DNA from: Anaerolineae bacterium
GTDB lineage: Bacteria > Chloroflexota > Anaerolineae > Anaerolineales > Anaerolineaceae
Assembly (NCBI GenBank): GCA_013178095.1
Contig: JABLXK010000004.1
Location: 1-64,000, forward strand
Direction of reading: 5' to 3'
Length of the DNA stretch: 64,000 bases
The position numbers and the translations under genes were made by a program. The notes beneath the pieces are model-generated. The model did no database searches and was not told the DNA's origin. It saw only the letters and a program-made list of their open reading frames with translations. Below are positions 1 to 64,000 of the stretch, piece after piece. Each line of letters starts with the position of its first letter. Position 1 is the first letter of the stretch.

Positions 1-83
1 CTGTGAAGGTATAATCATTTCGGTGAGTCATTTCGTCTCCTATTTTGGTGTGATGACTATGTAGGATACTTCTGACTCACCCC
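1..83 (-). mobile_element. Probable end of an IS256-family insertion sequence, truncated by the window edge; includes the first codons of a minus-strand transposase (MTHRNDYTFT...)
   Basis: Reverse complement of 1-40 reads AGGAGACGAAATGACTCACCGAAATGATTATACCTTCACAG, i.e. an SD plus MTHRNDYTFT, which resembles the start of IS256-type transposases. GGTGAGTCA (22-30) and TGACTCACC (73-81) form a 9-bp inverted repeat near the putative element end. Confidence 0.5.
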
Positions 84-172
84 TTTTGTTAAGGTTCTCT
101 ATTTTACAGAAAATATGTTACACCAACGACTCTTCGAGAAAATACTATTTTGCAATAAATTACGGAATCTCC

Positions 173-1456
173 ATGACCCATTATGCCCTGAAATTCGATG
201 ATAAAGAGCTGTTCTTTGAATATGACGCGTCTAATACCTCTGTTTTCCTGCCCAATGAGACAGAATTTAAATCGAATCCCGCTGATTTGATCCAAAACGC
301 CCTGCTTGCACCACTTGGGTTGGATTATTTTGACAATAATGTCCAATTATCCGGAAAAAAGATCGCAATAGCCATCAATGACCAAACCCGTCCCCTACCA
401 CACGCGCAAATTCTGCCGGCGCTATTGGAATTCCTAATTGGAAAAGGCGCAGAAAACGACCTTATTACGTTCTATATTGCCACCGGGACACACCGCAAGC
501 TGAACGAAGAGGAAATTCTCCGCGTCTTACCGGGAAATTTGTCGAAAAAATACCGCGTTCATTGCCATCAATGCGATGATAGCGAAAATCTATCATACCT
601 GGGGACGACTCAACAAGGAACTCCCGTTTACGTGAACCGTGAATATTATCAGTCAGATATAAAGATCGTCGTTGGCAGCATCGAACCCCACCACTTCATG
701 GGATTTTCGGGTGGAATGAAGACAGCCGCCATCGGGTTGACCGGCCGAGAAACCATCCAGCGCAATCACAGCATGCTGCCCGATCCAAATGCGCGCATGG
801 GTCTATACAACGATAATCCTATGCGCATGGACGTGGAAGAAATCGGCCGCATGATAGGCGTGCAATGCGCGTTAAATGTAATTCTGGATGACAATAAACG
901 AATAATTCATGCTTTTTGGGGAGATCCGCAGCGCGTTATGCAAGCCGGAATACCTTTATCCCTGCAAGCCTGCCAGCTTAAAGTCCCGCAGGAAGCCTGC
1001 CAATTCGACCTGGTAATCGCCTCAGCGGGTGGTTTTCCAAAAGACATCAATTTGTATCAATCCCAAAAAGCGCTCACCAATTCCTGCCTGTTCTCAAAAA
1101 ATGGCGGAGTGATTATCCTTGCCGCCGGCTGCCGCGATGGCGCGGGCAATGACAAATTTGCCCAGTACATGCAAGGGAAAACCTCCTGGCAGCAAGTTCT
1201 GGATGATTTCCCTGCGCGGCCATTCGAAATCGGCCCCCATAAGGCTTACCAACTGGCCCAACAGGTGAAGGATCACACCATCATTCTGGTATCGCAGATG
1301 GCGCCTGAGGAGGTCAGGAAATATCTGTTGATCCCCGCCGGCGACATGCAGTCGGCGCTGCAGCTAGCGGCGGGATTCTTGCCGCAGGATTACCGCACTG
1401 CCATCCTGCCCTACGCCACGCACAGCATGCCAATCTTGCCGCGGGAGGGAAAATGA
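173..1456 (+). CDS. larA: LarA-like (lactate racemase domain, DUF2088) protein
   Basis: ATGTHR and EPHHFMGFSGGMKTAAIGLTG motifs typical of LarA-family proteins. ORF opens at 86, but the M at 173 (MTHYALKFDD) is the more plausible start. Confidence 0.8.
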   Translation: MTHYALKFDDKELFFEYDASNTSVFLPNETEFKSNPADLIQNALLAPLGLDYFDNNVQLSGKKIAIAINDQTRPLPHAQILPALLEFLIGKGAENDLITFYIATGTHRKLNEEEILRVLPGNLSKKYRVHCHQCDDSENLSYLGTTQQGTPVYVNREYYQSDIKIVVGSIEPHHFMGFSGGMKTAAIGLTGRETIQRNHSMLPDPNARMGLYNDNPMRMDVEEIGRMIGVQCALNVILDDNKRIIHAFWGDPQRVMQAGIPLSLQACQLKVPQEACQFDLVIASAGGFPKDINLYQSQKALTNSCLFSKNGGVIILAAGCRDGAGNDKFAQYMQGKTSWQQVLDDFPARPFEIGPHKAYQLAQQVKDHTIILVSQMAPEEVRKYLLIPAGDMQSALQLAAGFLPQDYRTAILPYATHSMPILPREGK

Positions 1457-2214
1457 AGGGCCATCACATGCCGGTGTTCCAAAACCCGCAGTTGGAAGGC
1501 AAGTCCATCTATTGGCCGGGAAACGCTACGGGCGTTTTGCTGATCCACGGTTTCACAGCCACAACTGCTGAAGTGCGCTTGCTGGCTGACGCGTTCAAAA
1601 AGCAGGGGTTAACAGTCAGCGCTCCCCTGCTGCCAGGCCATGGGACATCACCGCAAGATATGAATTGCCAGCATTATACTGATTGGATCGCTTGCGTTGA
1701 ATCCGCCTATAAAAAATTGCGCGAAACCTGCAGCAAGGTGATCGCGGGGGGTGAATCCATGGGGGCTGTTTTGACTCTATACCTGGCAAGCGAACATGTC
1801 GAACTGGATGCTCTGCTGATTTATTCACCAGCAATACGAGTCGATAACCTAAAATATGCAAGTATCCTTAAATACCTTTTCCCGATACTTGAAAAATCAA
1901 ATAATGATCCCGACGATACAAGCTGGCAGGGATATACCGTCAATCCCCTGTACGCAGCGGATGAATTGCGAAAGCTGCAGCGGGAGGTGATCGGACGGCT
2001 GAGCGTTATCAAACAACCGGCATTGATCTTGCAAGGAATCTATGATAAAACCATCCACCCTGAAAGCGGCCGGATGATTTACGACGGCATTCAATCGACC
2101 ATCAAACATTTGGAGATCATGCGAGAATCCGGGCACGTCATGCTGTTGGGAAAAGAAAGCGATCATATCATCGGAACAACCATGGGGTTCCTGAAAAGCG
2201 CCGATATCCTTTAG
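1453..2214 (+). CDS. Alpha/beta hydrolase, carboxylesterase (Est30-like)
   Basis: LLIHGFTATTAEVRLLADAF, nucleophile elbow GGESMGA, C-terminal ESGHV; overlaps the upstream stop by 4 nt. Confidence 0.85.
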   Translation: MKGHHMPVFQNPQLEGKSIYWPGNATGVLLIHGFTATTAEVRLLADAFKKQGLTVSAPLLPGHGTSPQDMNCQHYTDWIACVESAYKKLRETCSKVIAGGESMGAVLTLYLASEHVELDALLIYSPAIRVDNLKYASILKYLFPILEKSNNDPDDTSWQGYTVNPLYAADELRKLQREVIGRLSVIKQPALILQGIYDKTIHPESGRMIYDGIQSTIKHLEIMRESGHVMLLGKESDHIIGTTMGFLKSADIL

Positions 2215-2227
2215 ACTTTGAAAGGGT

Positions 2228-2233
2228 TATAAT
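2228..2233 (+). promoter_or_regulatory. Possible -10 element (TATAAT) upstream of asp23-nusB
   Basis: Exact TATAAT 24 nt before the asp23 start; no convincing -35 seen. Confidence 0.35.
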
Positions 2234-2256
2234 TTTAGTTACAAGCGAGATTTTTA

Positions 2257-2625
2257 ATGGAGAATAAAATGGAAGAATATCCCGAAACCAAAGGCAAAAC
2301 CACCATCGACCCCGGTGTTCTGATCAAGATTGCCAAATTGACTACCATGAGCGTACCCGGAGTCAGCCGCATGGCACCTGGTTTGCACACGGTGGATAAC
2401 CTGGTTAAGAAAAATTATTCTCAGGGTGTTCGGATTGAGGTCGAAAACAACACCGTGTATGCCGAGTTATACGTGGTTTTGCGCAACGATACCGACTTGT
2501 TTAAAACCGGCCAGACTATCCAGCGCAAAGTCAGCCGCGCGATCACGGAAATGGTTGGGATGGACGTGGGCCAAATCAACGTCCACATCGAAGATATCGA
2601 TTACGCAGAACCGGAAGCAGCTTAA
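2257..2625 (+). CDS. Asp23/Gls24 family protein (YqhY-like by position next to nusB)
   Basis: Asp23 fold signature: ...TMSVPGVSRMA...GVRIEVENNTVYAELYVVLRNDTDLFKTGQTIQRKVSRAITEMVGMDVGQINVHIEDIDY. Confidence 0.9.
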   Translation: MENKMEEYPETKGKTTIDPGVLIKIAKLTTMSVPGVSRMAPGLHTVDNLVKKNYSQGVRIEVENNTVYAELYVVLRNDTDLFKTGQTIQRKVSRAITEMVGMDVGQINVHIEDIDYAEPEAA

Positions 2626-2634
2626 TATTTAAAT

Positions 2635-3072
2635 ATGAAATCTCGCACCCAGGCACGGGCGGTAGCACTGCAAGCTCTATACGAGTACGATCTATCCCAC
2701 CACCCGGTTGGGATTATTTTGAACAACCGTTTTCAGGAAGAAGAGCTGGAAGAAAAAACGCGCCAATTCTCACAGGAAATCGTCCTGGGTGTTTTTCCGA
2801 TCATCGATAAACTGGACCATATTATTGCCAGTTACGCGCCTGAATGGCCGCTGGATCAGGTGGCTTCAATCGACCGAAATATCATCCGCATTGCCCTTTG
2901 GGAATTCGCCGTGGGAAAGATCACCCCGGTAAAAGTAGCGATCAACGAAGCGGTGGAACTGGCGAAAGTATACGGCTCGGATAGCACGCCGCGCTTCATC
3001 AACGGCGTGTTGGGAAGCCTGGTAGCTAAATATGATGAATATCGAGTGGAAATCGAGACTCTTTCTAAATAA
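2635..3072 (+). CDS. nusB: Transcription antitermination protein NusB
   Basis: RTQARAVALQALYEYD ... PLDQVASIDRNIIRIALWEF ... VAINEAVELAKVYGSDSTPRFINGVLGSL. Confidence 0.93.
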   Translation: MKSRTQARAVALQALYEYDLSHHPVGIILNNRFQEEELEEKTRQFSQEIVLGVFPIIDKLDHIIASYAPEWPLDQVASIDRNIIRIALWEFAVGKITPVKVAINEAVELAKVYGSDSTPRFINGVLGSLVAKYDEYRVEIETLSK

Positions 3073-3087
3073 GCGGGCAACAATCCT

Positions 3088-5517
3088 ATGCAAAAAATCC
3101 AAAAATCCCTCGCGATCCTCCTGTGCGGTTTGTTCTTGCTGACTGCGCTGGTTTCATGCGAAGTTTTTTCCACCGGCGCTGAAACGCAGCAGAAAACGAC
3201 GCTGGCGGAAACCGTTTTTGAAGTGACATTAAGCGAACCGGTCAACGAGAATGAAAGCCTCTATCTGGAAATTCTCGATGAGGTAACCGGGATTGCTTTG
3301 AATCCTACCCGCTACGCAATGGAAGCCAAAGACAATCTTTCGTATTTCGTACGAATCCCATTGACGATCGGCTCGCTGCAAAAATACCGCTACGTGCGAC
3401 AGGGAACGGACGTCAATCTCATTGAACGGGATACCTTTGGCAACGTCGTTCAGTATCGTCTGGCTGCAATTAAGAAACCGGCAGTGATAAAAGATCTGAT
3501 AGCCGGGTGGGAGGAAAAAGCCTATGCGGGAAAGACCGGCGAAATCAGCGGATACGTATACGATCAAAAAACCGAAGCCCCTCTGGGCGAGATCATGATT
3601 TGCCTCAATGGGCTGCGAACGTTTTCCTCTTCAGATGGCTATTTTGAATTAAAAAATGTACCGCTGGGTGAATTCAACCTGGTAGCTTATCATCCGGACG
3701 GGAAATACAAGGTTTTCCAGCAAGGCGCAGTGATCGCCGAAAATTCGGTCACACCGGCCTCGTTCGGCATTGAACCGGCAAAGTTCGTCAAGGTAACCTT
3801 CGTGGCTACGCCTCCCGCCGGCCAAACCACCAGCGGTACGCTGCGTTTCATCAGCAACCTGTATTCGCAAGGCAACACGCTCAACGAAAACTCCGGCGGT
3901 GTCAGCGTGCTGGCTTCCCAGGCGCCGGCCATGGCGCTGCAAAGCAATGGAACATATACTCTTACTTTAGAAATCCCTGAAGGTTTCGATCTGCAATATA
4001 AATATTCCCTCGGCGATGGATTCCTGAACGCCGAACGCTACCAGGATGGAAGCTACCGCATCCGTCAATTGCTGGTTCCGGGACACGACCTGAAAGTCAA
4101 GAACAGCATCGAAACCTGGTTTTCCAGCGGCAGCAACGCGGTCACCTTCAACCTAACCGTGCCGGAAAATACACCCGCCAACGACCAAATTTCCATACAA
4201 TTTAATCCATTCGTATGGATGGAGCCGATCCCCATGCAGCAAGTTTCAGGGAATAAATGGACTTTCACGCTTTACAACCCGCAAGAATACCTGAACGGCG
4301 CTCAATTTCGTTTCTGCCGGAACGCGCAATGCGGACTGGCGGACGACGTACTGACTACAGGCCCTACCGCGCCGGGATACATTCTCAACCTGGAAGACAC
4401 CGCAGGGCAATCGATCAATTATGCGCTTGAAAAGTGGGCTGGATTAACGCAAAGTGCTTATACGTTTAAACCGGTCAGCATCCCGGCTAACAACATTTAC
4501 ATCAAGGCCATTGAATTATCTAAAAAATTCAGCAAGAAAGACATGGCGTATTTCGACTGGGGAATCGTGAATGCGGCGGTAAACGGCGCAAACATGCTGA
4601 TGATCACGCCAACCTGGACTTTTCCAGCTGCCTCCAACGCGGGCATCAGCCTGCGCCCCGGCAGCGATCTGATGCAGCCTGATCTGGACGAAATCCTGGC
4701 TTTTACCAAGGAAACCAATTTAACCCCGGCCCTCTATCCGCAGCCGCGTTTCACCTCCGGATCGGATGAATATTGGTATCAAGTAGAGCGCAGTTACAAC
4801 TGGTGGGTGGATTGGTTCCAGCATTATGAACGGTTTATCCTGCATTACGCCGATTATGCGGAGTTGAATGGCATCCAGACCCTGGTTATCGGCGGCAGCA
4901 CTGTTTCCCCCGCTTTTCCGGAAGGTAAATTGGCAAACGGCAATGCCTCCAACAGCCCGTTTGACGCGGAAGACTTGTGGAGCGCGTTGATCCAAAAAGT
5001 CCGCTCGCGTTTCACCGGACAGTTATTTTTTGCGCTGCCCTACTCTTCTAACCTGAGCACTTCGTACGGATTTATTGAGGAAGTCGATGCCGTATATGTG
5101 GAAATGAACGCGGCGTTGACCACTTCGGAAAGCCCCAGTGTGGGCGAACTCAGGGAACGCTTTTCCGCAATCCTGGACGACGACATTTATAATCTATACG
5201 CAACGTATCGGAAACCGCTGATCCTGGCTCTCAATTATGCGTCGATCGACGGCAGCGCATCCAACTGCCTCAACTTCAGCAATTCATGCGAAAAATCTAT
5301 TCGTTCCGAATCCAACCCATACAGCGGGACGGACCTGGAGGAACAAGCCTTGGTTTACCAGGCCATCATCGGAGAAGCAGTGCAGCGGGATTGGATTTAC
5401 GGTCTGGTTTCACAAGGGTACAATCCCAGCGTCCTGGTAGAAGATCATTCCTGGTCGACATATGGCAAACCGGCTGGTGTGGTGCTCTCGCATTATTTCA
5501 ACTCACTGGTGCGCTAG
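3088..5517 (+). CDS. Large lipoprotein with a carboxypeptidase-regulatory-like beta domain and a C-terminal glycosidase-like region
   Basis: Lipobox-type signal (LLCGLFLLTALVSC); GYVYDQKTEAPLGEIMICLNGLRTFSSSDGYFELKNVPLGEFNLVAYHPDG; C-terminal half rich in W/Y with TIM-barrel-like pattern (NGANMLMITPTWTFP ... WWVDWFQHYERFILHYADYAE). Confidence 0.65.
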   Translation: MQKIQKSLAILLCGLFLLTALVSCEVFSTGAETQQKTTLAETVFEVTLSEPVNENESLYLEILDEVTGIALNPTRYAMEAKDNLSYFVRIPLTIGSLQKYRYVRQGTDVNLIERDTFGNVVQYRLAAIKKPAVIKDLIAGWEEKAYAGKTGEISGYVYDQKTEAPLGEIMICLNGLRTFSSSDGYFELKNVPLGEFNLVAYHPDGKYKVFQQGAVIAENSVTPASFGIEPAKFVKVTFVATPPAGQTTSGTLRFISNLYSQGNTLNENSGGVSVLASQAPAMALQSNGTYTLTLEIPEGFDLQYKYSLGDGFLNAERYQDGSYRIRQLLVPGHDLKVKNSIETWFSSGSNAVTFNLTVPENTPANDQISIQFNPFVWMEPIPMQQVSGNKWTFTLYNPQEYLNGAQFRFCRNAQCGLADDVLTTGPTAPGYILNLEDTAGQSINYALEKWAGLTQSAYTFKPVSIPANNIYIKAIELSKKFSKKDMAYFDWGIVNAAVNGANMLMITPTWTFPAASNAGISLRPGSDLMQPDLDEILAFTKETNLTPALYPQPRFTSGSDEYWYQVERSYNWWVDWFQHYERFILHYADYAELNGIQTLVIGGSTVSPAFPEGKLANGNASNSPFDAEDLWSALIQKVRSRFTGQLFFALPYSSNLSTSYGFIEEVDAVYVEMNAALTTSESPSVGELRERFSAILDDDIYNLYATYRKPLILALNYASIDGSASNCLNFSNSCEKSIRSESNPYSGTDLEEQALVYQAIIGEAVQRDWIYGLVSQGYNPSVLVEDHSWSTYGKPAGVVLSHYFNSLVR

Positions 5518-5537
5518 AGCGATATCATCATCAATAT

Positions 5538-5578
5538 AAAATACCGTTTGCAGCAAACACGGCAAACGGTATTTTTTT
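5538..5578 (+). terminator. Rho-independent terminator (may serve both convergent genes)
   Basis: AAATACCGTTTGC-N-GCAAACGGTATTTTTTT hairpin plus U-tract. Confidence 0.85.
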
Positions 5579-5611
5579 AATTGTGATTTTACGCTTTTCT
5601 GCAGGTTTATC

Positions 5612-6916
5612 TTAACCTTTGGATAACCCTGCGCGTTTACCAAGTTCCGCGTGTAAATCATCGATGTCACCGGTGATGGTCCGGGACATTATCATGTAGA
5701 AAATCCCGCACAAAATCCAGGCGCTGATGCAGATGATCAGGATGGCTGAGCCGCGCGGGCTGGGATTTTGGCTGTTGCGCAGCGAATCAGCCAGGATGCC
5801 GGTTATGAGAGGCGAAAGCGCTGCACCGCTGGATTCGATAAAATACTGGATAGCTATGGCGGTGCTGCGGATTTCGGGCAGCACGATGTCGTTCACTGTG
5901 GAAGTCACATTGGGTGAGGACATCGGGATGAACAAGGCCGTTGCACCAAGACCAATCCCGAACAACAGGCGGGCGCTGGTGGGAATGTTCATGGTAATAA
6001 AGAGCAGCAAAGCGCCGGTCAGCACACCCGTCAAGGCTACCATTACCCGCCCTTTCTTGCTCTTTTTAAAGAAATGGTCTCCCAGCGCCCCGCCGATCGG
6101 ATATCCCAGTGCCAGGATAATCACGGCAGGCGCCATGGTCATCAGCACTTCCGATTCAAGATAACCACGCTCCTCAGAAAGATAAATGAAAATAAAAGCG
6201 ATGATTGTATTCCATGGAAACACACCAAAAAATCCCTGCAGGAACAATAAAACCAGGCTTTTCTTTTTGAAAACGTCTTTTACTTTTGACCATTCAAAGC
6301 GGAAATTGGTGATCTGCTCAACATTTTCGAATTCCGGCTCGCTGGTTCCGCGCGGAACGTCTTTCACGCCGAAAAACATCACGATCGCCAGCAAAATACC
6401 CAAACTACCGGTGATGAAGAAGATATTTCTCCACCCGAGCGACACGGCAATGGTGGTAGCCAACACCAGCCCGATCAGATATCCCAACGGCTGCGTAAGC
6501 TGTAAAAAACCGTAAATTTTGCCGCGCGTTCTGGGCGGGAAATAATCCGCGATCAGGCTGTATAAACCGGGATAGCTGGAATCATCGATCCCGGTGGAGG
6601 CGCGGGTGACCAAAAACGCCCGGTAACTGGGGACAATGGCGCTCAACCAGGTGGTGGAACCCCAAATGAAAGCTGCCAGCGAGAGGAGCTTTCCCCTGGA
6701 AAAACGGTCGTACAAATAACCCCAGAGCGGATAGCACACCGAACCCACAATCAGGGCGGCGGTGGAAATGGCGCCCCATTGGGTATCGCTCAGGTTCCAT
6801 TCTTTATAAATTTGGGTTGCCAAAGGATTAATCAGCAATTTGTCGGTTTGATGCAGCAGCATAAAGAAAAAGAAAATGGACAAGATCACCCAGCGGTATT
6901 TGTTGGCTTGCTTCAT
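5612..6916 (-). CDS. MFS transporter
   Basis: 12-TM pattern; GYLYDRFSRGKLLSLAAFIWGSTTWLSA and DYFPPRTRGKIYG loop motifs. Confidence 0.88.
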   Translation of the reverse strand: MKQANKYRWVILSIFFFFMLLHQTDKLLINPLATQIYKEWNLSDTQWGAISTAALIVGSVCYPLWGYLYDRFSRGKLLSLAAFIWGSTTWLSAIVPSYRAFLVTRASTGIDDSSYPGLYSLIADYFPPRTRGKIYGFLQLTQPLGYLIGLVLATTIAVSLGWRNIFFITGSLGILLAIVMFFGVKDVPRGTSEPEFENVEQITNFRFEWSKVKDVFKKKSLVLLFLQGFFGVFPWNTIIAFIFIYLSEERGYLESEVLMTMAPAVIILALGYPIGGALGDHFFKKSKKGRVMVALTGVLTGALLLFITMNIPTSARLLFGIGLGATALFIPMSSPNVTSTVNDIVLPEIRSTAIAIQYFIESSGAALSPLITGILADSLRNSQNPSPRGSAILIICISAWILCGIFYMIMSRTITGDIDDLHAELGKRAGLSKG

Positions 6917-7034
6917 AAAATCCTCCTGATCAAGTAAGGTGATTTGGGTGGTAAAAACATAACAATTTCGCTAATTATATAGAATAAAGCCGCGAATACC
7001 AATATTTTTTCGATTATCATTTATTATAGAAAAT

Positions 7035-9590
7035 ATGAACGATAATTTCAGCGCCATCCGGAACTTGATCGATTTATTTCGGGACGGATCCTACAGTGAG
7101 TTGCTTACCAGTTATTGGGAAAAGCCCGAAAAAGAACCGGATTTGGTTGAATTCCCGCAGCATTTGCCTCCCATCCTGGCTGGGTATTTACGCGCCGGCG
7201 GTTTGGAAAAACTGTACCGACATCAAGGACTGGGATTTCAAATGGCCGGTGAAGGCAAGAACGTAGTGGTGTCCACCGGGACGTCCAGCGGCAAAACGCT
7301 CTGTTATTCGCTGCCGATCTTTTCGAAGATTCTCACCCACCCCGCCAGCACTGCTCTGCTGATTTTTCCAACCAAAGCTTTAACCGAAGATCAATACAAG
7401 AAAATTCAGAATTTCAGCCAATACTTGCGCCGCGAGTTGAAAACGGATGATTCACCCATCAAGGCTGGCATTTATGATGGAGATACCAGCAGCGCCAATC
7501 GAATAGCTATACGCAAAGCATCCAACATTATCCTGACCAATCCCGATATGCTGCATCTGGGAATTCTGCCGCACCATACGGCATGGTCGCATTTCCTGGC
7601 GAACTTGCGCTTTATTGTCCTGGACGAGGTGCATATCTATCGCGGCGTGTTCGGCTCGCACGTGGCCAACGTCATCCGCCGCTTAAAGAGAATCCTGAAA
7701 TTTTACGGCGCCTCACCGCAATTTATCCTTTCATCGGCCACCATTCAAAACCCGGGTGAACTGGCGGAAAAGTTGGTGGAGGAACCGTTCAGCGTGATAT
7801 CGCAGGATGGATCATATCAACCTCAAAGGACATATTTCTTTCTCAATCCCCCGGTTATCAATGAAGATTTAGGGTTGAGGCGCGGTTTGATTGACCAAAG
7901 CCTTGAAATTGAAAATGAAGCGCTCTCCAGCGGAATCCAGTCGCTCGTTTTTGCGCGTTCCCGCCGCGCGGTGGAAATCGCCTTGCGCAGGCTGCGCGAA
8001 AGTCATGTTTGTAACGCCGCGGAAAATCAGCCGGAGATACAGGGTTACCGCAGCGGATTTTTGCCGGCAGAACGCCGTGCAATTGAATCCGGTTTACGCG
8101 ACGGCGCCGTCAGCGCAGTGATTTCCACCAATGCCATGGAGCTGGGGATTGACATGGGGGGCGTGGATGCGGTCATTCTCATGGGTTACCCGGGCAGTAT
8201 CGCCAGTTTTCTGCAGCAATCCGGTCGTGCCGGGCGACGCCAGCGCCCTTCCATGTCGATGTTAATTGCTTCTTCTGCGCCGGTGGATCAATATATCATC
8301 CGCCATCCCGATTTTGTGCAGGGCAAAAATCCGGAAAAAGCGCTGCTCGACCCGGATAATCCCCTGCTGCTGCTCAATCATTTGCGCTGCGCGCTCTTTG
8401 AACTGCCTTTTGAGTCTGGCGAAACATTCGGCAAGCTGGATTGGATGCAGGTAAAGATGTACCTGGATATCCTGAAAAGCCTGTCGCAAGCGGTTGAGCG
8501 CGACCATCAATACCTGTGGATGTCCGATCAGTACCCCGCCAACTCCATTTCGCTGAGAAATATCGGAGGCCAGGCTTTTCAACTCAGATTGAACAGGCCG
8601 GATGGACGCTCTGTTTTGATTGGCGAAATTGATTACGCCAGCGCCCCCAAGATCGTCCATCCCCAGGCAGTTTATTTCCACAACGGCGAAAGTTACCTGG
8701 TGCGAACGCTGGATTATGAAAAATCCCTGGTGGAACTGGAATCTTTTCGAGGTGAATATTTTACCGAGCCGCGCGTAAATACCAAGGTCGAAATCATCGA
8801 ATCCATGCGGGAAGATATCCGGGCTCCATACCAGAAGGAGCTGGCTGAACTAACTGTAACTGAGGAAGTGATCGGTTATAAAAAGATAGACTGGCAGACG
8901 CACGAGATCCTCAATCAGTGCGAACTGGAGCTGCCCAAGAATGAACTGCGCACGGTCGGTTTGTGCCTGAAACTAAGCGAGGATACAGTCAATGCACTGC
9001 GTTCCGATGCCAAGTGGAGCAACGATCCAAACCAATACGGCCGCGATTGGCCCAGGATTCGACAGCGAATCCTGGAAAGGGATCAATATCGCTGCCAGAT
9101 TTGCGGAAACAACATCAATAGTGCGCTACTGCACGTCCACCACAAGATTCCGTTTCGAAATTTTCAAAACATCGAAGAAGCTAACCGGACGGACAATTTA
9201 ATCACATTATGCCCCAATTGCCACAAATTGGCTGAACAAAACGTGAGGATTCGCAGCGGCCTGGGCGGATTCAGCTACCTGTTCGCGCAAATCGCGCCCC
9301 TGTATTTAATGTGCGATCAGTTCGATATCGGCGACTTCGTCGATCCGCAATCGAAATTCAATGCCGGGCTGCCCATGCTGGTGATTTATGACCGTTTTCC
9401 CGGCGGGATCGGCCTGGCGGCGGAATTGTTTAATTGCGCGGAGGAGGTTATGCGGAATTGCCGGGAAGTGATCGAAAATTGTACCTGCAAGGATGGCTGC
9501 CCGGCTTGCGTGGGTCCGGCAGGCGAGAATGGCGCGGGAGGAAAGGAAGCCGCCCTGCAGATCATTCTGAAATTATTGGGCGCAGCGTGA
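7035..9590 (+). CDS. mrfA: DEAD/DEAH-box helicase with DUF1998-type C-terminal Zn region (MrfA/YprA-like) carrying an HNH endonuclease domain
   Basis: STGTSSGKT Walker A, LDEVHIYRG, SSATIQNP, QQSGRAGRR; HNH RDQYRCQICGN...LHVHHKIPFRN...NLITLCPNCHKL; C-terminal CTCKDGCPACVG. Confidence 0.88.
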   Translation: MNDNFSAIRNLIDLFRDGSYSELLTSYWEKPEKEPDLVEFPQHLPPILAGYLRAGGLEKLYRHQGLGFQMAGEGKNVVVSTGTSSGKTLCYSLPIFSKILTHPASTALLIFPTKALTEDQYKKIQNFSQYLRRELKTDDSPIKAGIYDGDTSSANRIAIRKASNIILTNPDMLHLGILPHHTAWSHFLANLRFIVLDEVHIYRGVFGSHVANVIRRLKRILKFYGASPQFILSSATIQNPGELAEKLVEEPFSVISQDGSYQPQRTYFFLNPPVINEDLGLRRGLIDQSLEIENEALSSGIQSLVFARSRRAVEIALRRLRESHVCNAAENQPEIQGYRSGFLPAERRAIESGLRDGAVSAVISTNAMELGIDMGGVDAVILMGYPGSIASFLQQSGRAGRRQRPSMSMLIASSAPVDQYIIRHPDFVQGKNPEKALLDPDNPLLLLNHLRCALFELPFESGETFGKLDWMQVKMYLDILKSLSQAVERDHQYLWMSDQYPANSISLRNIGGQAFQLRLNRPDGRSVLIGEIDYASAPKIVHPQAVYFHNGESYLVRTLDYEKSLVELESFRGEYFTEPRVNTKVEIIESMREDIRAPYQKELAELTVTEEVIGYKKIDWQTHEILNQCELELPKNELRTVGLCLKLSEDTVNALRSDAKWSNDPNQYGRDWPRIRQRILERDQYRCQICGNNINSALLHVHHKIPFRNFQNIEEANRTDNLITLCPNCHKLAEQNVRIRSGLGGFSYLFAQIAPLYLMCDQFDIGDFVDPQSKFNAGLPMLVIYDRFPGGIGLAAELFNCAEEVMRNCREVIENCTCKDGCPACVGPAGENGAGGKEAALQIILKLLGAA

Positions 9591-9597
9591 GAACCAT

Positions 9598-10806
9598 ATG
9601 GACGATCTCTTTGAAAAATTGAAAGCGCTTGGCTTGAAAATTGAAAAAGCCGCTGATATCGAACCATTGAGTGAAACAGCCACGCCAATGGAGGCAGCTG
9701 TCCCGGGACGGTGGCTCGATGAACTTAACCGGGGCGTCTATGTCGTTGAGAAAACCTACCCGGCAGGAAGCGGTTACGGAAAGGTTGACTTGCGTCCTCC
9801 CTTGTCAACCGATCCGCTGGAGCAATTTTTAGATTTAAAAACACATCTGAAACCGAAAAAAATCGTCTTTCTGGATACTGAAACCTCCAGCTTGAGCACC
9901 GGCGCCGGTTCAATGGTATTCATGATTGGGATGTCATTCTTCGAAAAAGAAAACCTGAAAACCATCCAATTATTCCTGGACAAGCCGGAATTCGAGACCG
10001 ATATGCTATGTTATTTTGATGACTTGCTGCAGGGATTCGATACTTTTATCAGCTACAATGGCAAAGCCTTCGATATTCCCATGCTGCGCAGCCGGTTCAT
10101 CCTCAACCGCATTCCATCGAATTTCAATGAGTTCAATCACATCGATTTGCTGCATATCGCCAGGCGGATCTGGAAAGTACGCCTCGATTCGCGGCGGCTT
10201 TCGGATATTGAAAGAGAGATCATCGAATTCACGCGCGGGGGTGAAGAAATTCCGGGCTGGCTGGTACCCCAAATTTATTTCGATTACCTGGACTCTCACG
10301 ATGCTCAGCCTCTTAAAGGGGTTTTTTATCATAACGAAATGGACGTGGTTTCGCTGGCAGCTTTATTTATTTTCGTTAATCGTTTGCTGGCGAATCAGGA
10401 AAATCCTAAATCGATTGATGGACGGGACGCGTTTGCGATCGGCAGTTACTACGGGAAAATGGGGAAAATGGATCTATCACGAAATTTCCTGAAAACCGGG
10501 ATGGAGCACGATTTGCCGGAAGAATTAAAAAAAGCAGCCGCCCGCAATTTTGGTGATACGTACAAAAAACAAGGAAAATGGGATGAAGCCATTGAATATT
10601 GGGAAGCGGCTGCCGGGATGGAAGATTTTCAGGCGTGCATCGAATTGGCTATGGCTTACGAACATCACAAACAGGACCCGCAGACCGCGTTAAAATGGGT
10701 GGAGAGAGCTTTCAACCTGCCGGTCAGCCAAAAATACCGGCAGGAGGAGTTGATCAAGCGCAAATTGCGCCTGATCCGGAAATGCGAGGCGAGACGTGAA
10801 GGATAG
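9598..10806 (+). CDS. mrfB: Ribonuclease H-like exonuclease (MrfB/YprB-like) with C-terminal TPR-like helices
   Basis: FLDTETSSLSTGAGSMVFMIG ... FISYNGKAFDIPMLRSRF ... YHNEMDVVSLAALF (DEDD exonuclease motifs); directly downstream of the mrfA-like gene. Confidence 0.85.
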   Translation: MDDLFEKLKALGLKIEKAADIEPLSETATPMEAAVPGRWLDELNRGVYVVEKTYPAGSGYGKVDLRPPLSTDPLEQFLDLKTHLKPKKIVFLDTETSSLSTGAGSMVFMIGMSFFEKENLKTIQLFLDKPEFETDMLCYFDDLLQGFDTFISYNGKAFDIPMLRSRFILNRIPSNFNEFNHIDLLHIARRIWKVRLDSRRLSDIEREIIEFTRGGEEIPGWLVPQIYFDYLDSHDAQPLKGVFYHNEMDVVSLAALFIFVNRLLANQENPKSIDGRDAFAIGSYYGKMGKMDLSRNFLKTGMEHDLPEELKKAAARNFGDTYKKQGKWDEAIEYWEAAAGMEDFQACIELAMAYEHHKQDPQTALKWVERAFNLPVSQKYRQEELIKRKLRLIRKCEARREG

Positions 10807-11044
10807 CAAATTGCAACTGGTTTGGAAAGCCCAAGGCTACCTGGATGCGCAGTTGATCAAAAATTACCTGGAATCTTTCGGAATTGAAGTTTTCGATTTT
10901 GAAGAGAGCGTAGGCAAGGCTTACGGGCTCACGGTTGGTTCTTTGGGAGAAGTTGAATTGTACGTGCGCAAAGAAAAAGCGCGCGAAGCGGAAGAATACA
11001 TGCGGCGTTATCTGGAAGTCAAGCCGGATGATGCGGAGGGTTGA
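10796..11044 (+). CDS. DUF2007-like small protein (putative signal-transducing protein)
   Basis: GYLDAQLIKNYLESFGIEVFDFEES...YVRKEKAREAEEYMRRY; overlaps the mrfB 3' end by 11 nt. Confidence 0.7.
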   Translation: MKDSKLQLVWKAQGYLDAQLIKNYLESFGIEVFDFEESVGKAYGLTVGSLGEVELYVRKEKAREAEEYMRRYLEVKPDDAEG

Positions 11045-11646
11045 ATCTCTTTCAGACTTATCGCAATTTGATAATCCTCCCGCGAATCGATATCCAGCGC
11101 CAGGCGCTCGTCCGGCCAATCCACCCAACCGACTCGCCGACCTTTTAGCAAAGCTTTGGCGCCGCAGTCGCCGCTGATATCCATCATTTCCGGGAATAAA
11201 CAGCGCTTAAATGCCACCGGATTGCACTGCTGTCCGGCAACCCGCGGCGCGGCAATCTCGATCTCTTTTTCTCCAATTTTTACTGCCAGCAAGCGCAATA
11301 AATCGACGCTCACGAAAGGTTGATCAACCAGCATGATCAAGACCGCGTCCACGTCATTGTCCAACGCGGCAATTCCCGCTTTTATTGAACTGCTCATCCC
11401 GTTTTGCCAAGCCGGGTTGATCAGCACGGCAATGTCTTTATTTAATAAAACTTTCCGTACCTCTTCCGAACGGCAGCCTAGCACCAACTTGATCGGACCG
11501 ACGCCAGCCTCAAAGGCTGTATTTATAACATGGTTAATCAGATAGTCATTCCCCCATTTTAATAACTGTTTGGGAGAATCCAGCCGGCTGGATCCTCCCG
11601 CAGCCATGATCAGAATCGCAACATTATTGTTTTTTATTGAGAACAC
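11008..11646 (-). CDS. mocA: MocA/YgfJ-like nucleotidyltransferase (molybdenum cofactor cytidylyltransferase family)
   Basis: ILIMAAGGSSRLDSPKQLLKWG ... VLIMLVDQPFVS; likely GTG start inside the preceding ORF tail, downstream of the Mo hydroxylase genes. Confidence 0.85.
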   Translation of the reverse strand: MFSIKNNNVAILIMAAGGSSRLDSPKQLLKWGNDYLINHVINTAFEAGVGPIKLVLGCRSEEVRKVLLNKDIAVLINPAWQNGMSSSIKAGIAALDNDVDAVLIMLVDQPFVSVDLLRLLAVKIGEKEIEIAAPRVAGQQCNPVAFKRCLFPEMMDISGDCGAKALLKGRRVGWVDWPDERLALDIDSREDYQIAISLKEIQPSASSGLTSR

Positions 11647-13858
11647 CCAGGCCTTCCAGAACCCGCTCTTCCAACAGCGGAAATCCATCGAACCAGACGC
11701 CGGTGGCTTCGTGCATGGCCATCATCACCGCCGGAGCCAGCGGGATATATGGGATTTCCCCCACTCCCCTGGCGCCATTCGGCCCGATGGGATCAATATC
11801 CTCAATGATAATGCTTTCAACTTTTTCCGGGATATCCATGATGGTCGGGATCAGATATGTAGACAGGCTGTCGGTTTTGACTTTGCCTTTTTGCTGGACA
11901 AAATTTTCCAGTACCGCATATCCGCCAGCCTGCACGATGGCGCCTTCGATCTGACCTTTGACTTGCTGTTTGTTAATGGCACGGCCTACGTCATCCGCGC
12001 AGATGACTTTTTCTATCACCACTTTTCCGGTTCTGGTATCCACGCTGACTTCCACCGCATCCGCTGCGTAACCATAACAGAAGTTGGGCGTGCAGGCGCC
12101 CGTTTCCGGATCGAGCGGCGTTGTCCTGGGAGGGCGGTAAACGAAAGTCGCCTCGGCTGGCCGTTCCTCGTTCTTCCATTTCTCAAGAGCAGCTTGGGCA
12201 GCGCCCAGCACGGCATTTCCTCCCATAAAGGTCATGCGGGAAGCCGATGAACTCCCGGAGTTTTCGGTTACCGCGGTATCGGACACCACGATCTCTATGA
12301 TATCTACCGGCACATTCAATACGTTGGCGGCAATTTGGATAAAAGCGGTATGGGCGCCCTGCCCCACATCAGCGCCGGCGTGCTTCAGGATCACTTTTTC
12401 AATTTTATCTTTTCCAAGAAGAGTAATACCTGCCCAGCAATTTTCTGGCGCTCCGTAGGAAAAACCAACGTTTTTGAATCCGGCAGAAATTCCGATCCCG
12501 TGAAGAATATGTGGTGCTTTCGTGTCTTTCCAGGAAAGCCTGGGGCTCGTCCAATGGGTTCCTTTATTATCCCATCCGGCGGCTTTGGCGCAATCCCGGA
12601 TCACATGCTCGATGCTGATGCCTTTCGGCAAGGGCGAACGCACAGACGTTTCTTCGCCTTCCTTGAGGGTGTTCAATAATCGAAATTCCACGGGATCCAT
12701 GCCCAGCGCTTCCGCCAACTTATTCATCTGCATTTCCGCTGCGAAACAACCCTGCGGAGCGCCGAAACCGCGGAATGCACCATTGGGAATATTGTTGGTT
12801 GCGATCACTTTCCCATCGATCCATACATTCGGGATACGGTATGGGCCGGGAACCATAATTAGTGTATTCTCCAATACCTTGTTGGAGGTATACATATAGG
12901 CGCCCCCATCGGAAATAATATCCGCCTGCATGGCCACCAGTTTTCCGGCTTTGGTTGCGCCCCACTTGGTGTGAATTCTGTAAGGATGGCGTTTATGATG
13001 CCCGATGATGGATTCACGCCGCGTCCAAACGGTTTTGACTGGGCGATCAATGCCAATTTCGTGTAGTTTCATTACAGACAAAGCCAGTGTGATCTGGACC
13101 GACATATCCTCACGGCCACCGAAAGCGCCGCCGATGGCGGGATAAATCACGCGCACTTTGTCTTCGGGTAAATTTAAGGCATGCATGATCTGTTCGCGGT
13201 CTTCGTGTGCGAATTGTCCGGCGACGACTACAGTGATGCGCCCTGCTTCGTCAATATAAGCCATACCGGCTTCGGGCTGCAAATAGGCATGCTCCTGCGA
13301 CGGGGTTGTGTAATCGCTTTCCACGATCACATCCGCCTGCTCGAATCCTTTGTTAATATCACCGTAACGGATCTGAAAATGGCAGATTTGGTTGGATGGG
13401 CAATCGGGATGCAACAATACGGCTCCTTCCCGCATGGCCTCTTCGGGAGTGTCCAAAACCGGCAAGTCTTCGTAATTGATGTCAATTAATCCGGCAGCTT
13501 TCTCCGCGATCATCGAATTTTCCGCGATGATCAGGGCAACCTGGTCGCCTGGAAACCTGACATGGTCGGCATAAGGGATTCCTGAATCCGGACCGCATAA
13601 TACCGGTTGATCGAATTTCATCAGCCCATATTCGTTGCACGGGACGTCCTTCGAAGTGAGCACCATTAAAACGCCTTCCAAGGCTTGGGCTTTGCCGGCA
13701 TCGATGCTTTTAACGATGGCATGCGGCCGTTCAGCGAAAATGGTTTTCATGTATAACTGGTCGGGCTTATTGAAATCATTGGGGTATAGCGCGCGGCCGG
13801 TAACCTTATCCAGCGCATCGATCCTTTTGATGGGTTTTCCGATTAGAGTGTCGTTCAT
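11624..13858 (-). CDS. Xanthine dehydrogenase-family molybdopterin-binding subunit
   Basis: IGGAFGGREDMSVQ, NGAFRGFGAPQG, GVGEIPYIPLAPAVMMAMHEATG motifs of the aldehyde oxidase/xanthine dehydrogenase large subunit. Confidence 0.93.
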   Translation of the reverse strand: MNDTLIGKPIKRIDALDKVTGRALYPNDFNKPDQLYMKTIFAERPHAIVKSIDAGKAQALEGVLMVLTSKDVPCNEYGLMKFDQPVLCGPDSGIPYADHVRFPGDQVALIIAENSMIAEKAAGLIDINYEDLPVLDTPEEAMREGAVLLHPDCPSNQICHFQIRYGDINKGFEQADVIVESDYTTPSQEHAYLQPEAGMAYIDEAGRITVVVAGQFAHEDREQIMHALNLPEDKVRVIYPAIGGAFGGREDMSVQITLALSVMKLHEIGIDRPVKTVWTRRESIIGHHKRHPYRIHTKWGATKAGKLVAMQADIISDGGAYMYTSNKVLENTLIMVPGPYRIPNVWIDGKVIATNNIPNGAFRGFGAPQGCFAAEMQMNKLAEALGMDPVEFRLLNTLKEGEETSVRSPLPKGISIEHVIRDCAKAAGWDNKGTHWTSPRLSWKDTKAPHILHGIGISAGFKNVGFSYGAPENCWAGITLLGKDKIEKVILKHAGADVGQGAHTAFIQIAANVLNVPVDIIEIVVSDTAVTENSGSSSASRMTFMGGNAVLGAAQAALEKWKNEERPAEATFVYRPPRTTPLDPETGACTPNFCYGYAADAVEVSVDTRTGKVVIEKVICADDVGRAINKQQVKGQIEGAIVQAGGYAVLENFVQQKGKVKTDSLSTYLIPTIMDIPEKVESIIIEDIDPIGPNGARGVGEIPYIPLAPAVMMAMHEATGVWFDGFPLLEERVLEGLGVLNKKQ

Positions 13859-13872
13859 GACTGCTCCATTTA

Positions 13873-15291
13873 TTATTCTTTATCGGACAGCATTTCCGCT
13901 GCTTTTTCTACCGCTGAAATGATGCTGTAATAACCGGTACAACGGCATAAATTTCCGGAAAGACCTTGCTTGATCTGTTCCAGTGTTGGGTGCGGTTTTT
14001 CTTCCAATAATTTGACGGTGGACATTACGAAGCCGGGAGTGCAAAATCCGCATTGAACCGCGCCCTCGTCAATGTAGGCTTGTTGAACCGGATGCAATTG
14101 ATCGCCATGCGCAATCCCTTCAATGGTGGTGATATCACATTGATGCGCTCGCGGTGCGGGCACCAGGCAGCTGAACACCGGCAGTCCATTCATATACAAG
14201 GTGCAGGCGCCGCATTCTCCCTCCCCGCAGCCGATCTTGGTTCCAGTTAAACCGGCTTGTTCGCGGATTAGGGTGGATAACACACCATTTTGGCCCTTGT
14301 CGAAAGAATATTCCTTTCCATTGATGCGTGTTTTGATCAACTCATGCTGACCATGATCGAATGTGCGCAAGGTAGGTGTAAAGAAAGCCTTTTTTGATCC
14401 CCATAATAAAACCTGATCGTCATCATATTCCTGCCATGCTCCGCTTTCAATTTCCGCCAGCACTTTTTCTACCAGCACCGGAATTAAATAACCCCGATAC
14501 TCCTCGGAAGCCCGAACATCCGATATCGGTTTGCCATCCTGCGACGCTAACGCTGCAGCTTGTGAAATTACATCGCCAGTGAGTTTTTTTCCTATCAGGA
14601 ATTCCTCAGCTGTCCGTGCGTGAATGATGGTGGGAGCTACAGCGCCGAGCGTGATGCTGGCGGCGCTGATGATATCCTGATCGAAAGTCAGGATAGCTGC
14701 TGCATTGGCGACGGAAATGGCATGAGTTTTTCGCAGGATATATTTAATAAAATTACCTTTTTGATTAGCCGACAATTTATTGAAATGCACATCCATTACC
14801 ATTTCATTGGCTGCCAGATCGATCTTGCGCACGCCTTTGTAAAAATCAGCCAGTTTAACTCTTCGTTCGCCTTTGCAGGATCGAATGGTCAATTCGGCAT
14901 CCATCGCAATGAGTGGTGTGATGGTATCGTTGGCAGGTGAAGCTGTGATCAGGTTGCCCAGGACCGTCCCTACATTCCGAATTTGCGGAGACCCAATGGT
15001 TTGAGCAGCTTTCAGGAGGGGCAGAGCATACCGGATTAAAGGCTCCGATACCAGACACTGATTATGCGTAACAGCCGGGCCAATGGCGATCGATTCCCGT
15101 GTTTCTTTAATGATATTCAAGCCTTCAATGCGATTGATGTCGATCAGATCGCGTGTTTCAGAATGCAGCCCGTTTTTCAATTCAAGCACCAGGTCGGTGC
15201 CGCCCGCGATGATCCTCGCGGCTGCACCCTCCCTATCAAGGATTTCCAAAACATCGTCGACACTACCAGCGGTATAGTACCGTTCCCACAT
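13873..15291 (-). CDS. Fused FAD-binding (CoxM-like) and [2Fe-2S] (CoxS-like) subunit of a Mo hydroxylase
   Basis: N-terminal ARIIAGGTDLVLELKNG and QIRNVGTVLGNLITASPANDTITPLIAMDAEL; C-terminal GCGEGECGACTLYMNG and CGFCTPGFVMS ... GNLCRCTGY. Confidence 0.92.
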   Translation of the reverse strand: MWERYYTAGSVDDVLEILDREGAAARIIAGGTDLVLELKNGLHSETRDLIDINRIEGLNIIKETRESIAIGPAVTHNQCLVSEPLIRYALPLLKAAQTIGSPQIRNVGTVLGNLITASPANDTITPLIAMDAELTIRSCKGERRVKLADFYKGVRKIDLAANEMVMDVHFNKLSANQKGNFIKYILRKTHAISVANAAAILTFDQDIISAASITLGAVAPTIIHARTAEEFLIGKKLTGDVISQAAALASQDGKPISDVRASEEYRGYLIPVLVEKVLAEIESGAWQEYDDDQVLLWGSKKAFFTPTLRTFDHGQHELIKTRINGKEYSFDKGQNGVLSTLIREQAGLTGTKIGCGEGECGACTLYMNGLPVFSCLVPAPRAHQCDITTIEGIAHGDQLHPVQQAYIDEGAVQCGFCTPGFVMSTVKLLEEKPHPTLEQIKQGLSGNLCRCTGYYSIISAVEKAAEMLSDKE

Positions 15292-15312
15292 AAAACCAAC
15301 CTCCTGAATGAA

Positions 15313-16659
15313 TCAACCTTCCAATAAGCTAAGAATGGCGGGAACCAGTTGCTTTTTTCTGGAAACCAGTCCTTCCGCCGTTAACGTTCCATCCGAATTC
15401 CGCCGATATGGTAAATCCTCCAGGATCAACGGTGGATTATCCAGAAGCAAAATGCTGGAGCCGCTGACCACATCGGTTACCATCAAAACAGCGAAATCGA
15501 GTCCTTTACCAACCCGCATCTGTTTCAATGCATCCTCAATCTTGACCAGATGCTCATTCAATTCATAAAGATCGGTAACCTCCGCTTGCGAAATAGAGAA
15601 TTCATAATCACTGGCCTTATAGATCTTGATATCCCCTGTGACCACTTCGTTCGCCGGCCGGCTTCCAAGCCCCGTTCCGGCCGAAAGCACTTTTTCCGCA
15701 TAGCTTTTCAAGTCCTCGTTTTTCAATCGAGAATTATCTACAAATGCCCAACGCGCCAGCTTTTTGATTGCTTCATTATCGCGTTTGGTAGTGGTGGGCG
15801 ATATCAGGTTGAGCGTATCGGAAATAATCCCGGCCATCAGCAGTCCGGCAATTTCCGGCGGCAGCGCCAGACCAGCTTCTACAGTCCGCTCAGTTACCAA
15901 CGTTGAAGTGCTGCCCACCGGTTCCACCATGAATCGTATCGGACTATTGGTGGGCGGATTTCCCAGCCGGTGGTGATCGAGGATCTCCAGCAATTCAGCT
16001 TCTTCCAGCGAGGAGATCGACTGCTGCGCTTCATTGTGATCCACCAGGATCAACTTGATACGCGGCGGATTCAACAAATCTCTTTGGCGCACAATGCCCA
16101 CGTACTTCCCATGGTCATCAACAACCCAAAATTCATTATCTTCTTCGCGCAGCGCTTTTTTAACCAAATCACGGATGCGCGCTGTTTTATTGAAGCGTTC
16201 AATGGTGGTGTCGGATGCCTGATCGCAGGGCAAATCCAGGATGTCATTGATGGTAGTGTTGATCTTCACCGGATGAGGCCCGGCCAATTGATTGATCAAG
16301 TTGAACAAACTGTTGCCCGTTACCATGCCGAAGGGAGTGCCGTCAGCGTTCACAATCGGGGCCACTCCACCGGTGCGGCTGGCGATCGCCCAGGCTTCCC
16401 GCAAGGGCTGCTCCGGCAGCGCGGTATCCAGCCGATGGGTGACCACCTCGAAACGGGGAGAAGCGTCGGACAGGAGATACGGCATTTCCAGGCCTAAAAA
16501 TTCGAGCACCCAGGCCGTTTGTTTGTTGATCACACCAGAACGGGCGGCGATGACATCCGCTCCATCCCGTTCGCGCAGCAGCCAGGTATACCCGATGGCT
16601 GATGCGATGGAATCCAGATCTGGATTCATATGACCAATGACGTAAGTGGGTAATCTCAT
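15313..16659 (-). CDS. Family II (DHH) manganese-dependent inorganic pyrophosphatase with CBS/DRTGG-type regulatory insert
   Basis: VIGHMNPDLDSIASAIGY, LVDHNE, ILDHHRLG, plus two CBS-like segments (APIVNADGTPFGMVT; FWVVDDHGKYVGIV). Confidence 0.88.
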   Translation of the reverse strand: MRLPTYVIGHMNPDLDSIASAIGYTWLLRERDGADVIAARSGVINKQTAWVLEFLGLEMPYLLSDASPRFEVVTHRLDTALPEQPLREAWAIASRTGGVAPIVNADGTPFGMVTGNSLFNLINQLAGPHPVKINTTINDILDLPCDQASDTTIERFNKTARIRDLVKKALREEDNEFWVVDDHGKYVGIVRQRDLLNPPRIKLILVDHNEAQQSISSLEEAELLEILDHHRLGNPPTNSPIRFMVEPVGSTSTLVTERTVEAGLALPPEIAGLLMAGIISDTLNLISPTTTKRDNEAIKKLARWAFVDNSRLKNEDLKSYAEKVLSAGTGLGSRPANEVVTGDIKIYKASDYEFSISQAEVTDLYELNEHLVKIEDALKQMRVGKGLDFAVLMVTDVVSGSSILLLDNPPLILEDLPYRRNSDGTLTAEGLVSRKKQLVPAILSLLEG

Positions 16660-16676
16660 GGCAGGTTTATATTGGT

Positions 16677-17675
16677 TTATTGCTGCGCGAAAGTATCGAT
16701 CAGCAAATGCACGTCACCGCCGACCGGGTACAGGATCGGGCATGTGCAGCCATTCTTGACGTACTCGTGCACCTTGGCGCGCGCCTCATCGGGCGTGCCG
16801 GATGCGGTCACGCGCATGACCACGTCATCTGAAACAAAATGTTTGGCTTTTTGGATTTGTTCGTGCGTGGCAGGCCAACCCAGGATGGATTGAATTTCGG
16901 CGACTGTCTCCATGGATACGCCTGATGCTTTGGCAATATGGGGCTGCTGCGCCAGATATTGGGTCAGTAATTCGCGGGTAGTATCGATGGCTTTATCATG
17001 GTCATGGTCGACCGAGCAAACCACCAGCTGCGGCCGGTCGATATCATCCAACGTTTTCCCGGCTTTCCTGGCGCCTTCAGCCAATAATTCGAGCGCTTTA
17101 TGGTTGTATTCCGGTTCTACACAGTAATTCATCACCACGCCGTCGGCAATTTCGCCCGCCATCTCCATCATCATGTCGCCAGTCGCGCCGATAAAGACCT
17201 GCACATTGCGGGGTTCGCGCCGGCCGTGAACGACATCCAATTCGATGCCATCCACATGGATGAATTCACCATGAAAAGTAACGCGCTCCATCGCTAGCAA
17301 GCGTTTCAGCACAGTGACAGTCTCTTTCATGGCCAGAAGGGGTTTGCTGCGCGTGATACCGACGTTTTTAGCCAGCGGATCCCACCATGCGCCGATGCCG
17401 CAAATAATACGATTGGGCGCCAGATCATCCAGTGTGAGGAAAGTCGAAGCCAACAATCCAATATTGCGAGTCCAGTTATTGATGACACCCGAACCAACCT
17501 TGATTTTCTCCGTCACAGCGGCGTATGCAGCCATGGGTACAATGGCATCACGCACCAAACGGCTTTCAGCCTGCCAGACAGCTTCAAAGCCTTTCTTCTC
17601 GGCATATTGGACGTATTCCAGACCATCCCGTAAGTCATGAGCATCTTGCAGATATAAAGCGACACGTTCTTTCAT
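16677..17675 (-). CDS. LLM-class (luciferase-like) F420-dependent oxidoreductase
   Basis: [44 protein letters not shown] and [18 protein letters not shown], typical of methylene-H4MPT reductase-like luciferase family members. Confidence 0.88.
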
Positions 17676-17696
17676 ATTGATCCTCCACAGACATCA

Positions 17697-18326
17697 TTAT
17701 TTTTTTATAAAATCAAATTCATTCAACGAATAATCGGATTGCCGTAAAAATTCCAAATCTTCCGGGATATCCAGATCAAATGACAATCTATCATTATTAT
17801 ATATTTCAATGCGGATTTTTTTCTGCTCTGCCTGCTCGATGTGTTTGCGAAAAGACCACACACCGAAGTCATAATCCAGGATGCCTACGGGATTGATGAA
17901 TAATGCGTTGGTTCCGTTCATCCGGCGATCGGGGGTAATCACAATTTCAGGCGGTTTTTTGGCTTTGCCCAATAATTCCCGCACGCATTCCGGTTCAATA
18001 AATGGCAAATCCGCCGGTATGATCAAGAGCGAAGAAGCATTAAATGCTTTCGCCGCCAGGGTTCCTTTGCGCAGCGCTTTGTTAATATTTGTATTGGGGC
18101 TTTCTTGAATGGTACGGACGCCGTAATCCCGGCTGATGGTCAATGCGCCTGGATCATAACTGACAATCAGAATTTGGTCGATTTCTTTTACTTCTTTTAG
18201 ACAGGCAATGGTTTTAACCAGCAAAGTTTGATTCAATTGTTCCCGGTCTTTTTCAGACAGGACAGTCGCAAGCCTGGATTTACCGCGGCGGAGTGGTTTA
18301 ATTGGAACAATCGCCCAAAGCGACAT
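17697..18326 (-). CDS. cofC: 2-phospho-L-lactate guanylyltransferase (CofC/FbiD family)
   Basis: WAIVPIKPLRRGKSRLATVLS...LLIIPADLPFIEPE...ITPDRRMNGTNALFI; adjacent to cofD/cofE. Confidence 0.9.
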   Translation of the reverse strand: MSLWAIVPIKPLRRGKSRLATVLSEKDREQLNQTLLVKTIACLKEVKEIDQILIVSYDPGALTISRDYGVRTIQESPNTNINKALRKGTLAAKAFNASSLLIIPADLPFIEPECVRELLGKAKKPPEIVITPDRRMNGTNALFINPVGILDYDFGVWSFRKHIEQAEQKKIRIEIYNNDRLSFDLDIPEDLEFLRQSDYSLNEFDFIKK

Positions 18327-18332
18327 AAGTTT

Positions 18333-19268
18333 TCAGATTATTTCTTTTCTTAAGAATTCCAGAATATCTTCAGCCAGCCGGATGCGATTGGGCAAGTCTG
18401 GCATCATGATATCGGTTGCCTGAAAGATTATACCTGATTGCTCGATTTCTTTACCGTAACTCACGTCCTGATTATCCAGAAAAATGCAATTTAAGAATTC
18501 CGCGTAATGCAGAGCGACATGCACAGGACTGGGTTCGATGCCCATCTCGCCATAAATCTTGGCCAGCGGGCCTTTAATGGCCTTCCCGCCCACGATTGGA
18601 GATACTGCCAGCACGTATTTTGAAGCCATCCGCTCGCGTATGCCGGGTACCGATAAAATCGGGGCGATGCTGACCAATGGATTGGACGGGCAAATGACCA
18701 CTGCGTCAGCCTGATCGAAGGCTTGAAGCACGCGTTTATCCGGTCGGGCTTGATCAATGTCTTTAAAAATGATTTTCTCCACAACCGGTTCAAAATGATA
18801 TTTAACAAAATATTCCTGAAAAGAAAGCATCCCTTGATCGCGGGTGTCCACTAAGGTGGGAACCGGTTGATCGCACATCGGAAGTATGGGATGTTTGATG
18901 TTCCAGACATCCCGGAAATGCAAGGTTATTTCCGTGAGGGACCTGCCAGCCTGCAGCAACCGTGTGCGTTCCAGATGAGTTGCCAGATCCTGATCGCCGA
19001 GCATGAACCAATCCGGGCTGCCATTTTTTTTCAACTTCTCATAGACTTTAAACGAATCATTCAGGATGCCCCAGCCGGTTGCCGGATTGGCCATACCTGC
19101 CAGCGTATACGTGACGGTATCCAGATCGGGGCAGATGTATAACCCAAAGAACGTGAAATCGTCGCCGGTGTTGACAATAATGGTCAAATCATCTTCAGGC
19201 AATACCGCTGAAAGCCCCTGAGCCAACTTTGCTCCGCCAACCCCGCCCGCCAGTGCCACAATTTTCAT
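18333..19268 (-). CDS. cofD: 2-phospho-L-lactate transferase
   Basis: MKIVALAGGVGGAKLAQGL...IIVNTGDDFTFFGLYICPDLDTVTYTLAG...ICPSNPLVSIAPILSVPGIR. Confidence 0.95.
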   Translation of the reverse strand: MKIVALAGGVGGAKLAQGLSAVLPEDDLTIIVNTGDDFTFFGLYICPDLDTVTYTLAGMANPATGWGILNDSFKVYEKLKKNGSPDWFMLGDQDLATHLERTRLLQAGRSLTEITLHFRDVWNIKHPILPMCDQPVPTLVDTRDQGMLSFQEYFVKYHFEPVVEKIIFKDIDQARPDKRVLQAFDQADAVVICPSNPLVSIAPILSVPGIRERMASKYVLAVSPIVGGKAIKGPLAKIYGEMGIEPSPVHVALHYAEFLNCIFLDNQDVSYGKEIEQSGIIFQATDIMMPDLPNRIRLAEDILEFLRKEII

Positions 19269-20030
19269 TTATCGAAAGAAATCCTTATCCTTCGGCCTCA
19301 GCACGTCCGACAGCCGGGATTCAGCCAGCGGGTAGGGAAATCCGCGCACGTGCACTACCGGCACACGCTCATCCGCCTGTCCCATCATCAGCGAAGCGGC
19401 AGCCGCCAATTCGTCCGCCGCGCCGATTTGCGTGATGCGCAAGTCGTAGCCGAACAAATCGGCTTTACCGCGCATATCCACCAGCACAGGAACGCCGGCA
19501 GTTCCGATCATGATGCCGACAATGCCCTGTCTCCAGGCGCGCCCGTGTGAATCAATGATCATCACGCCGATATTAACGCTTTCATGCTTGGAGAAATATT
19601 CGCGGATTTTGCGCGCTGATCGGTCGGGATCTTCTGGCAGCAGCAGGTACCAAATACCATCGCTGTTTTCTTTCACATTCGAATGATCCACCCCCGCATT
19701 GGCGCAAATGAATCCCAGGCGATGCTCCACGATCAATGTATCTTTCTTACAGCGCACCACTTCCCTGCTTTCGCGCAGGATGACTTCCACCAACCGCGGA
19801 TCTTTCTCGCAAATCGCGGCCATTCTCAGAGCTTCGCTAGAGGGTGTTTCCTTTTCGATGTTAACAAACCGCCCTTCGGATTTGGATACGATCTTCTGCG
19901 TCACCACCAAAATATCATTATCCCTGATTTGAATTTCATTCTCTTTCAGAGACGCAGAAATCACCCTGCCGAGGTCATCACCCGGCTGGATGATGGGAAT
20001 ATTGGATACCTGTTGCAGGACCAGATTCAT
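19269..20030 (-). CDS. cofE: Coenzyme F420-0:L-glutamate ligase
   Basis: DILVVTQKIVSKSEGR...LICANAGVDHSNV-like FICANAGVDHSN...SARKIREYF...VMIIDSHGRAWRQGIVGIMIG. Confidence 0.95.
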   Translation of the reverse strand: MNLVLQQVSNIPIIQPGDDLGRVISASLKENEIQIRDNDILVVTQKIVSKSEGRFVNIEKETPSSEALRMAAICEKDPRLVEVILRESREVVRCKKDTLIVEHRLGFICANAGVDHSNVKENSDGIWYLLLPEDPDRSARKIREYFSKHESVNIGVMIIDSHGRAWRQGIVGIMIGTAGVPVLVDMRGKADLFGYDLRITQIGAADELAAAASLMMGQADERVPVVHVRGFPYPLAESRLSDVLRPKDKDFFR

Positions 20031-20039
20031 AAAGTGCCG

Positions 20040-20723
20040 TTAATCGCGCGGAACGTTGGTAATCTGGATTCCAGCAGATTTGGTTCCAGCCTGTTTGTTA
20101 ATGCGGATCAGCACTGAGGTAAAACCCTCAGCCACAATCGAATTTTCCAGCGGACCCGCGTCCCATCCGGTCAAACCGGCGGCTTTGACCAATTTCAGCC
20201 CCACTTGCCGGCTTTCTCCATCCTTGCCGCAAACCAGCACATCGCAATTGATTTTTTCGTCGGAAAGAAGCAATTCAAATGAAATATTCTGAAAGGCTGA
20301 AATGACCGATACCGAATCGCCCAATAAAAGCTGCGCCTGCAAGGCAGCGCTGCCCTCGGGCGGCACCTGGACGGTGGAGACTTTCGGAGGCACCAACGGT
20401 ACGGTCACGTCGATCAGGTATTTGCCGGAGAGTTCTGCTTTCAACGATTGCAGAATGGATTTATGGAACTCGTAGGGCACTGTTAAAACAGCAATTTGCG
20501 CTTTCCGAACGGCATCGCTATTTTCCATTCCTGTCAAACGTGCTTTCTCTTCATCCGACAATCGCTCTTCCAATTCGGCCACAGCCGCCCGGGCTTTTTC
20601 CGTGCTGCGCGAACCGATAATCACCGGATATCCGGCTTTCACCCAGCGGAACGCCAGGCCTTTTCCTTCTTTCCCCGTACCGCCGATCACGGCGATCGTT
20701 TCCAAATTCGATGTTTCAGTCAA
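20040..20723 (-). CDS. npdG: NADPH-dependent F420 reductase (F420:NADP oxidoreductase)
   Basis: IAVIGGTGKEGKGLAFRWVKAGYPVIIGSRSTEKA. Likely TTG start at 20723 with AGGGAGG SD; the longer track ORF (to 20807) overlaps ssnA. Confidence 0.88.
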   Translation of the reverse strand: MTETSNLETIAVIGGTGKEGKGLAFRWVKAGYPVIIGSRSTEKARAAVAELEERLSDEEKARLTGMENSDAVRKAQIAVLTVPYEFHKSILQSLKAELSGKYLIDVTVPLVPPKVSTVQVPPEGSAALQAQLLLGDSVSVISAFQNISFELLLSDEKINCDVLVCGKDGESRQVGLKLVKAAGLTGWDAGPLENSIVAEGFTSVLIRINKQAGTKSAGIQITNVPRD

Positions 20724-20733
20724 AGCAGCCTCC

Positions 20734-22080
20734 CTAAAAAGAATCGTGATATCTTTTCCAGACGGCCGCGGAAATTTTACCGGCTTCCCGGATGACAGCG
20801 TCCTCATCCAGGATCGTAATGCGGCGGTCTTTCATTAACATTTTCCCGTTTACTATGGTAGTGGTAACCATGCCGTCTTCAAATCCGAAAATCAATTGCC
20901 AGGGGAAGTTTTCGATTGTCAGATCGGTGTACGGTTTATAGTCAACCAGGATGATATCGGCGGCTGCGCCGTTCTTGATGATGCCGGTTTCCAAACCGCC
21001 GAAGATCGTTTTGACCAGATTGCGATTGTTGATTACGGCCATTTGGTAGATTTTGTCTGCCGGCATGCGCCGCGGATCACGGTGCAGCAGCTTGTGCGAC
21101 AAGTAGGCAGCTTTCCACTCCTCCCACATGGAATTGGAAAAGCCGTCGTTTCCCAGGCATACTTTCACGCCCATATTCAACATGGACTCGATTTCGGGCA
21201 GCCCTACCGCATTATTCATGTTCGAGCGCGGTTGATGGCTCAACCATGTTTCCCGGCGCGCCAGCAGAGAAATTTCATGCGCGTCGATATGCACGCCATG
21301 CGCCACGATGGTTTTAGGTCCCAGAATCCCAAATTGATCCAAGCGTTCTACTACGCGCAATCCGCCTTTCCTGACGCTATCGTATTCGTCCACGATGTGT
21401 TCAGCCGCGTGTATGTGGAATCCCACAACTTGCGGACAGGCATTTTTTGCTTTTTGCAGCGTTTCATCCGAAAGGGTCAGGCTGGCATGCAGCCCGAACA
21501 AAGCGCTGATCTGTTGGCCGAACTTTCCACTTTGCGCCTCGCGAATAAAGCGTACGTTTTCTTCAATGCCCTGATCCGATCGTTCCTGACCATCGCGATC
21601 GGTCAGTTCATAACACAATGATGCACGAATGCCGGATTGCATAACCGCTTTGGCCAGAATATCCAAACTGCCGGGAATAGCGTTGGGAGAAGCGTGATGG
21701 TCGATCAGCGTAGTGGTCCCGTTGCGGATGGCATTCAACAAGCAGACCATGGCCGAATAGTAATTAGCGTCCGCGTCCAAGGCTTTATCCAATTTCCACC
21801 ATAATTTTTCCAGAATGGCGGGAAACGCGTCCGGCGCTTCTCCGGGAATATACATGCCGCGCGAATAAGCGCCATAAAAATGCGTGTGCGCGCAGATCCC
21901 GGCGGGCATCAGGTATTGCCCGTTGGCATCCAACACCTCTTCTCCATTATCCGGAACAGGATTTTCACCTGACGGGTAGATTTTTTCAATTTTTCCGCTT
22001 GAATTGATTTTCAGCGATCCCCCGGTGATGATGCGATTTGGTTCCTCGAAAGTAATTATTTTTGCATTCTTAATAATCAT
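20734..22080 (-). CDS. ssnA: SsnA-like amidohydrolase (chlorohydrolase/guanine deaminase superfamily)
   Basis: ICAHTHFYGAYSRGM...LEKLWWKLDKALDADANYYSAMVCLLNAIRNGTTTLIDHHASP...RSNMNNAVG; metal-binding H residues and SsnA-type LWWxLD motif. Confidence 0.82.
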   Translation of the reverse strand: MIIKNAKIITFEEPNRIITGGSLKINSSGKIEKIYPSGENPVPDNGEEVLDANGQYLMPAGICAHTHFYGAYSRGMYIPGEAPDAFPAILEKLWWKLDKALDADANYYSAMVCLLNAIRNGTTTLIDHHASPNAIPGSLDILAKAVMQSGIRASLCYELTDRDGQERSDQGIEENVRFIREAQSGKFGQQISALFGLHASLTLSDETLQKAKNACPQVVGFHIHAAEHIVDEYDSVRKGGLRVVERLDQFGILGPKTIVAHGVHIDAHEISLLARRETWLSHQPRSNMNNAVGLPEIESMLNMGVKVCLGNDGFSNSMWEEWKAAYLSHKLLHRDPRRMPADKIYQMAVINNRNLVKTIFGGLETGIIKNGAAADIILVDYKPYTDLTIENFPWQLIFGFEDGMVTTTIVNGKMLMKDRRITILDEDAVIREAGKISAAVWKRYHDSF

Positions 22081-22187
22081 ATCCAGGTCCTCTTGTGTAA
22101 TTCGATTTTAACATAGGAAGAATATTAAGCGCACACGTTTGCATTACAATATACTATTCGTCATTTAAGAACATGCAGGAGCGCATT

Positions 22188-23576
22188 ATGGAAACCAATT
22201 TAGAGAAAGCCACCGCTTTTTCAAAAGAACATCTACAAGATTTTATTAAAGAACTACAGGATATCCTTAGAATTAAATCCATTTCTTCGGATCCAGTCTA
22301 TAAGAGTGAAATGATTAAATGCGCTGATTGGCTGGTTGCGTATTTGAAAGGATTAGGCGTCACGGACGCTCGCAGTATGGATAGCGGTAAAAATCCGATC
22401 GTTTTCGGCAGTCTCAACCAGGCCGGCGCAGGAAAACCCACGATTTTGATCTACGGCCATTACGACGTACAACCACCCGACCCGTTGAACGAATGGACGC
22501 ATGACCCTTTCGATCCGGTGATCGAAGGAAACCTGTTATTGGCGCGCGGTTCTTCGGATATGAAAGGTCAGGCGATGATTATGCTAAGCGCGATCAAATC
22601 CATCCTGGCGTTCGGCAGCCTGCCGGTCAACCTGAAATTCCTGTTCGAAGGTGATGAGGAAGTGGGTTCCCCCAGTATTGTTTCTTTTTTGAATGAACAT
22701 AAAGAATTATTCAAAAGCGATTTCGTTTTGAACCTCGACGCCGGCATGGTGGCAAAAGACAAACCCACCATTGTCTACGGCTTGCGCGGTCTGGCGTATT
22801 TCGAAATTTCCGTCAGAGGACCGGCGCATGATTTGCATTCAGGCTTATTCGGCGGAATTGTCTACAACCCCATCCATGCATTGAGCGAATTGATCGCAGG
22901 CATGAAAGACAGCGCCGGCCGCATCACCCTGCCCGGTTTTTACGATGACGTCTTGCCATTGGATGAAAAAGAACGCGCAGCCTTGAACGCGCTGGATAAC
23001 CCGGACGCGTATTACATCGAACAGACTGGCGTGAAAGAGACATTCGGCGAGAAGGGCTTTACCAACGTTGAGCGCATCGGCGCCCGGCCGACCCTGGACG
23101 TGAACGGCATCTGGGGCGGGTATACCGGCGAAGGGCCGAAAACCGTCATCCCGGCCCGCGCTTTCGCCAAATTATCCATGCGCCTGGTTCCCCGGCAGAC
23201 GCCCGCCAAGGTTTTGCAGCAATTAACCCTTTATATGCAGCAGCACGCGCCGCGCCAGATCCAATGGGAAATCAAACAACTGGCCAGCGATCCGGCTTGC
23301 ATTACGTCGATGGATTTCTATGGCACCCGCTGCCTGGTTAAATCACTGGAAAAAGTGATGGGAAAGACGCCCGTTTTTAAACGCGAAGGCGGCAGTATTC
23401 CCATCGCAACCCATTTTCAGAATATCTTGGGGATGGAAAGCGTAATGAGCGGTTTCAGCCTGCCTGAAGACCGCGTTCACAGCCCTAACGAACAATTGGA
23501 CCTGGAATTATTCGAAAAGGGCATTGAGACAGTCATCGATTTCTTCTACAGAATGGCTGAGGAAGGCTGCAAATAA
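22188..23576 (+). CDS. M20-family dipeptidase/peptidase
   Basis: IYGHYDVQPPDPLNEWTHDPFDP, ARGSSDMKGQ, FEGDEEVGSPS, REGGSIPIA. Confidence 0.92.
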   Translation: METNLEKATAFSKEHLQDFIKELQDILRIKSISSDPVYKSEMIKCADWLVAYLKGLGVTDARSMDSGKNPIVFGSLNQAGAGKPTILIYGHYDVQPPDPLNEWTHDPFDPVIEGNLLLARGSSDMKGQAMIMLSAIKSILAFGSLPVNLKFLFEGDEEVGSPSIVSFLNEHKELFKSDFVLNLDAGMVAKDKPTIVYGLRGLAYFEISVRGPAHDLHSGLFGGIVYNPIHALSELIAGMKDSAGRITLPGFYDDVLPLDEKERAALNALDNPDAYYIEQTGVKETFGEKGFTNVERIGARPTLDVNGIWGGYTGEGPKTVIPARAFAKLSMRLVPRQTPAKVLQQLTLYMQQHAPRQIQWEIKQLASDPACITSMDFYGTRCLVKSLEKVMGKTPVFKREGGSIPIATHFQNILGMESVMSGFSLPEDRVHSPNEQLDLELFEKGIETVIDFFYRMAEEGCK

Positions 23577-23580
23577 AAAA

Positions 23581-24471
23581 ATGCCAGCATCCAAGATGCC
23601 GCATTACGGCGGTCAAGCGCTGATCGAAGGCGTGCTGATGCGCGGCAAGCATTATCTGGTCGCTTCTTTTCGCAAACCAAATGGCGAGATCGTCACCGAA
23701 GAGGAAAAGCTGACCGGAATTTATCAGTCAGGGCTTGCCAAACTACCCTTTTTACGCGGTCTGGTGATTCTGTGGGATTCGCTTTCGCTGGGCATGAAAT
23801 ACATCACCATATCAGCGAATTACCAGGCTGAAAGTGAAGATGAGAAGATCGAAGGCGGCAGCCTGGCGATAACCATGTTAATCTCGGTTGGGTTGGCGAT
23901 TGGGCTGTTTTTCGTGCTGCCCACATTTCTGGCTGAATTCATCGCCAGGATCATGTCCGCTTCTTCATTCGGCGCTAATATCGTGGAGGGGCTGATGCGG
24001 CTCGCAATCCTGATCGGGTACATCTGGGTGATCGGCCGCACGCCGGATATCGCGCGTGTTTTTGCCTACCATGGATCGGAACACAAAACCATCAATGCAT
24101 TTGAAGATAACGCGGTTTTAAACGTTGACACCGTCATGAAATATCCACTGGAGCACCCGCGCTGCGGAACTGCTTTCCTGCTCACCCTGGTTGTGCTTTC
24201 CGTTCTGGTTTTTTCTCTTTTAGGACCAATGACCTTATGGTTGAAGATCCTGTCCCGGGTGGCATTAGTGCCCCTGCTGGCGATGCTTTCCTACGAAGTG
24301 ATCCGCTGGATGGGCGATCACCTGGAAAATCCGCTGGTCCGGCTATTGGTCGCCCCCAACCTGGCTCTGCAAAAATTGACTACGCGCCAGCCCGATCCCA
24401 AAATGGTAGAAGTGGCTTTAACCTCTTTCAAACAACTGTTAAAATTAGAAGAAAATGAAACAGGTAAATGA
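23581..24471 (+). CDS. DUF1385 (YqhQ-like) membrane protein
   Basis: YGGQALIEGVLMRGKHYLVASFRKPNGEI...FAYHGSEHKTINAFE...HPRCGTAFLL. Confidence 0.9.
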   Translation: MPASKMPHYGGQALIEGVLMRGKHYLVASFRKPNGEIVTEEEKLTGIYQSGLAKLPFLRGLVILWDSLSLGMKYITISANYQAESEDEKIEGGSLAITMLISVGLAIGLFFVLPTFLAEFIARIMSASSFGANIVEGLMRLAILIGYIWVIGRTPDIARVFAYHGSEHKTINAFEDNAVLNVDTVMKYPLEHPRCGTAFLLTLVVLSVLVFSLLGPMTLWLKILSRVALVPLLAMLSYEVIRWMGDHLENPLVRLLVAPNLALQKLTTRQPDPKMVEVALTSFKQLLKLEENETGK

Positions 24472-24485
24472 ACAAGTGAGGAAAT

Positions 24486-24935
24486 ATGAGCGTTAAAGAA
24501 ATCCTTGAATCAGCACTGAAGCAGGCCATGAAAGATCAGGACGAAATGAAGCGCAACTCCCTGCGGCTGGCGCTCTCAACTTTAAAACTGGCCGAAGTCG
24601 ACGCGGGGAAACCATTGGATGATTTGGCAATCTTCGCGATTTTGCAGAAGGAAATCAAAACCAAAGAAGAGACTTTGGCGGAAGCATTAAAAGCCGGCCG
24701 CGACGTGATGGCACAATCCATGCAAACTGAGATTAATTTCCTTAAGGGATTTCTCCCCAAGGAACTCTCTGATAACGAGTTAGCAGAGATCATAAAAGCA
24801 GCGATCAGCGAGACCGGCGCCGCCTCCATCAAGGATATGGGGCGTGTCATGAAAATCGTCATAGAAAAAGTTGCCGGCCGCGCCTCCAATGATCGCATCA
24901 GTAAACTGGTCCGGGAATTGCTGCCTGCCCAATAA
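24486..24935 (+). CDS. yqeY: GatB/YqeY domain-containing protein
   Basis: LESALKQAMKDQDEMKRNSLRLALSTLKLAEVD...FLPKELSDNELAEIIKAAISETGAASIKDMGRVMK. Confidence 0.92.
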   Translation: MSVKEILESALKQAMKDQDEMKRNSLRLALSTLKLAEVDAGKPLDDLAIFAILQKEIKTKEETLAEALKAGRDVMAQSMQTEINFLKGFLPKELSDNELAEIIKAAISETGAASIKDMGRVMKIVIEKVAGRASNDRISKLVRELLPAQ

Positions 24936-24946
24936 TTTATTCTATT

Positions 24947-27049
24947 ATGTTGGCAAAAAAAATCGAGGAGTTCCTCAGAAATAACAAGATTCTGCATGTG
25001 GCCGCACCTGTAGGATTGGGGTTTGTTATATTCCTATCTTTGGTACTTCCGATTTCATTGCGTTCTTCAACTTCCCTGCTGGATATCGGCGACGTGGCTT
25101 TTCAGGATATCCATGCACCGCGCACATTCAGCTACGAGAGCCAAATTCTAACCGAGGAAGCCCGCACGGAGGCTGAAAAATCAGTCCAGCCGGTTTACCT
25201 GCCTGCCGACCCTTCCATCACCCGCAAGCAAGTTGAAAAACTGCGCGTCGTGTTGAATTACATCAGCGCCATCCGTTCGGATATTTTTGCCACTTTGGGT
25301 CAGAAGATCGAGGATCTCCAGAAGATCTCAGACCTGAAAATCAGCGGGGACGTGGCCGAAACCATTCTTTCTCTGGACGACGCGCGATGGGCGGCGGTTC
25401 AAGAAGAATCGCTCTATTTATTGGAACAGGTCATGCGCAACTCGATTCGCGAAGATCAGATTGCAAACATGCAGCGCAATCTCTCCACGCAAATCAGCTT
25501 CGACTTCAGCGATTCGGAAAGCGAGATCATCAATGACATTGTCTCGCAATTGATCACAGCCAACAGCCTTTACAGCAACGACGCCACCTCTGCTTCCATT
25601 GAAACAGCCCGCAGCAAGGTGGAACCGGTAATAAAGAAATTTGTTGCGGGCGAGATCATTGTGAGCAGCGGCGAGGTGATTGATCCGTTGGACTGGGAAG
25701 CTTTACAGGAGCTGGGATACACTGAGCCGAAAAATAAAGCGCTGGATTACATTTCCGCCGGGTTGATCACTGTCGTGATCCTTATTTACAACGTGTTATA
25801 TATCCGCCGCATCCGGCAAACTTCCGGCAAGAAAATTCAGGATCTGCCTGTCATAGCGATCACTTTTCTTTTATTCTTGTTTACAGCCAAGCTGATCATT
25901 CCCAACCATACTATTCTGCCCTACCTGTTCCCGGTTGCGGCATTTGGACTGGCAATTTCCAGCCTGTATGATTACGAGACCGGCTTGATTTTTTCCATTT
26001 CTCTTTCAATATTGGCAGCATTTAATGAAGGCAGCACTGTTGATCTTGCGTTTTATTATTTTCTGCCCACCTCGATTGGCATCTTTGTGCTGGGCCGCGG
26101 CCGCAGGATCACCACCTTCTTCATGGCAGGCCTGGCGATTGGCCTAAGCGGCGCTGCCATGGTCATCTCCTACCGCCTGTTGAATTCCTATCTGGATTTC
26201 ACGGGGGTGAGCACTTTAATTGGCGCCGCTTTCATAAATGGCTTTGGTTCGGTCAGTCTGACCTTGATTATTCAATTCATACTCTCGCAGGTAACCGGAA
26301 AAGTAACCGCACTGCAATTGATGGACCTGGCGCGGCCGGATCACCCGCTGCTGCAGGAATTGCTGCTCAACGCCCCCGGTTCATACCAGCACAGCCTGCA
26401 GGTTTCCAACCTGGCTGAGCAAGCGGCTAAGATGATCAATTGCGACGCGCTTCTGACCCGCGTTGGAGCGCTTTATCACGACGTCGGGAAGTTAAAGAAC
26501 CCGCAGTTTTTCATTGAAAACCAACCGGTAAACCAGATCAACACGCATGACAAAGTGAATCCGGTGCTGGCGTCCAAGACCATTGTCAAGCACGTTGAGG
26601 ATGGCCTGCAACTAGCCCAGCAATATAATCTTCCCCCACAGATACGAGCCTTCATCCGCGAACATCATGCAACTTCTCTAACTCGTTATCAATACAACAT
26701 GGCAGTGAAAAAAGCCGGTTCGGAAGATAAAGTGGATGCCGCGGCTTTCCGCTACCCCGGACCCAATCCAGCCTCCAAGGAGACAGCATTATTGATGATG
26801 GCTGATGGCTGCGAAGCGCGCGTACGTGCTGAATCTCCCAAAAACGTCGAGGAGATTGCGCAAATTGTTGACTCCGCCATCGACCATTACTTGAACCGCG
26901 GATTTTTATCCCAAACCGACCTTACCCTAAATGATTTGCGCCTGGTAAAACAGTCTTTTGTGAAAACTCTGAAAAATACCTATCACCAGCGCATAAAGTA
27001 TCCAGAAAATCCTGTTGAAAATGAAAAGACCGGCAAGTCCGGAGGATGA
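24947..27049 (+). CDS. 7TM-HD (PgpH-like) HDIG domain membrane phosphohydrolase
   Basis: Extracellular 7TMR-HDED region, several TM helices, HD motif NAPGSYQHSLQVSNLAEQAAKMINCDALLTRVGALYHDVGKLKNPQFFIENQ. Confidence 0.92.
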   Translation: MLAKKIEEFLRNNKILHVAAPVGLGFVIFLSLVLPISLRSSTSLLDIGDVAFQDIHAPRTFSYESQILTEEARTEAEKSVQPVYLPADPSITRKQVEKLRVVLNYISAIRSDIFATLGQKIEDLQKISDLKISGDVAETILSLDDARWAAVQEESLYLLEQVMRNSIREDQIANMQRNLSTQISFDFSDSESEIINDIVSQLITANSLYSNDATSASIETARSKVEPVIKKFVAGEIIVSSGEVIDPLDWEALQELGYTEPKNKALDYISAGLITVVILIYNVLYIRRIRQTSGKKIQDLPVIAITFLLFLFTAKLIIPNHTILPYLFPVAAFGLAISSLYDYETGLIFSISLSILAAFNEGSTVDLAFYYFLPTSIGIFVLGRGRRITTFFMAGLAIGLSGAAMVISYRLLNSYLDFTGVSTLIGAAFINGFGSVSLTLIIQFILSQVTGKVTALQLMDLARPDHPLLQELLLNAPGSYQHSLQVSNLAEQAAKMINCDALLTRVGALYHDVGKLKNPQFFIENQPVNQINTHDKVNPVLASKTIVKHVEDGLQLAQQYNLPPQIRAFIREHHATSLTRYQYNMAVKKAGSEDKVDAAAFRYPGPNPASKETALLMMADGCEARVRAESPKNVEEIAQIVDSAIDHYLNRGFLSQTDLTLNDLRLVKQSFVKTLKNTYHQRIKYPENPVENEKTGKSGG

Positions 27050-27056
27050 TTTTTAT

Positions 27057-27500
27057 ATGGTCACTTTTCAAATTAAAAAAGAATTTCAACCTGATTTTTT
27101 GGAGGAAAACCTGCAAGCCTGGGTTAGAAAGACGTTTGAATACCTGGATGTGAATCAATGCGATCTTTCTATCGTAATCGGCAACAACGCAGAAATTCAC
27201 CAGCTCAACCGTGAATACCGGCATATCGATGCACCCACGGATGTACTCTCATTTGCCTACGACATGCGCGACCCCGAAACCAACGCCCGCTACCTGGGCG
27301 ATATCGTCATCTCGGCCGAGAAAGTATACGAACAAGCGCGGACAGCCGGGCACAGCTATCAAATGGAATCCTGTATTTTAATCGTTCACGGGATCCTGCA
27401 CCTGCTGGGCTATGACCACGAGGAAGAATCGGACGAAGTTGTGATGTTCCCGCTGCAGGAAAAAATCGTTAAAGCGGTATTTGAAAATGCAAAATCATAA
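27057..27500 (+). CDS. ybeY: Endoribonuclease YbeY
   Basis: LNREYRHIDAPTDVLSFAYD...YLGDIVIS...ILIVHGILHLLGYDHEEE. GGAGG SD at 27041 supports start 27057, not 27015. Confidence 0.95.
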   Translation: MVTFQIKKEFQPDFLEENLQAWVRKTFEYLDVNQCDLSIVIGNNAEIHQLNREYRHIDAPTDVLSFAYDMRDPETNARYLGDIVISAEKVYEQARTAGHSYQMESCILIVHGILHLLGYDHEEESDEVVMFPLQEKIVKAVFENAKS

Positions 27501-27864
27501 AAACCAGGGTTTCCGCGCCGCTTTCAGGAATGCGTTCCTGGGCTTTCATTATGCGTTATCAACGGAAAAGAATCTTAAGCGTCATTTTGCCGCCGGAATC
27601 CTGGCCATTGCTGCCGGTTTGATCCTTCAGATTTCGCTTATTGAGTGGTGCATTATTATGTTGACGATCAACACGGTGATCGTGGCGGAGTTGTTGAATA
27701 CCGCATTGGAATACACAGTGGATATCGCCAGCCCGGAAAAACGCGAAATGGCGCGCCGCGCCAAGGACGTCAGCGCCGCGGCTGTGCTGGTCACAGCCTC
27801 CTGCTCCGTGATCGTCGGCTTGCTGATCTATTTACCGAAAATTCTCCCCCTGGTTGGTTTCTAA
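27487..27864 (+). CDS. dgkA: Diacylglycerol/undecaprenol kinase family protein
   Basis: FRAAFRNAFLGFHYALSTEKNLKRHF...EWCIIMLTINTVIVAELLNTALEYTVDIASPEKREMARRAKDVSAAAVLV. Confidence 0.93.
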   Translation: MQNHKNQGFRAAFRNAFLGFHYALSTEKNLKRHFAAGILAIAAGLILQISLIEWCIIMLTINTVIVAELLNTALEYTVDIASPEKREMARRAKDVSAAAVLVTASCSVIVGLLIYLPKILPLVGF

Positions 27865-27873
27865 CCTTTTTTG

Positions 27874-28524
27874 TTATAGATATTCGCGCAGATTATGCTC
27901 AACCGCATAGGCTGCTGCCTCAGCGCGATTGCTGACGCCTAATTTGGAAAGAATGCTGCTGACATAATTGCGAACGGTACCCTCCCCCAGATAAAGCGCC
28001 TGGGCGATTTCGCGGTTGGTCTTACCCTCTGAAACCAGTTTGAGCACCATTTTTTCCTGCTGGCTTAGATTGAGGAATGAAGCGGCTTCTTCCTCCTTTA
28101 CGGCTTTGCGGACTTCCTGGAATACTCTTTGCGTCACCGCCGGGTCCAGCGACGCTTCGCCGCGCGCAACCGCTTCGAGCGATTTGATTAAACCTTCCGA
28201 ATCGATCTGCTTGAGAACGTAACCGGAAGCGCCAGCTTTAATAGCAGAAAACAACATTTCGTCTTCTGCGTATGACGTCAGCATCAATACTTTCGTGTCG
28301 GGATGCACGCGTTTGATTTCTTCGCAGGCTTCGATGCCGGATTTACCCGGTAGGCGGATATCCATCAACACAATATCGGGGTTATAGGTTTCCACCTGCG
28401 CAACCGCTTCCTTGGCATTGCCGGCTTCACCAACCACTTCATATTGGGAATATTGCTCGAGCAGGCTGCGCATTCCGATGCGGACAACTTCATGATCATC
28501 GACAATTACAATTCGAATTTTCAA
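27874..28524 (-). CDS. NarL/LuxR-family response regulator
   Basis: IVIVDDHEVVRIGMRSLLE...DIVLMDIRLPGKSGIEACEEI; C-terminal LVSEGKTNREIAQALYLGEGTVRNYVSSILSKLGVSNRAEA HTH. Confidence 0.93.
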   Translation of the reverse strand: MKIRIVIVDDHEVVRIGMRSLLEQYSQYEVVGEAGNAKEAVAQVETYNPDIVLMDIRLPGKSGIEACEEIKRVHPDTKVLMLTSYAEDEMLFSAIKAGASGYVLKQIDSEGLIKSLEAVARGEASLDPAVTQRVFQEVRKAVKEEEAASFLNLSQQEKMVLKLVSEGKTNREIAQALYLGEGTVRNYVSSILSKLGVSNRAEAAAYAVEHNLREYL

Positions 28525-28550
28525 TAGAGTAACCCTTTCTGTTATCTATT

Positions 28551-29312
28551 TTATTCCAGTATCAATGAAACCGGGCAATGATCTGAACCAAGTACTTCTG
28601 AGTGAACAACCACGTCTTTGGTGCGTTCCATAATTCCTTTTGTGACGAGATAGTAATCCAGGCGCCAGCCGATATCCTTGGACCTTGCGTTGAAGCGGTA
28701 AGTCCACCAGGTATATTTGATAACGTCCGGATAAATCCGGCGAAACGCGTCAATAAACCCATGTTCCAAATACCGGTCAATCCAGGCGCGTTCCTCCGGC
28801 AGAAATCCGGTATTTTTCTCGTTGGCTTTCGGATTTTTAAGGTCTATCTCCTTGTGCGCCGTATTGAAATCGCCGGTAATGATAATTTCTTTACCGTTTT
28901 TTTGCATTTGGTCGCAAAGATCGAGCAGGTATGCGTAAAAGTCCAGTTTATACGGAACGCGGGCGTTCTCTTCCCCGCCGTTGGGGAAGTAGATATTGAA
29001 TAATTCAAAGTCCGGATAGACGCAGCGGATCACGCGCCCTTCATTATCGAATCGCTCTTCTCCAAGCCCGAGAATAAATTCCGGGGAGGTGTTGCGATAC
29101 AAAACCGCCGTTCCGCTGTAACCTGGGCGCTGGGCAGGGTTGAAAACGCATTGGTATCCGATTCGGTTGATCGCTTCAACGTCGATCTGGTCTTCTTTGG
29201 CTTTGATCTCCTGCAAGCAGACAATTTCAGCCTGATTGCTTTGGATCCAATCCAAAAAATTCTTGCCAGTTGCCGCTCGTATGCCGTTGATATTCCAGGT
29301 GGTAATTTTCAT
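28551..29312 (-). CDS. xth: Exodeoxyribonuclease III
   Basis: MKITTWNINGIRAATGKNFLDW...EIVCLQEIK...GDFNTAHKEIDLKNPKAN...SDHCPVSL. Confidence 0.95.
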   Translation of the reverse strand: MKITTWNINGIRAATGKNFLDWIQSNQAEIVCLQEIKAKEDQIDVEAINRIGYQCVFNPAQRPGYSGTAVLYRNTSPEFILGLGEERFDNEGRVIRCVYPDFELFNIYFPNGGEENARVPYKLDFYAYLLDLCDQMQKNGKEIIITGDFNTAHKEIDLKNPKANEKNTGFLPEERAWIDRYLEHGFIDAFRRIYPDVIKYTWWTYRFNARSKDIGWRLDYYLVTKGIMERTKDVVVHSEVLGSDHCPVSLILE

Positions 29313-29380
29313 GTTCTCTCAGTATGGTAAACTTATTTGGTTAATTATATTGAAGTACTTTTCAAGAGCAATCTCATAAT

Positions 29381-30790
29381 ATGGCGCTCAAAAGAACCCT
29401 AAGCATTATTATAGCTTTAATGTTTTTATTGACTTCAATAAAAACCGTTATCGGGCAGGATGAGCCGACCGTTCCCATTTATATCGTTCAATCCGGAGAA
29501 AACCTCACTGAAATCGCTGAAAGATTCGGCATCAGTGTTCAGGATTTAATCAACGCCAACGCCATCACCGATTCCAATCTCATTTCCGCCGGTACGCAAT
29601 TAATCATCCCTGGAATCACCGGCATCAGCGGTGTGCTGACCACCACCCCGGTTGAATTTGGTGAAACATACGCTACCATTCTAAGACGGTACCGGATCAG
29701 CGCGGAAAATTTTCAAAAGTTGAACGCAATAACCAGCCCCGCGGAAATATATATCGGTTCCAATTTAATCCTCCCCCAAGAAGATGGAGAAAACGCTTTC
29801 AACAGTTCCGTAGTAATTCAGCAGGATGGTTCACTCTTGGAAGCGGCAATCCGAAGCAAGCAAAATCCCTGGCAGCTCGCGCGCGTCAATAAAGTTGCGC
29901 CTGCCCAGGTTCTGCCAAATGACGTTTTGTTTTATTTTGCTTCCGACCAGCAAGGTTTTCATTCGACAATTTCTGAGCACATCTCCAAAGTCGAACTGTC
30001 TCCGCTGCCGGCAGTCCAGGGACACACAACCGATATCCGCATATATACGGACCAGACAGGCAGCATCAGCGGCTCTTTGGGTGATTACCAGTTGAATTTT
30101 TTCCGCGACGCATCCGGTCAATTCTATTATGCGCTGCAGGGCATCCACGCCATGGCGCAGCCCGGATTGCTGCCGCTCAAACTCACCGGTCAATTTGATA
30201 ATGGCGACACGTTTTCCAGCGAGCAGATGATGCTGATGGAATCCGGAAATTATGCGAATGAAACACTATCAGTCGAGCAAACCACCATCGATCAGGCAAC
30301 CATTGAAAATGAGAATGCGGCGATTGCCCAAATCCTGGCGCCGATTACCTCCGAAAAATTGTGGTCGGGGAACTTCCGTTTTCCGGTGGATGGAAAGCTG
30401 GAAGACAATACCATTGGATTCTCTTCTTATTTCGGGAATCGCCGTTCATATAACAACGGGCAATACAAAGGTTTTCACGGCGGGCTCGATTTTCTGGTAG
30501 TGGTGATGAGTTTCAACGTATACGCCCCGGCTCCCGGCACGGTGGTTTACACCGGAAAAATGGACATCCGCGGAAACACGATTTTCATCGATCACGGCCA
30601 GGGTATCTACACCGGATACGCCCATTTGAAAGAAATTGACGTCAATGTGGGCGACCGAGTGGAGACCGGCCAATTGATCGGTTTGATTGGCGCCACCGGA
30701 CGGGTGACCGGGCCGCATCTGCACTGGGATGTTTGGGTGAATGGAAATACTGTCGATCCATTTGACTGGGTGGATAATACCTACCCGTAG
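29381..30790 (+). CDS. LysM-domain M23 family metallopeptidase (secreted)
   Basis: Signal peptide, YIVQSGENLTEIAERFGISVQDLINAN LysM, GFHGGLDF ... GRVTGPHLHWDVWVNG (M23 motifs). Confidence 0.92.
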   Translation: MALKRTLSIIIALMFLLTSIKTVIGQDEPTVPIYIVQSGENLTEIAERFGISVQDLINANAITDSNLISAGTQLIIPGITGISGVLTTTPVEFGETYATILRRYRISAENFQKLNAITSPAEIYIGSNLILPQEDGENAFNSSVVIQQDGSLLEAAIRSKQNPWQLARVNKVAPAQVLPNDVLFYFASDQQGFHSTISEHISKVELSPLPAVQGHTTDIRIYTDQTGSISGSLGDYQLNFFRDASGQFYYALQGIHAMAQPGLLPLKLTGQFDNGDTFSSEQMMLMESGNYANETLSVEQTTIDQATIENENAAIAQILAPITSEKLWSGNFRFPVDGKLEDNTIGFSSYFGNRRSYNNGQYKGFHGGLDFLVVVMSFNVYAPAPGTVVYTGKMDIRGNTIFIDHGQGIYTGYAHLKEIDVNVGDRVETGQLIGLIGATGRVTGPHLHWDVWVNGNTVDPFDWVDNTYP

Positions 30791-30837
30791 CTAATGTATA
30801 ATAATAAAGTTTTGAAAGGATTCTTATTCATAAGTTT

Positions 30838-32415
30838 ATGATCGCACCTGCATTATTGAACGATAATTATTGGACCGAGTTCAAAATTGAGCCGTCCGAT
30901 ATTGAATTTATCTATAACTTGTTAATGGAAAAAGCTGAACCGCTGCCTTCAGCGGTTTTGCTGCGAGAACTGATCAGCCATCGCATCGAACAACAGAAAA
31001 TCAGTATGCAGCAGCGAACCAAAGACAAGGGCGTTTATTACCTTCCAAAAGAACAATTTGAAAAAGGCGATCATCTTTTGTTCCCCGCATTGGATATGTG
31101 CACTGGCAAGGTCACTGCGGTCCGTGACGGTTTCAATCCGGAATTCGAAAATCTTAAAGTAATCGAAGTCAAAATGGATTCGGGAGAGATCCGATCCTTT
31201 GCCAGCAACCTGGCGGACCATGCGCTCAACACGGCTTATGAATTCAACGAGGAAGACCCCAGCCAAAAACCCGATGCGATTCTCGCAGCGCATGGCGACC
31301 TGCTGAAATCGCGTCTCTCTGATGCTTTGAAATCGCACGATGACCTCGTCAAGATTGCCGGAAGCTGGTTCCCACGTTCTCTGTTAGTGGATATCAGCGT
31401 AGGCCACCTGAACCTGGCAGAGGCAGTACTGGAAGAAGCTAACGGTGGACCAATTGCGATTGGCGAGTTAATGAAGCAGATTGAACTTGAATCCGACGTG
31501 GATGACAAGTTGCTGGAGTTCTCTTTTGACCTGGCTCTGCAGGATGATAAACGCTTTGATGAAGTCGGCCCGGCAGGAGAGACTCTGTGGTTCTTGCACG
31601 ACATGGAACCGGACGATGTCAAAGAAACCCCGGTATTTCTGAAATACACTCCCAAAGAATATTCTCATGAAAGCGTTCAGCAGTTCCTGGAGATGTTCGA
31701 AGGCAACCTTTACGACGAATGGGAAACCTGGGATTCGCCGCACCTATCTGAAAAAGAAATTTCCATCAGCCTGATCTACCCTCATTGGCGTTCAGGAACG
31801 CTGCCGTTATCCAATTCGCTCAAACAATTATTCCCCACAGCGCACGAAGCGCCGCGCGTGAATTTTACTTTTACCGATAGCTATACGCAAAAGAAATTCC
31901 CGGGCTGGGTGGTTCGCAATCAAAATTACATTTGCGGTTTAACGGATTGGTACGCGGATCACGAAATCATGCCGGGCAGCCTGATAAAAGTTCAAAAAGG
32001 AAGCCAACCCGGCGAGATATTAATCCATTACGACAAGAGCCGCCAGAACAAGGAATGGTTGAAGACTGTTTTGATCGGATCGGATAAAGGCATCGTATTT
32101 GCTATGCTGAAGCATAATATCAACGCCGAGTTCAACGAACGCATGGCGATTGCCATTCCGGACGTGGCTGCAGTGGATGAAATTTGGTCCAACCGCATTT
32201 ATGAAAAAGAACCGATCAATAAGACCATCCTGCGCATCACGCGCGAACTGGCCAAACTCAACCCGCAAGGCCAGGTGCACGCCCAGGAATTATACGCCGC
32301 GGTCAACGTTGTGCGGCGCTGCCCTCCCGGCCTGATCCTGGCGCAATTGCTGCAGGAACCACAGATCGCGCATCTGGGCGATTTATACTTCCGTTTCAGC
32401 GAGAAAGAAGCCTGA
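30838..32415 (+). CDS. Conserved-looking hypothetical protein with a probable C-terminal winged-helix segment
   Basis: Long ORF (525 aa) with good coding character, overlapped only by antisense/out-of-frame ORFs; no confident family recognised. Confidence 0.8.
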   Translation: MIAPALLNDNYWTEFKIEPSDIEFIYNLLMEKAEPLPSAVLLRELISHRIEQQKISMQQRTKDKGVYYLPKEQFEKGDHLLFPALDMCTGKVTAVRDGFNPEFENLKVIEVKMDSGEIRSFASNLADHALNTAYEFNEEDPSQKPDAILAAHGDLLKSRLSDALKSHDDLVKIAGSWFPRSLLVDISVGHLNLAEAVLEEANGGPIAIGELMKQIELESDVDDKLLEFSFDLALQDDKRFDEVGPAGETLWFLHDMEPDDVKETPVFLKYTPKEYSHESVQQFLEMFEGNLYDEWETWDSPHLSEKEISISLIYPHWRSGTLPLSNSLKQLFPTAHEAPRVNFTFTDSYTQKKFPGWVVRNQNYICGLTDWYADHEIMPGSLIKVQKGSQPGEILIHYDKSRQNKEWLKTVLIGSDKGIVFAMLKHNINAEFNERMAIAIPDVAAVDEIWSNRIYEKEPINKTILRITRELAKLNPQGQVHAQELYAAVNVVRRCPPGLILAQLLQEPQIAHLGDLYFRFSEKEA

Positions 32416-32419
32416 GTAT

Positions 32420-32860
32420 ATGACGGAACCTGTAAACCGCCCTTCTTTCGTAAGGCCAACTGTTGAAACTCTTTTCCACATCGATTTCGCATGGTGGAAA
32501 GATAACGATTCCAATTGGCGCATATTTCTGCAAAGCTACCTATGCGAAAAGCATCAGGAACTCTTCAAGAACCAGGCCGACGATGTGGTTATTGACGCTG
32601 TCGATCCTGTAACCGCCGAAGTCAAGCAGGTGGATGGTCTGCTGCACGAACTGATGAACCATTGCGCCAAACAACCGGAATTTATCGATGAGAACATGCC
32701 ACTGGTTGCCAAAGTATTTCGCATATTTTTAGCCAACGGCAACCACCCGCTGAATGCCATGCAATTGAGTGAAATGGTTAATCGCCCGGCGCTCACGGTG
32801 TTGACCACCCTGACCGGGCCGCAAATCTACAAAGGCATTCGAATTTTCCAGGAAGAATAA
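32420..32860 (+). CDS. Hypothetical protein, probable partner of the upstream gene
   Basis: 146-aa ORF starting 4 nt after the upstream stop; coherent protein sequence with a C-terminal HTH-like segment. Confidence 0.75.
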   Translation: MTEPVNRPSFVRPTVETLFHIDFAWWKDNDSNWRIFLQSYLCEKHQELFKNQADDVVIDAVDPVTAEVKQVDGLLHELMNHCAKQPEFIDENMPLVAKVFRIFLANGNHPLNAMQLSEMVNRPALTVLTTLTGPQIYKGIRIFQEE

Positions 32861-32907
32861 CCTGCTTAACCTAAAAAAGCATATATAATAACATTCGTTC
32901 CATTCAT

Positions 32908-32981
32908 GCCCTCGTAGCGCAACTGGACAGCGCATCGGACTTCTAATCCGGCGGTTGTGGGTTCGAGTCCCACCGGGGGCG
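32908..32981 (+). tRNA. tRNA-Arg (anticodon TCT)
   Basis: GCCCTCG acceptor pairs with CGGGGGC; anticodon arm TCGGA-CTTCTAA-TCCGG; T-arm TGTGG-GTTCGAG-TCCCA; CCA not encoded. Confidence 0.95.
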
Positions 32982-33096
32982 CTATTTATTTAACATCAGG
33001 CGGCCGCGGGTTTCCTCTGCGAGGACAGGCGAGTCCCACCGGGGGCGCTATTTTATTAACATCAGGCGGCTGCGGGTTTCCTCTGCGAGGACAGGC
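32965..33096 (+). repeat. Two tandem ~66-bp direct repeats; the first copy begins inside the tRNA-Arg T-arm; degenerate remnant follows to ~33130
   Basis: GAGTCCCACCGGGGGCGCTATTT(A/T)..TTAACATCAGGCGGC(C/T)GCGGGTTTCCTCTGCGAGGACAGGC at 32965-33030 and 33031-33096, then GATCCCCAAAGGGTTTAACATTAGACGGCC. Confidence 0.92.
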
Positions 33097-33248
33097 GATC
33101 CCCAAAGGGTTTAACATTAGACGGCCAAAGATTGCATCAGTATGGTTTGGTAGTAGCGGGTATTTTGGTAATTTTCCGATTTTTTCCCTAAACCCTGCTT
33201 TTTCTCAATAAAGGCTTGTATGCGGTTTATTAATATGATTGAGTTTGT

Positions 33249-33277
33249 TTGACAATTTCGTGTTTTGGTGCTAAATT
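33249..33277 (+). promoter_or_regulatory. Predicted sigma-A/70-type promoter for the riboswitch-controlled S8 protease transcript
   Basis: TTGACA (33249-33254), 17-nt spacer, TAAATT (33272-33277), about 25 nt before the first aptamer. Confidence 0.7.
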
Positions 33278-33302
33278 AATAGCAGAAAATTAAAAATAGA
33301 GA

Positions 33303-33388
33303 CCGACAAAGGCAAAACCAGCGAAAGCTGGCGACGCAAAGCTATGGGTCTACAGTTGCTATGGCAACCACGACCGCCAGGCCGCCGA
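33303..33388 (+). ncRNA. Cyclic di-GMP-I (GEMM-I) riboswitch, copy 1
   Basis: GGCAAAACCAGCGAAAGCTGGCGACGCAAAGCTATGGGTCTACAGTTGCTATGGCAACCACGACCGCCAGGCCGCC: GNRA-capped hairpin, GACGCAAAGC core, GGGTCTA and GAC-GCCAGGC receptor segments of GEMM-I RNAs. Confidence 0.93.
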
Positions 33389-33412
33389 AATTCTGATGAT
33401 AATTCCCTGCGG

Positions 33413-33440
33413 ACCTGGTATAAAGCCAGGTTTTTATTTT
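33413..33440 (+). terminator. Intrinsic terminator downstream of riboswitch copy 1
   Basis: ACCTGG-TATAAAG-CCAGGT followed by TTTTATTTTT. Confidence 0.8.
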
Positions 33441-33476
33441 TAATCAACGGAAGATGATGTAGTTTAAAAACAGAAA

Positions 33477-33562
33477 GCGATAAGAGCAAAGTCAGCGAAA
33501 GCTGGCGGCGCAAAGCCACGGGTCTACAGTTGCTGCGGCAACCATGACAGCCAGGCCGCCGA
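33477..33562 (+). ncRNA. Cyclic di-GMP-I (GEMM-I) riboswitch, copy 2
   Basis: GCAAAGTCAGCGAAAGCTGGCGGCGCAAAGCCACGGGTCTACAGTTGCTGCGGCAACCATGACAGCCAGGCCGCC; nearly the same core as copy 1. Confidence 0.93.
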
Positions 33563-33599
33563 AATTCTCATTTCATCGATCCCTCACATCTAAAATGCG

Positions 33600-33638
33600 G
33601 ACCCGTGCATGTGCTACGCAGCTCGGGTCTTTTTGTTT
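33600..33638 (+). terminator. Intrinsic terminator downstream of riboswitch copy 2
   Basis: GACCCG...CGGGTC followed by TTTTTGTTTT, directly before the protease ORF start. Confidence 0.75.
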
Positions 33639-33651
33639 TGGGATGTGGAAG

Positions 33652-35913
33652 ATGATGAAAACAATTGAAAAATGTTCTGCCAAATGGCTTCAACGCGGCC
33701 TGATCGCTGTAATTATTCTTATGTTTTTTCTCACCACCGGAGTCGTGAACGTGCAGGCGCAGGAAGAAAATCCGCCTGAGCATCCCGGCGAGTCAGCACC
33801 TTCGGAGGAAGGCCAACAACCGCCAACGCAGATTCCTGAAGTCCTGCCTACCGAAACCCCTGAACCCACTTTAACGCCCACACCAACTTTGACCTTCACT
33901 CCCACCCTGCCAATCACCACAGAAACTTCTGAACCCGTTGAACCTACCCAATCTGATGCCAATTACGTTTTGGACCAACCGATGGGAATACCAACCCTGC
34001 CGGTGGAATATACAGCTGAACCAACGATCACTCCAACTGAAACCCCCACCCTGGAAGCCTCGCCCACCGCCGGGGATTTAGCGCCGCTGCTCATACCAAA
34101 GGGCGGGCCTATTCAGACTGGTCAATATATTGTAGTTTATAAATCCAGCTACAAAGTATCCAGGCACGAAACCGAAATCAAGGGTCGTATCAAGGAAAGG
34201 GGCGGCAGAGTCAAGCGGGTTTTCAGTAAATCGCTCAATGGTGTGTCCGTCAGTTTGGATAACCAGGCATTGAAAGCAATGCGTGAAAATCCGGACGTTG
34301 CCTATATCGAAGCGGATATGGTGATCAATGTGGACGAAGCACTGCTTTCAGCCAGCGCCATTCAAACCGGGGCAACCTGGGGCCTGGACCGTATCGATCA
34401 AGTCAGCATCCCCTTGAATGGGACTTATCAGTACCAGGCTTCCGGCGCGGGTGTCAACGTCTATGTCATTGACAGCGGTATTCTCTCCACCCATTCCGAA
34501 TTCGGCGGGCGGGTCAACCTGGCTTTTGACAGCGTCGGGGACGGCCAGAATGGGACTGATTGCCAGGGGCATGGCACGCATGTAGCCGGTATTATCGGAG
34601 GCAACACGTATGGGGTTGCCAAGAACGTCAATCTTTTTGCAGTACGGGTTTTAAACTGCAGCGGCTCCGGAACAACCTCGTCTGTGATCGCCGGCATCGA
34701 TTGGGTGACACAGAACCACAGCGGCCCTTCGGTGGCTAACCTCAGCCTGGGCGGGTCATCCAGCACCGCGCTTGATACGGCGCTTAATAACATGATCAAC
34801 AACGGCGTGATTGCGGTCGTTGCAGCCGGAAACGCGAATAATAATGCCTGCAGTTATTCGCCGGCGCGCGTTCCGAACGCCATCACGGTGGGATCGACCA
34901 CCTCTGATGACGTACGTTCCAGTTTTTCCAACTACGGCAGCTGCGTGGATATATTCGCCCCCGGATCAGGAATTAAATCGGCTATTGCGTCCAGCGACAG
35001 CGCAACAGCCTCCATGTCGGGAACTTCCATGGCTTCGCCGCACGTAGCCGGCGTAGCAGCGTTGTATCTGGAAGAACACCCCGGCGCTTCAGTGGGAAGC
35101 GTTACCGACGCAATACTCTCCAACGCCTCGAGCGGTGTAATCTCGGATGCAGGTTCCGGTTCTCCTAACCGCCTGGTCTATTCCCTGTTCGCAACCAGCG
35201 CAATCCCTGAAGATCAACCCACTCCAACCAAAACGCCGGTGACTCCTGTCTCGACCGAAGAGCCGGCAGCCGAAGTCCCCACTGCCGAACCCACGCGCAC
35301 ACCTACCAGAACCGCAACGCCATTACCAACCGTCAGCATCCCAAGCAAAGTGACCTCGCTCAGCCCATCTGGAAATATCTATGAAATTCAACCTTTCCTG
35401 GTGTGGGAAGCCATTCCCACCGCGATAAGTTATCATCTACAGCTTTACCGCAGCTCAACCCGTCTGGTCAATCTGGAAGTTCCCGCAACCGTATGTAATG
35501 GCGAATATTGTTTCTATCAACCTGACTCACCTTTGACAAAATACACCAAGTACAAATGGCGCGTGCGCGCCTTGGTAAATGGCGTTTGGACCAAATTCAA
35601 TGCTTTCACGGTTTTCAAATTGCTCAAACCCATTCCAACCTTGATATCTCCGCGCACCACCATCCAGGATATCCAACCAGTCTTTGTCTGGAAGAATATT
35701 CCGGTTGCCGATTATTACCAATTTGAGATTTATGATGGTTATGTTCTAAAATATATTGCCACCCTCGACCAGGATGATTGCGACGAAAGCCAGTGCGCTT
35801 ACCAGCCTGAAGCGGATTTAGTGACCAGGAAATACCGTTGGCGTGTCCGCGCCTATGCATACGATGCCTGGGCAGCTTACAGTTCATATTCAAAATTTAA
35901 AATTTCAAAGTAA
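33652..35913 (+). CDS. Secreted subtilisin-like S8 serine protease with I9 propeptide, Pro/Thr-rich linkers and two C-terminal FN3-like repeats
   Basis: D/H/S triad VYVIDSGI, GHGTHVAG, GTSMASPHVAG; I9-like GQYIVVYKSS...SLDNQALKAMRENPDVAYIEAD. Upstream codons 33544-33651 lie in riboswitch/terminator RNA. Confidence 0.93.
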   Translation: MMKTIEKCSAKWLQRGLIAVIILMFFLTTGVVNVQAQEENPPEHPGESAPSEEGQQPPTQIPEVLPTETPEPTLTPTPTLTFTPTLPITTETSEPVEPTQSDANYVLDQPMGIPTLPVEYTAEPTITPTETPTLEASPTAGDLAPLLIPKGGPIQTGQYIVVYKSSYKVSRHETEIKGRIKERGGRVKRVFSKSLNGVSVSLDNQALKAMRENPDVAYIEADMVINVDEALLSASAIQTGATWGLDRIDQVSIPLNGTYQYQASGAGVNVYVIDSGILSTHSEFGGRVNLAFDSVGDGQNGTDCQGHGTHVAGIIGGNTYGVAKNVNLFAVRVLNCSGSGTTSSVIAGIDWVTQNHSGPSVANLSLGGSSSTALDTALNNMINNGVIAVVAAGNANNNACSYSPARVPNAITVGSTTSDDVRSSFSNYGSCVDIFAPGSGIKSAIASSDSATASMSGTSMASPHVAGVAALYLEEHPGASVGSVTDAILSNASSGVISDAGSGSPNRLVYSLFATSAIPEDQPTPTKTPVTPVSTEEPAAEVPTAEPTRTPTRTATPLPTVSIPSKVTSLSPSGNIYEIQPFLVWEAIPTAISYHLQLYRSSTRLVNLEVPATVCNGEYCFYQPDSPLTKYTKYKWRVRALVNGVWTKFNAFTVFKLLKPIPTLISPRTTIQDIQPVFVWKNIPVADYYQFEIYDGYVLKYIATLDQDDCDESQCAYQPEADLVTRKYRWRVRAYAYDAWAAYSSYSKFKISK

Positions 35914-35935
35914 AGTTAGTGTACCGAAAAAACAT

Positions 35936-35970
35936 AAAAATGAGCTTGTTTATTACAGGCTCATTTTTCA
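35936..35970 (+). terminator. Rho-independent terminator
   Basis: AAAAATGAGCTTG-TTTATTA-CAGGCTCATTTTT. Confidence 0.88.
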
Positions 35971-36064
35971 TTTTCAAACTAGAAGGTTAATAAGACTTTA
36001 ATAATTAATTTACTGTAAAATTTTGTATGCTACTTCCATAATCCTTTTGTTAAAGAGGTGAACC

Positions 36065-36835
36065 ATGGGTAAGAGACTGTTTTTGATCACCAGCCTGTTT
36101 ATTCTCAGCACGCTATTATTGGCTGCCTGCGGGAATTCCGCTGGGGCTGCTCCGCAAGAATCCGAGGCCTCAAGCAGCGCTGAAGCACCCTCAACTACAG
36201 AGCAGGATACTGCTACACAGGCAACCGGATTATGCGCGAATGAGTATTTTCCCCTGCGCAGTGACAAAACCTGGAAGTATATAATTACCAGTGACAACAC
36301 CACCAGCGATTACTCTATCACTTTCAAAGACATCACAGAAACCTCTTTCACTGCGGTCCAGACTTTCCCCAACTTGACCAACGAGGTCACATGGCAATGC
36401 GGCGAGAACGGCATACTATCCAGCTCTTTCGCAAATATGAACTTTACTTCAGCGGCCGATGTCAGCATTGATACCATCAATGTTGACGGCATCACGCTGC
36501 CGCCTGAATCGGATTGGGCTGAAGGCAACATTTGGGATACTTCCTACACGATCCAGGTTACGATCAGTAACAACGATGCGCCTATTCAGGCGGAAGGTAC
36601 AATCAACCTTTCCAATAAAATCGCGTCAAAGGAATCCGTCAGCGTGCCGGCGGGAACCTACCCAGATTCTTTCCGGGTGGATTCAACTGGAGAGATGATC
36701 ATCGACTTGATGGGGACGCAAACTAGCATGCCATTGGTTTATTCCACCTGGTACGTTAAAGGAGTGGGCATGGTTAAAAGCGCTTCATCAGACGCTAATT
36801 TGACTTATGATATGGTGCTGTCGTCTTTTGAATAA
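36065..36835 (+). CDS. Lipoprotein of unknown function
   Basis: Signal with lipobox (STLLLAACGNS), low-complexity Ser/Glu/Ala linker, single coherent domain; AGAGGTG SD before ATG. Confidence 0.8.
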   Translation: MGKRLFLITSLFILSTLLLAACGNSAGAAPQESEASSSAEAPSTTEQDTATQATGLCANEYFPLRSDKTWKYIITSDNTTSDYSITFKDITETSFTAVQTFPNLTNEVTWQCGENGILSSSFANMNFTSAADVSIDTINVDGITLPPESDWAEGNIWDTSYTIQVTISNNDAPIQAEGTINLSNKIASKESVSVPAGTYPDSFRVDSTGEMIIDLMGTQTSMPLVYSTWYVKGVGMVKSASSDANLTYDMVLSSFE

Positions 36836-36877
36836 GTAAGAGTGGTGATTCCGGTTGAACCGGAAAACAAAAACAGG

Positions 36878-36911
36878 AGATTGCTTCTTGGTCCCAGAAG
36901 CAATCTTTTTA
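36878..36911 (+). terminator. Rho-independent terminator
   Basis: Perfect 11-bp stem AGATTGCTTCT-TGGTCCC-AGAAGCAATCT plus TTTTT. Confidence 0.9.
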
Positions 36912-36993
36912 ATAATTAACATATATTTACGTATACCATTCACGATTATTATTATGTAGAATAATTCAACCTATTTTTATAAGGAATTTTCCC

Positions 36994-37533
36994 ATGATCG
37001 AACGACGAGGAATCCTGCAGTTCAAAGAAAAGGACGTTACAGTTGTAGGCATGGATTTACAGCCAGGCGGTGATGCTCCCGAGTTCCACGCAACAACACT
37101 GGATTGGCAGGAAATTGCCGCACTTGAAGCAACACGGGGCAAGGTGCGCATTATTGCCGCCATGCCCTCACTGGAAACATCCGTTTGCGACCGGGAAACC
37201 CGCCGCTTCAACCAGGAAGCAGCGCATCTCAGCCGGGACATTGCCATTTTAGTGATCACCACTGATTTGCCTTATACGCAGGCACGCTGGTGCGGCGCTG
37301 CAGGTGTAGACCAGGTGACGGTACTTTCAGATCACAAATACACGGAGTTCGGCATCAAATACTCCTGCCTGCTGAGCGAACCGCGTATCCTGCGCCGGGC
37401 CGTATTCATCGTAGACCGTACCGATATGCTGCGTTACGCAGCTTATATGCCTGCGCTGGGCGTCGAGCCGGATTATGATGAGATTTTGAAGATCGCGGGC
37501 GGATTGGCTGAGGACCCAGGTTCAAAGGAGTAA
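36994..37533 (+). CDS. tpx: Thiol peroxidase (Tpx)
   Basis: GDAPEFHATT...AAMPSLETSVCDRETRRFNQEAA...TDLPYTQARWCGAAGVDQVTVLSDH. Confidence 0.92.
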   Translation: MIERRGILQFKEKDVTVVGMDLQPGGDAPEFHATTLDWQEIAALEATRGKVRIIAAMPSLETSVCDRETRRFNQEAAHLSRDIAILVITTDLPYTQARWCGAAGVDQVTVLSDHKYTEFGIKYSCLLSEPRILRRAVFIVDRTDMLRYAAYMPALGVEPDYDEILKIAGGLAEDPGSKE

Positions 37534-37535
37534 TA

Positions 37536-37934
37536 ATGGATAACGAGGAAAAGAGGCAGCTAACGCAAGGATCTATCAAGATCACAGCCCAGCTATTGAA
37601 CCTCAAATTTCGGGCCACCCAGCACGCCTGGCATCCGGCAACCGATCTTTTTGAGACTTCCGATGAATATTTAGTCAAGGTGGAAATAGCCGGGATGAAT
37701 GAGGATGACTTTGCCGTCAGCGTTGAAGGCAACGTCATTCAAATCGCCGGCCAACGGCCGCTCAACAACCCGGAGGGAGCTTTCCACCGCCTGGAAATAC
37801 CTTACGGAGATTTCAGCACAACTGTCTCGATTCCCGGTGATATCCAAATTGAAAAGGTTGAAGCCTACTACCAGAATGGCTTCCTGACCATCCGTTTGCC
37901 GAAAGCCAAACCAGTCAACATTGAAATCAAGTAA
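37536..37934 (+). CDS. Hsp20/alpha-crystallin family small heat shock protein
   Basis: WHPATDLFETSDEYLVKVEIAGMNEDDFAVSVEGNVIQIAGQR...GAFHRLEIPYGDFSTTVSIP...NGFLTIRLPKAK. Confidence 0.93.
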   Translation: MDNEEKRQLTQGSIKITAQLLNLKFRATQHAWHPATDLFETSDEYLVKVEIAGMNEDDFAVSVEGNVIQIAGQRPLNNPEGAFHRLEIPYGDFSTTVSIPGDIQIEKVEAYYQNGFLTIRLPKAKPVNIEIK

Positions 37935-37950
37935 ATACAAGGATGATTGA

Positions 37951-40491
37951 ATGCCTGCCGAAAAATGGAATATTGATATCAGCGAAATCGTGGAATGGAT
38001 GATCCATGGTGAGCAAGAATTCAACAAGATGATCATGAGTTTCGATCTCGATGACCACGAAACCGATAAAAAAGAGGATTCCAGCGAGGGTGTGAATGAT
38101 CTGACGGAAGGGAATGCAGAATTCCCCGGTTTGCTGCCCATCCTGCCGTTGCGCGGCCTGGTCGTATATCCCCAAACCGCGGTGCCCCTGACCATCGGCC
38201 AATCACGATCCATCAAGTTGGTGGATGACGCGCTCTCCGGTAATCGTTGGATCGGTCTGGTGGCTTCGCGTGATGCCGAAAAAGAGAATCCCGAACCGGC
38301 GGACTTATATGAATATGGCACGGCCGCCATTATCCACCGCCTGTTCCGCGCACCTGACGGCACCATCCGTCTGCTGGTGCAAGGCGTCGGACGTTTCAAG
38401 ACCGTCAAATTTCTCCAGGGTAAATCCTATTTGCAGGCCGAAGTCAAACCCTCCCCCGAAAAGGTGGAGAAGGGTTTACGCATCGAAGCCCTCGCCCGTA
38501 ACGTGCGCGACCAATTCACGGCAATCTCCGAAATGATTCCTTCCATCCCGCGCGAATTAATCGCCACGATCAACAGCTTGCAGGACCCTTTGCAGACAGC
38601 CTATAACATTGCCAACCTGCAGCGCATGGAATTGGCGCAATCTGAAGCAATCCTTGAACTGGATTCAACCATCGAAAAATTGCGCTTGCTGGTGGGTATT
38701 TTGACCAAAGAGAGCGAAGTCCTCGACCTTGGCAAAAAGATCCAAAACGAAGCGCGCGAAGAGATCGATAAGGTGCAGCGGGAATACTTCCTGCGGGAGC
38801 AATTGAAAGCCATCCGCAAGGAGCTGGGTGAGGAAGACGCCCAATCCGCCGAGGTAGAAGAGTTCCGCCAAAAGATCCAGCAAGCCAAACTGCCTGCCGA
38901 AGCTGAAAAACAAGCCCAGCTCGAGTTGGAGCGCCTGGAACGGCTGCCGGCGGCTGCCGCTGAATACGGCGTGATCCGCACCTACCTGGATTGGCTGGTA
39001 TCCCTGCCCTGGTCGCTTACCACTGAAGAGATGCTGGATATTGCCAATGCCCGCCGCATTCTCGATCAGGATCATTATGGACTGAATGATGTAAAGTCGC
39101 GCATTGTTGAATACCTGGCCGTGCGCAAGCTTAAATTGGAACGCAAAGAGACTTTTGAAAAAACCAGACCGAAAGATGACATCCGCAAAGAACGCGAAGG
39201 TGTGATTCTGTGTTTTGTAGGGCCTCCCGGCGTGGGCAAGACCTCACTGGGTCAATCCATAGCCAAAGCGCTCAACCGCAAATTCATCCGCACATCTCTG
39301 GGCGGCATCCGCGACGAGGCGGAAATCCGAGGCCACCGGCGCACGTACATCGGCGCCATGCCCGGGCGCATCCTGCAATCGCTGCGCCGCGCCGAATCGC
39401 GCAATCCGGTTTTCATGTTGGATGAAATCGATAAATTGACCTTTGATTATCACGGCGATCCGGCGTCAGCCCTGCTCGAAGTGCTCGATCCAGAGCAAAA
39501 TTTCGAATTCCGCGACAATTACCTGGAAGTGGCCTTTGACCTGTCGCAGGTCATGTTTATCACTACTGCAAACCAATTGGATACCATCCCCGCACCCCTG
39601 CGCGACCGTATGGAGATCATTGAAATTTCTGGTTACACCGAAAATGAAAAGACCGAAATCGCCAAGGGTTACCTAATCCCGCGCCAATTGCGGGAAAATG
39701 GTTTGCTGGAAAAAGAGCTGAAATTCAAGGATGAAGCAGTGACCGAGATCATCCGCTCTTATACACGCGAATCCGGTGTGCGCAATCTGGAACGAGAGAT
39801 CGGGGCAGTTTGCCGCAAGGTGGTTACTCTGCGCGAGAAAGACAACAAGAAGATCCGCGTGATTTCCAAAACGCACATTGCCGATATGTTGGGCAAGCCT
39901 AAATTCAAACCGGCTGAGGAAGTGCTCAAGCGCACTTCCGTACCGGGCGTGGCCACCGGCCTGGCTTGGACGCCGGTTGGCGGCGAGATTCTCTTTATCG
40001 AAGCAACCAGCATGCCAGGCGACAACAAGTTCATCATCACCGGTTCATTGGGCGACGTGATGAAAGAATCGGCCTCAGCGGCTTTTTCTTACCTGCGCTC
40101 GCACCTGGCGGAATTCGGGATTGACCAGAATGTAGTGGAGCACAAGGACATCCATATTCACGTTCCCGCTGGCGCGCAACCGAAAGATGGGCCTTCCGCC
40201 GGGGTGGCCATCACCACGGCGCTGGCTTCCCTGTTCACCGGCAAAGCGCTGGATGCCTGCATCGGCATGACCGGCGAGATCACATTGCGCGGACAGGTGC
40301 TGCCGGTGGGCGGCATCAAGGAAAAAATGCTGGCAGCCCATCGCGCCGGACTTAAAAAGGTGTTTTTACCGAAAGAGAACCTGGCCGATCTGGATGAATT
40401 GCCGGAAGAAGTTCGCAAAGCGGTTGAATTCGTACCAGTAGATAACGCATCCGAAATCATCCGGCAAACCCTGATCGCCAACCGCAAGTAA
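37951..40491 (+). CDS. lon: ATP-dependent protease Lon (copy 1)
   Basis: LPILPLRGLVVYPQTAVPL; GPPGVGKTSLGQSIAKAL; GGIRDEAEIRGHRRTYIGAMPGRI; KDGPSAGVAITTALAS catalytic Ser. Confidence 0.95.
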   Translation: MPAEKWNIDISEIVEWMIHGEQEFNKMIMSFDLDDHETDKKEDSSEGVNDLTEGNAEFPGLLPILPLRGLVVYPQTAVPLTIGQSRSIKLVDDALSGNRWIGLVASRDAEKENPEPADLYEYGTAAIIHRLFRAPDGTIRLLVQGVGRFKTVKFLQGKSYLQAEVKPSPEKVEKGLRIEALARNVRDQFTAISEMIPSIPRELIATINSLQDPLQTAYNIANLQRMELAQSEAILELDSTIEKLRLLVGILTKESEVLDLGKKIQNEAREEIDKVQREYFLREQLKAIRKELGEEDAQSAEVEEFRQKIQQAKLPAEAEKQAQLELERLERLPAAAAEYGVIRTYLDWLVSLPWSLTTEEMLDIANARRILDQDHYGLNDVKSRIVEYLAVRKLKLERKETFEKTRPKDDIRKEREGVILCFVGPPGVGKTSLGQSIAKALNRKFIRTSLGGIRDEAEIRGHRRTYIGAMPGRILQSLRRAESRNPVFMLDEIDKLTFDYHGDPASALLEVLDPEQNFEFRDNYLEVAFDLSQVMFITTANQLDTIPAPLRDRMEIIEISGYTENEKTEIAKGYLIPRQLRENGLLEKELKFKDEAVTEIIRSYTRESGVRNLEREIGAVCRKVVTLREKDNKKIRVISKTHIADMLGKPKFKPAEEVLKRTSVPGVATGLAWTPVGGEILFIEATSMPGDNKFIITGSLGDVMKESASAAFSYLRSHLAEFGIDQNVVEHKDIHIHVPAGAQPKDGPSAGVAITTALASLFTGKALDACIGMTGEITLRGQVLPVGGIKEKMLAAHRAGLKKVFLPKENLADLDELPEEVRKAVEFVPVDNASEIIRQTLIANRK

Positions 40492-40508
40492 TATGTCCTT
40501 AAATACAG

Positions 40509-40545
40509 AAACGATCCCTTCCAGTTGGATGGGATCGTTTTGTAG
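40509..40545 (+). terminator. Rho-independent terminator
   Basis: AAACGATCCC-TTCCAGTTGGAT-GGGATCGTTT followed by TG. Confidence 0.75.
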
Positions 40546-40589
40546 TTGAAGGTGAATCGGACCGATATACGGAATTGCTTATTGCAGCG

Positions 40590-41054
40590 TCATTCAACCG
40601 AAGCCAGATAATCCTGCGCCGACCAACCGGCTTTTTGGGCATCTGAAAGAGATTGGATCTTCCACCAGATCAAATTGTCCTTTATCACCGGACCATCAAT
40701 GACGTTGAAATACTCATCTTCATTGGCCAGAAATAAGATCGAAGCATCCATCCCGGGTTCGGAACGCATGCGCAGGCCGTTTTGACCGGTGCCAATCACC
40801 ACCACCACATTTCCGCGGGCAACCACTCCCGGCTGGATTTGCTGCGTGGGCGTTGCCTGAGCCGCATCATGTTGATTTTCATTGGAATCCCCATTCAGCG
40901 GTGTCACTGCCACCATGGCTTTTTGTTCGGAGCGAGCATTGAAATAAGGGAATACACCCACCTGCAGCAAAACCATCACACAGCACAGGATGAATGCCAC
41001 AACAATCGAGGCGATGAGCACTTCCCTGGTAAAAATCTCTTTAACCTTTTCCAT
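40590..41054 (-). CDS. Single-pass membrane protein with SH3-like extracellular domain
   Basis: N-terminal TM (VLIASIVVAFILCCVMVLLQVGVFPYF) and GQNGLRMRSEPGMDASILFLANEDEYFNVIDGPVIKDNLIWWKIQS. Confidence 0.75.
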   Translation of the reverse strand: MEKVKEIFTREVLIASIVVAFILCCVMVLLQVGVFPYFNARSEQKAMVAVTPLNGDSNENQHDAAQATPTQQIQPGVVARGNVVVVIGTGQNGLRMRSEPGMDASILFLANEDEYFNVIDGPVIKDNLIWWKIQSLSDAQKAGWSAQDYLASVE

Positions 41055-41094
41055 ATTTGCTTTATTGAATTATATCGAACTAAATTGCGGATGT

Positions 41095-41100
41095 TATAAT
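41095..41100 (+). promoter_or_regulatory. -10 element (TATAAT) positioned for a leaderless kinase mRNA
   Basis: TATAAT ends 7 nt before the ATG at 41108 and there is no SD in between. Confidence 0.5.
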
Positions 41101-41107
41101 TTTTCGC

Positions 41108-42157
41108 ATGGATGATTTCACGTCGGCTTTCCCGATCATCAATAACCGGTATCAAATCCACAAAACCCTGGCATCGGGCGGCATGGCGGTCATTTACCTG
41201 GCGCGCGACCTGCTGCTCGAACGGAAAGTCGCCCTGAAGATTTTAAGGAAGGATTTCTCCGACGACCAGCAATTTCAAAACAGTTTTCGGGCAGAGGCCA
41301 AAGCCAGCGCCCGCCTGTCACACCCCAACATTGTAACCACATACGACTTCGGATACGATGCCGACCGGTTGTACATCGTGCTGGAGCTGGTGGAAGGCAC
41401 TGATCTTAAATCCATCCTTGCAGCCGGCAGCCCGCTGGAGACAGAGCAAGCATTCAATTATTTACTTCAAGCCGGGAAAGGGCTTGGATACGCGCATCAA
41501 GCGGGAATTGTGCACTGCGACGTAAAACCTCAGAACATGCTGGTTTCAAATTCCGGTATCCTCAAGATCACCGATTTCGGCATCGCGCGTGCGTTGGACA
41601 GCATCTCCCGCGACGAACGGTACGACGTGGTATGGGGGTCGCCATATTACATCTCTCCTGAACAAGCCCGTGGAATGCCGCCTTCACCCGCCACGGATAT
41701 CTACTCGTTAGGGGTGATCGCCTATGAAATGCTCGCCGGTCGCCCGCCTTTCGACGCTGATGATTCCGTGGAACTGGCGCGCATGCATCGGGAGGATCAG
41801 CCGCTGCCGCTTCGCAACCTGCGCGCCGATCTCCCGCGCGAAGTTGAAGCCTTCATCCAACAGGCTATGTCCAAAGAACCTGCAGACCGCTTCGCTGACG
41901 GCAATGCCTTCGTAGAGGCATTGCAAACGGCAAGAAAAAATGCCATTTTTCCCAAAAGACCGCTTTCACCTGCCAATCCGGATCGCCGGCGAATTCAGTC
42001 AGCCCAGCAGCCACAGCGCAAGCCGGTAGATTCACCCAAAAAATCAACTAGTCAACCTTTCAACTGGCTGACAATCCTGCTCAGTTTTTTAGCGCTCATC
42101 CTGGGCGGTGGGTTGATCCCATTTTGGATTTACGTAATCCTTTCAATTAATAAATAG
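41108..42157 (+). CDS. Serine/threonine protein kinase with C-terminal TM and no extracellular PASTA repeats
   Basis: YQIHKTLASGGMAVIYLARDLLLERKVALKIL, GIVHCDVKPQNML, KITDFGIARAL, GSPYYISPEQA; C-terminal TM ILLSFLALILGGGLIPFWIYVIL. Confidence 0.93.
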   Translation: MDDFTSAFPIINNRYQIHKTLASGGMAVIYLARDLLLERKVALKILRKDFSDDQQFQNSFRAEAKASARLSHPNIVTTYDFGYDADRLYIVLELVEGTDLKSILAAGSPLETEQAFNYLLQAGKGLGYAHQAGIVHCDVKPQNMLVSNSGILKITDFGIARALDSISRDERYDVVWGSPYYISPEQARGMPPSPATDIYSLGVIAYEMLAGRPPFDADDSVELARMHREDQPLPLRNLRADLPREVEAFIQQAMSKEPADRFADGNAFVEALQTARKNAIFPKRPLSPANPDRRRIQSAQQPQRKPVDSPKKSTSQPFNWLTILLSFLALILGGGLIPFWIYVILSINK

Positions 42158-42170
42158 AATGGAATAAACA

Positions 42171-42821
42171 ATGGAACCGATGATTTCCGCTTCAATACTA
42201 AATGCTGATTTCTCCAGACTGGAGGAACAAATCCAATCGGCAGAACAAGCCGGCGTCGACTGGATTCATCTGGATATCATGGATGGTCATTTTGTGCCCA
42301 ACATCTCTTTCGGGCCACAAGTAGCGTCAATTTGCCGCAAAATCACCAAACTGCCGTTGGATACTCACCTGATGATCAGCAATCCTGACCAGTTCATCGA
42401 TGCATTTGCCGATGCAGGCTCGGATTACATCAGCGTGCATGTAGAAAACAACCCCCATATCCATCGCACCCTTCAGAATATTCAGAAGAAGAATAAACAG
42501 CCCGGAATCGTATTGAATCCAGGCACCCCGCTCCAGTCGATTTTCCCTGTGCTTCACATGGTGAAATTCGTATTGATCATGACGGTCAATCCCGGTTTTG
42601 GCGGCCAGGCTTTTCTGCCGGAAACCATGCAAAAGGTAACCGAATTATCGCAGAAGATCCAGGCAGAAAACCTGGATATCCTGATCGAGGTAGACGGCGG
42701 GATCAATGCTGACACAATCAAAATTGCCAGATACGCCGGGGCAAATGTTTTTGTGGTAGGTTCCTATATATTCAACAATGCCACAGGCATCGATTCGGCA
42801 GTACGATCACTCAAGGGATAA
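42171..42821 (+). CDS. rpe: Ribulose-phosphate 3-epimerase
   Basis: ISASILNADFSRLEEQI...WIHLDIMDGHFVPNISFGP...MTVNPGFGGQAFLPE...EVDGGIN. Confidence 0.97.
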   Translation: MEPMISASILNADFSRLEEQIQSAEQAGVDWIHLDIMDGHFVPNISFGPQVASICRKITKLPLDTHLMISNPDQFIDAFADAGSDYISVHVENNPHIHRTLQNIQKKNKQPGIVLNPGTPLQSIFPVLHMVKFVLIMTVNPGFGGQAFLPETMQKVTELSQKIQAENLDILIEVDGGINADTIKIARYAGANVFVVGSYIFNNATGIDSAVRSLKG

Positions 42822-42825
42822 ACAC

Positions 42826-42860
42826 AAAAAAGCTGCGGAAGAAAATTCCGCAGCTTTTGT
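42826..42860. terminator. Bidirectional terminator between rpe and rpmB
   Basis: AAAAAGCTGCGGAA-GAAA-ATTCCGCAGCTTTT between convergent genes. Confidence 0.9.
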
Positions 42861-42879
42861 TTAGGTCGGAAAAAAATAA

Positions 42880-43062
42880 TTACGCGTCTTTGGAAAGGGT
42901 TTTAATGCACTTGGCGCATAAAACTTTTCGCACCATAACACCATTCTCATACACGGAAACTGTTTGCAAGTTCGGACGGAACTTGCGATTCGTCGCGCGC
43001 AATGAAAAGCTGCGGTTATGCCCGAAAGTGGTCGTTTTTCCACAATTTTCACACTTTGCCAT
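42880..43062 (-). CDS. rpmB: 50S ribosomal protein L28 (zinc-ribbon form)
   Basis: MAKCENCGKTTTFGHNRSFSLRATNRKFRPNLQTV...KVLCAKCIKTL. Confidence 0.95.
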   Translation of the reverse strand: MAKCENCGKTTTFGHNRSFSLRATNRKFRPNLQTVSVYENGVMVRKVLCAKCIKTLSKDA

Positions 43063-43112
43063 AGGTCATTCCTTTCGATACGAAATCTCTACCTTGTAAA
43101 GAACAAAAAAAT

Positions 43113-43141
43113 AGTTTACCATAAACCGTAACGAATAACAA
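43113..43141 (-). promoter_or_regulatory. Predicted rpmB promoter
   Basis: Minus strand TTGTTA-N17-TAAACT. Confidence 0.5.
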
Positions 43142-43175
43142 GTTGATTGGTTAATATAAAAAGGGTCCTGAAAAG

Positions 43176-43532
43176 ATGAGCGAAACAAAAAAAAGCATGG
43201 GTAAAATTTCAATCTCTTACAATGCGATCGCCACGATTGCCTTTCAATCCGCGCTGGAATCATACGGCGTGGTGGGTTTGGCCACTGAGAATATCGCGCG
43301 CGGAATTTCCAATTTATTCACCAAGACCCCTATCTCCGGCGTGGTTGTGCAATACGACGGAGACATCATCAACATCGACCTGTACATCATCGTTGAATAC
43401 GGCACGCGCATCGCTTCCGTTACCCAAAGCGTAGCGAACAATGTAAAATTCAACGTCGAAAAAATGGTCGGCATTCCCGTCAACGAAGTCAATGTACACG
43501 TGCGCGGCTTGCGGGTCAGCGACACGGATTAA
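43176..43532 (+). CDS. Asp23/Gls24 family protein (YloU-like by synteny)
   Basis: GKISISYNAIATIAFQSALESYGVVGLA...VVVQYDGDIINIDLYIIVEYGTRIASVTQSVANNVKFNVEKMVGIPVNEVNVHVRGLRV. Confidence 0.92.
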   Translation: MSETKKSMGKISISYNAIATIAFQSALESYGVVGLATENIARGISNLFTKTPISGVVVQYDGDIINIDLYIIVEYGTRIASVTQSVANNVKFNVEKMVGIPVNEVNVHVRGLRVSDTD

Positions 43533-43573
43533 TTTATTCTGAATTCATTCTTTGTAGTTAAGGGATCATATTA

Positions 43574-45262
43574 ATGGCTGATGTTCAAAGTAATCCACAA
43601 TCCGTGGAACAGGTAAAGTACGAACCGCTTTATTCGATCGACGGGCAATCGCTCAAGCACGCTTTTTTTGCTGCCTTAATCTGGCTGCGGAATCATCAAC
43701 AAGTAGTCAATTCGTTAAATGTATTTCCTGTGCCGGATGGCGATACCGGCACGAATATGTTTTTAACCATGCAATCCGCTTACAGCGAAATCTCGGAATC
43801 AAGCGAAACCAGCGCCGGAAAAATCGCGCACATGATCTCGCAAGGCGCATTGATGGGAGCCCGGGGAAATTCGGGCGTTATTCTTTCACAATTGCTGCGC
43901 GGATTTGCGCGCCTGCTGGACGATAAACCGGTTTTAGACGCCGATTTGTTGGTGGAAGCGTTAGGCGAGAGCCGCAACACTGCTTACAAAGGCGTTGTGC
44001 GCCCGGTTGAGGGCACCATCCTGACTGTCGCCAAAGATATGGCCAAAGCTGCCGAAGAAACACGCGCTGAATCGAACGATATTATTTATATTCTCGATAA
44101 AACCCTTAAAGCGGGCGAAGAATCCCTGAAAAATACTCCCAATTTGCTGCCGATTCTCAAACAAGCCGGCGTTGTCGACTCCGGCGGCAAAGGGTTGGTC
44201 GTGATTGTGGAAGGGATTTACCGCTATGCCACCCACCAAACGGTTGAGATCGGTGAAGTCGCAGCTGAACGCGCTCCAGTCAGCCTGGAAAGCTTGCAGA
44301 TGAGCCAAATGCATGAAGAGATCGAACCGGGCCAGGATTTCGAAATCGTGGTCGATTTCAAACCTGTAGGCGAACTGAATCTGCAATCGTTTTATGGGGA
44401 TCTGGAAAAAATCGGCACCTCAATTCAAGTGGGTGAAGGCGACGATTTGTATCGCATGCATATTCACGTCCCCACTGAGAAAAAATATGACCCGATCGAA
44501 TTGGTTGAGAAATACGGCGCGGTTCAGAAAGTTTACATCGAGAACTTGATGGAACAAATGAAGGGGAAATCCGGTGAAGAGGATTTTTCCAACCCGGTTG
44601 AAGAAGGGCAAATCGCGGTTGTCGCGATATCTCCCGGCGATGGTATATCCCGCATCTTCAAGAGCCTGGGAGTCTCGCGTATCGTCAGCGGCGGCCAGAC
44701 AATGAATCCCAGCACCAACGACATTTTCCAGGCATACAAGGATATGCCGACGGATAAAGTGATTATTCTGCCGAACAATAAAAATATTATCATGGCGGCT
44801 GAAGCTTCTAAAAAGTTATCGGACAAGCAAGTGGAAATTATCCCCACCAAAAACATCCCGCAAGGCTTATCCGCCTGTCTGCGCCTGAATCCTCAGGGTG
44901 ACATGAAAGAGATCGTCGCCGAAATGAACGAGTCGCTGGATGAAGTTGAAGCCGGTGAGATCACCACAGCCACGCGCTCAATTGAACTGAACGGTGTAAA
45001 CGTAAAAGAAGGCGAAGTGATCGCCCTGTTGAACGGCAACCTGGTGTCATCCTCCAAATCGATTGTAAAAGCCTGCGCCGAATTGCTGAAAAAATCCGGT
45101 ATCAAGGATCGCGAGCATGTGACGATATTTTACGGCAGCGACACCACCCAGGCGCAGATCGACGAAGTGACCGGTTATATTGCAAAGACTTACCCAGATC
45201 ACGAAGTTGAGGTTCACGAAGGCGGACAACCGCACTATCAATTTATCCTCTCTATCGAATAG
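43574..45262 (+). CDS. fakA: DAK2/DegV-fusion fatty acid kinase catalytic subunit (FakA/YloV)
   Basis: LNVFPVPDGDTGTNMFLTM...GARGNSGVILSQLLRGFA...VVDSGGKGLVVIVEG. Confidence 0.92.
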   Translation: MADVQSNPQSVEQVKYEPLYSIDGQSLKHAFFAALIWLRNHQQVVNSLNVFPVPDGDTGTNMFLTMQSAYSEISESSETSAGKIAHMISQGALMGARGNSGVILSQLLRGFARLLDDKPVLDADLLVEALGESRNTAYKGVVRPVEGTILTVAKDMAKAAEETRAESNDIIYILDKTLKAGEESLKNTPNLLPILKQAGVVDSGGKGLVVIVEGIYRYATHQTVEIGEVAAERAPVSLESLQMSQMHEEIEPGQDFEIVVDFKPVGELNLQSFYGDLEKIGTSIQVGEGDDLYRMHIHVPTEKKYDPIELVEKYGAVQKVYIENLMEQMKGKSGEEDFSNPVEEGQIAVVAISPGDGISRIFKSLGVSRIVSGGQTMNPSTNDIFQAYKDMPTDKVIILPNNKNIIMAAEASKKLSDKQVEIIPTKNIPQGLSACLRLNPQGDMKEIVAEMNESLDEVEAGEITTATRSIELNGVNVKEGEVIALLNGNLVSSSKSIVKACAELLKKSGIKDREHVTIFYGSDTTQAQIDEVTGYIAKTYPDHEVEVHEGGQPHYQFILSIE

Positions 45263-45288
45263 AGAGCCCGGACAATCAAGGCAGCCGC

Positions 45289-45310
45289 ACACCGTTGCAT
45301 GCAGCGGTGT
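45289..45310. promoter_or_regulatory. 22-bp palindrome immediately upstream of a putative recG -10 element (candidate operator)
   Basis: ACACCGTTGCA|TGCAGCGGTGT: 11+11 with one T/G position, followed by TACAAT at 45310. Confidence 0.5.
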
Positions 45311-45324
45311 ACAATATTTTTATC

Positions 45325-47721
45325 ATGTCGGGTTTTTTTTCAACGCTGAAGGGAATCTTAACCCTTGAAGTCAAAAGGGGATTTTTAAATACGTCTGTGA
45401 TGGGCGGTTTTGCCAGATTCAGACCATTTATCGAAAAAAACGGCCCAAAAGACCAAGTTAATGCCGAGGATATCCACAATTTATTGATATTTACGGATCA
45501 ATACGCTGCCTGGCCTGCCGAATCCCGGAAAAAGGCAGTCTCCGCCTGCCTGGACTGGTTGAACGGTAATCCATTGAAAAATCGCCTGGTTCTTGACCTC
45601 TCCGATTTGCCCAATTCGATGACCAAGCTCAAGGAGTCCCAAGACCCGGCATTGTTCGGTCCGATCCAGGCCATCCGCGGGATCGGGGACAAGAACTTCG
45701 CGTTGTTCCACAAATTGGGCATCCGCACTATATATGATCTGCTGCGCTATTTCCCGCGCAGGTATCAGGATTTCAGTAAACTGAAAACCATTAACCAATT
45801 GGAATACGGAGAAGAATTGACCGTGATCGGCACGCTCACCAATGACCTTTACGCGCATTCTTCAAAGCGGGGAAACCTGAAGATCATCGAGGGCACGCTG
45901 AGCGACGGCACCGGCAGCCTGCGCCTGACCTGGTTCAATCAACCATACTTAACCACCCAGCTTGGCAAGGGTTCAGCGATTGTGGTCTCTGGAAAAGTCG
46001 ATATGTATTTGGGACGCCTGGTGATGAACAGCCCGGATTGGGAACCTTTGGACAGCGAGCAATTGCATACCAATCGCATCGTACCCATGTATCCATTGAC
46101 AGCCGGAATCTCGCAGCGGCAGATCCGCCGCATTATCCACCAGAATCTGCCCTTTTGGAGCAGTAGAGTAAAAGAATACCTGCCGCAAGAGGTGCTGGAG
46201 CAGGAACCTTACCCGCTCATTGCGGCCGCATTGAAACAGATGCATTTCCCAGATTCCTCTGAGGAATTGGATAGCGCGCGAGATCGGTTTGCTTTCGAGG
46301 AAATTTTCTTTCTTCAATTAGGCGTCATGGCGCAAAAGACGGAATGGAGCGAACAGAAAGCCGCATCTTTTTCCATTACAAATGAAGAATTGGCGCAAAG
46401 CACCGCGAGATTGCCTTATACCCTCACAGACGCCCAACGCAACGCCATTCACGCCATTCTATCCGACCTGACGTCTGGCCGCCCGATGAACCGGCTGCTG
46501 CAAGGCGATGTTGGATCCGGGAAGACGGTGGTGGCCAAGTTTGCCATCCAGGCAATTTTGCGGGGAAACGCCCAGGCGGCCGTGATGGCCCCCACATCCA
46601 TTTTAGCCGAACAACATTTCCGCACGCTCTCGGACCTGCTGGTATCGGATGGTTTAATTGAAGACGAAGAAATTGCTTTATTGATCGGTTCCACGCCTGC
46701 TAAAGCCCGCGAGGAAATTCTCGCGAATCTTGCCAACGGAAAATTGAAAGTCCTTATTGGCACGCATGCCTTGATTGAAGGGCCAGTGGCGTTCAAAAAT
46801 CTGCAACTGGCTGTGATTGATGAACAGCACCGCTTCGGCGTGGAACAACGCGCCATTCTGAGAAAAAAAGGCAGCAGCCCACATCTGCTGGTGATGACTG
46901 CCACGCCCATCCCGCGCTCGCTGGCCTTGACCGTTTATGGAGATCTGGATGTGACCACCATCGACGAGATGCCCGCCGGCCGGCTTCCGGTCGAAACCCG
47001 GCTGCTGCTGCCCGGGCAGCGCGAGGATGCTTACCGCCTGATCCGCGAGCAAGTCGCGCTGGGTTTTCAGGCTTTCATTATTTATCCGCTGGTGGAAAGC
47101 GAAGAGGAGGAAGAGGAAGAGTTCAAAGCCGCCGTGAATGAGTGCCGCCGGCTGCAGAAAGAAATTTTCCCGGATTTGAAGGTCGGTTTGATGCATGGAA
47201 AATTAAAACCGGCTGAAAAAGAAAAAGTGATGATCGATTTTCGCGATCGCAAATATCACATCCTGGTATCCACCACAGTGATCGAAGTAGGCGTGGATAT
47301 ACCCCGCGCGACCATCGTATTGATCGAGGGCGCCAATCGTTTCGGCCTGGCGCAATTGCACCAAATCCGCGGACGCGTTGGCCGCAACGGCGAAAAATCG
47401 TATTGCCTGTTGGTCCCTGAAAACGATTCGAAAGCCGAGAATGAAAGGCTGGCTGTGATGGTGTCAACCACGGATGGCTTTAAATTGGCCGAATTCGATC
47501 TGCAGCAGCGCGGACCGGGAGAATTTCTAGGCACACGCCAGTCCGGATACGCCGGGCTGCGTTTTTCGAGCATTGCGGATACCCGGTTGATTGAAAAATC
47601 CCGCAGTTACGCAACAGCCGTCTTTGCTGCCGATCCGCGCCTGGAAAAACCCGAAAACCAACTGCTGCTGGAGCAATTAAGGTACTTCTGGCCTGGTATA
47701 CAATTAAATTTGAATAACTAA
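45325..47721 (+). CDS. recG: ATP-dependent DNA helicase RecG
   Basis: IRTIYDLLRYFPRRYQDFS; LLQGDVGSGKTVVAKFAI; IDEQHRFGVEQR; QIRGRVGRNGEKSYCLL. Start at 45325 preferred over 45295. Confidence 0.95.
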   Translation: MSGFFSTLKGILTLEVKRGFLNTSVMGGFARFRPFIEKNGPKDQVNAEDIHNLLIFTDQYAAWPAESRKKAVSACLDWLNGNPLKNRLVLDLSDLPNSMTKLKESQDPALFGPIQAIRGIGDKNFALFHKLGIRTIYDLLRYFPRRYQDFSKLKTINQLEYGEELTVIGTLTNDLYAHSSKRGNLKIIEGTLSDGTGSLRLTWFNQPYLTTQLGKGSAIVVSGKVDMYLGRLVMNSPDWEPLDSEQLHTNRIVPMYPLTAGISQRQIRRIIHQNLPFWSSRVKEYLPQEVLEQEPYPLIAAALKQMHFPDSSEELDSARDRFAFEEIFFLQLGVMAQKTEWSEQKAASFSITNEELAQSTARLPYTLTDAQRNAIHAILSDLTSGRPMNRLLQGDVGSGKTVVAKFAIQAILRGNAQAAVMAPTSILAEQHFRTLSDLLVSDGLIEDEEIALLIGSTPAKAREEILANLANGKLKVLIGTHALIEGPVAFKNLQLAVIDEQHRFGVEQRAILRKKGSSPHLLVMTATPIPRSLALTVYGDLDVTTIDEMPAGRLPVETRLLLPGQREDAYRLIREQVALGFQAFIIYPLVESEEEEEEEFKAAVNECRRLQKEIFPDLKVGLMHGKLKPAEKEKVMIDFRDRKYHILVSTTVIEVGVDIPRATIVLIEGANRFGLAQLHQIRGRVGRNGEKSYCLLVPENDSKAENERLAVMVSTTDGFKLAEFDLQQRGPGEFLGTRQSGYAGLRFSSIADTRLIEKSRSYATAVFAADPRLEKPENQLLLEQLRYFWPGIQLNLNN

Positions 47722-47735
47722 TGAGGTTTTAAATA

Positions 47736-48260
47736 ATGGTTAGAGCAATTTTTCCCGGAACTTTCGACCCGATCCACTTCGGTCACATCGATATCGCGAC
47801 GCGCGCGGCCAAAATTTTCGATGAGTTGATTGTCGCGGTCTACGACCGCCCGCTGAAAAACCTGTTGTTTACTCCACAGGAACGAATCGAGTTGACCCGC
47901 GAAAGTTTTCGGGATAATCCCCGCATCAAAGTCGTCGGTTACAACAGCTTGACGGTGAATTTTTGCCGCGAAATGGCCGCCAACGTGATCGTGAGAGGGC
48001 TGCGCGTTTTTTCAGATTTCGAGCACGAATTCGCCATGGCGTTGGCCAACCACCGTTTGGCGCCGGATATCGAACTGGTCGCGCTTATCACCAGCGAGGA
48101 ACACACATTTCTATCCTCCACCACTGTGCGGGAAATTGCTTCTTTGCAGGGAGACATCTCCACCATGGTGCCCGCCCATGTGCAAAAGGCTCTATTTAAA
48201 CGCATGCAGGAAATCAGCGATACCAGCCGGATTAATCAATATACATCGCTAAAAGATTAA
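47736..48260 (+). CDS. coaD: Pantetheine-phosphate adenylyltransferase
   Basis: RAIFPGTFDPIHFGHIDIATRAAKIFDELIVAVYD...IVRGLRVFSDFEHEFAMALANHRLAPDIELVALITSEEHTFLSSTTVREI. Confidence 0.96.
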   Translation: MVRAIFPGTFDPIHFGHIDIATRAAKIFDELIVAVYDRPLKNLLFTPQERIELTRESFRDNPRIKVVGYNSLTVNFCREMAANVIVRGLRVFSDFEHEFAMALANHRLAPDIELVALITSEEHTFLSSTTVREIASLQGDISTMVPAHVQKALFKRMQEISDTSRINQYTSLKD

Positions 48261-48300
48261 TACAAACACATGTAAAATAAGATAAACATCAGGATTGGAT

Positions 48301-48798
48301 ATGGATATTCTGCATCTGGTAGATCGCCTGGAAGAGTTGTTCAACGAAAGCAGTTCCGTGCCCTTGACGCATAAAGTCATGATGGACGAGGGACGGCTGC
48401 TGGACTTGATCGATCAGATGCGCCTGGCGATACCTGAAGAGATCAAAAAATCCCAGCAGATCATCAGCCAGAAAGAGCGCATCATCGCGCAGGCTCACGA
48501 AGAAGCCAACCGCACTATCGAACTTGCCAAAGAACAATGCCAGAAATTGGTGGAACGCGACGAGATCGTCCAAAAAGCGCAGGTGATGGCTGAGGACATC
48601 ATCAATAAAGCCAGAGAAGAGAACAACCAGATCAAGCAGGAAGCGGATTTCTACGCAATCGACTCGCTGGAGCATCTCGAAATCGAGATGACCAAGATCC
48701 TGGCGCAAGTTCGTAATGGCATTCAAACGCTAAAATACGATAAAACTTCCGAAAAAACGCAATCCGGGGGCAGCCGAAACGGAAATCAACAAAATTAG
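48301..48798 (+). CDS. Coiled-coil protein of unknown function
   Basis: Coiled-coil sequence MDILHLVDRLEELFNESSSVP...KKSQQIISQKERIIAQAHEEANRTIELAKEQCQKLVERDEIVQKAQVMAEDIINKAREEN. Confidence 0.8.
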   Translation: MDILHLVDRLEELFNESSSVPLTHKVMMDEGRLLDLIDQMRLAIPEEIKKSQQIISQKERIIAQAHEEANRTIELAKEQCQKLVERDEIVQKAQVMAEDIINKAREENNQIKQEADFYAIDSLEHLEIEMTKILAQVRNGIQTLKYDKTSEKTQSGGSRNGNQQN

Positions 48799-51206
48799 GG
48801 CTGCAGAGCAATCCGGATCACTTCGTCCATAGTGCTGACCTTGTGAATTTTAAGGGCTTCTTTGACCTGTCTGGGAATCTCCACCAGGTCTTTTTCGTTC
48901 TTTTTAGGAATGATCATCTGTTTTAACCCGGCGCGATGCGCAGCGTAAATTTTCTCGCGCAATCCACCCACCTGCAGCACGCGGCCGCGCAGCGTCAATT
49001 CGCCGGTCATGCCGATATCCATACGGACCTTCTTGCGTGTAAGCGCGGATAACAGCGCCAGGCAGATCGTGATGCCAGCGCTGGGCCCGTCTTTTTGAAT
49101 GGCGCCTTCCGGAATGTGAATGTGGATATCCAGTTTCTCGAATTCTTCCGGATCCAGCTTGAAGGCTTTCGCGTGCGATTTGACATAGGAGAGCGCCGCC
49201 TGGGCGGATTCCTGCATGATCTCACCGATCTTTCCGGTTATCTGCATGTTGCCCTTGCCTTCCATCACCAGCACCTCAACCGGCATAATTTCTCCGCCGT
49301 TTTCTGTCCAGGCAACGGCGGTTGAAACGCCGATTTCATCTTTCGCATCCGCCTCAAAGGCAAAATATTGCTGCGGGCCCAGATACTTCTCCACCAAATT
49401 TGAAGTTATATTTTTGGGGAAAGCTTTGGATTGGGTTTTATTTTTGGCAATTTTCCGTAAAGCCCGCGCAATTTCACGTTCCAGGTTGCGCACCCCGGCT
49501 TCATAGGTGTAATCCCGGATAATTCTGATAATTGCCTCGTCGTCAAATGCCAGCCCCTCATTCTTTAAACCGTTCTCGGTAATCTGGCGCGGTATCAGAA
49601 ACTCACGTGCAATCCTTACTTTTTCCTCTTCCAAATAACCCGGAAATTCGATGATCTCCATGCGGTCAAGCAGCGCCGGCGGGATATTATCAGTATTGTT
49701 GGCGGTTGCAATGAACATTACGTTGGAAAGATCATAGGGAATTTCCAGATAGTGATCCGAAAAAGCGTTATTCTGTTCCTGGTCGAGAACTTCGAACAAC
49801 GCTGCCGCGGGATCGCCGCGGTAATCGTCGCCCATTTTGTCGATTTCATCCAGCATGAACAGCGGGTTGATCGAACCGGCGCGCTTCATGGTTTGAATGA
49901 TACGTCCCGGCAGCGCGCCAATGTACGTTCGCCGGTGCCCGCGGATTTCGGCTTCATCGCGGATCCCACCCAGGGAGACGCGCACAAAATTTCTGCCTAA
50001 CGCCTCAGCCATTGATTTCCCGATGGAGGTCTTGCCGGTTCCGGGCGGACCCAGGAAACACAACACCGGTTGGCGGGATTCCTCGCCGGCCAGGTTCTTC
50101 ACCGCAATGTATTCCAACAGCCGCTCTTTTTGTTTTTCGAGACCGTAATGATGCAGGTCTAAAATCTTGGCGGCATTGCGAACGTTCAAATTATCTTTTG
50201 TTGCTTTCTTCCAGGGCACCTCAAACAACCAGTCCAGATAATTGCGAATGATACCGGTCTCTGGTGACATGGCCGGGCTGAGCGACAGTTTCTTGATTTC
50301 ACTTTTTAATACTTCCCGAACGGCATCCGGGAGTTCCGTTTCGGATAACTTGCGGTTATAATCCTGAATTTCCTGCTCCCAGATATCGCCCTCGCCAAGC
50401 TCGACCTGGATGGCTTTGATTTGTTCGCGCAGATAGAATTCACGCTGGCTGCGATCGACTTCGTTCTGCACCCGCGACTGGATCTCGTCTTCAATGTGCA
50501 GCACATCCAATTCTTCCGCCAGAAGTCGATTGACGTAGATCAACCGTTCGCGTACGTCCACCAAATGAATGATTTCTTTGCGTTGTTCGATTTCCGGCGA
50601 AATGGCAGTTGCCACCATGTCCGCCAGCCAGCCCGGGTCGGTGATATTGATCGAGAAAAAATGCGCCTCATCAGGGATCGAACGGTCATACTGCACCACC
50701 TGTTCGAATAGCGAACGCGTTGTTTTGACCAGCCCTTTCAACGCGCTATCCATCAATACGCCGCTATCTTCCAACAGTCTGGCTTTTACCAGCAGATAGG
50801 GATTCTCCTGCAGGATATCGACGATTTCAATCCGGTTTCTCCCCTGGATCAGGGCTGAATAATTTTTATCCGGTAATTCCAGAACACTGCCGGCGGCGAC
50901 CTCCAGCCCCATTTCTTCAAAGGTCAGGCTTTCCTCATCTTCCTGTTCTTTTGGGATCAAGGTGATGAGGGTTTGTTTTTCTTTCTGGGCTGCCAGTATA
51001 GCCTCCAGGTTAGGCCCGGGCTGGATAAAGACCGGTGTTACCATATGCGGCAGCACGACCACATCATGAAAGACCACCGCCGGCCTGATGAAACAGCCGT
51101 TTTGATCGACGCGTGCGTTCTCGATTTGGTAGAGCTCGTCCGTTCGTTGATAGAGGGATGCGTTGACGTCGTCTTGTCCAAACATACCGGATACGGGTTG
51201 TTTCAT
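48795..51206 (-). CDS. lon: ATP-dependent protease Lon (copy 2)
   Basis: GPPGTGKTSIGKSMAEALGRNFVRVSLGGIRDEAEIRGHRRTYIGALPGRI; QKDGPSAGITICLALLSAL. Confidence 0.95.
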   Translation of the reverse strand: MKQPVSGMFGQDDVNASLYQRTDELYQIENARVDQNGCFIRPAVVFHDVVVLPHMVTPVFIQPGPNLEAILAAQKEKQTLITLIPKEQEDEESLTFEEMGLEVAAGSVLELPDKNYSALIQGRNRIEIVDILQENPYLLVKARLLEDSGVLMDSALKGLVKTTRSLFEQVVQYDRSIPDEAHFFSINITDPGWLADMVATAISPEIEQRKEIIHLVDVRERLIYVNRLLAEELDVLHIEDEIQSRVQNEVDRSQREFYLREQIKAIQVELGEGDIWEQEIQDYNRKLSETELPDAVREVLKSEIKKLSLSPAMSPETGIIRNYLDWLFEVPWKKATKDNLNVRNAAKILDLHHYGLEKQKERLLEYIAVKNLAGEESRQPVLCFLGPPGTGKTSIGKSMAEALGRNFVRVSLGGIRDEAEIRGHRRTYIGALPGRIIQTMKRAGSINPLFMLDEIDKMGDDYRGDPAAALFEVLDQEQNNAFSDHYLEIPYDLSNVMFIATANNTDNIPPALLDRMEIIEFPGYLEEEKVRIAREFLIPRQITENGLKNEGLAFDDEAIIRIIRDYTYEAGVRNLEREIARALRKIAKNKTQSKAFPKNITSNLVEKYLGPQQYFAFEADAKDEIGVSTAVAWTENGGEIMPVEVLVMEGKGNMQITGKIGEIMQESAQAALSYVKSHAKAFKLDPEEFEKLDIHIHIPEGAIQKDGPSAGITICLALLSALTRKKVRMDIGMTGELTLRGRVLQVGGLREKIYAAHRAGLKQMIIPKKNEKDLVEIPRQVKEALKIHKVSTMDEVIRIALQP

Positions 51207-52567
51207 TATTCCCTTGCCTTCCGTTCGCCCCAGATTTCTTTAACAGCCCCGGCGATAAAAATGCTGCCGGCAGCCAGAATCGCGGAATTATGTTGATATT
51301 GGTTCAAAGCGTATTCCAAAGCCTCTTCTACAGACCCAGTTACACGGTTGCGCATTCCCAATCGCATGGCCCGATCCTGGATTTCGCAGCCATGCAGCGC
51401 TCTGGGGTGCGCAGCCTGAGTGATCACTAACAAGTCAACTTGCGGTCTGATGATCTTTAACATCAATTCTACTTCCTTATCCTCCGATGCGCCGAAAATC
51501 AGGATTTTTTTCTTTCCTTGCAGATATTCAGCCATGGTCCGTTCCAGTTTTCGGAATGAATCGCGGTTATGCGCCCCGTCGATAATCAACAGCGGATCGC
51601 GATTGAGGATTTCGAAGCGGCCCGGCCAGTTGAGCGTTTCAATCCCATTTTGGATTGATTCCAGCGAAAACTGATATCCTTTGTTTTCCAACTCCATGAT
51701 ACATGTCAAGGCTGTGCGCGCATTTTCCAATTGATGATCCCCCAGCAGCGGCAGGGTCAGTTCCTGGCCATACGGCATCGATTTACTTATCTGCCGGCCG
51801 CTATTTCTCACCGGTTCGATGCGGAATATCTGACCATCCAGCGATGAAGAAATCTTGGTCAATCTAATCCATTCATGAGAAGCAATCAATTTAGCAGCCT
51901 GCTTTCCGGCTGCCTCGCGGATCACCTGCCCGGCGGCTTTCTTTTGCAGAGCAACAACCACCGGCACGCCGGGTTTTATGATGCCGGCTTTCTCAGCAGA
52001 AATTTTCTCCAGCGTTGCGCCCAACACTTTCATATGGTCGTGTGAGATTGAAGTGATCACCGAGAGCACGGGGCTGACAACATTGGTCGCGTCCAATCGC
52101 CCGCCCATCCCTACCTCGATAACCGCGAAATCGACTTTTTCCTGCGAGAAATACTGAAAAGCCAGACTGGTCATGATCTCAAAGGTGGTCAATTCTTTTT
52201 CTCTGGCAACGTAGGGTTTGATGGCTTCCACCAGGGCAACCAGGCGCTCGCGCGGTATTTGACGGCTGCCAATCCGAATTCTTTCGCAAAAGTCGATCAT
52301 ATGCGGCGACGAATAGAAGCCGGTTTTGTAACCTGCGCAAGTCAGGATATTGGTGATCAGCGCTCCGGTTGACCCCTTGCCTTTGGTTCCGGCAATATGG
52401 ATAACGGGATAATCATGCTGCGGATTTCCGATGCTGTGTGAAAAGCGCGCCATACGGGACAAATCGAACTTTTCAGCCGAATAGCGCAAATTCCTGGTCA
52501 GGCTGTAATCGATAAATGCATACAGGTAATTGAGCGCTTCTTCATACTGCGAATCGATTGTCGCCAT
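51206..52567 (-). CDS. folC: Folylpolyglutamate synthase/dihydrofolate synthase
   Basis: VIHIAGTKGKGSTGALITNIL...GRLDATNVVSPVLSVITSISHDHMKVLG...AEKAGIIKPGVPVV...IIDGAHNRDSFRKL. Confidence 0.94.
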   Translation of the reverse strand: MATIDSQYEEALNYLYAFIDYSLTRNLRYSAEKFDLSRMARFSHSIGNPQHDYPVIHIAGTKGKGSTGALITNILTCAGYKTGFYSSPHMIDFCERIRIGSRQIPRERLVALVEAIKPYVAREKELTTFEIMTSLAFQYFSQEKVDFAVIEVGMGGRLDATNVVSPVLSVITSISHDHMKVLGATLEKISAEKAGIIKPGVPVVVALQKKAAGQVIREAAGKQAAKLIASHEWIRLTKISSSLDGQIFRIEPVRNSGRQISKSMPYGQELTLPLLGDHQLENARTALTCIMELENKGYQFSLESIQNGIETLNWPGRFEILNRDPLLIIDGAHNRDSFRKLERTMAEYLQGKKKILIFGASEDKEVELMLKIIRPQVDLLVITQAAHPRALHGCEIQDRAMRLGMRNRVTGSVEEALEYALNQYQHNSAILAAGSIFIAGAVKEIWGERKARE

Positions 52568-52633
52568 GCGGCTCCTTATAATCACAAAAAGTATTGTAGA
52601 ATTTTACTCTACTGATAATGGAATACATGCTTG

Positions 52634-52918
52634 ATGGTGATATGCTCTTTGATTTGCGAACTTTTAATCCCTGGCTGCCGGTCGTTGAAAGAAAAGCGCA
52701 GTCAGATAAAACCGCTGGTAGAACGGTTGCACCGCGAGTTCAATGTATCCGCCGCAGAGATCGATCGCCTGGATAGCCGGGATAACACTGTCATCGGATG
52801 CGTGATGGTCAGCAACCAACATGCTTTTTCTGAAAAATACATGCAGCAAGTCATCAGATTTATTGAGGATCACTATCAAAACCTGCAAATCATTCATTTC
52901 CGCATTGAATGGTATTAA
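52634..52918 (+). CDS. DUF503/YlxP-like protein
   Basis: LICELLIPGCRSLKEKRSQIKPLVERLHREFNVSAAEIDRLDSRDNTVIGCVMVSN. Confidence 0.88.
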   Translation: MVICSLICELLIPGCRSLKEKRSQIKPLVERLHREFNVSAAEIDRLDSRDNTVIGCVMVSNQHAFSEKYMQQVIRFIEDHYQNLQIIHFRIEWY

Positions 52919-52944
52919 TATAAAGAATCAAGGAGATCACGATT

Positions 52945-53730
52945 ATGGATTTGGGATTAAAAGATAAGGTAGCGTTAGTGAGCGGAGCCAGCAAGGGGCT
53001 GGGATTCGCAACCGCAGGGGTGCTTTTGGAAGAAGGCGCCAAGGTCGTCATCACCAGCCGCAGCCAGGCAAACCTGGACGAGGCAGCCGGTAAATTGGGA
53101 AATCCGCAAACGCTGCTGGCGGTGGCCTGCGATGTAACTCAGGCGCAGGATTGTGTTCGTTTGATCGAGCAAACTGTGGCTGTCTTCAAAAAGCTGGATA
53201 TTCTGGTTGCCAATTGCGGCGGGCCGGACCCCGGAACGTTTGAAAAGCTAAGCGATGAACAATGGGAACAGGCCATCCAAAAATCCTTCATGAGCAACGT
53301 CTATTTGATCCGCGGCGCGCTGCCATTCCTGAAGAACTCCGATTCTCCCAGTATTTTAACCATAACCTCCTTTACCACCAAGATGCCGATGGAGAATATG
53401 CTGCTTTCGAACTCCCTGCGAGCCGGAACTATTGGGTTGACAAAGACACTCTCCTTTGAATTTGGCGCTTACCACATCCGCGTGAATTCCATCCTGCCGG
53501 GTTGGACGCTGACCGACCGGGTTAATTCCTTGCTGGATAATCGCGCCAAACTGAATGCCACTACCCCTGAAGAAGAGCTGCGTAAAATTTCGAAAGAAAT
53601 CCCGTTAGGAAGGATGGGCGATCCGCTGGAATTCGCCCGCGCTGCAGCTTTCCTGGTTTCTCCGGCGGCATCTTTTGTCAACGGCGTGATGTTGAACGTG
53701 GATGGCGGTATCAATAAAGGATTATTTTAA
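52945..53730 (+). CDS. SDR-family oxidoreductase (3-oxoacyl-ACP reductase-like)
   Basis: ALVSGASKGLGFATAGVLLEEGAKVVITSR...LVANCGGPDPG...GGINKG; GALP..RVNSILPGWTLTDR. Confidence 0.9.
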   Translation: MDLGLKDKVALVSGASKGLGFATAGVLLEEGAKVVITSRSQANLDEAAGKLGNPQTLLAVACDVTQAQDCVRLIEQTVAVFKKLDILVANCGGPDPGTFEKLSDEQWEQAIQKSFMSNVYLIRGALPFLKNSDSPSILTITSFTTKMPMENMLLSNSLRAGTIGLTKTLSFEFGAYHIRVNSILPGWTLTDRVNSLLDNRAKLNATTPEEELRKISKEIPLGRMGDPLEFARAAAFLVSPAASFVNGVMLNVDGGINKGLF

Positions 53731-53744
53731 ATTACCGGTGATGA

Positions 53745-55592
53745 TTGACACAGACAATTGAAACTTTTCTAAACCGCTACCTGGTAACTGTCTCAAAACC
53801 CGGCCGTTATGCGGGCGGCGAGTTCAACCAAATCGTCAAGGATTGGGGAAAAACCGCAGTGCGCCTGGCACTGGCATTTCCCGATACGTACGAAATCGGC
53901 CTGCCCAATTTGGGTTTGTCGATTCTCTATGACCAGGTAAACCGGCGTGATGATGCCCTGGCAGAACGGGTTTACTGCCCCTGGGGGGACATGCAGGATT
54001 TGATGCGTGAACATCAGATTCCATTGTTTTCTTTGGAGAATAAAGTTCCCTTAAAGGATTTTGACGTAATCGGGTTCACCCTGCCGTACGAATCCCTTTA
54101 TACCAACCTGTTAAGCATGCTGGATCTGAGCGGTATTCCGCTCCGCAGCTGCCAGCGCAGCGAGAAAGATCCCCTGATCATCGCCGGCGGCCACGCCTGC
54201 TTTAATCCTGAACCCATATCACCTTTCCTGGATGCTTTTGTCATTGGCGAGGGCGAAGAAGTGATCCATGAGATCCTCGACCTTGTAAAAGATCACAAGA
54301 GAGATGGCGCAACACGGCGCGAATTACTTCGAAAACTGGACGATATTCCCGGCCTTTACATCCCGTCTTTTTTTGAGGTTGCTTACCATTCCAACGGTTT
54401 GATCAAGGAAATCCGCCATGTTTTCAAGCCGGAAAAACATACTGTTACAAAACGTTTTGTGAAGGAACTTCCGGAACCCGTCACCAATTTTTTAGTACCG
54501 AATATCCAGACAGTCAATGAACGCGTGTCGATCGAGATCATGCGCGGGTGTTCGCGCGGCTGCCGTTTTTGCCAGGCCGGCATGATCACCCGCCCCATCC
54601 GCGAGCGGTCCGCCAATCAGGTTCTGGCAGCATTAAAGAGCGCCACCGAAAGCACAGGCTTTGAAGAGATTTCACTGCTTTCGCTCAGCACTTCCGACCA
54701 TTCACAAATTACCGAGATCATGCAGGGTGTGATGGAAATAAGCCAAGCCAGGCAGCTTGCATTTTCACTGCCATCCTTGCGCGTGGAATCATTCACGCCT
54801 GAATTGATCGCCACCATGGCAGGAAAACGCAAGGGCAATTTCACCATCGCACCCGAAGCCGGCAGTCAAGCCTTGCGCAGCCGCATCAATAAATCAATCA
54901 GCGACGAGGAAATCCTGGCAACGGCCACCCAGATCTTCCGTATGGGCTGGACCAATTTAAAGCTGTACTTCATGATCGGCTTTCCGGATGAAACCGATGA
55001 GGATATCCAGGGCATTATTGACCTTTGCCGCCAGATCAAAGCCGCCGGAAAGCGGCTGATTGGCGGCAGGCTCAAAATTCACATTTCTGTTAATACGCTC
55101 ATCCCCAAAGCGCATACACCCTTTCAATGGCTGCCCTTCAGCAACCGGGAGGAAACAGCCCGGAAATATCGCTTGATCTCGGATGGTTTGCGTAAAACAG
55201 GGATTCAGATCGATCGGCCGGATTTCCGCCATTCCCTGTTGGAAGTTTGGTTGTCGCGGGGAGACCGGCGGCTGGCGGATGTCATAGAAACTGCCTGGAA
55301 GAATGGCGCGAAATTCGACGCCTGGAATGAAAATTTCGACAGCCAGAAATGGCTGGCGGCTTTCCAAACCTGCAATATCGACCCGGAATTCTATGCTTCC
55401 CGCGCGCGCGAGATGGATGAGATTTTGCCCTGGGATCATATCTCCAGCGGAATTTCCAAGAATTTCCTCATCAGGGAATATGAAAAAAGCCGCCAGGGAG
55501 AAATCAGCCCGGATTGCCGTTCGGTTTGCCATGCCTGCGGTATACAATCCAATTTTATGATCTCCTGTTCCGAACTAAGGACGAGGGTTTAA
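53745..55592 (+). CDS. B12-binding-like/radical SAM protein (TIGR03960-type)
   Basis: MRGCSRGCRFCQAGMITRPIRERS (CxxxCxxC), GFTLPYESLYTNLLSMLDLSGIPL, IIAGGHACFNPEPISPFLDAFVIGEGEE; TTG start. Confidence 0.9.
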   Translation: MTQTIETFLNRYLVTVSKPGRYAGGEFNQIVKDWGKTAVRLALAFPDTYEIGLPNLGLSILYDQVNRRDDALAERVYCPWGDMQDLMREHQIPLFSLENKVPLKDFDVIGFTLPYESLYTNLLSMLDLSGIPLRSCQRSEKDPLIIAGGHACFNPEPISPFLDAFVIGEGEEVIHEILDLVKDHKRDGATRRELLRKLDDIPGLYIPSFFEVAYHSNGLIKEIRHVFKPEKHTVTKRFVKELPEPVTNFLVPNIQTVNERVSIEIMRGCSRGCRFCQAGMITRPIRERSANQVLAALKSATESTGFEEISLLSLSTSDHSQITEIMQGVMEISQARQLAFSLPSLRVESFTPELIATMAGKRKGNFTIAPEAGSQALRSRINKSISDEEILATATQIFRMGWTNLKLYFMIGFPDETDEDIQGIIDLCRQIKAAGKRLIGGRLKIHISVNTLIPKAHTPFQWLPFSNREETARKYRLISDGLRKTGIQIDRPDFRHSLLEVWLSRGDRRLADVIETAWKNGAKFDAWNENFDSQKWLAAFQTCNIDPEFYASRAREMDEILPWDHISSGISKNFLIREYEKSRQGEISPDCRSVCHACGIQSNFMISCSELRTRV

Positions 55593-56234
55593 ATGCGCAT
55601 CCGCATCGTTTTTTCAAAAACAGCCAATCTGCGCTATACCAGTATTCTCGATGTTCAGAAAATATGGGAAAGAACCGTACGCCGCGCCGGTTTTTATTTG
55701 CAGTATTCGCAGGGTTTTCACCCCCAGGCCAAAATACAAGCGGCCAATCCGCTTCCCCTGGGTTATGACGGCTTGGAGGAATTGGTCGATTTGTGGCTGA
55801 CAGGTGGTCCGGCTCCCGACCTGATCGTTCAACAGCTTTCAGAAGCGCTGCCTGACGGAATATCAATCAAGCGGATCGAAATAGTACCGGAAAATGCGCC
55901 ATCTCTGCCAAAACAGGTAGATTTTTCCGATTATTGCATCCGCTTGCACGATTCTGAGCAGGATTTTGCAGGGATTTTGGAAAAAATAAAGTCGTTATTG
56001 GCGCGTGAAACGCTCCCCAGAACACGAAATGGAAAAAACTACGACTTGCGTCCATTAATTTTGGATTTGGCAGCGGAAAGGATCAGCGGCGATTCAATCG
56101 AGATATACCTGCGCATGCCTTCTAATCCAGGTAAAACCGGCCGTCCTGAAGAAGTGATGTTTGAATTGGGCTTTGAATGGCAGGACTTCCAAATAGTCCG
56201 CAGGCGCCTGATTTTGGGAGAACCCGAGCCATGA
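55593..56234 (+). CDS. TIGR03936/DUF2344 radical-SAM-linked protein
   Basis: RIRIVFSKTANLRYTSILDVQKIWERTVRRAGFYLQYSQGFHPQAKIQAANPLPLGYDGLEELVDLWL. Confidence 0.9.
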   Translation: MRIRIVFSKTANLRYTSILDVQKIWERTVRRAGFYLQYSQGFHPQAKIQAANPLPLGYDGLEELVDLWLTGGPAPDLIVQQLSEALPDGISIKRIEIVPENAPSLPKQVDFSDYCIRLHDSEQDFAGILEKIKSLLARETLPRTRNGKNYDLRPLILDLAAERISGDSIEIYLRMPSNPGKTGRPEEVMFELGFEWQDFQIVRRRLILGEPEP

Positions 56235-56866
56235 CGGTTATCCGCGAATGCGTCAATCCCGAATGCACATTCCGCTACCCCGACCATGATTCCAGCCATC
56301 CGATCGCCTATTGCCCCAAATGCGGGCAGCGGGCGGAGATTTGCGGGATATTTCCGGAATCAAACCAACTTTCCTTTTTGGAAAAAAAGAATCCCTCTTT
56401 TCATTTATCTATCCTTTTAGATAACGTCCGCAGTATCTACAATGCCGGATCGATCTTTCGCACTGCCGAGGGTTTTGGTATAGAGGAACTTTTCTTATGC
56501 GGCATCACCCCCACACCGCAGCATGCGCGTTTCAGCAAAACCAGCCTGGGCGCCGAGCAGCATTTGAAATGGTCCTACCATCCAAACGCAGTCACGTTAT
56601 GCGATCAATTGAAAAAATCGAAAACTGTTATCATTTCCCTGGAGAATTCCGCGCAAGCCACTAATCTATACGCATTTCAAGAGAATATTTTTAATAAAAA
56701 CGCGCTTCTGGTGGTTGGAAACGAGATTTCAGGGGTCGATCCGCAGCTCCTGCAAATGAGTTCTTACATTTTTGCCATTCCAATGGCAGGGTTCAAACAT
56801 TCTTTCAACGTCGCGACTGCGTTCGGAATCGCAGTCTCGTATTTTTATTCGCTTTCATTAAGCTGA
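56231..56866 (+). CDS. SpoU/TrmH-family RNA methyltransferase with N-terminal zinc ribbon
   Basis: SILLDNVRSIYNAGSIFRTAEGFGIEELFLCGITP...LVVGNEISGVDPQLLQM...IPMAGFKHSFNVATAFGIAV; C..C...CPKCG at N-terminus. ATG at 56231 overlaps the previous stop. Confidence 0.9.
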   Translation: MTVIRECVNPECTFRYPDHDSSHPIAYCPKCGQRAEICGIFPESNQLSFLEKKNPSFHLSILLDNVRSIYNAGSIFRTAEGFGIEELFLCGITPTPQHARFSKTSLGAEQHLKWSYHPNAVTLCDQLKKSKTVIISLENSAQATNLYAFQENIFNKNALLVVGNEISGVDPQLLQMSSYIFAIPMAGFKHSFNVATAFGIAVSYFYSLSLS

Positions 56867-57387
56867 TTGAGCATGTTTTCGATTAAATTCGCTGTATCCG
56901 TATCCGCATTGATGTTCTGTATGGCTGCATCCGGCCACCTGGATAATGCTTTATCGATCAACTCCGGTCTGACGACGACGAACGCGCAACGATAACGGCC
57001 TGCATCTAACCTTTCAAACGCCGCCGTCCAGCCGCGGTTTTCTTCGAACTCCAGGTACCCCAATTCATCAAAAATCAGTATTTCTGCGTCCGGCATGTTT
57101 TTTAATCGTTCATTCAGCCAATTGATCGCGTCAAAATCGAATCGCCATACCCTTTCGGGGTGTTTTTCATCCCAACCAGGCGTATAGTCCGCGATTCTGC
57201 GGCGTTCACCACTGAGAATATCTTCCGCCAAAATTCCGATTCTCTTCCCAGCCCGATATAAACCTGGTGAAATCACCCCCGCGTGGGATTTTCCGAGGTC
57301 AGAAAGAGCGTTTTTCAAGGAAATACAGAGCATGGTCTTGCCCGCACCGCGATCTCCGCTGATCAGGATGATTTTTCTCTTTTGCAT
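56845..57387 (-). CDS. THEP1-like NTPase (P-loop)
   Basis: IILISGDRGAGKTMLCISLKNAL...AGVISPGLYRAGKRIGILAEDILSGERRRIA...ILIFDELGYLEF. Confidence 0.75.
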   Translation of the reverse strand: MQKRKIILISGDRGAGKTMLCISLKNALSDLGKSHAGVISPGLYRAGKRIGILAEDILSGERRRIADYTPGWDEKHPERVWRFDFDAINWLNERLKNMPDAEILIFDELGYLEFEENRGWTAAFERLDAGRYRCAFVVVRPELIDKALSRWPDAAIQNINADTDTANLIENMLNQLNESE

Positions 57388-57437
57388 AGCGCGGCCGGCC
57401 TTCTATGTACCTCTTCCTGTTGGTTAATAATAATGGT

Positions 57438-57974
57438 TTAGCTGAAATTCTTATTACACCATTCGAGCCAGTGAATGTACCCGCGAATCTGTGTCTGCCT
57501 GAAATTGTGAACAATACGGGTAAAATCAGGCTGCGGATTCTCCCTGGGGGATATTTCTAAATCCGCCAGCCATGTTTCGCAGGTTTTTTTTTGATTGGCG
57601 ATTAAAAGGCCGATATCTTGCTTGCCGCTTCGAAGCGCAAAATACATTTTAAGCAGGAAGACAATCCGAAATTCCCTGCCCTTTTGAACCGGCTGCACCT
57701 GCCAGTCATCAAATTTCTTTTTTCCGGATTCAGTGATTGAATATTGGTTGCGCTGCGGGCGATTTCCCTGTTGGGTGATGGTGCAATCCACCCACTTGTT
57801 TTCTTCCAAGCGGTGCAGCATCGCATACAGGTGTCCCATTTTCACGTGCCAAACCAATCCTATACCTGAGAGGCTGGTAATTTCTTTATACAGATCGTAG
57901 CCATGCTTGGGCTGGTAATAAAGAAAACCCAGCAAGGCCACTTCCAATTCATCCGAGTATTTATTTTTACCCAT
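57438..57974 (-). CDS. PadR-family transcriptional regulator
   Basis: LEVALLGFLYYQPKHGYDLYKEITSLSGIGLVWHVKMGHLYAMLHRLEENKWVDCTITQQGNRPQRNQYSITESGKKKFDDW. Confidence 0.9.
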   Translation of the reverse strand: MGKNKYSDELEVALLGFLYYQPKHGYDLYKEITSLSGIGLVWHVKMGHLYAMLHRLEENKWVDCTITQQGNRPQRNQYSITESGKKKFDDWQVQPVQKGREFRIVFLLKMYFALRSGKQDIGLLIANQKKTCETWLADLEISPRENPQPDFTRIVHNFRQTQIRGYIHWLEWCNKNFS

Positions 57975-58069
57975 ACGTAATCATCATTTTAGCATGTAAA
58001 GCAAATGGTTATAGTCAAAAATCAAAATGCTTGATAAGATTATGCGAATTTGTTTGTGGAGTTTAATTT

Positions 58070-58294
58070 ATGCCGATTTATGAATACCGATGCAACACTT
58101 GCGGATCGATTTTTGATGCTATTCGGCCGATGCATGCGGCAGATGATGCCATTTCCTGTGAAAAATGCGAGAGCAAAGACACAACGCGCCTGCTTTCCAA
58201 GTGTTATAGCCATAATGAACACGGTTCGATCAGCGGCCAGGCGAATTCCTGCGGGAATTGTTCAGGCGGTTCCTGCAGCTGCTGCGGCCATTGA
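58070..58294 (+). CDS. FmdB-type zinc-ribbon protein
   Basis: MPIYEYRCNTCGSIFDAIRPMH...CEKCESKDTTRLLSKC. Confidence 0.88.
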   Translation: MPIYEYRCNTCGSIFDAIRPMHAADDAISCEKCESKDTTRLLSKCYSHNEHGSISGQANSCGNCSGGSCSCCGH

Positions 58295-58329
58295 GCAACC
58301 GGCAAAAATATTTTAAACAGGAATTCAGT

Positions 58330-59142
58330 ATGGTTGATCCGACATTTTCCGGCAAGAATATCTTAATATCAGGCGGATCCAGTGGTATCGGGTTCGCCAT
58401 TGCGAAAATTTTTGTCCAATCAGGTGCCAACATTACTCTTTTAGCGCGCAGAAAAGCCCTGCTGAATTCAGCCTGCCAAGATTTAGAAGTTTACCGGAAA
58501 TCCGGCGATCAGATCATTCGGGCTTTCTCCGCAGACGTCAGCAATTATCCGGCATTGGAAAAAGTTTACGGCCAAATCCAAACTTCTTTCGACGTGCTGG
58601 TCAATTGCGCTGGAATTGCCTACCCGGGGGAGTTTATCAACCTGGATGCAAAGATTTTCGAGGAGGTCATCAACATCAACTATCTCGGTACGGTAAACCT
58701 GACTAAATTGGTTTTGCCGGGCATGCTTGAGAAGCGTTCGGGTTATATCGTCAATGTCGCATCATTGGCGGCTTTGATCGGCATCTATGGATACACTGCG
58801 TACGCGCCCTCAAAATACGCCATCCGGGGCTTTTCCCGCTGTCTGCGGGCAGAATTGAAAGCCTATGGCATTGATGTCTCGGTGGTTTTCCCGCCCGATA
58901 CCGATACGCCGCAGCTGGCATTCGAACATTCTATTATCCCTGAAATCACGCGCAAGATCAATTCCACTGGCAGCGTGATGAGCGCGGATAAAGTGGCTGA
59001 AGCTGTGATTAAGGGAATCAGACGCAGGCAATTCTCAATTGTCCCGGGATGGGAAGGTAAATTGCTTTATCTATTTCCCTCGCTTTTTGGCCATTTCTTT
59101 TATCATTTAGCTGTCAACGAGTCAAAAAAATCGCTCCGATAA
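58330..59142 (+). CDS. SDR oxidoreductase resembling 3-ketodihydrosphingosine reductase (KDSR)
   Basis: ILISGGSSGIGFAIAKIFVQSGANITLLARR, VNCAGIAYPGEF, NYLGTVNLTKLVLPGM, YTAYAPSKYAIRGFSRCLRAELKAYGIDVSVVFPPDTDTPQL. Confidence 0.82.
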   Translation: MVDPTFSGKNILISGGSSGIGFAIAKIFVQSGANITLLARRKALLNSACQDLEVYRKSGDQIIRAFSADVSNYPALEKVYGQIQTSFDVLVNCAGIAYPGEFINLDAKIFEEVININYLGTVNLTKLVLPGMLEKRSGYIVNVASLAALIGIYGYTAYAPSKYAIRGFSRCLRAELKAYGIDVSVVFPPDTDTPQLAFEHSIIPEITRKINSTGSVMSADKVAEAVIKGIRRRQFSIVPGWEGKLLYLFPSLFGHFFYHLAVNESKKSLR

Positions 59143-59173
59143 TTGTATAAAACTTCATATAAATTCCAGTTAA

Positions 59174-59210
59174 TTCCTCATTGATAAGAATGAGGAACTA
59201 ATGCTATACT
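59174..59210 (+). promoter_or_regulatory. Predicted argF-rocD promoter with a perfect 9-bp inverted repeat overlapping the -35
   Basis: TTCCTCATT-GATAAG-AATGAGGAA (59174-59197); TTGATA (59181)-N18-TATACT (59205-59210). Confidence 0.6.
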
Positions 59211-59239
59211 GCTTGGGCAGTCAAAATAGAAGAGGTGTT

Positions 59240-60160
59240 ATGAAAAAGGATTTCATCGCAATTGCTGATTACTCAGCAGAAGATCTCAAGAGAATGCTTG
59301 ATTTGGCTGTCAAGCTGAAAAAAGAATATTTTGAAAAGGGGAACGAGCCAATCCTCAAGGGGAAAGTACTGGCAATGCTTTTCAGCAAACCGAGCTTGCG
59401 CACGCGCATCAGTTTTGATATGGGCATGCGCCATCTGGGCGGGGATGCCCTTTTCATCTCCCCCGACGAAATTGGTTTGGGAAAGCGTGAAGCCATCTCG
59501 GATGTCGCCCGGGTTCTTTCCGGGTATGTCAGCGGGATCATGGCGCGCGTTTTCGCTCATGAGCACGTGCTTGAATTGGCGAAGTGGGCTTCCATCCCGG
59601 TGATCAACGGTTTGAGCGATTACAACCATCCCTGCCAGGCTTTGGCGGACGTGATGACCATCTATGAAAAATTCGGCCATATGGACGGCTTAAAAGTAGC
59701 ATTTATTGGGGATGGCAACAATGTAGCCACTTCTCTGCTGCACGCCTGCGCCAAATTGGGCATGGATTTTACTATCGCTTCACCTGAAGGATATGACCTC
59801 AGTGATAAAGTCCTGGCGGATGCCAGAGAAATGGCAAAAGTCAGCGGCATCAGCATCAAAACTTTGCGCGACCCGAAAGAAGCGGTTTCAGGCGTCGATG
59901 TGATCTACACGGATACGTGGACCAGCATGGGCCAGGAAGCGGAAACTGAAAAACGCAAAGCGGTCTTCCCGCCCTACCAGGTGAATAATGCCTTGCTTAA
60001 GCTGGCCAGCCCGAATGCCATCGTCATGCACTGCCTGCCGGCTCACCGCGGTCAGGAAATCACCGATGAAGTCGCCGATGGCCCGCAATCTGCCTTGTTC
60101 CCGCAAGCGCACAACCGCTTGCATGCCCAGAAGGCTATTCTGGTGGAATTGCTGGCGTAG
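59240..60160 (+). CDS. argF: Ornithine carbamoyltransferase
   Basis: [27 protein letters not shown]...[21 protein letters not shown]...[13 protein letters not shown]...[16 protein letters not shown]. Confidence 0.96.
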
Positions 60161-61366
60161 ATGCCTATGAAAAACCAAGACTACATCGATCTGGAGGATC
60201 GATACGGCGCCCATAATTACAAACCCTTGGATGTCGTTCTTACACGCGGCGAAGGTGTTTGGGTTTATGACGTCGAAGGCAAGCGATATCTGGACTGCTT
60301 AAGTGCTTACAGCGCGCTCAACCAGGGCCACGTGCATCCTAAAATCCTGGCTGCCATGCAGGACCAGCTGCAGAAGATCACTTTAACGTCGCGCGCTTTC
60401 CGCAACGACCAGATGCCCTTGCTATTCAAAGAACTCTCGGATTTAAGCGGCTACGAGATGTCGCTTTTGATGAACAGCGGCGCTGAAGCGGTTGAAACCG
60501 CCATCAAGTTAGCCCGAAAATGGGCGTACCGGGTTAAAGGAATCGAACGAAATCACGCCGAGATCATCGTCGCGGATGGCAATTTCCACGGCCGCACGGT
60601 GACCATTGTCTCATTTTCTTCTGATGAGTTGTATCGGGAGGATTTCGGTCCGTATACACCCGGATTTATCTCGGTAAGATACGGCGACGCTGCTGCCGTC
60701 GAAGTAGCCATTACGCCCAACACCGCCGCTGTCATGTTGGAACCGATCCAGGGTGAAGGCGGCGTGATCATTCCGCCGGTTGGTTATCTTAAAAAAGTCG
60801 CCGAAATCTGCAAGAAAAACAATGTGCTCTTTATTGCGGATGAAATCCAAACCGGATTGGGCAGGACCGGGAAGTTGTTCGCGTGCGATCATGAAAACGT
60901 CAAGCCGGATATGATGATCATCGGCAAGGCGCTGGCGGGAGGTTTTTACCCGGTTTCTGCGGTTCTTTCCTCCGCAAAAATACTGGGGTTGTTCCGCCCC
61001 GGTGAACATGGTTCCACTTTTGGCGGTAATCCGTTGGGAGCCGCTGTAGCCCGTACTGCCCTGAAAGTACTGGTTGAGGAAGGCATGATCGAAAACGCAG
61101 CCGCCATGGGCGAATATTTCAGCGAACAATTGGCAGAGATGCCCCAAAAGAACATCCGTGAAATACGATCACGGGGTTTGCTGATCGGCGTGGAAATGAA
61201 AACCGAGGCCGGACCAGCCAGGGGATATTGCGAAGGGCTGCAAAAGAAAGGCATCCTGGCGAAAGAAACACACGATACCACCATCCGATTCGCGCCTCCT
61301 TTAATCATCGATAAAGCGGTCATCGACTGGGCGATGCCGATGATCCGCGACGTTTTGGCAAAATAA
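60161..61366 (+). CDS. rocD: Ornithine--oxo-acid transaminase
   Basis: [26 protein letters not shown]...[20 protein letters not shown]...[13 protein letters not shown]...[21 protein letters not shown]. Confidence 0.94.
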
Positions 61367-61391
61367 ATTACCTTTCTGATATACTGAATCT

Positions 61392-62849
61392 ATGAAAAGA
61401 CGCGCAAAAATCGTAGCCACCATAGGTCCAAGCAGCGAAAGCAGAGAAAGTTTGAGCGCACTGATTCAAGCGGGCATTGACGTTGCCCGCTTGAATTTTT
61501 CCCACGGGTCGCACGAGGAGCATCAGGCTAAGATCAAACTCATCCGCGAATTGTCAATTGAATTCAACAAACCGATATCGATATTACAGGATCTTCAGGG
61601 TCCGAAATTACGGGTTGGAACCCTGCCGAAAGCCGGCGTATCGCTGACAGCAGGCGAAGTCTTGAATATGGAACTCGATCTTGACAATCGTCCGCTTGAC
61701 TTCATCGAGGGCAAGGAAAAAACCATTTTCCTGGAAATCCCGAATATTCTGCATAGTCTGAAAGTCGGCGGAAGAATCCTCCTGGACGACGGCGAGCTGG
61801 AAATGGAAGTGCTGGAGGTTTACTCTCGAGGTTTCAAAGCCAAAGTTATCCTGGGTGGAATATTGTACTCCCACAAGGGCGTCAATTTACCCGGAACCGA
61901 GCTGGATATTCCCGGTTTTACCGAAAAAGACCAGGCGGATTTGGAGTTTGGTCTGGAGATGGGTATCGACGCGGTCGCCATCTCATTCGTTCGGGATGCG
62001 GATGATGTGAACTGCATTCGGGAATTTATCCGGCGGAAAAAGCCTGCCCGGTTAAACATGCCGATCATCGCCAAGCTGGAACTCCCGCAGGCGGTCGAAA
62101 ACCTCGATAGCATTTTGGATGCTGCTGATGGGGTAATGGTCGCGCGCGGCGACTTGGGCGTTGAGACCTCACCGGCCGATGTACCGGTCATTCAAAAACG
62201 CATTATCCTGGCAGCCAATCGCAAGAATAAGCTGGTGATCACCGCCACCCAGATGCTGGATTCCATGATCGAGAATCCCCGCCCCACGCGCGCTGAGGCT
62301 TCGGATGTGGCCAACGCCATTTTCGACGGTACGGATGCCGTCATGCTTTCAGGCGAATCCGCCAACGGCAAATACCCGGTGGAAAGTGTGCGCATGATGG
62401 ATGCGATCACGTTAAAAGCCGAAAGCAACATTGCAGATTGGGGTCACTTATACCAACCCACCATCGGAAAGGATCAGGACGACGCGTTTGCGATTGCGAT
62501 AGCGGCTCGGGAACTGGCCCATGATCGTGAAGTGGCTTGTATTGCCGTTTTCACACAATACGGGCGCTCCGCCTTGCTGCAATCCAAAGCCAGGCCTCAG
62601 GTGCCCATTCTGGCTTTCACCCCAATCGAAGAAACTTACCATAAGCTTGGCTTGTATTGGGGCGTCATCCCTTACCTGGTGCCCTTTTCATCTTCCATTG
62701 AGGATATGATCTACCACGTGGAAACAGCTTTGCTGGATTCGGCAGCCTTGCTGCCGGGGCAGAAAGTCGTGTTGATTTCCGGTTTCCCGATCAGCGCGAT
62801 GGGCATGCCCAATCTGGCGTTGCTGCACACCATCGGTAGTCTAAAATGA
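61392..62849 (+). CDS. pyk: Pyruvate kinase
   Basis: KIVATIGPSSESRESL...VARLNFSHGSHEEH...VARGDLGVETSPADVPVIQKRII...TATQMLDSMIENPRPTRAEASDVANAIFDGTDAVMLSGE. Confidence 0.97.
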   Translation: MKRRAKIVATIGPSSESRESLSALIQAGIDVARLNFSHGSHEEHQAKIKLIRELSIEFNKPISILQDLQGPKLRVGTLPKAGVSLTAGEVLNMELDLDNRPLDFIEGKEKTIFLEIPNILHSLKVGGRILLDDGELEMEVLEVYSRGFKAKVILGGILYSHKGVNLPGTELDIPGFTEKDQADLEFGLEMGIDAVAISFVRDADDVNCIREFIRRKKPARLNMPIIAKLELPQAVENLDSILDAADGVMVARGDLGVETSPADVPVIQKRIILAANRKNKLVITATQMLDSMIENPRPTRAEASDVANAIFDGTDAVMLSGESANGKYPVESVRMMDAITLKAESNIADWGHLYQPTIGKDQDDAFAIAIAARELAHDREVACIAVFTQYGRSALLQSKARPQVPILAFTPIEETYHKLGLYWGVIPYLVPFSSSIEDMIYHVETALLDSAALLPGQKVVLISGFPISAMGMPNLALLHTIGSLK

Positions 62850-62856
62850 CCCGGAT

Positions 62857-63897
62857 TTACTGAAAACTCAGATTGATCATATCCAGCGCTTTTCGATCCG
62901 GCCGTAGTTTTTCGGCCGGTATTCGATTAAGTGATTCGCTGCTCATCGAATACATGTCAAAGATGGTCGGCGCATTGGGATCGACGTAGATCAGGCCGGT
63001 GATCAGCCAATTGCGGCGGATAGCCTGTTCCAACAAGCGCACCGCTTCGGTGCGGTTGGTCGGGTCGTACTGTCTCTCCAGTTTTTTGAATACAATCACC
63101 GACCCATCATGCATGGTCACCTCGCGCACGGTGCCGTTTTCAAAATCTTCCACGGTGATTTCCTCGCGCGGCATGACAAACTCCACCTCATGCAACGGCG
63201 CTTCGTGCCCTTTTCCCCACGAGTATGAATGCAGCGAATAATCTTGATTATTGAATGTTACACACGGGCTGATGATATCCAGCACTGCCGTACCGTCATG
63301 GCTCAAAGCAGCTTTAATCAGTTCTTTTACCTGTTTTGGGTCGCCGGCGAATGACCGCGCGACGAACGATGCATTGGCCGCCACCGCTTCCAGGGCAATG
63401 TCCACCGGCAAATAAGGATTTTCACCCTGCCGTTTCAATTTCAACCCTTTCTCGGCGGTGGCGGAGAACTGCCCTTTGGTCAGGCCATACACGCCATTGT
63501 TTTCCACGATATATACCATGGGCAAATTGCGCCTGACCAGGTGCTTGAACTGGCTTAGGCCGATATTGGCGGTATCGCCATCTCCGCTGATCCCGATCCC
63601 CTTGAGTGTCCTATCAGCGAACAATGCCCCTTCCGCCAGGGAGGGCATGCGCCCGTGCAGGCCGTTGAATGCGAAGGACCTGTCCAGGAAATAGGCAGTC
63701 GATTTGCTGGAACAGCCGATCCCGCTGAATTTGACGATCTTTTCAGGTTGAAGCTCCAATTCATAACAGGCGGAAACGATCATATTCGCAATAGAATTAT
63801 GCCCGCAGCCTTTGCACAGTGTGGTCGGCAATCCCAGATAATCGCTGCGGTTATACCCTAAAGCATTCGGATAGGATCGTTTTAATGTCGTTTCCAT
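62857..63897 (-). CDS. 2-oxoacid:ferredoxin oxidoreductase, beta subunit
   Basis: CKGCGHNSIANMIVSACYELELQPEKIVKFSGIGCSSK...GDGDTANIGLSQFKHLVRRNLPMVYIVENNGVYGLTKGQ. ATG at 63897 preferred over the 63966 extension. Confidence 0.93.
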   Translation of the reverse strand: METTLKRSYPNALGYNRSDYLGLPTTLCKGCGHNSIANMIVSACYELELQPEKIVKFSGIGCSSKSTAYFLDRSFAFNGLHGRMPSLAEGALFADRTLKGIGISGDGDTANIGLSQFKHLVRRNLPMVYIVENNGVYGLTKGQFSATAEKGLKLKRQGENPYLPVDIALEAVAANASFVARSFAGDPKQVKELIKAALSHDGTAVLDIISPCVTFNNQDYSLHSYSWGKGHEAPLHEVEFVMPREEITVEDFENGTVREVTMHDGSVIVFKKLERQYDPTNRTEAVRLLEQAIRRNWLITGLIYVDPNAPTIFDMYSMSSESLNRIPAEKLRPDRKALDMINLSFQ

Positions 63898-63902
63898 ATT
63901 GA

Positions 63903-64000
63903 TCAACCTTCCATTTTTTCTATTTGGCTCACAATCCATTCGGCGCTCAGCGAAAGCCCGTCGCACCTGGCAGCGCTGCGGAGTTTTGCTGCATAGTCAG
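63903..64000 (-). CDS. C-terminus of the upstream alpha-subunit gene (partial, cut by window edge)
   Basis: Minus-strand frame reads ...DYAAKLRSAARCDGLSLSAEWIVSQIEKMEG*, ending 5 nt before the beta-subunit ATG. Confidence 0.7.
   Translation of the reverse strand, partial: DYAAKLRSAARCDGLSLSAEWIVSQIEKMEG

Follow-up and report, generated by a model that had tools for sequence, protein, structure and literature searches.

Two complete GEMM-I aptamers stand in succession in the leader of a single protease gene, which raises the question as to whether both read the same cyclic dinucleotide and whether ligand binding turns the gene on or off. The window in which the locus lies comprises positions 1-64000 of contig C18 (64,000 nucleotides), in an assembly of 2.94 Mb that is 94% complete; the features of the leader and of the gene are collected in Table 1.

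Two aptamers, two terminators and a subtilase gene

In a whole-genome search with the covariance model RF01051 (cut-off 35 bits), copy 1 scores 73.7 bits and copy 2 scores 69.8 bits, and the spacing between the two is 174 nt. The initial annotation had described tandem GEMM-I switches at this spacing, with separate terminators, ahead of an S8 protease, and had named this search as a check; both copies match, and terminator folds and a Peptidase_S8 domain bear out the rest. The tandem arrangement is real, correctly located and of an already known kind: 347 c-di-GMP-I doublets have been counted (PMC9481103), and in these, as in Bc3-5 of Bacillus thuringiensis (PMC4759541), at least two complete GEMM-I switches with terminators of their own precede one gene. 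Bc3-5 are ON switches, whereas the leader described here is predicted to be OFF and its two pockets are unlike each other (G20 and A20).

When the whole window is scanned with cmscan at curated cut-offs, copy 2 is reported as RF01051 (33475-33563, 69.8 bits, E 1.3e-11) and copy 1 is labelled with a clan mate of that family, RF03167 or c-di-GMP-I-GGC (33302-33390, 63.6 bits, E 1.1e-12). Although copy 1 thus exceeds the RF03167 cut-off of 59 bits, its assignment to the GGC class was rejected; the consensus of that class has G at position 47 (GACGCGAA) where copy 1 reads GACGCAAA, that is A47, and copy 1 gains more bits with RF01051. The two copies are 84-85% identical across aptamer plus flanks and belong to a 108-nt direct repeat (33290-33397 and 33464-33571, 85% identical); this degree of identity points to a local duplication as the probable origin of the pair.

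The gene behind the leader encodes a subtilase with a Peptidase_S8 domain (155.9 bits, cut-off 21.8) preceded by an I9 propeptide (30.3 bits, cut-off 21.2). The D, H and S motifs are readable in the open reading frame as VIDSG, GHGTHVAG and GTSMASPH, and the closest solved structures by sequence are those of keratinase, aqualysin and proteinase K. The protease is probably secreted, judging from an N-terminus that by eye resembles a signal peptide. The two candidate start codons lie 13-16 nt beyond the T-run of terminator 2, the last T of which is at 33639. Relatives possess S8 homologues of this protease; a family-wide RF01051 search found no GEMM-I aptamer beside them and no orthologous leader, so that GEMM-I control of this particular protease looks like a local acquisition. 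Elsewhere in the family other S8 proteases sit behind single GEMM-I aptamers (L148, for example), and GEMM-I control of subtilases would thus appear to recur.

Upstream of copy 1, the promoter proposed in the initial annotation was located, its second hexamer preceded by TG; as the 700-nt region holds three promoter-like sites where 0.9 are expected, this consensus match is only suggestive.

Table 1. Coordinates within the window of the features of the protease leader and gene.
Feature	Position	Strand	Remarks
Promoter-like site, TTGACA-N17-TAAATT	33249-33277	+	Consensus match only; TTGACA 33249-33254, 17-nt spacer, TAAATT 33272-33277
GEMM-I (c-di-GMP-I) aptamer, copy 1	33301-33389	+	G20 at 33311, A47 at 33338, C92 at 33385 (Vc2 numbering)
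Predicted antiterminator 1, aptamer strand CCAGGCCGC	33377-33385	+	Pairs with 33409-33418; minimum-energy fold
Predicted antiterminator 1, 3' strand GCGGACCUGG	33409-33418	+	Overlaps the 5' arm of terminator 1
Intrinsic terminator 1 with T-run	33411-33443	+	Hairpin 33411-33433; fold z -1.8
GEMM-I aptamer, copy 2	33475-33563	+	A20 at 33485, A47 at 33512, C92 at 33559 (Vc2 numbering)
Possible antiterminator 2, P3 strand CACGGGUCU	33517-33525	+	9 pairs with GGACCCGUG (33599-33607)
Intrinsic terminator 2 with T-run	33599-33639	+	Fold z -3.5; 1 of 200 shuffles equally stable
Protease gene start	33652-33913	+	ATG at 33652 or 33655; signal-peptide-like N-terminus (by eye), Pro/Thr-rich linker
S8 subtilase, proteinase-K-like	33655-35913	+	I9 propeptide, C-terminal extension

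Terminators, antiterminators and the direction of control

Each aptamer is followed by a hairpin and a T-run, as had been noticed from the letters alone; the second of these terminators, whose stem is interrupted, escapes a simple terminator scan. Both terminators start 20-35 nt past their aptamers and have no base in common with them, a layout that speaks against an ON switch, in which the bound aptamer would block the terminator.

What could compete with terminator 1 is a pairing that runs back into the aptamer. In the minimum-energy fold of copy 1, the 3' strand of the predicted antiterminator, within which GGACCUGG also serves as the 5' arm of terminator 1, pairs with an aptamer strand and occupies the ligand-site base C92. 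This fold is computed at -47.0 kcal/mol, compared with -37.9 kcal/mol when aptamer and terminator form together, and before the 3' arm of the terminator is made the corresponding values are -40.4 and -27.7 kcal/mol; between 2% and 8% of shuffled sequences reach the pairing energy (0.023 and 0.078 in the two controls). In the family and order, 33 GEMM-I aptamers have behind them a terminator whose 5' arm is of the YYYGG type and could pair with the CCARG conserved in the aptamer; covariation of the copy 1 type of antiterminator within this set is marginal (p about 0.05), and over 71 loci pairing with the own downstream arm is, as a distribution, better than pairing with a swapped one (KS p 0.005).

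The closest parallel is Cd1 of Clostridioides difficile (PMC9262584), an established OFF switch in which aptamer and terminator coexist and the antiterminator opens the ligand site; Cd1 is a single copy before flagellar genes, whereas the switches described here are tandem and precede a protease. Terminator 1 likewise has as its competitor a pairing by which the ligand site is opened, and c-di-GMP should hence turn the protease OFF through copy 1; this direction, on which the initial annotation was silent, is moderately supported. For copy 2 the same direction is weakly supported. Its free fold is nearly isoenergetic, with the terminator (-55.9) slightly favoured over the antiterminator (-55.4), and the energy of the candidate antiterminator is no better than in shuffled controls; copy 2 may therefore terminate regardless of ligand or switch in some other manner.

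The converse arrangement, in which the ligand blocks the terminators and c-di-GMP induces the protease, has precedents, many GEMM-I riboswitches being ON switches (Bc3-5, PMC4759541; pilM, PMC9262584). A possible further case lies in the same genome, where a single GEMM-I aptamer before a gene for a degenerate-GGDEF/EAL protein (L201, G000:C17:289163-290100) has a terminator that starts 2 nt downstream and can overlap P1; this aptamer is possibly an ON switch and may exert negative feedback on c-di-GMP. For the protease leader, however, c-di-GMP induction is rather improbable, given the distance and the separateness of its terminators and given that, of the alternative pairings found, the sole strong one disrupts the aptamer and leaves the terminator alone.

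Position 20 and the ligand of the second copy

With G20, A47 and C92, copy 1 has a pocket of the c-di-GMP type. Copy 2 keeps A47 and C92 but carries A20 instead of G, which appears in the cmscan alignment as a mismatch directly before GCAAA. The initial annotation, correct in its count of two GEMM-I aptamers, took both to bind c-di-GMP; by sequence this holds for copy 1 only, and the substitution that sets the pocket of copy 2 apart had been overlooked.

The literature assigns to this base a graded role. A20 marks the GEMM-I riboswitches that prefer cGAMP, and an aptamer with this change gains affinity for c-AMP-GMP as judged by in-line probing (PMC9481103). Position 20 is treated as a selectivity factor and not a hard filter; cGAMP riboswitches are reported to be able to bind c-di-GMP via a protonated adenine, and in Cd1 an A at this position does not abolish c-di-GMP binding, the exchange of G for A being without large effect (PMC9262584). 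Bc3, Bc4 and Bc5, on the other hand, responded less strongly to c-di-GMP once the G of the predicted binding site had been changed to A (PMC4759541); G11 of Bc3 is, by our reading of its number, the equivalent of G20. The ligand favoured for copy 2 is thus c-di-GMP, presumably bound more weakly and less selectively than by copy 1.

The genome contains 15 GGDEF-domain matches and one EAL, and with so many GGDEF matches c-di-GMP is very probably made by this bacterium. The model that can be put forward with moderate confidence is therefore one of two OFF switches for the same messenger. Local duplication would have equipped the leader of the protease mRNA with two complete GEMM-I riboswitches; without ligand, the strand that would form the 5' arm of the terminator would pair back into the aptamer and RNA polymerase would read through, and upon binding the aptamer would keep its own strands, the terminator would form and transcription would stop. 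Production of the protease would then require that neither switch be occupied, a state expected at low c-di-GMP. The high-affinity c-di-GMP sensor would be copy 1 (G20), and copy 2 (A20), most likely a weaker binder of c-di-GMP with relaxed selectivity that could also accept 3',3'-cGAMP, would add a threshold above that of copy 1 or make the shut-off tighter. Under such a model a probably extracellular protease of an Anaerolineaceae bacterium would come under direct cyclic-dinucleotide control and be off at high c-di-GMP. A part for this control in biofilm life or dispersal, as the initial annotation had it, is conjectural and drawn from general c-di-GMP biology.

Two thresholds, cooperation between sites of equal affinity and a gate for two ligands are all compatible with the sequence. 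Were the affinities of the two copies similar and A20 neutral, the tandem would only steepen the response to c-di-GMP, as tandem c-di-GMP-I switches have been reported to do (PMC4759541); this would agree both with the tolerance of Cd1 and with the free interchange of A20 and G20 among relatives. In an orthologous switch before a sortase gene, three genomes have A at position 20 and all others have G. This reading is unlikely in view of the weakened responses of the mutated Bc3, Bc4 and Bc5, and a copy 2 of lower affinity is preferred.

A gate for two ligands would have copy 1 respond to c-di-GMP and copy 2 to 3',3'-cGAMP; if both are OFF switches, either messenger would suffice to shut off the protease, and its expression would need the absence of both (NOR logic). 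In its favour, copy 2 has at Vc2 position 20 the base known to favour cGAMP (PMC9481103), as do the c-AMP-GMP riboswitches (GEMM-Ib) of Geobacter and of the Desulfobacca cluster (PMC9262584, PMC9481103). Moreover, 4 of the 12 GEMM-I aptamers in the genome carry A20, its second tandem also runs from G20 to A20, and A20 of a single aptamer before a DUF3048 gene is kept in 3 of 4 genus members. In contrast to the GEMM-Ib systems, however, there is here no recognised cGAMP synthase, and the predicted direction is OFF rather than ON. The serine of the Hypr signature (PMC7288161, PMC6456294) is seen in none of the genome's 15 GGDEF matches; wherever an alignment is possible the Asp at the site of PleD-D344 is retained, and the remaining matches are degenerate. 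No SMODS/DncV-type cyclase was found in the 94% complete assembly, from which a cGAMP synthase could be absent for that reason, and the GGDEFs that are readable in six relatives include no Hypr form.

The survey of position 20 points the same way, since the base flips between orthologous switches. Doublets in the rest of the order comprise 15 GG, 4 AG and 1 GA, plus one GC and one triplet; mixed doublets are common there in either sequence of bases and resemble independent draws. A published catalogue of two-ligand tandems is, moreover, without any pair of c-di-GMP and c-AMP-GMP (PMC9481103). Taken with the missing Hypr and SMODS enzymes, this survey lowers the two-ligand gate as the main reading to a very unlikely one, and a single ligand, c-di-GMP, sensed at two sensitivities is favoured over it. 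Should it hold after all, one aptamer would have been duplicated and one pocket base changed, and an unrecognised cGAMP synthase would be implied in the Anaerolineaceae. The frequent exchange of A and G between orthologous switches of relatives that have no recognised cGAMP synthase counsels caution against naming a cGAMP riboswitch from A20 alone.

That copy 2 is a decaying duplicate with no switching role, regulation resting with copy 1, would suit its duplicate and lineage-specific origin, its changed pocket base and a free fold slightly toward the terminator, but is most improbable for an element that scores 69.8 bits, retains A47, C92 and the GAAA loop, is followed by its own stable terminator, and bears a base found in 18 of 129 intact GEMM-I aptamers fetched from relatives in the family. 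A G20 and an A20 aptamer, 84% identical and placed in one mRNA, offer a natural experiment on the role of this pocket base.

Position 20 in a sortase leader, and further GEMM-I loci

The second GEMM-I tandem of the genome (L193, G000:C18:95889-95634, minus strand) precedes a gene with a sortase domain and likewise has G20 followed by A20. In the sortase leaders of this genome and of relatives, positions 19 and 20 of the last aptamer lie in its 5' strand CGAYAARRGC, and this strand has its complement in an element that directly precedes the ribosome-binding site (in this genome GAUAAGAGC and GCUCUUAUC; in the relative G064 GACAAGGGC and GCCCUUGUC). Nine pairs hold in 9 of 9 distinct sequences, a percentage paired that is inflated by the choice of register by eye from a duplex search (slid controls pair 40-53%); the informative part is the two-sided changes, three of the pairs covarying, that at position 20 among them (A-U in 3, G-C in 4, G-U in 2). 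The covariation score was reached by none of 500 shuffles. This pattern supports a putative translational expression platform for the sortase and shows, at the level of sequence, that position 20 can be tied not only to the choice of ligand but also to the expression platform.

Bacillota, too, have G20-then-A20 doublets (Paenibacillus, Vallitalea, Clostridium and others; L217, L219, L221, L228, L242, L244, L250, L252, L254, L255); the pattern used to search for them required A in second place and hence yields no frequencies. A bias of order, G first and A second, hinted at by this genome and by the Bacillota, was considered and rejected, the order-level sample of doublets being against it.

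Several minor observations concern neighbouring or related loci. Within the window, a 66-nt direct repeat (32964-33095, 95%) carries the 3' end of a tRNA-Arg(TCT) gene (32908-32982) and may be either a simple duplication or what remains of an integration site. At L094:1258-1475, two nearly identical GEMM-I aptamers that face one another make up a near-perfect inverted repeat near a contig end, which may be an assembly artefact. A two-hit GEMM-I locus, L332, is oriented opposite to its neighbours.

Relatives finally contain arrays of three GEMM-I aptamers that abut one another (gaps of 0-2 nt or otherwise short) with no terminator between them: L232:6491-6757, L256:620-883 (minus strand), L309/L328, L311/L329, L317/L333, L152/L330 and L096/L331. 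A common outer stem closes the arrays (in L232, UUUGCACU pairs with AGUGCAAA), and a strong terminator stands behind them; in L329 and L333 a guaB-like gene flanks the array on one side and a ruvB-like gene on the other. Several aptamers may here share a single platform in one switch, or the array may be a free-standing RNA that binds c-di-GMP. The abutting three-aptamer form was not found in the tandem surveys PMC9481103 and PMC12452182, and these arrays may be more novel than the protease tandem itself.
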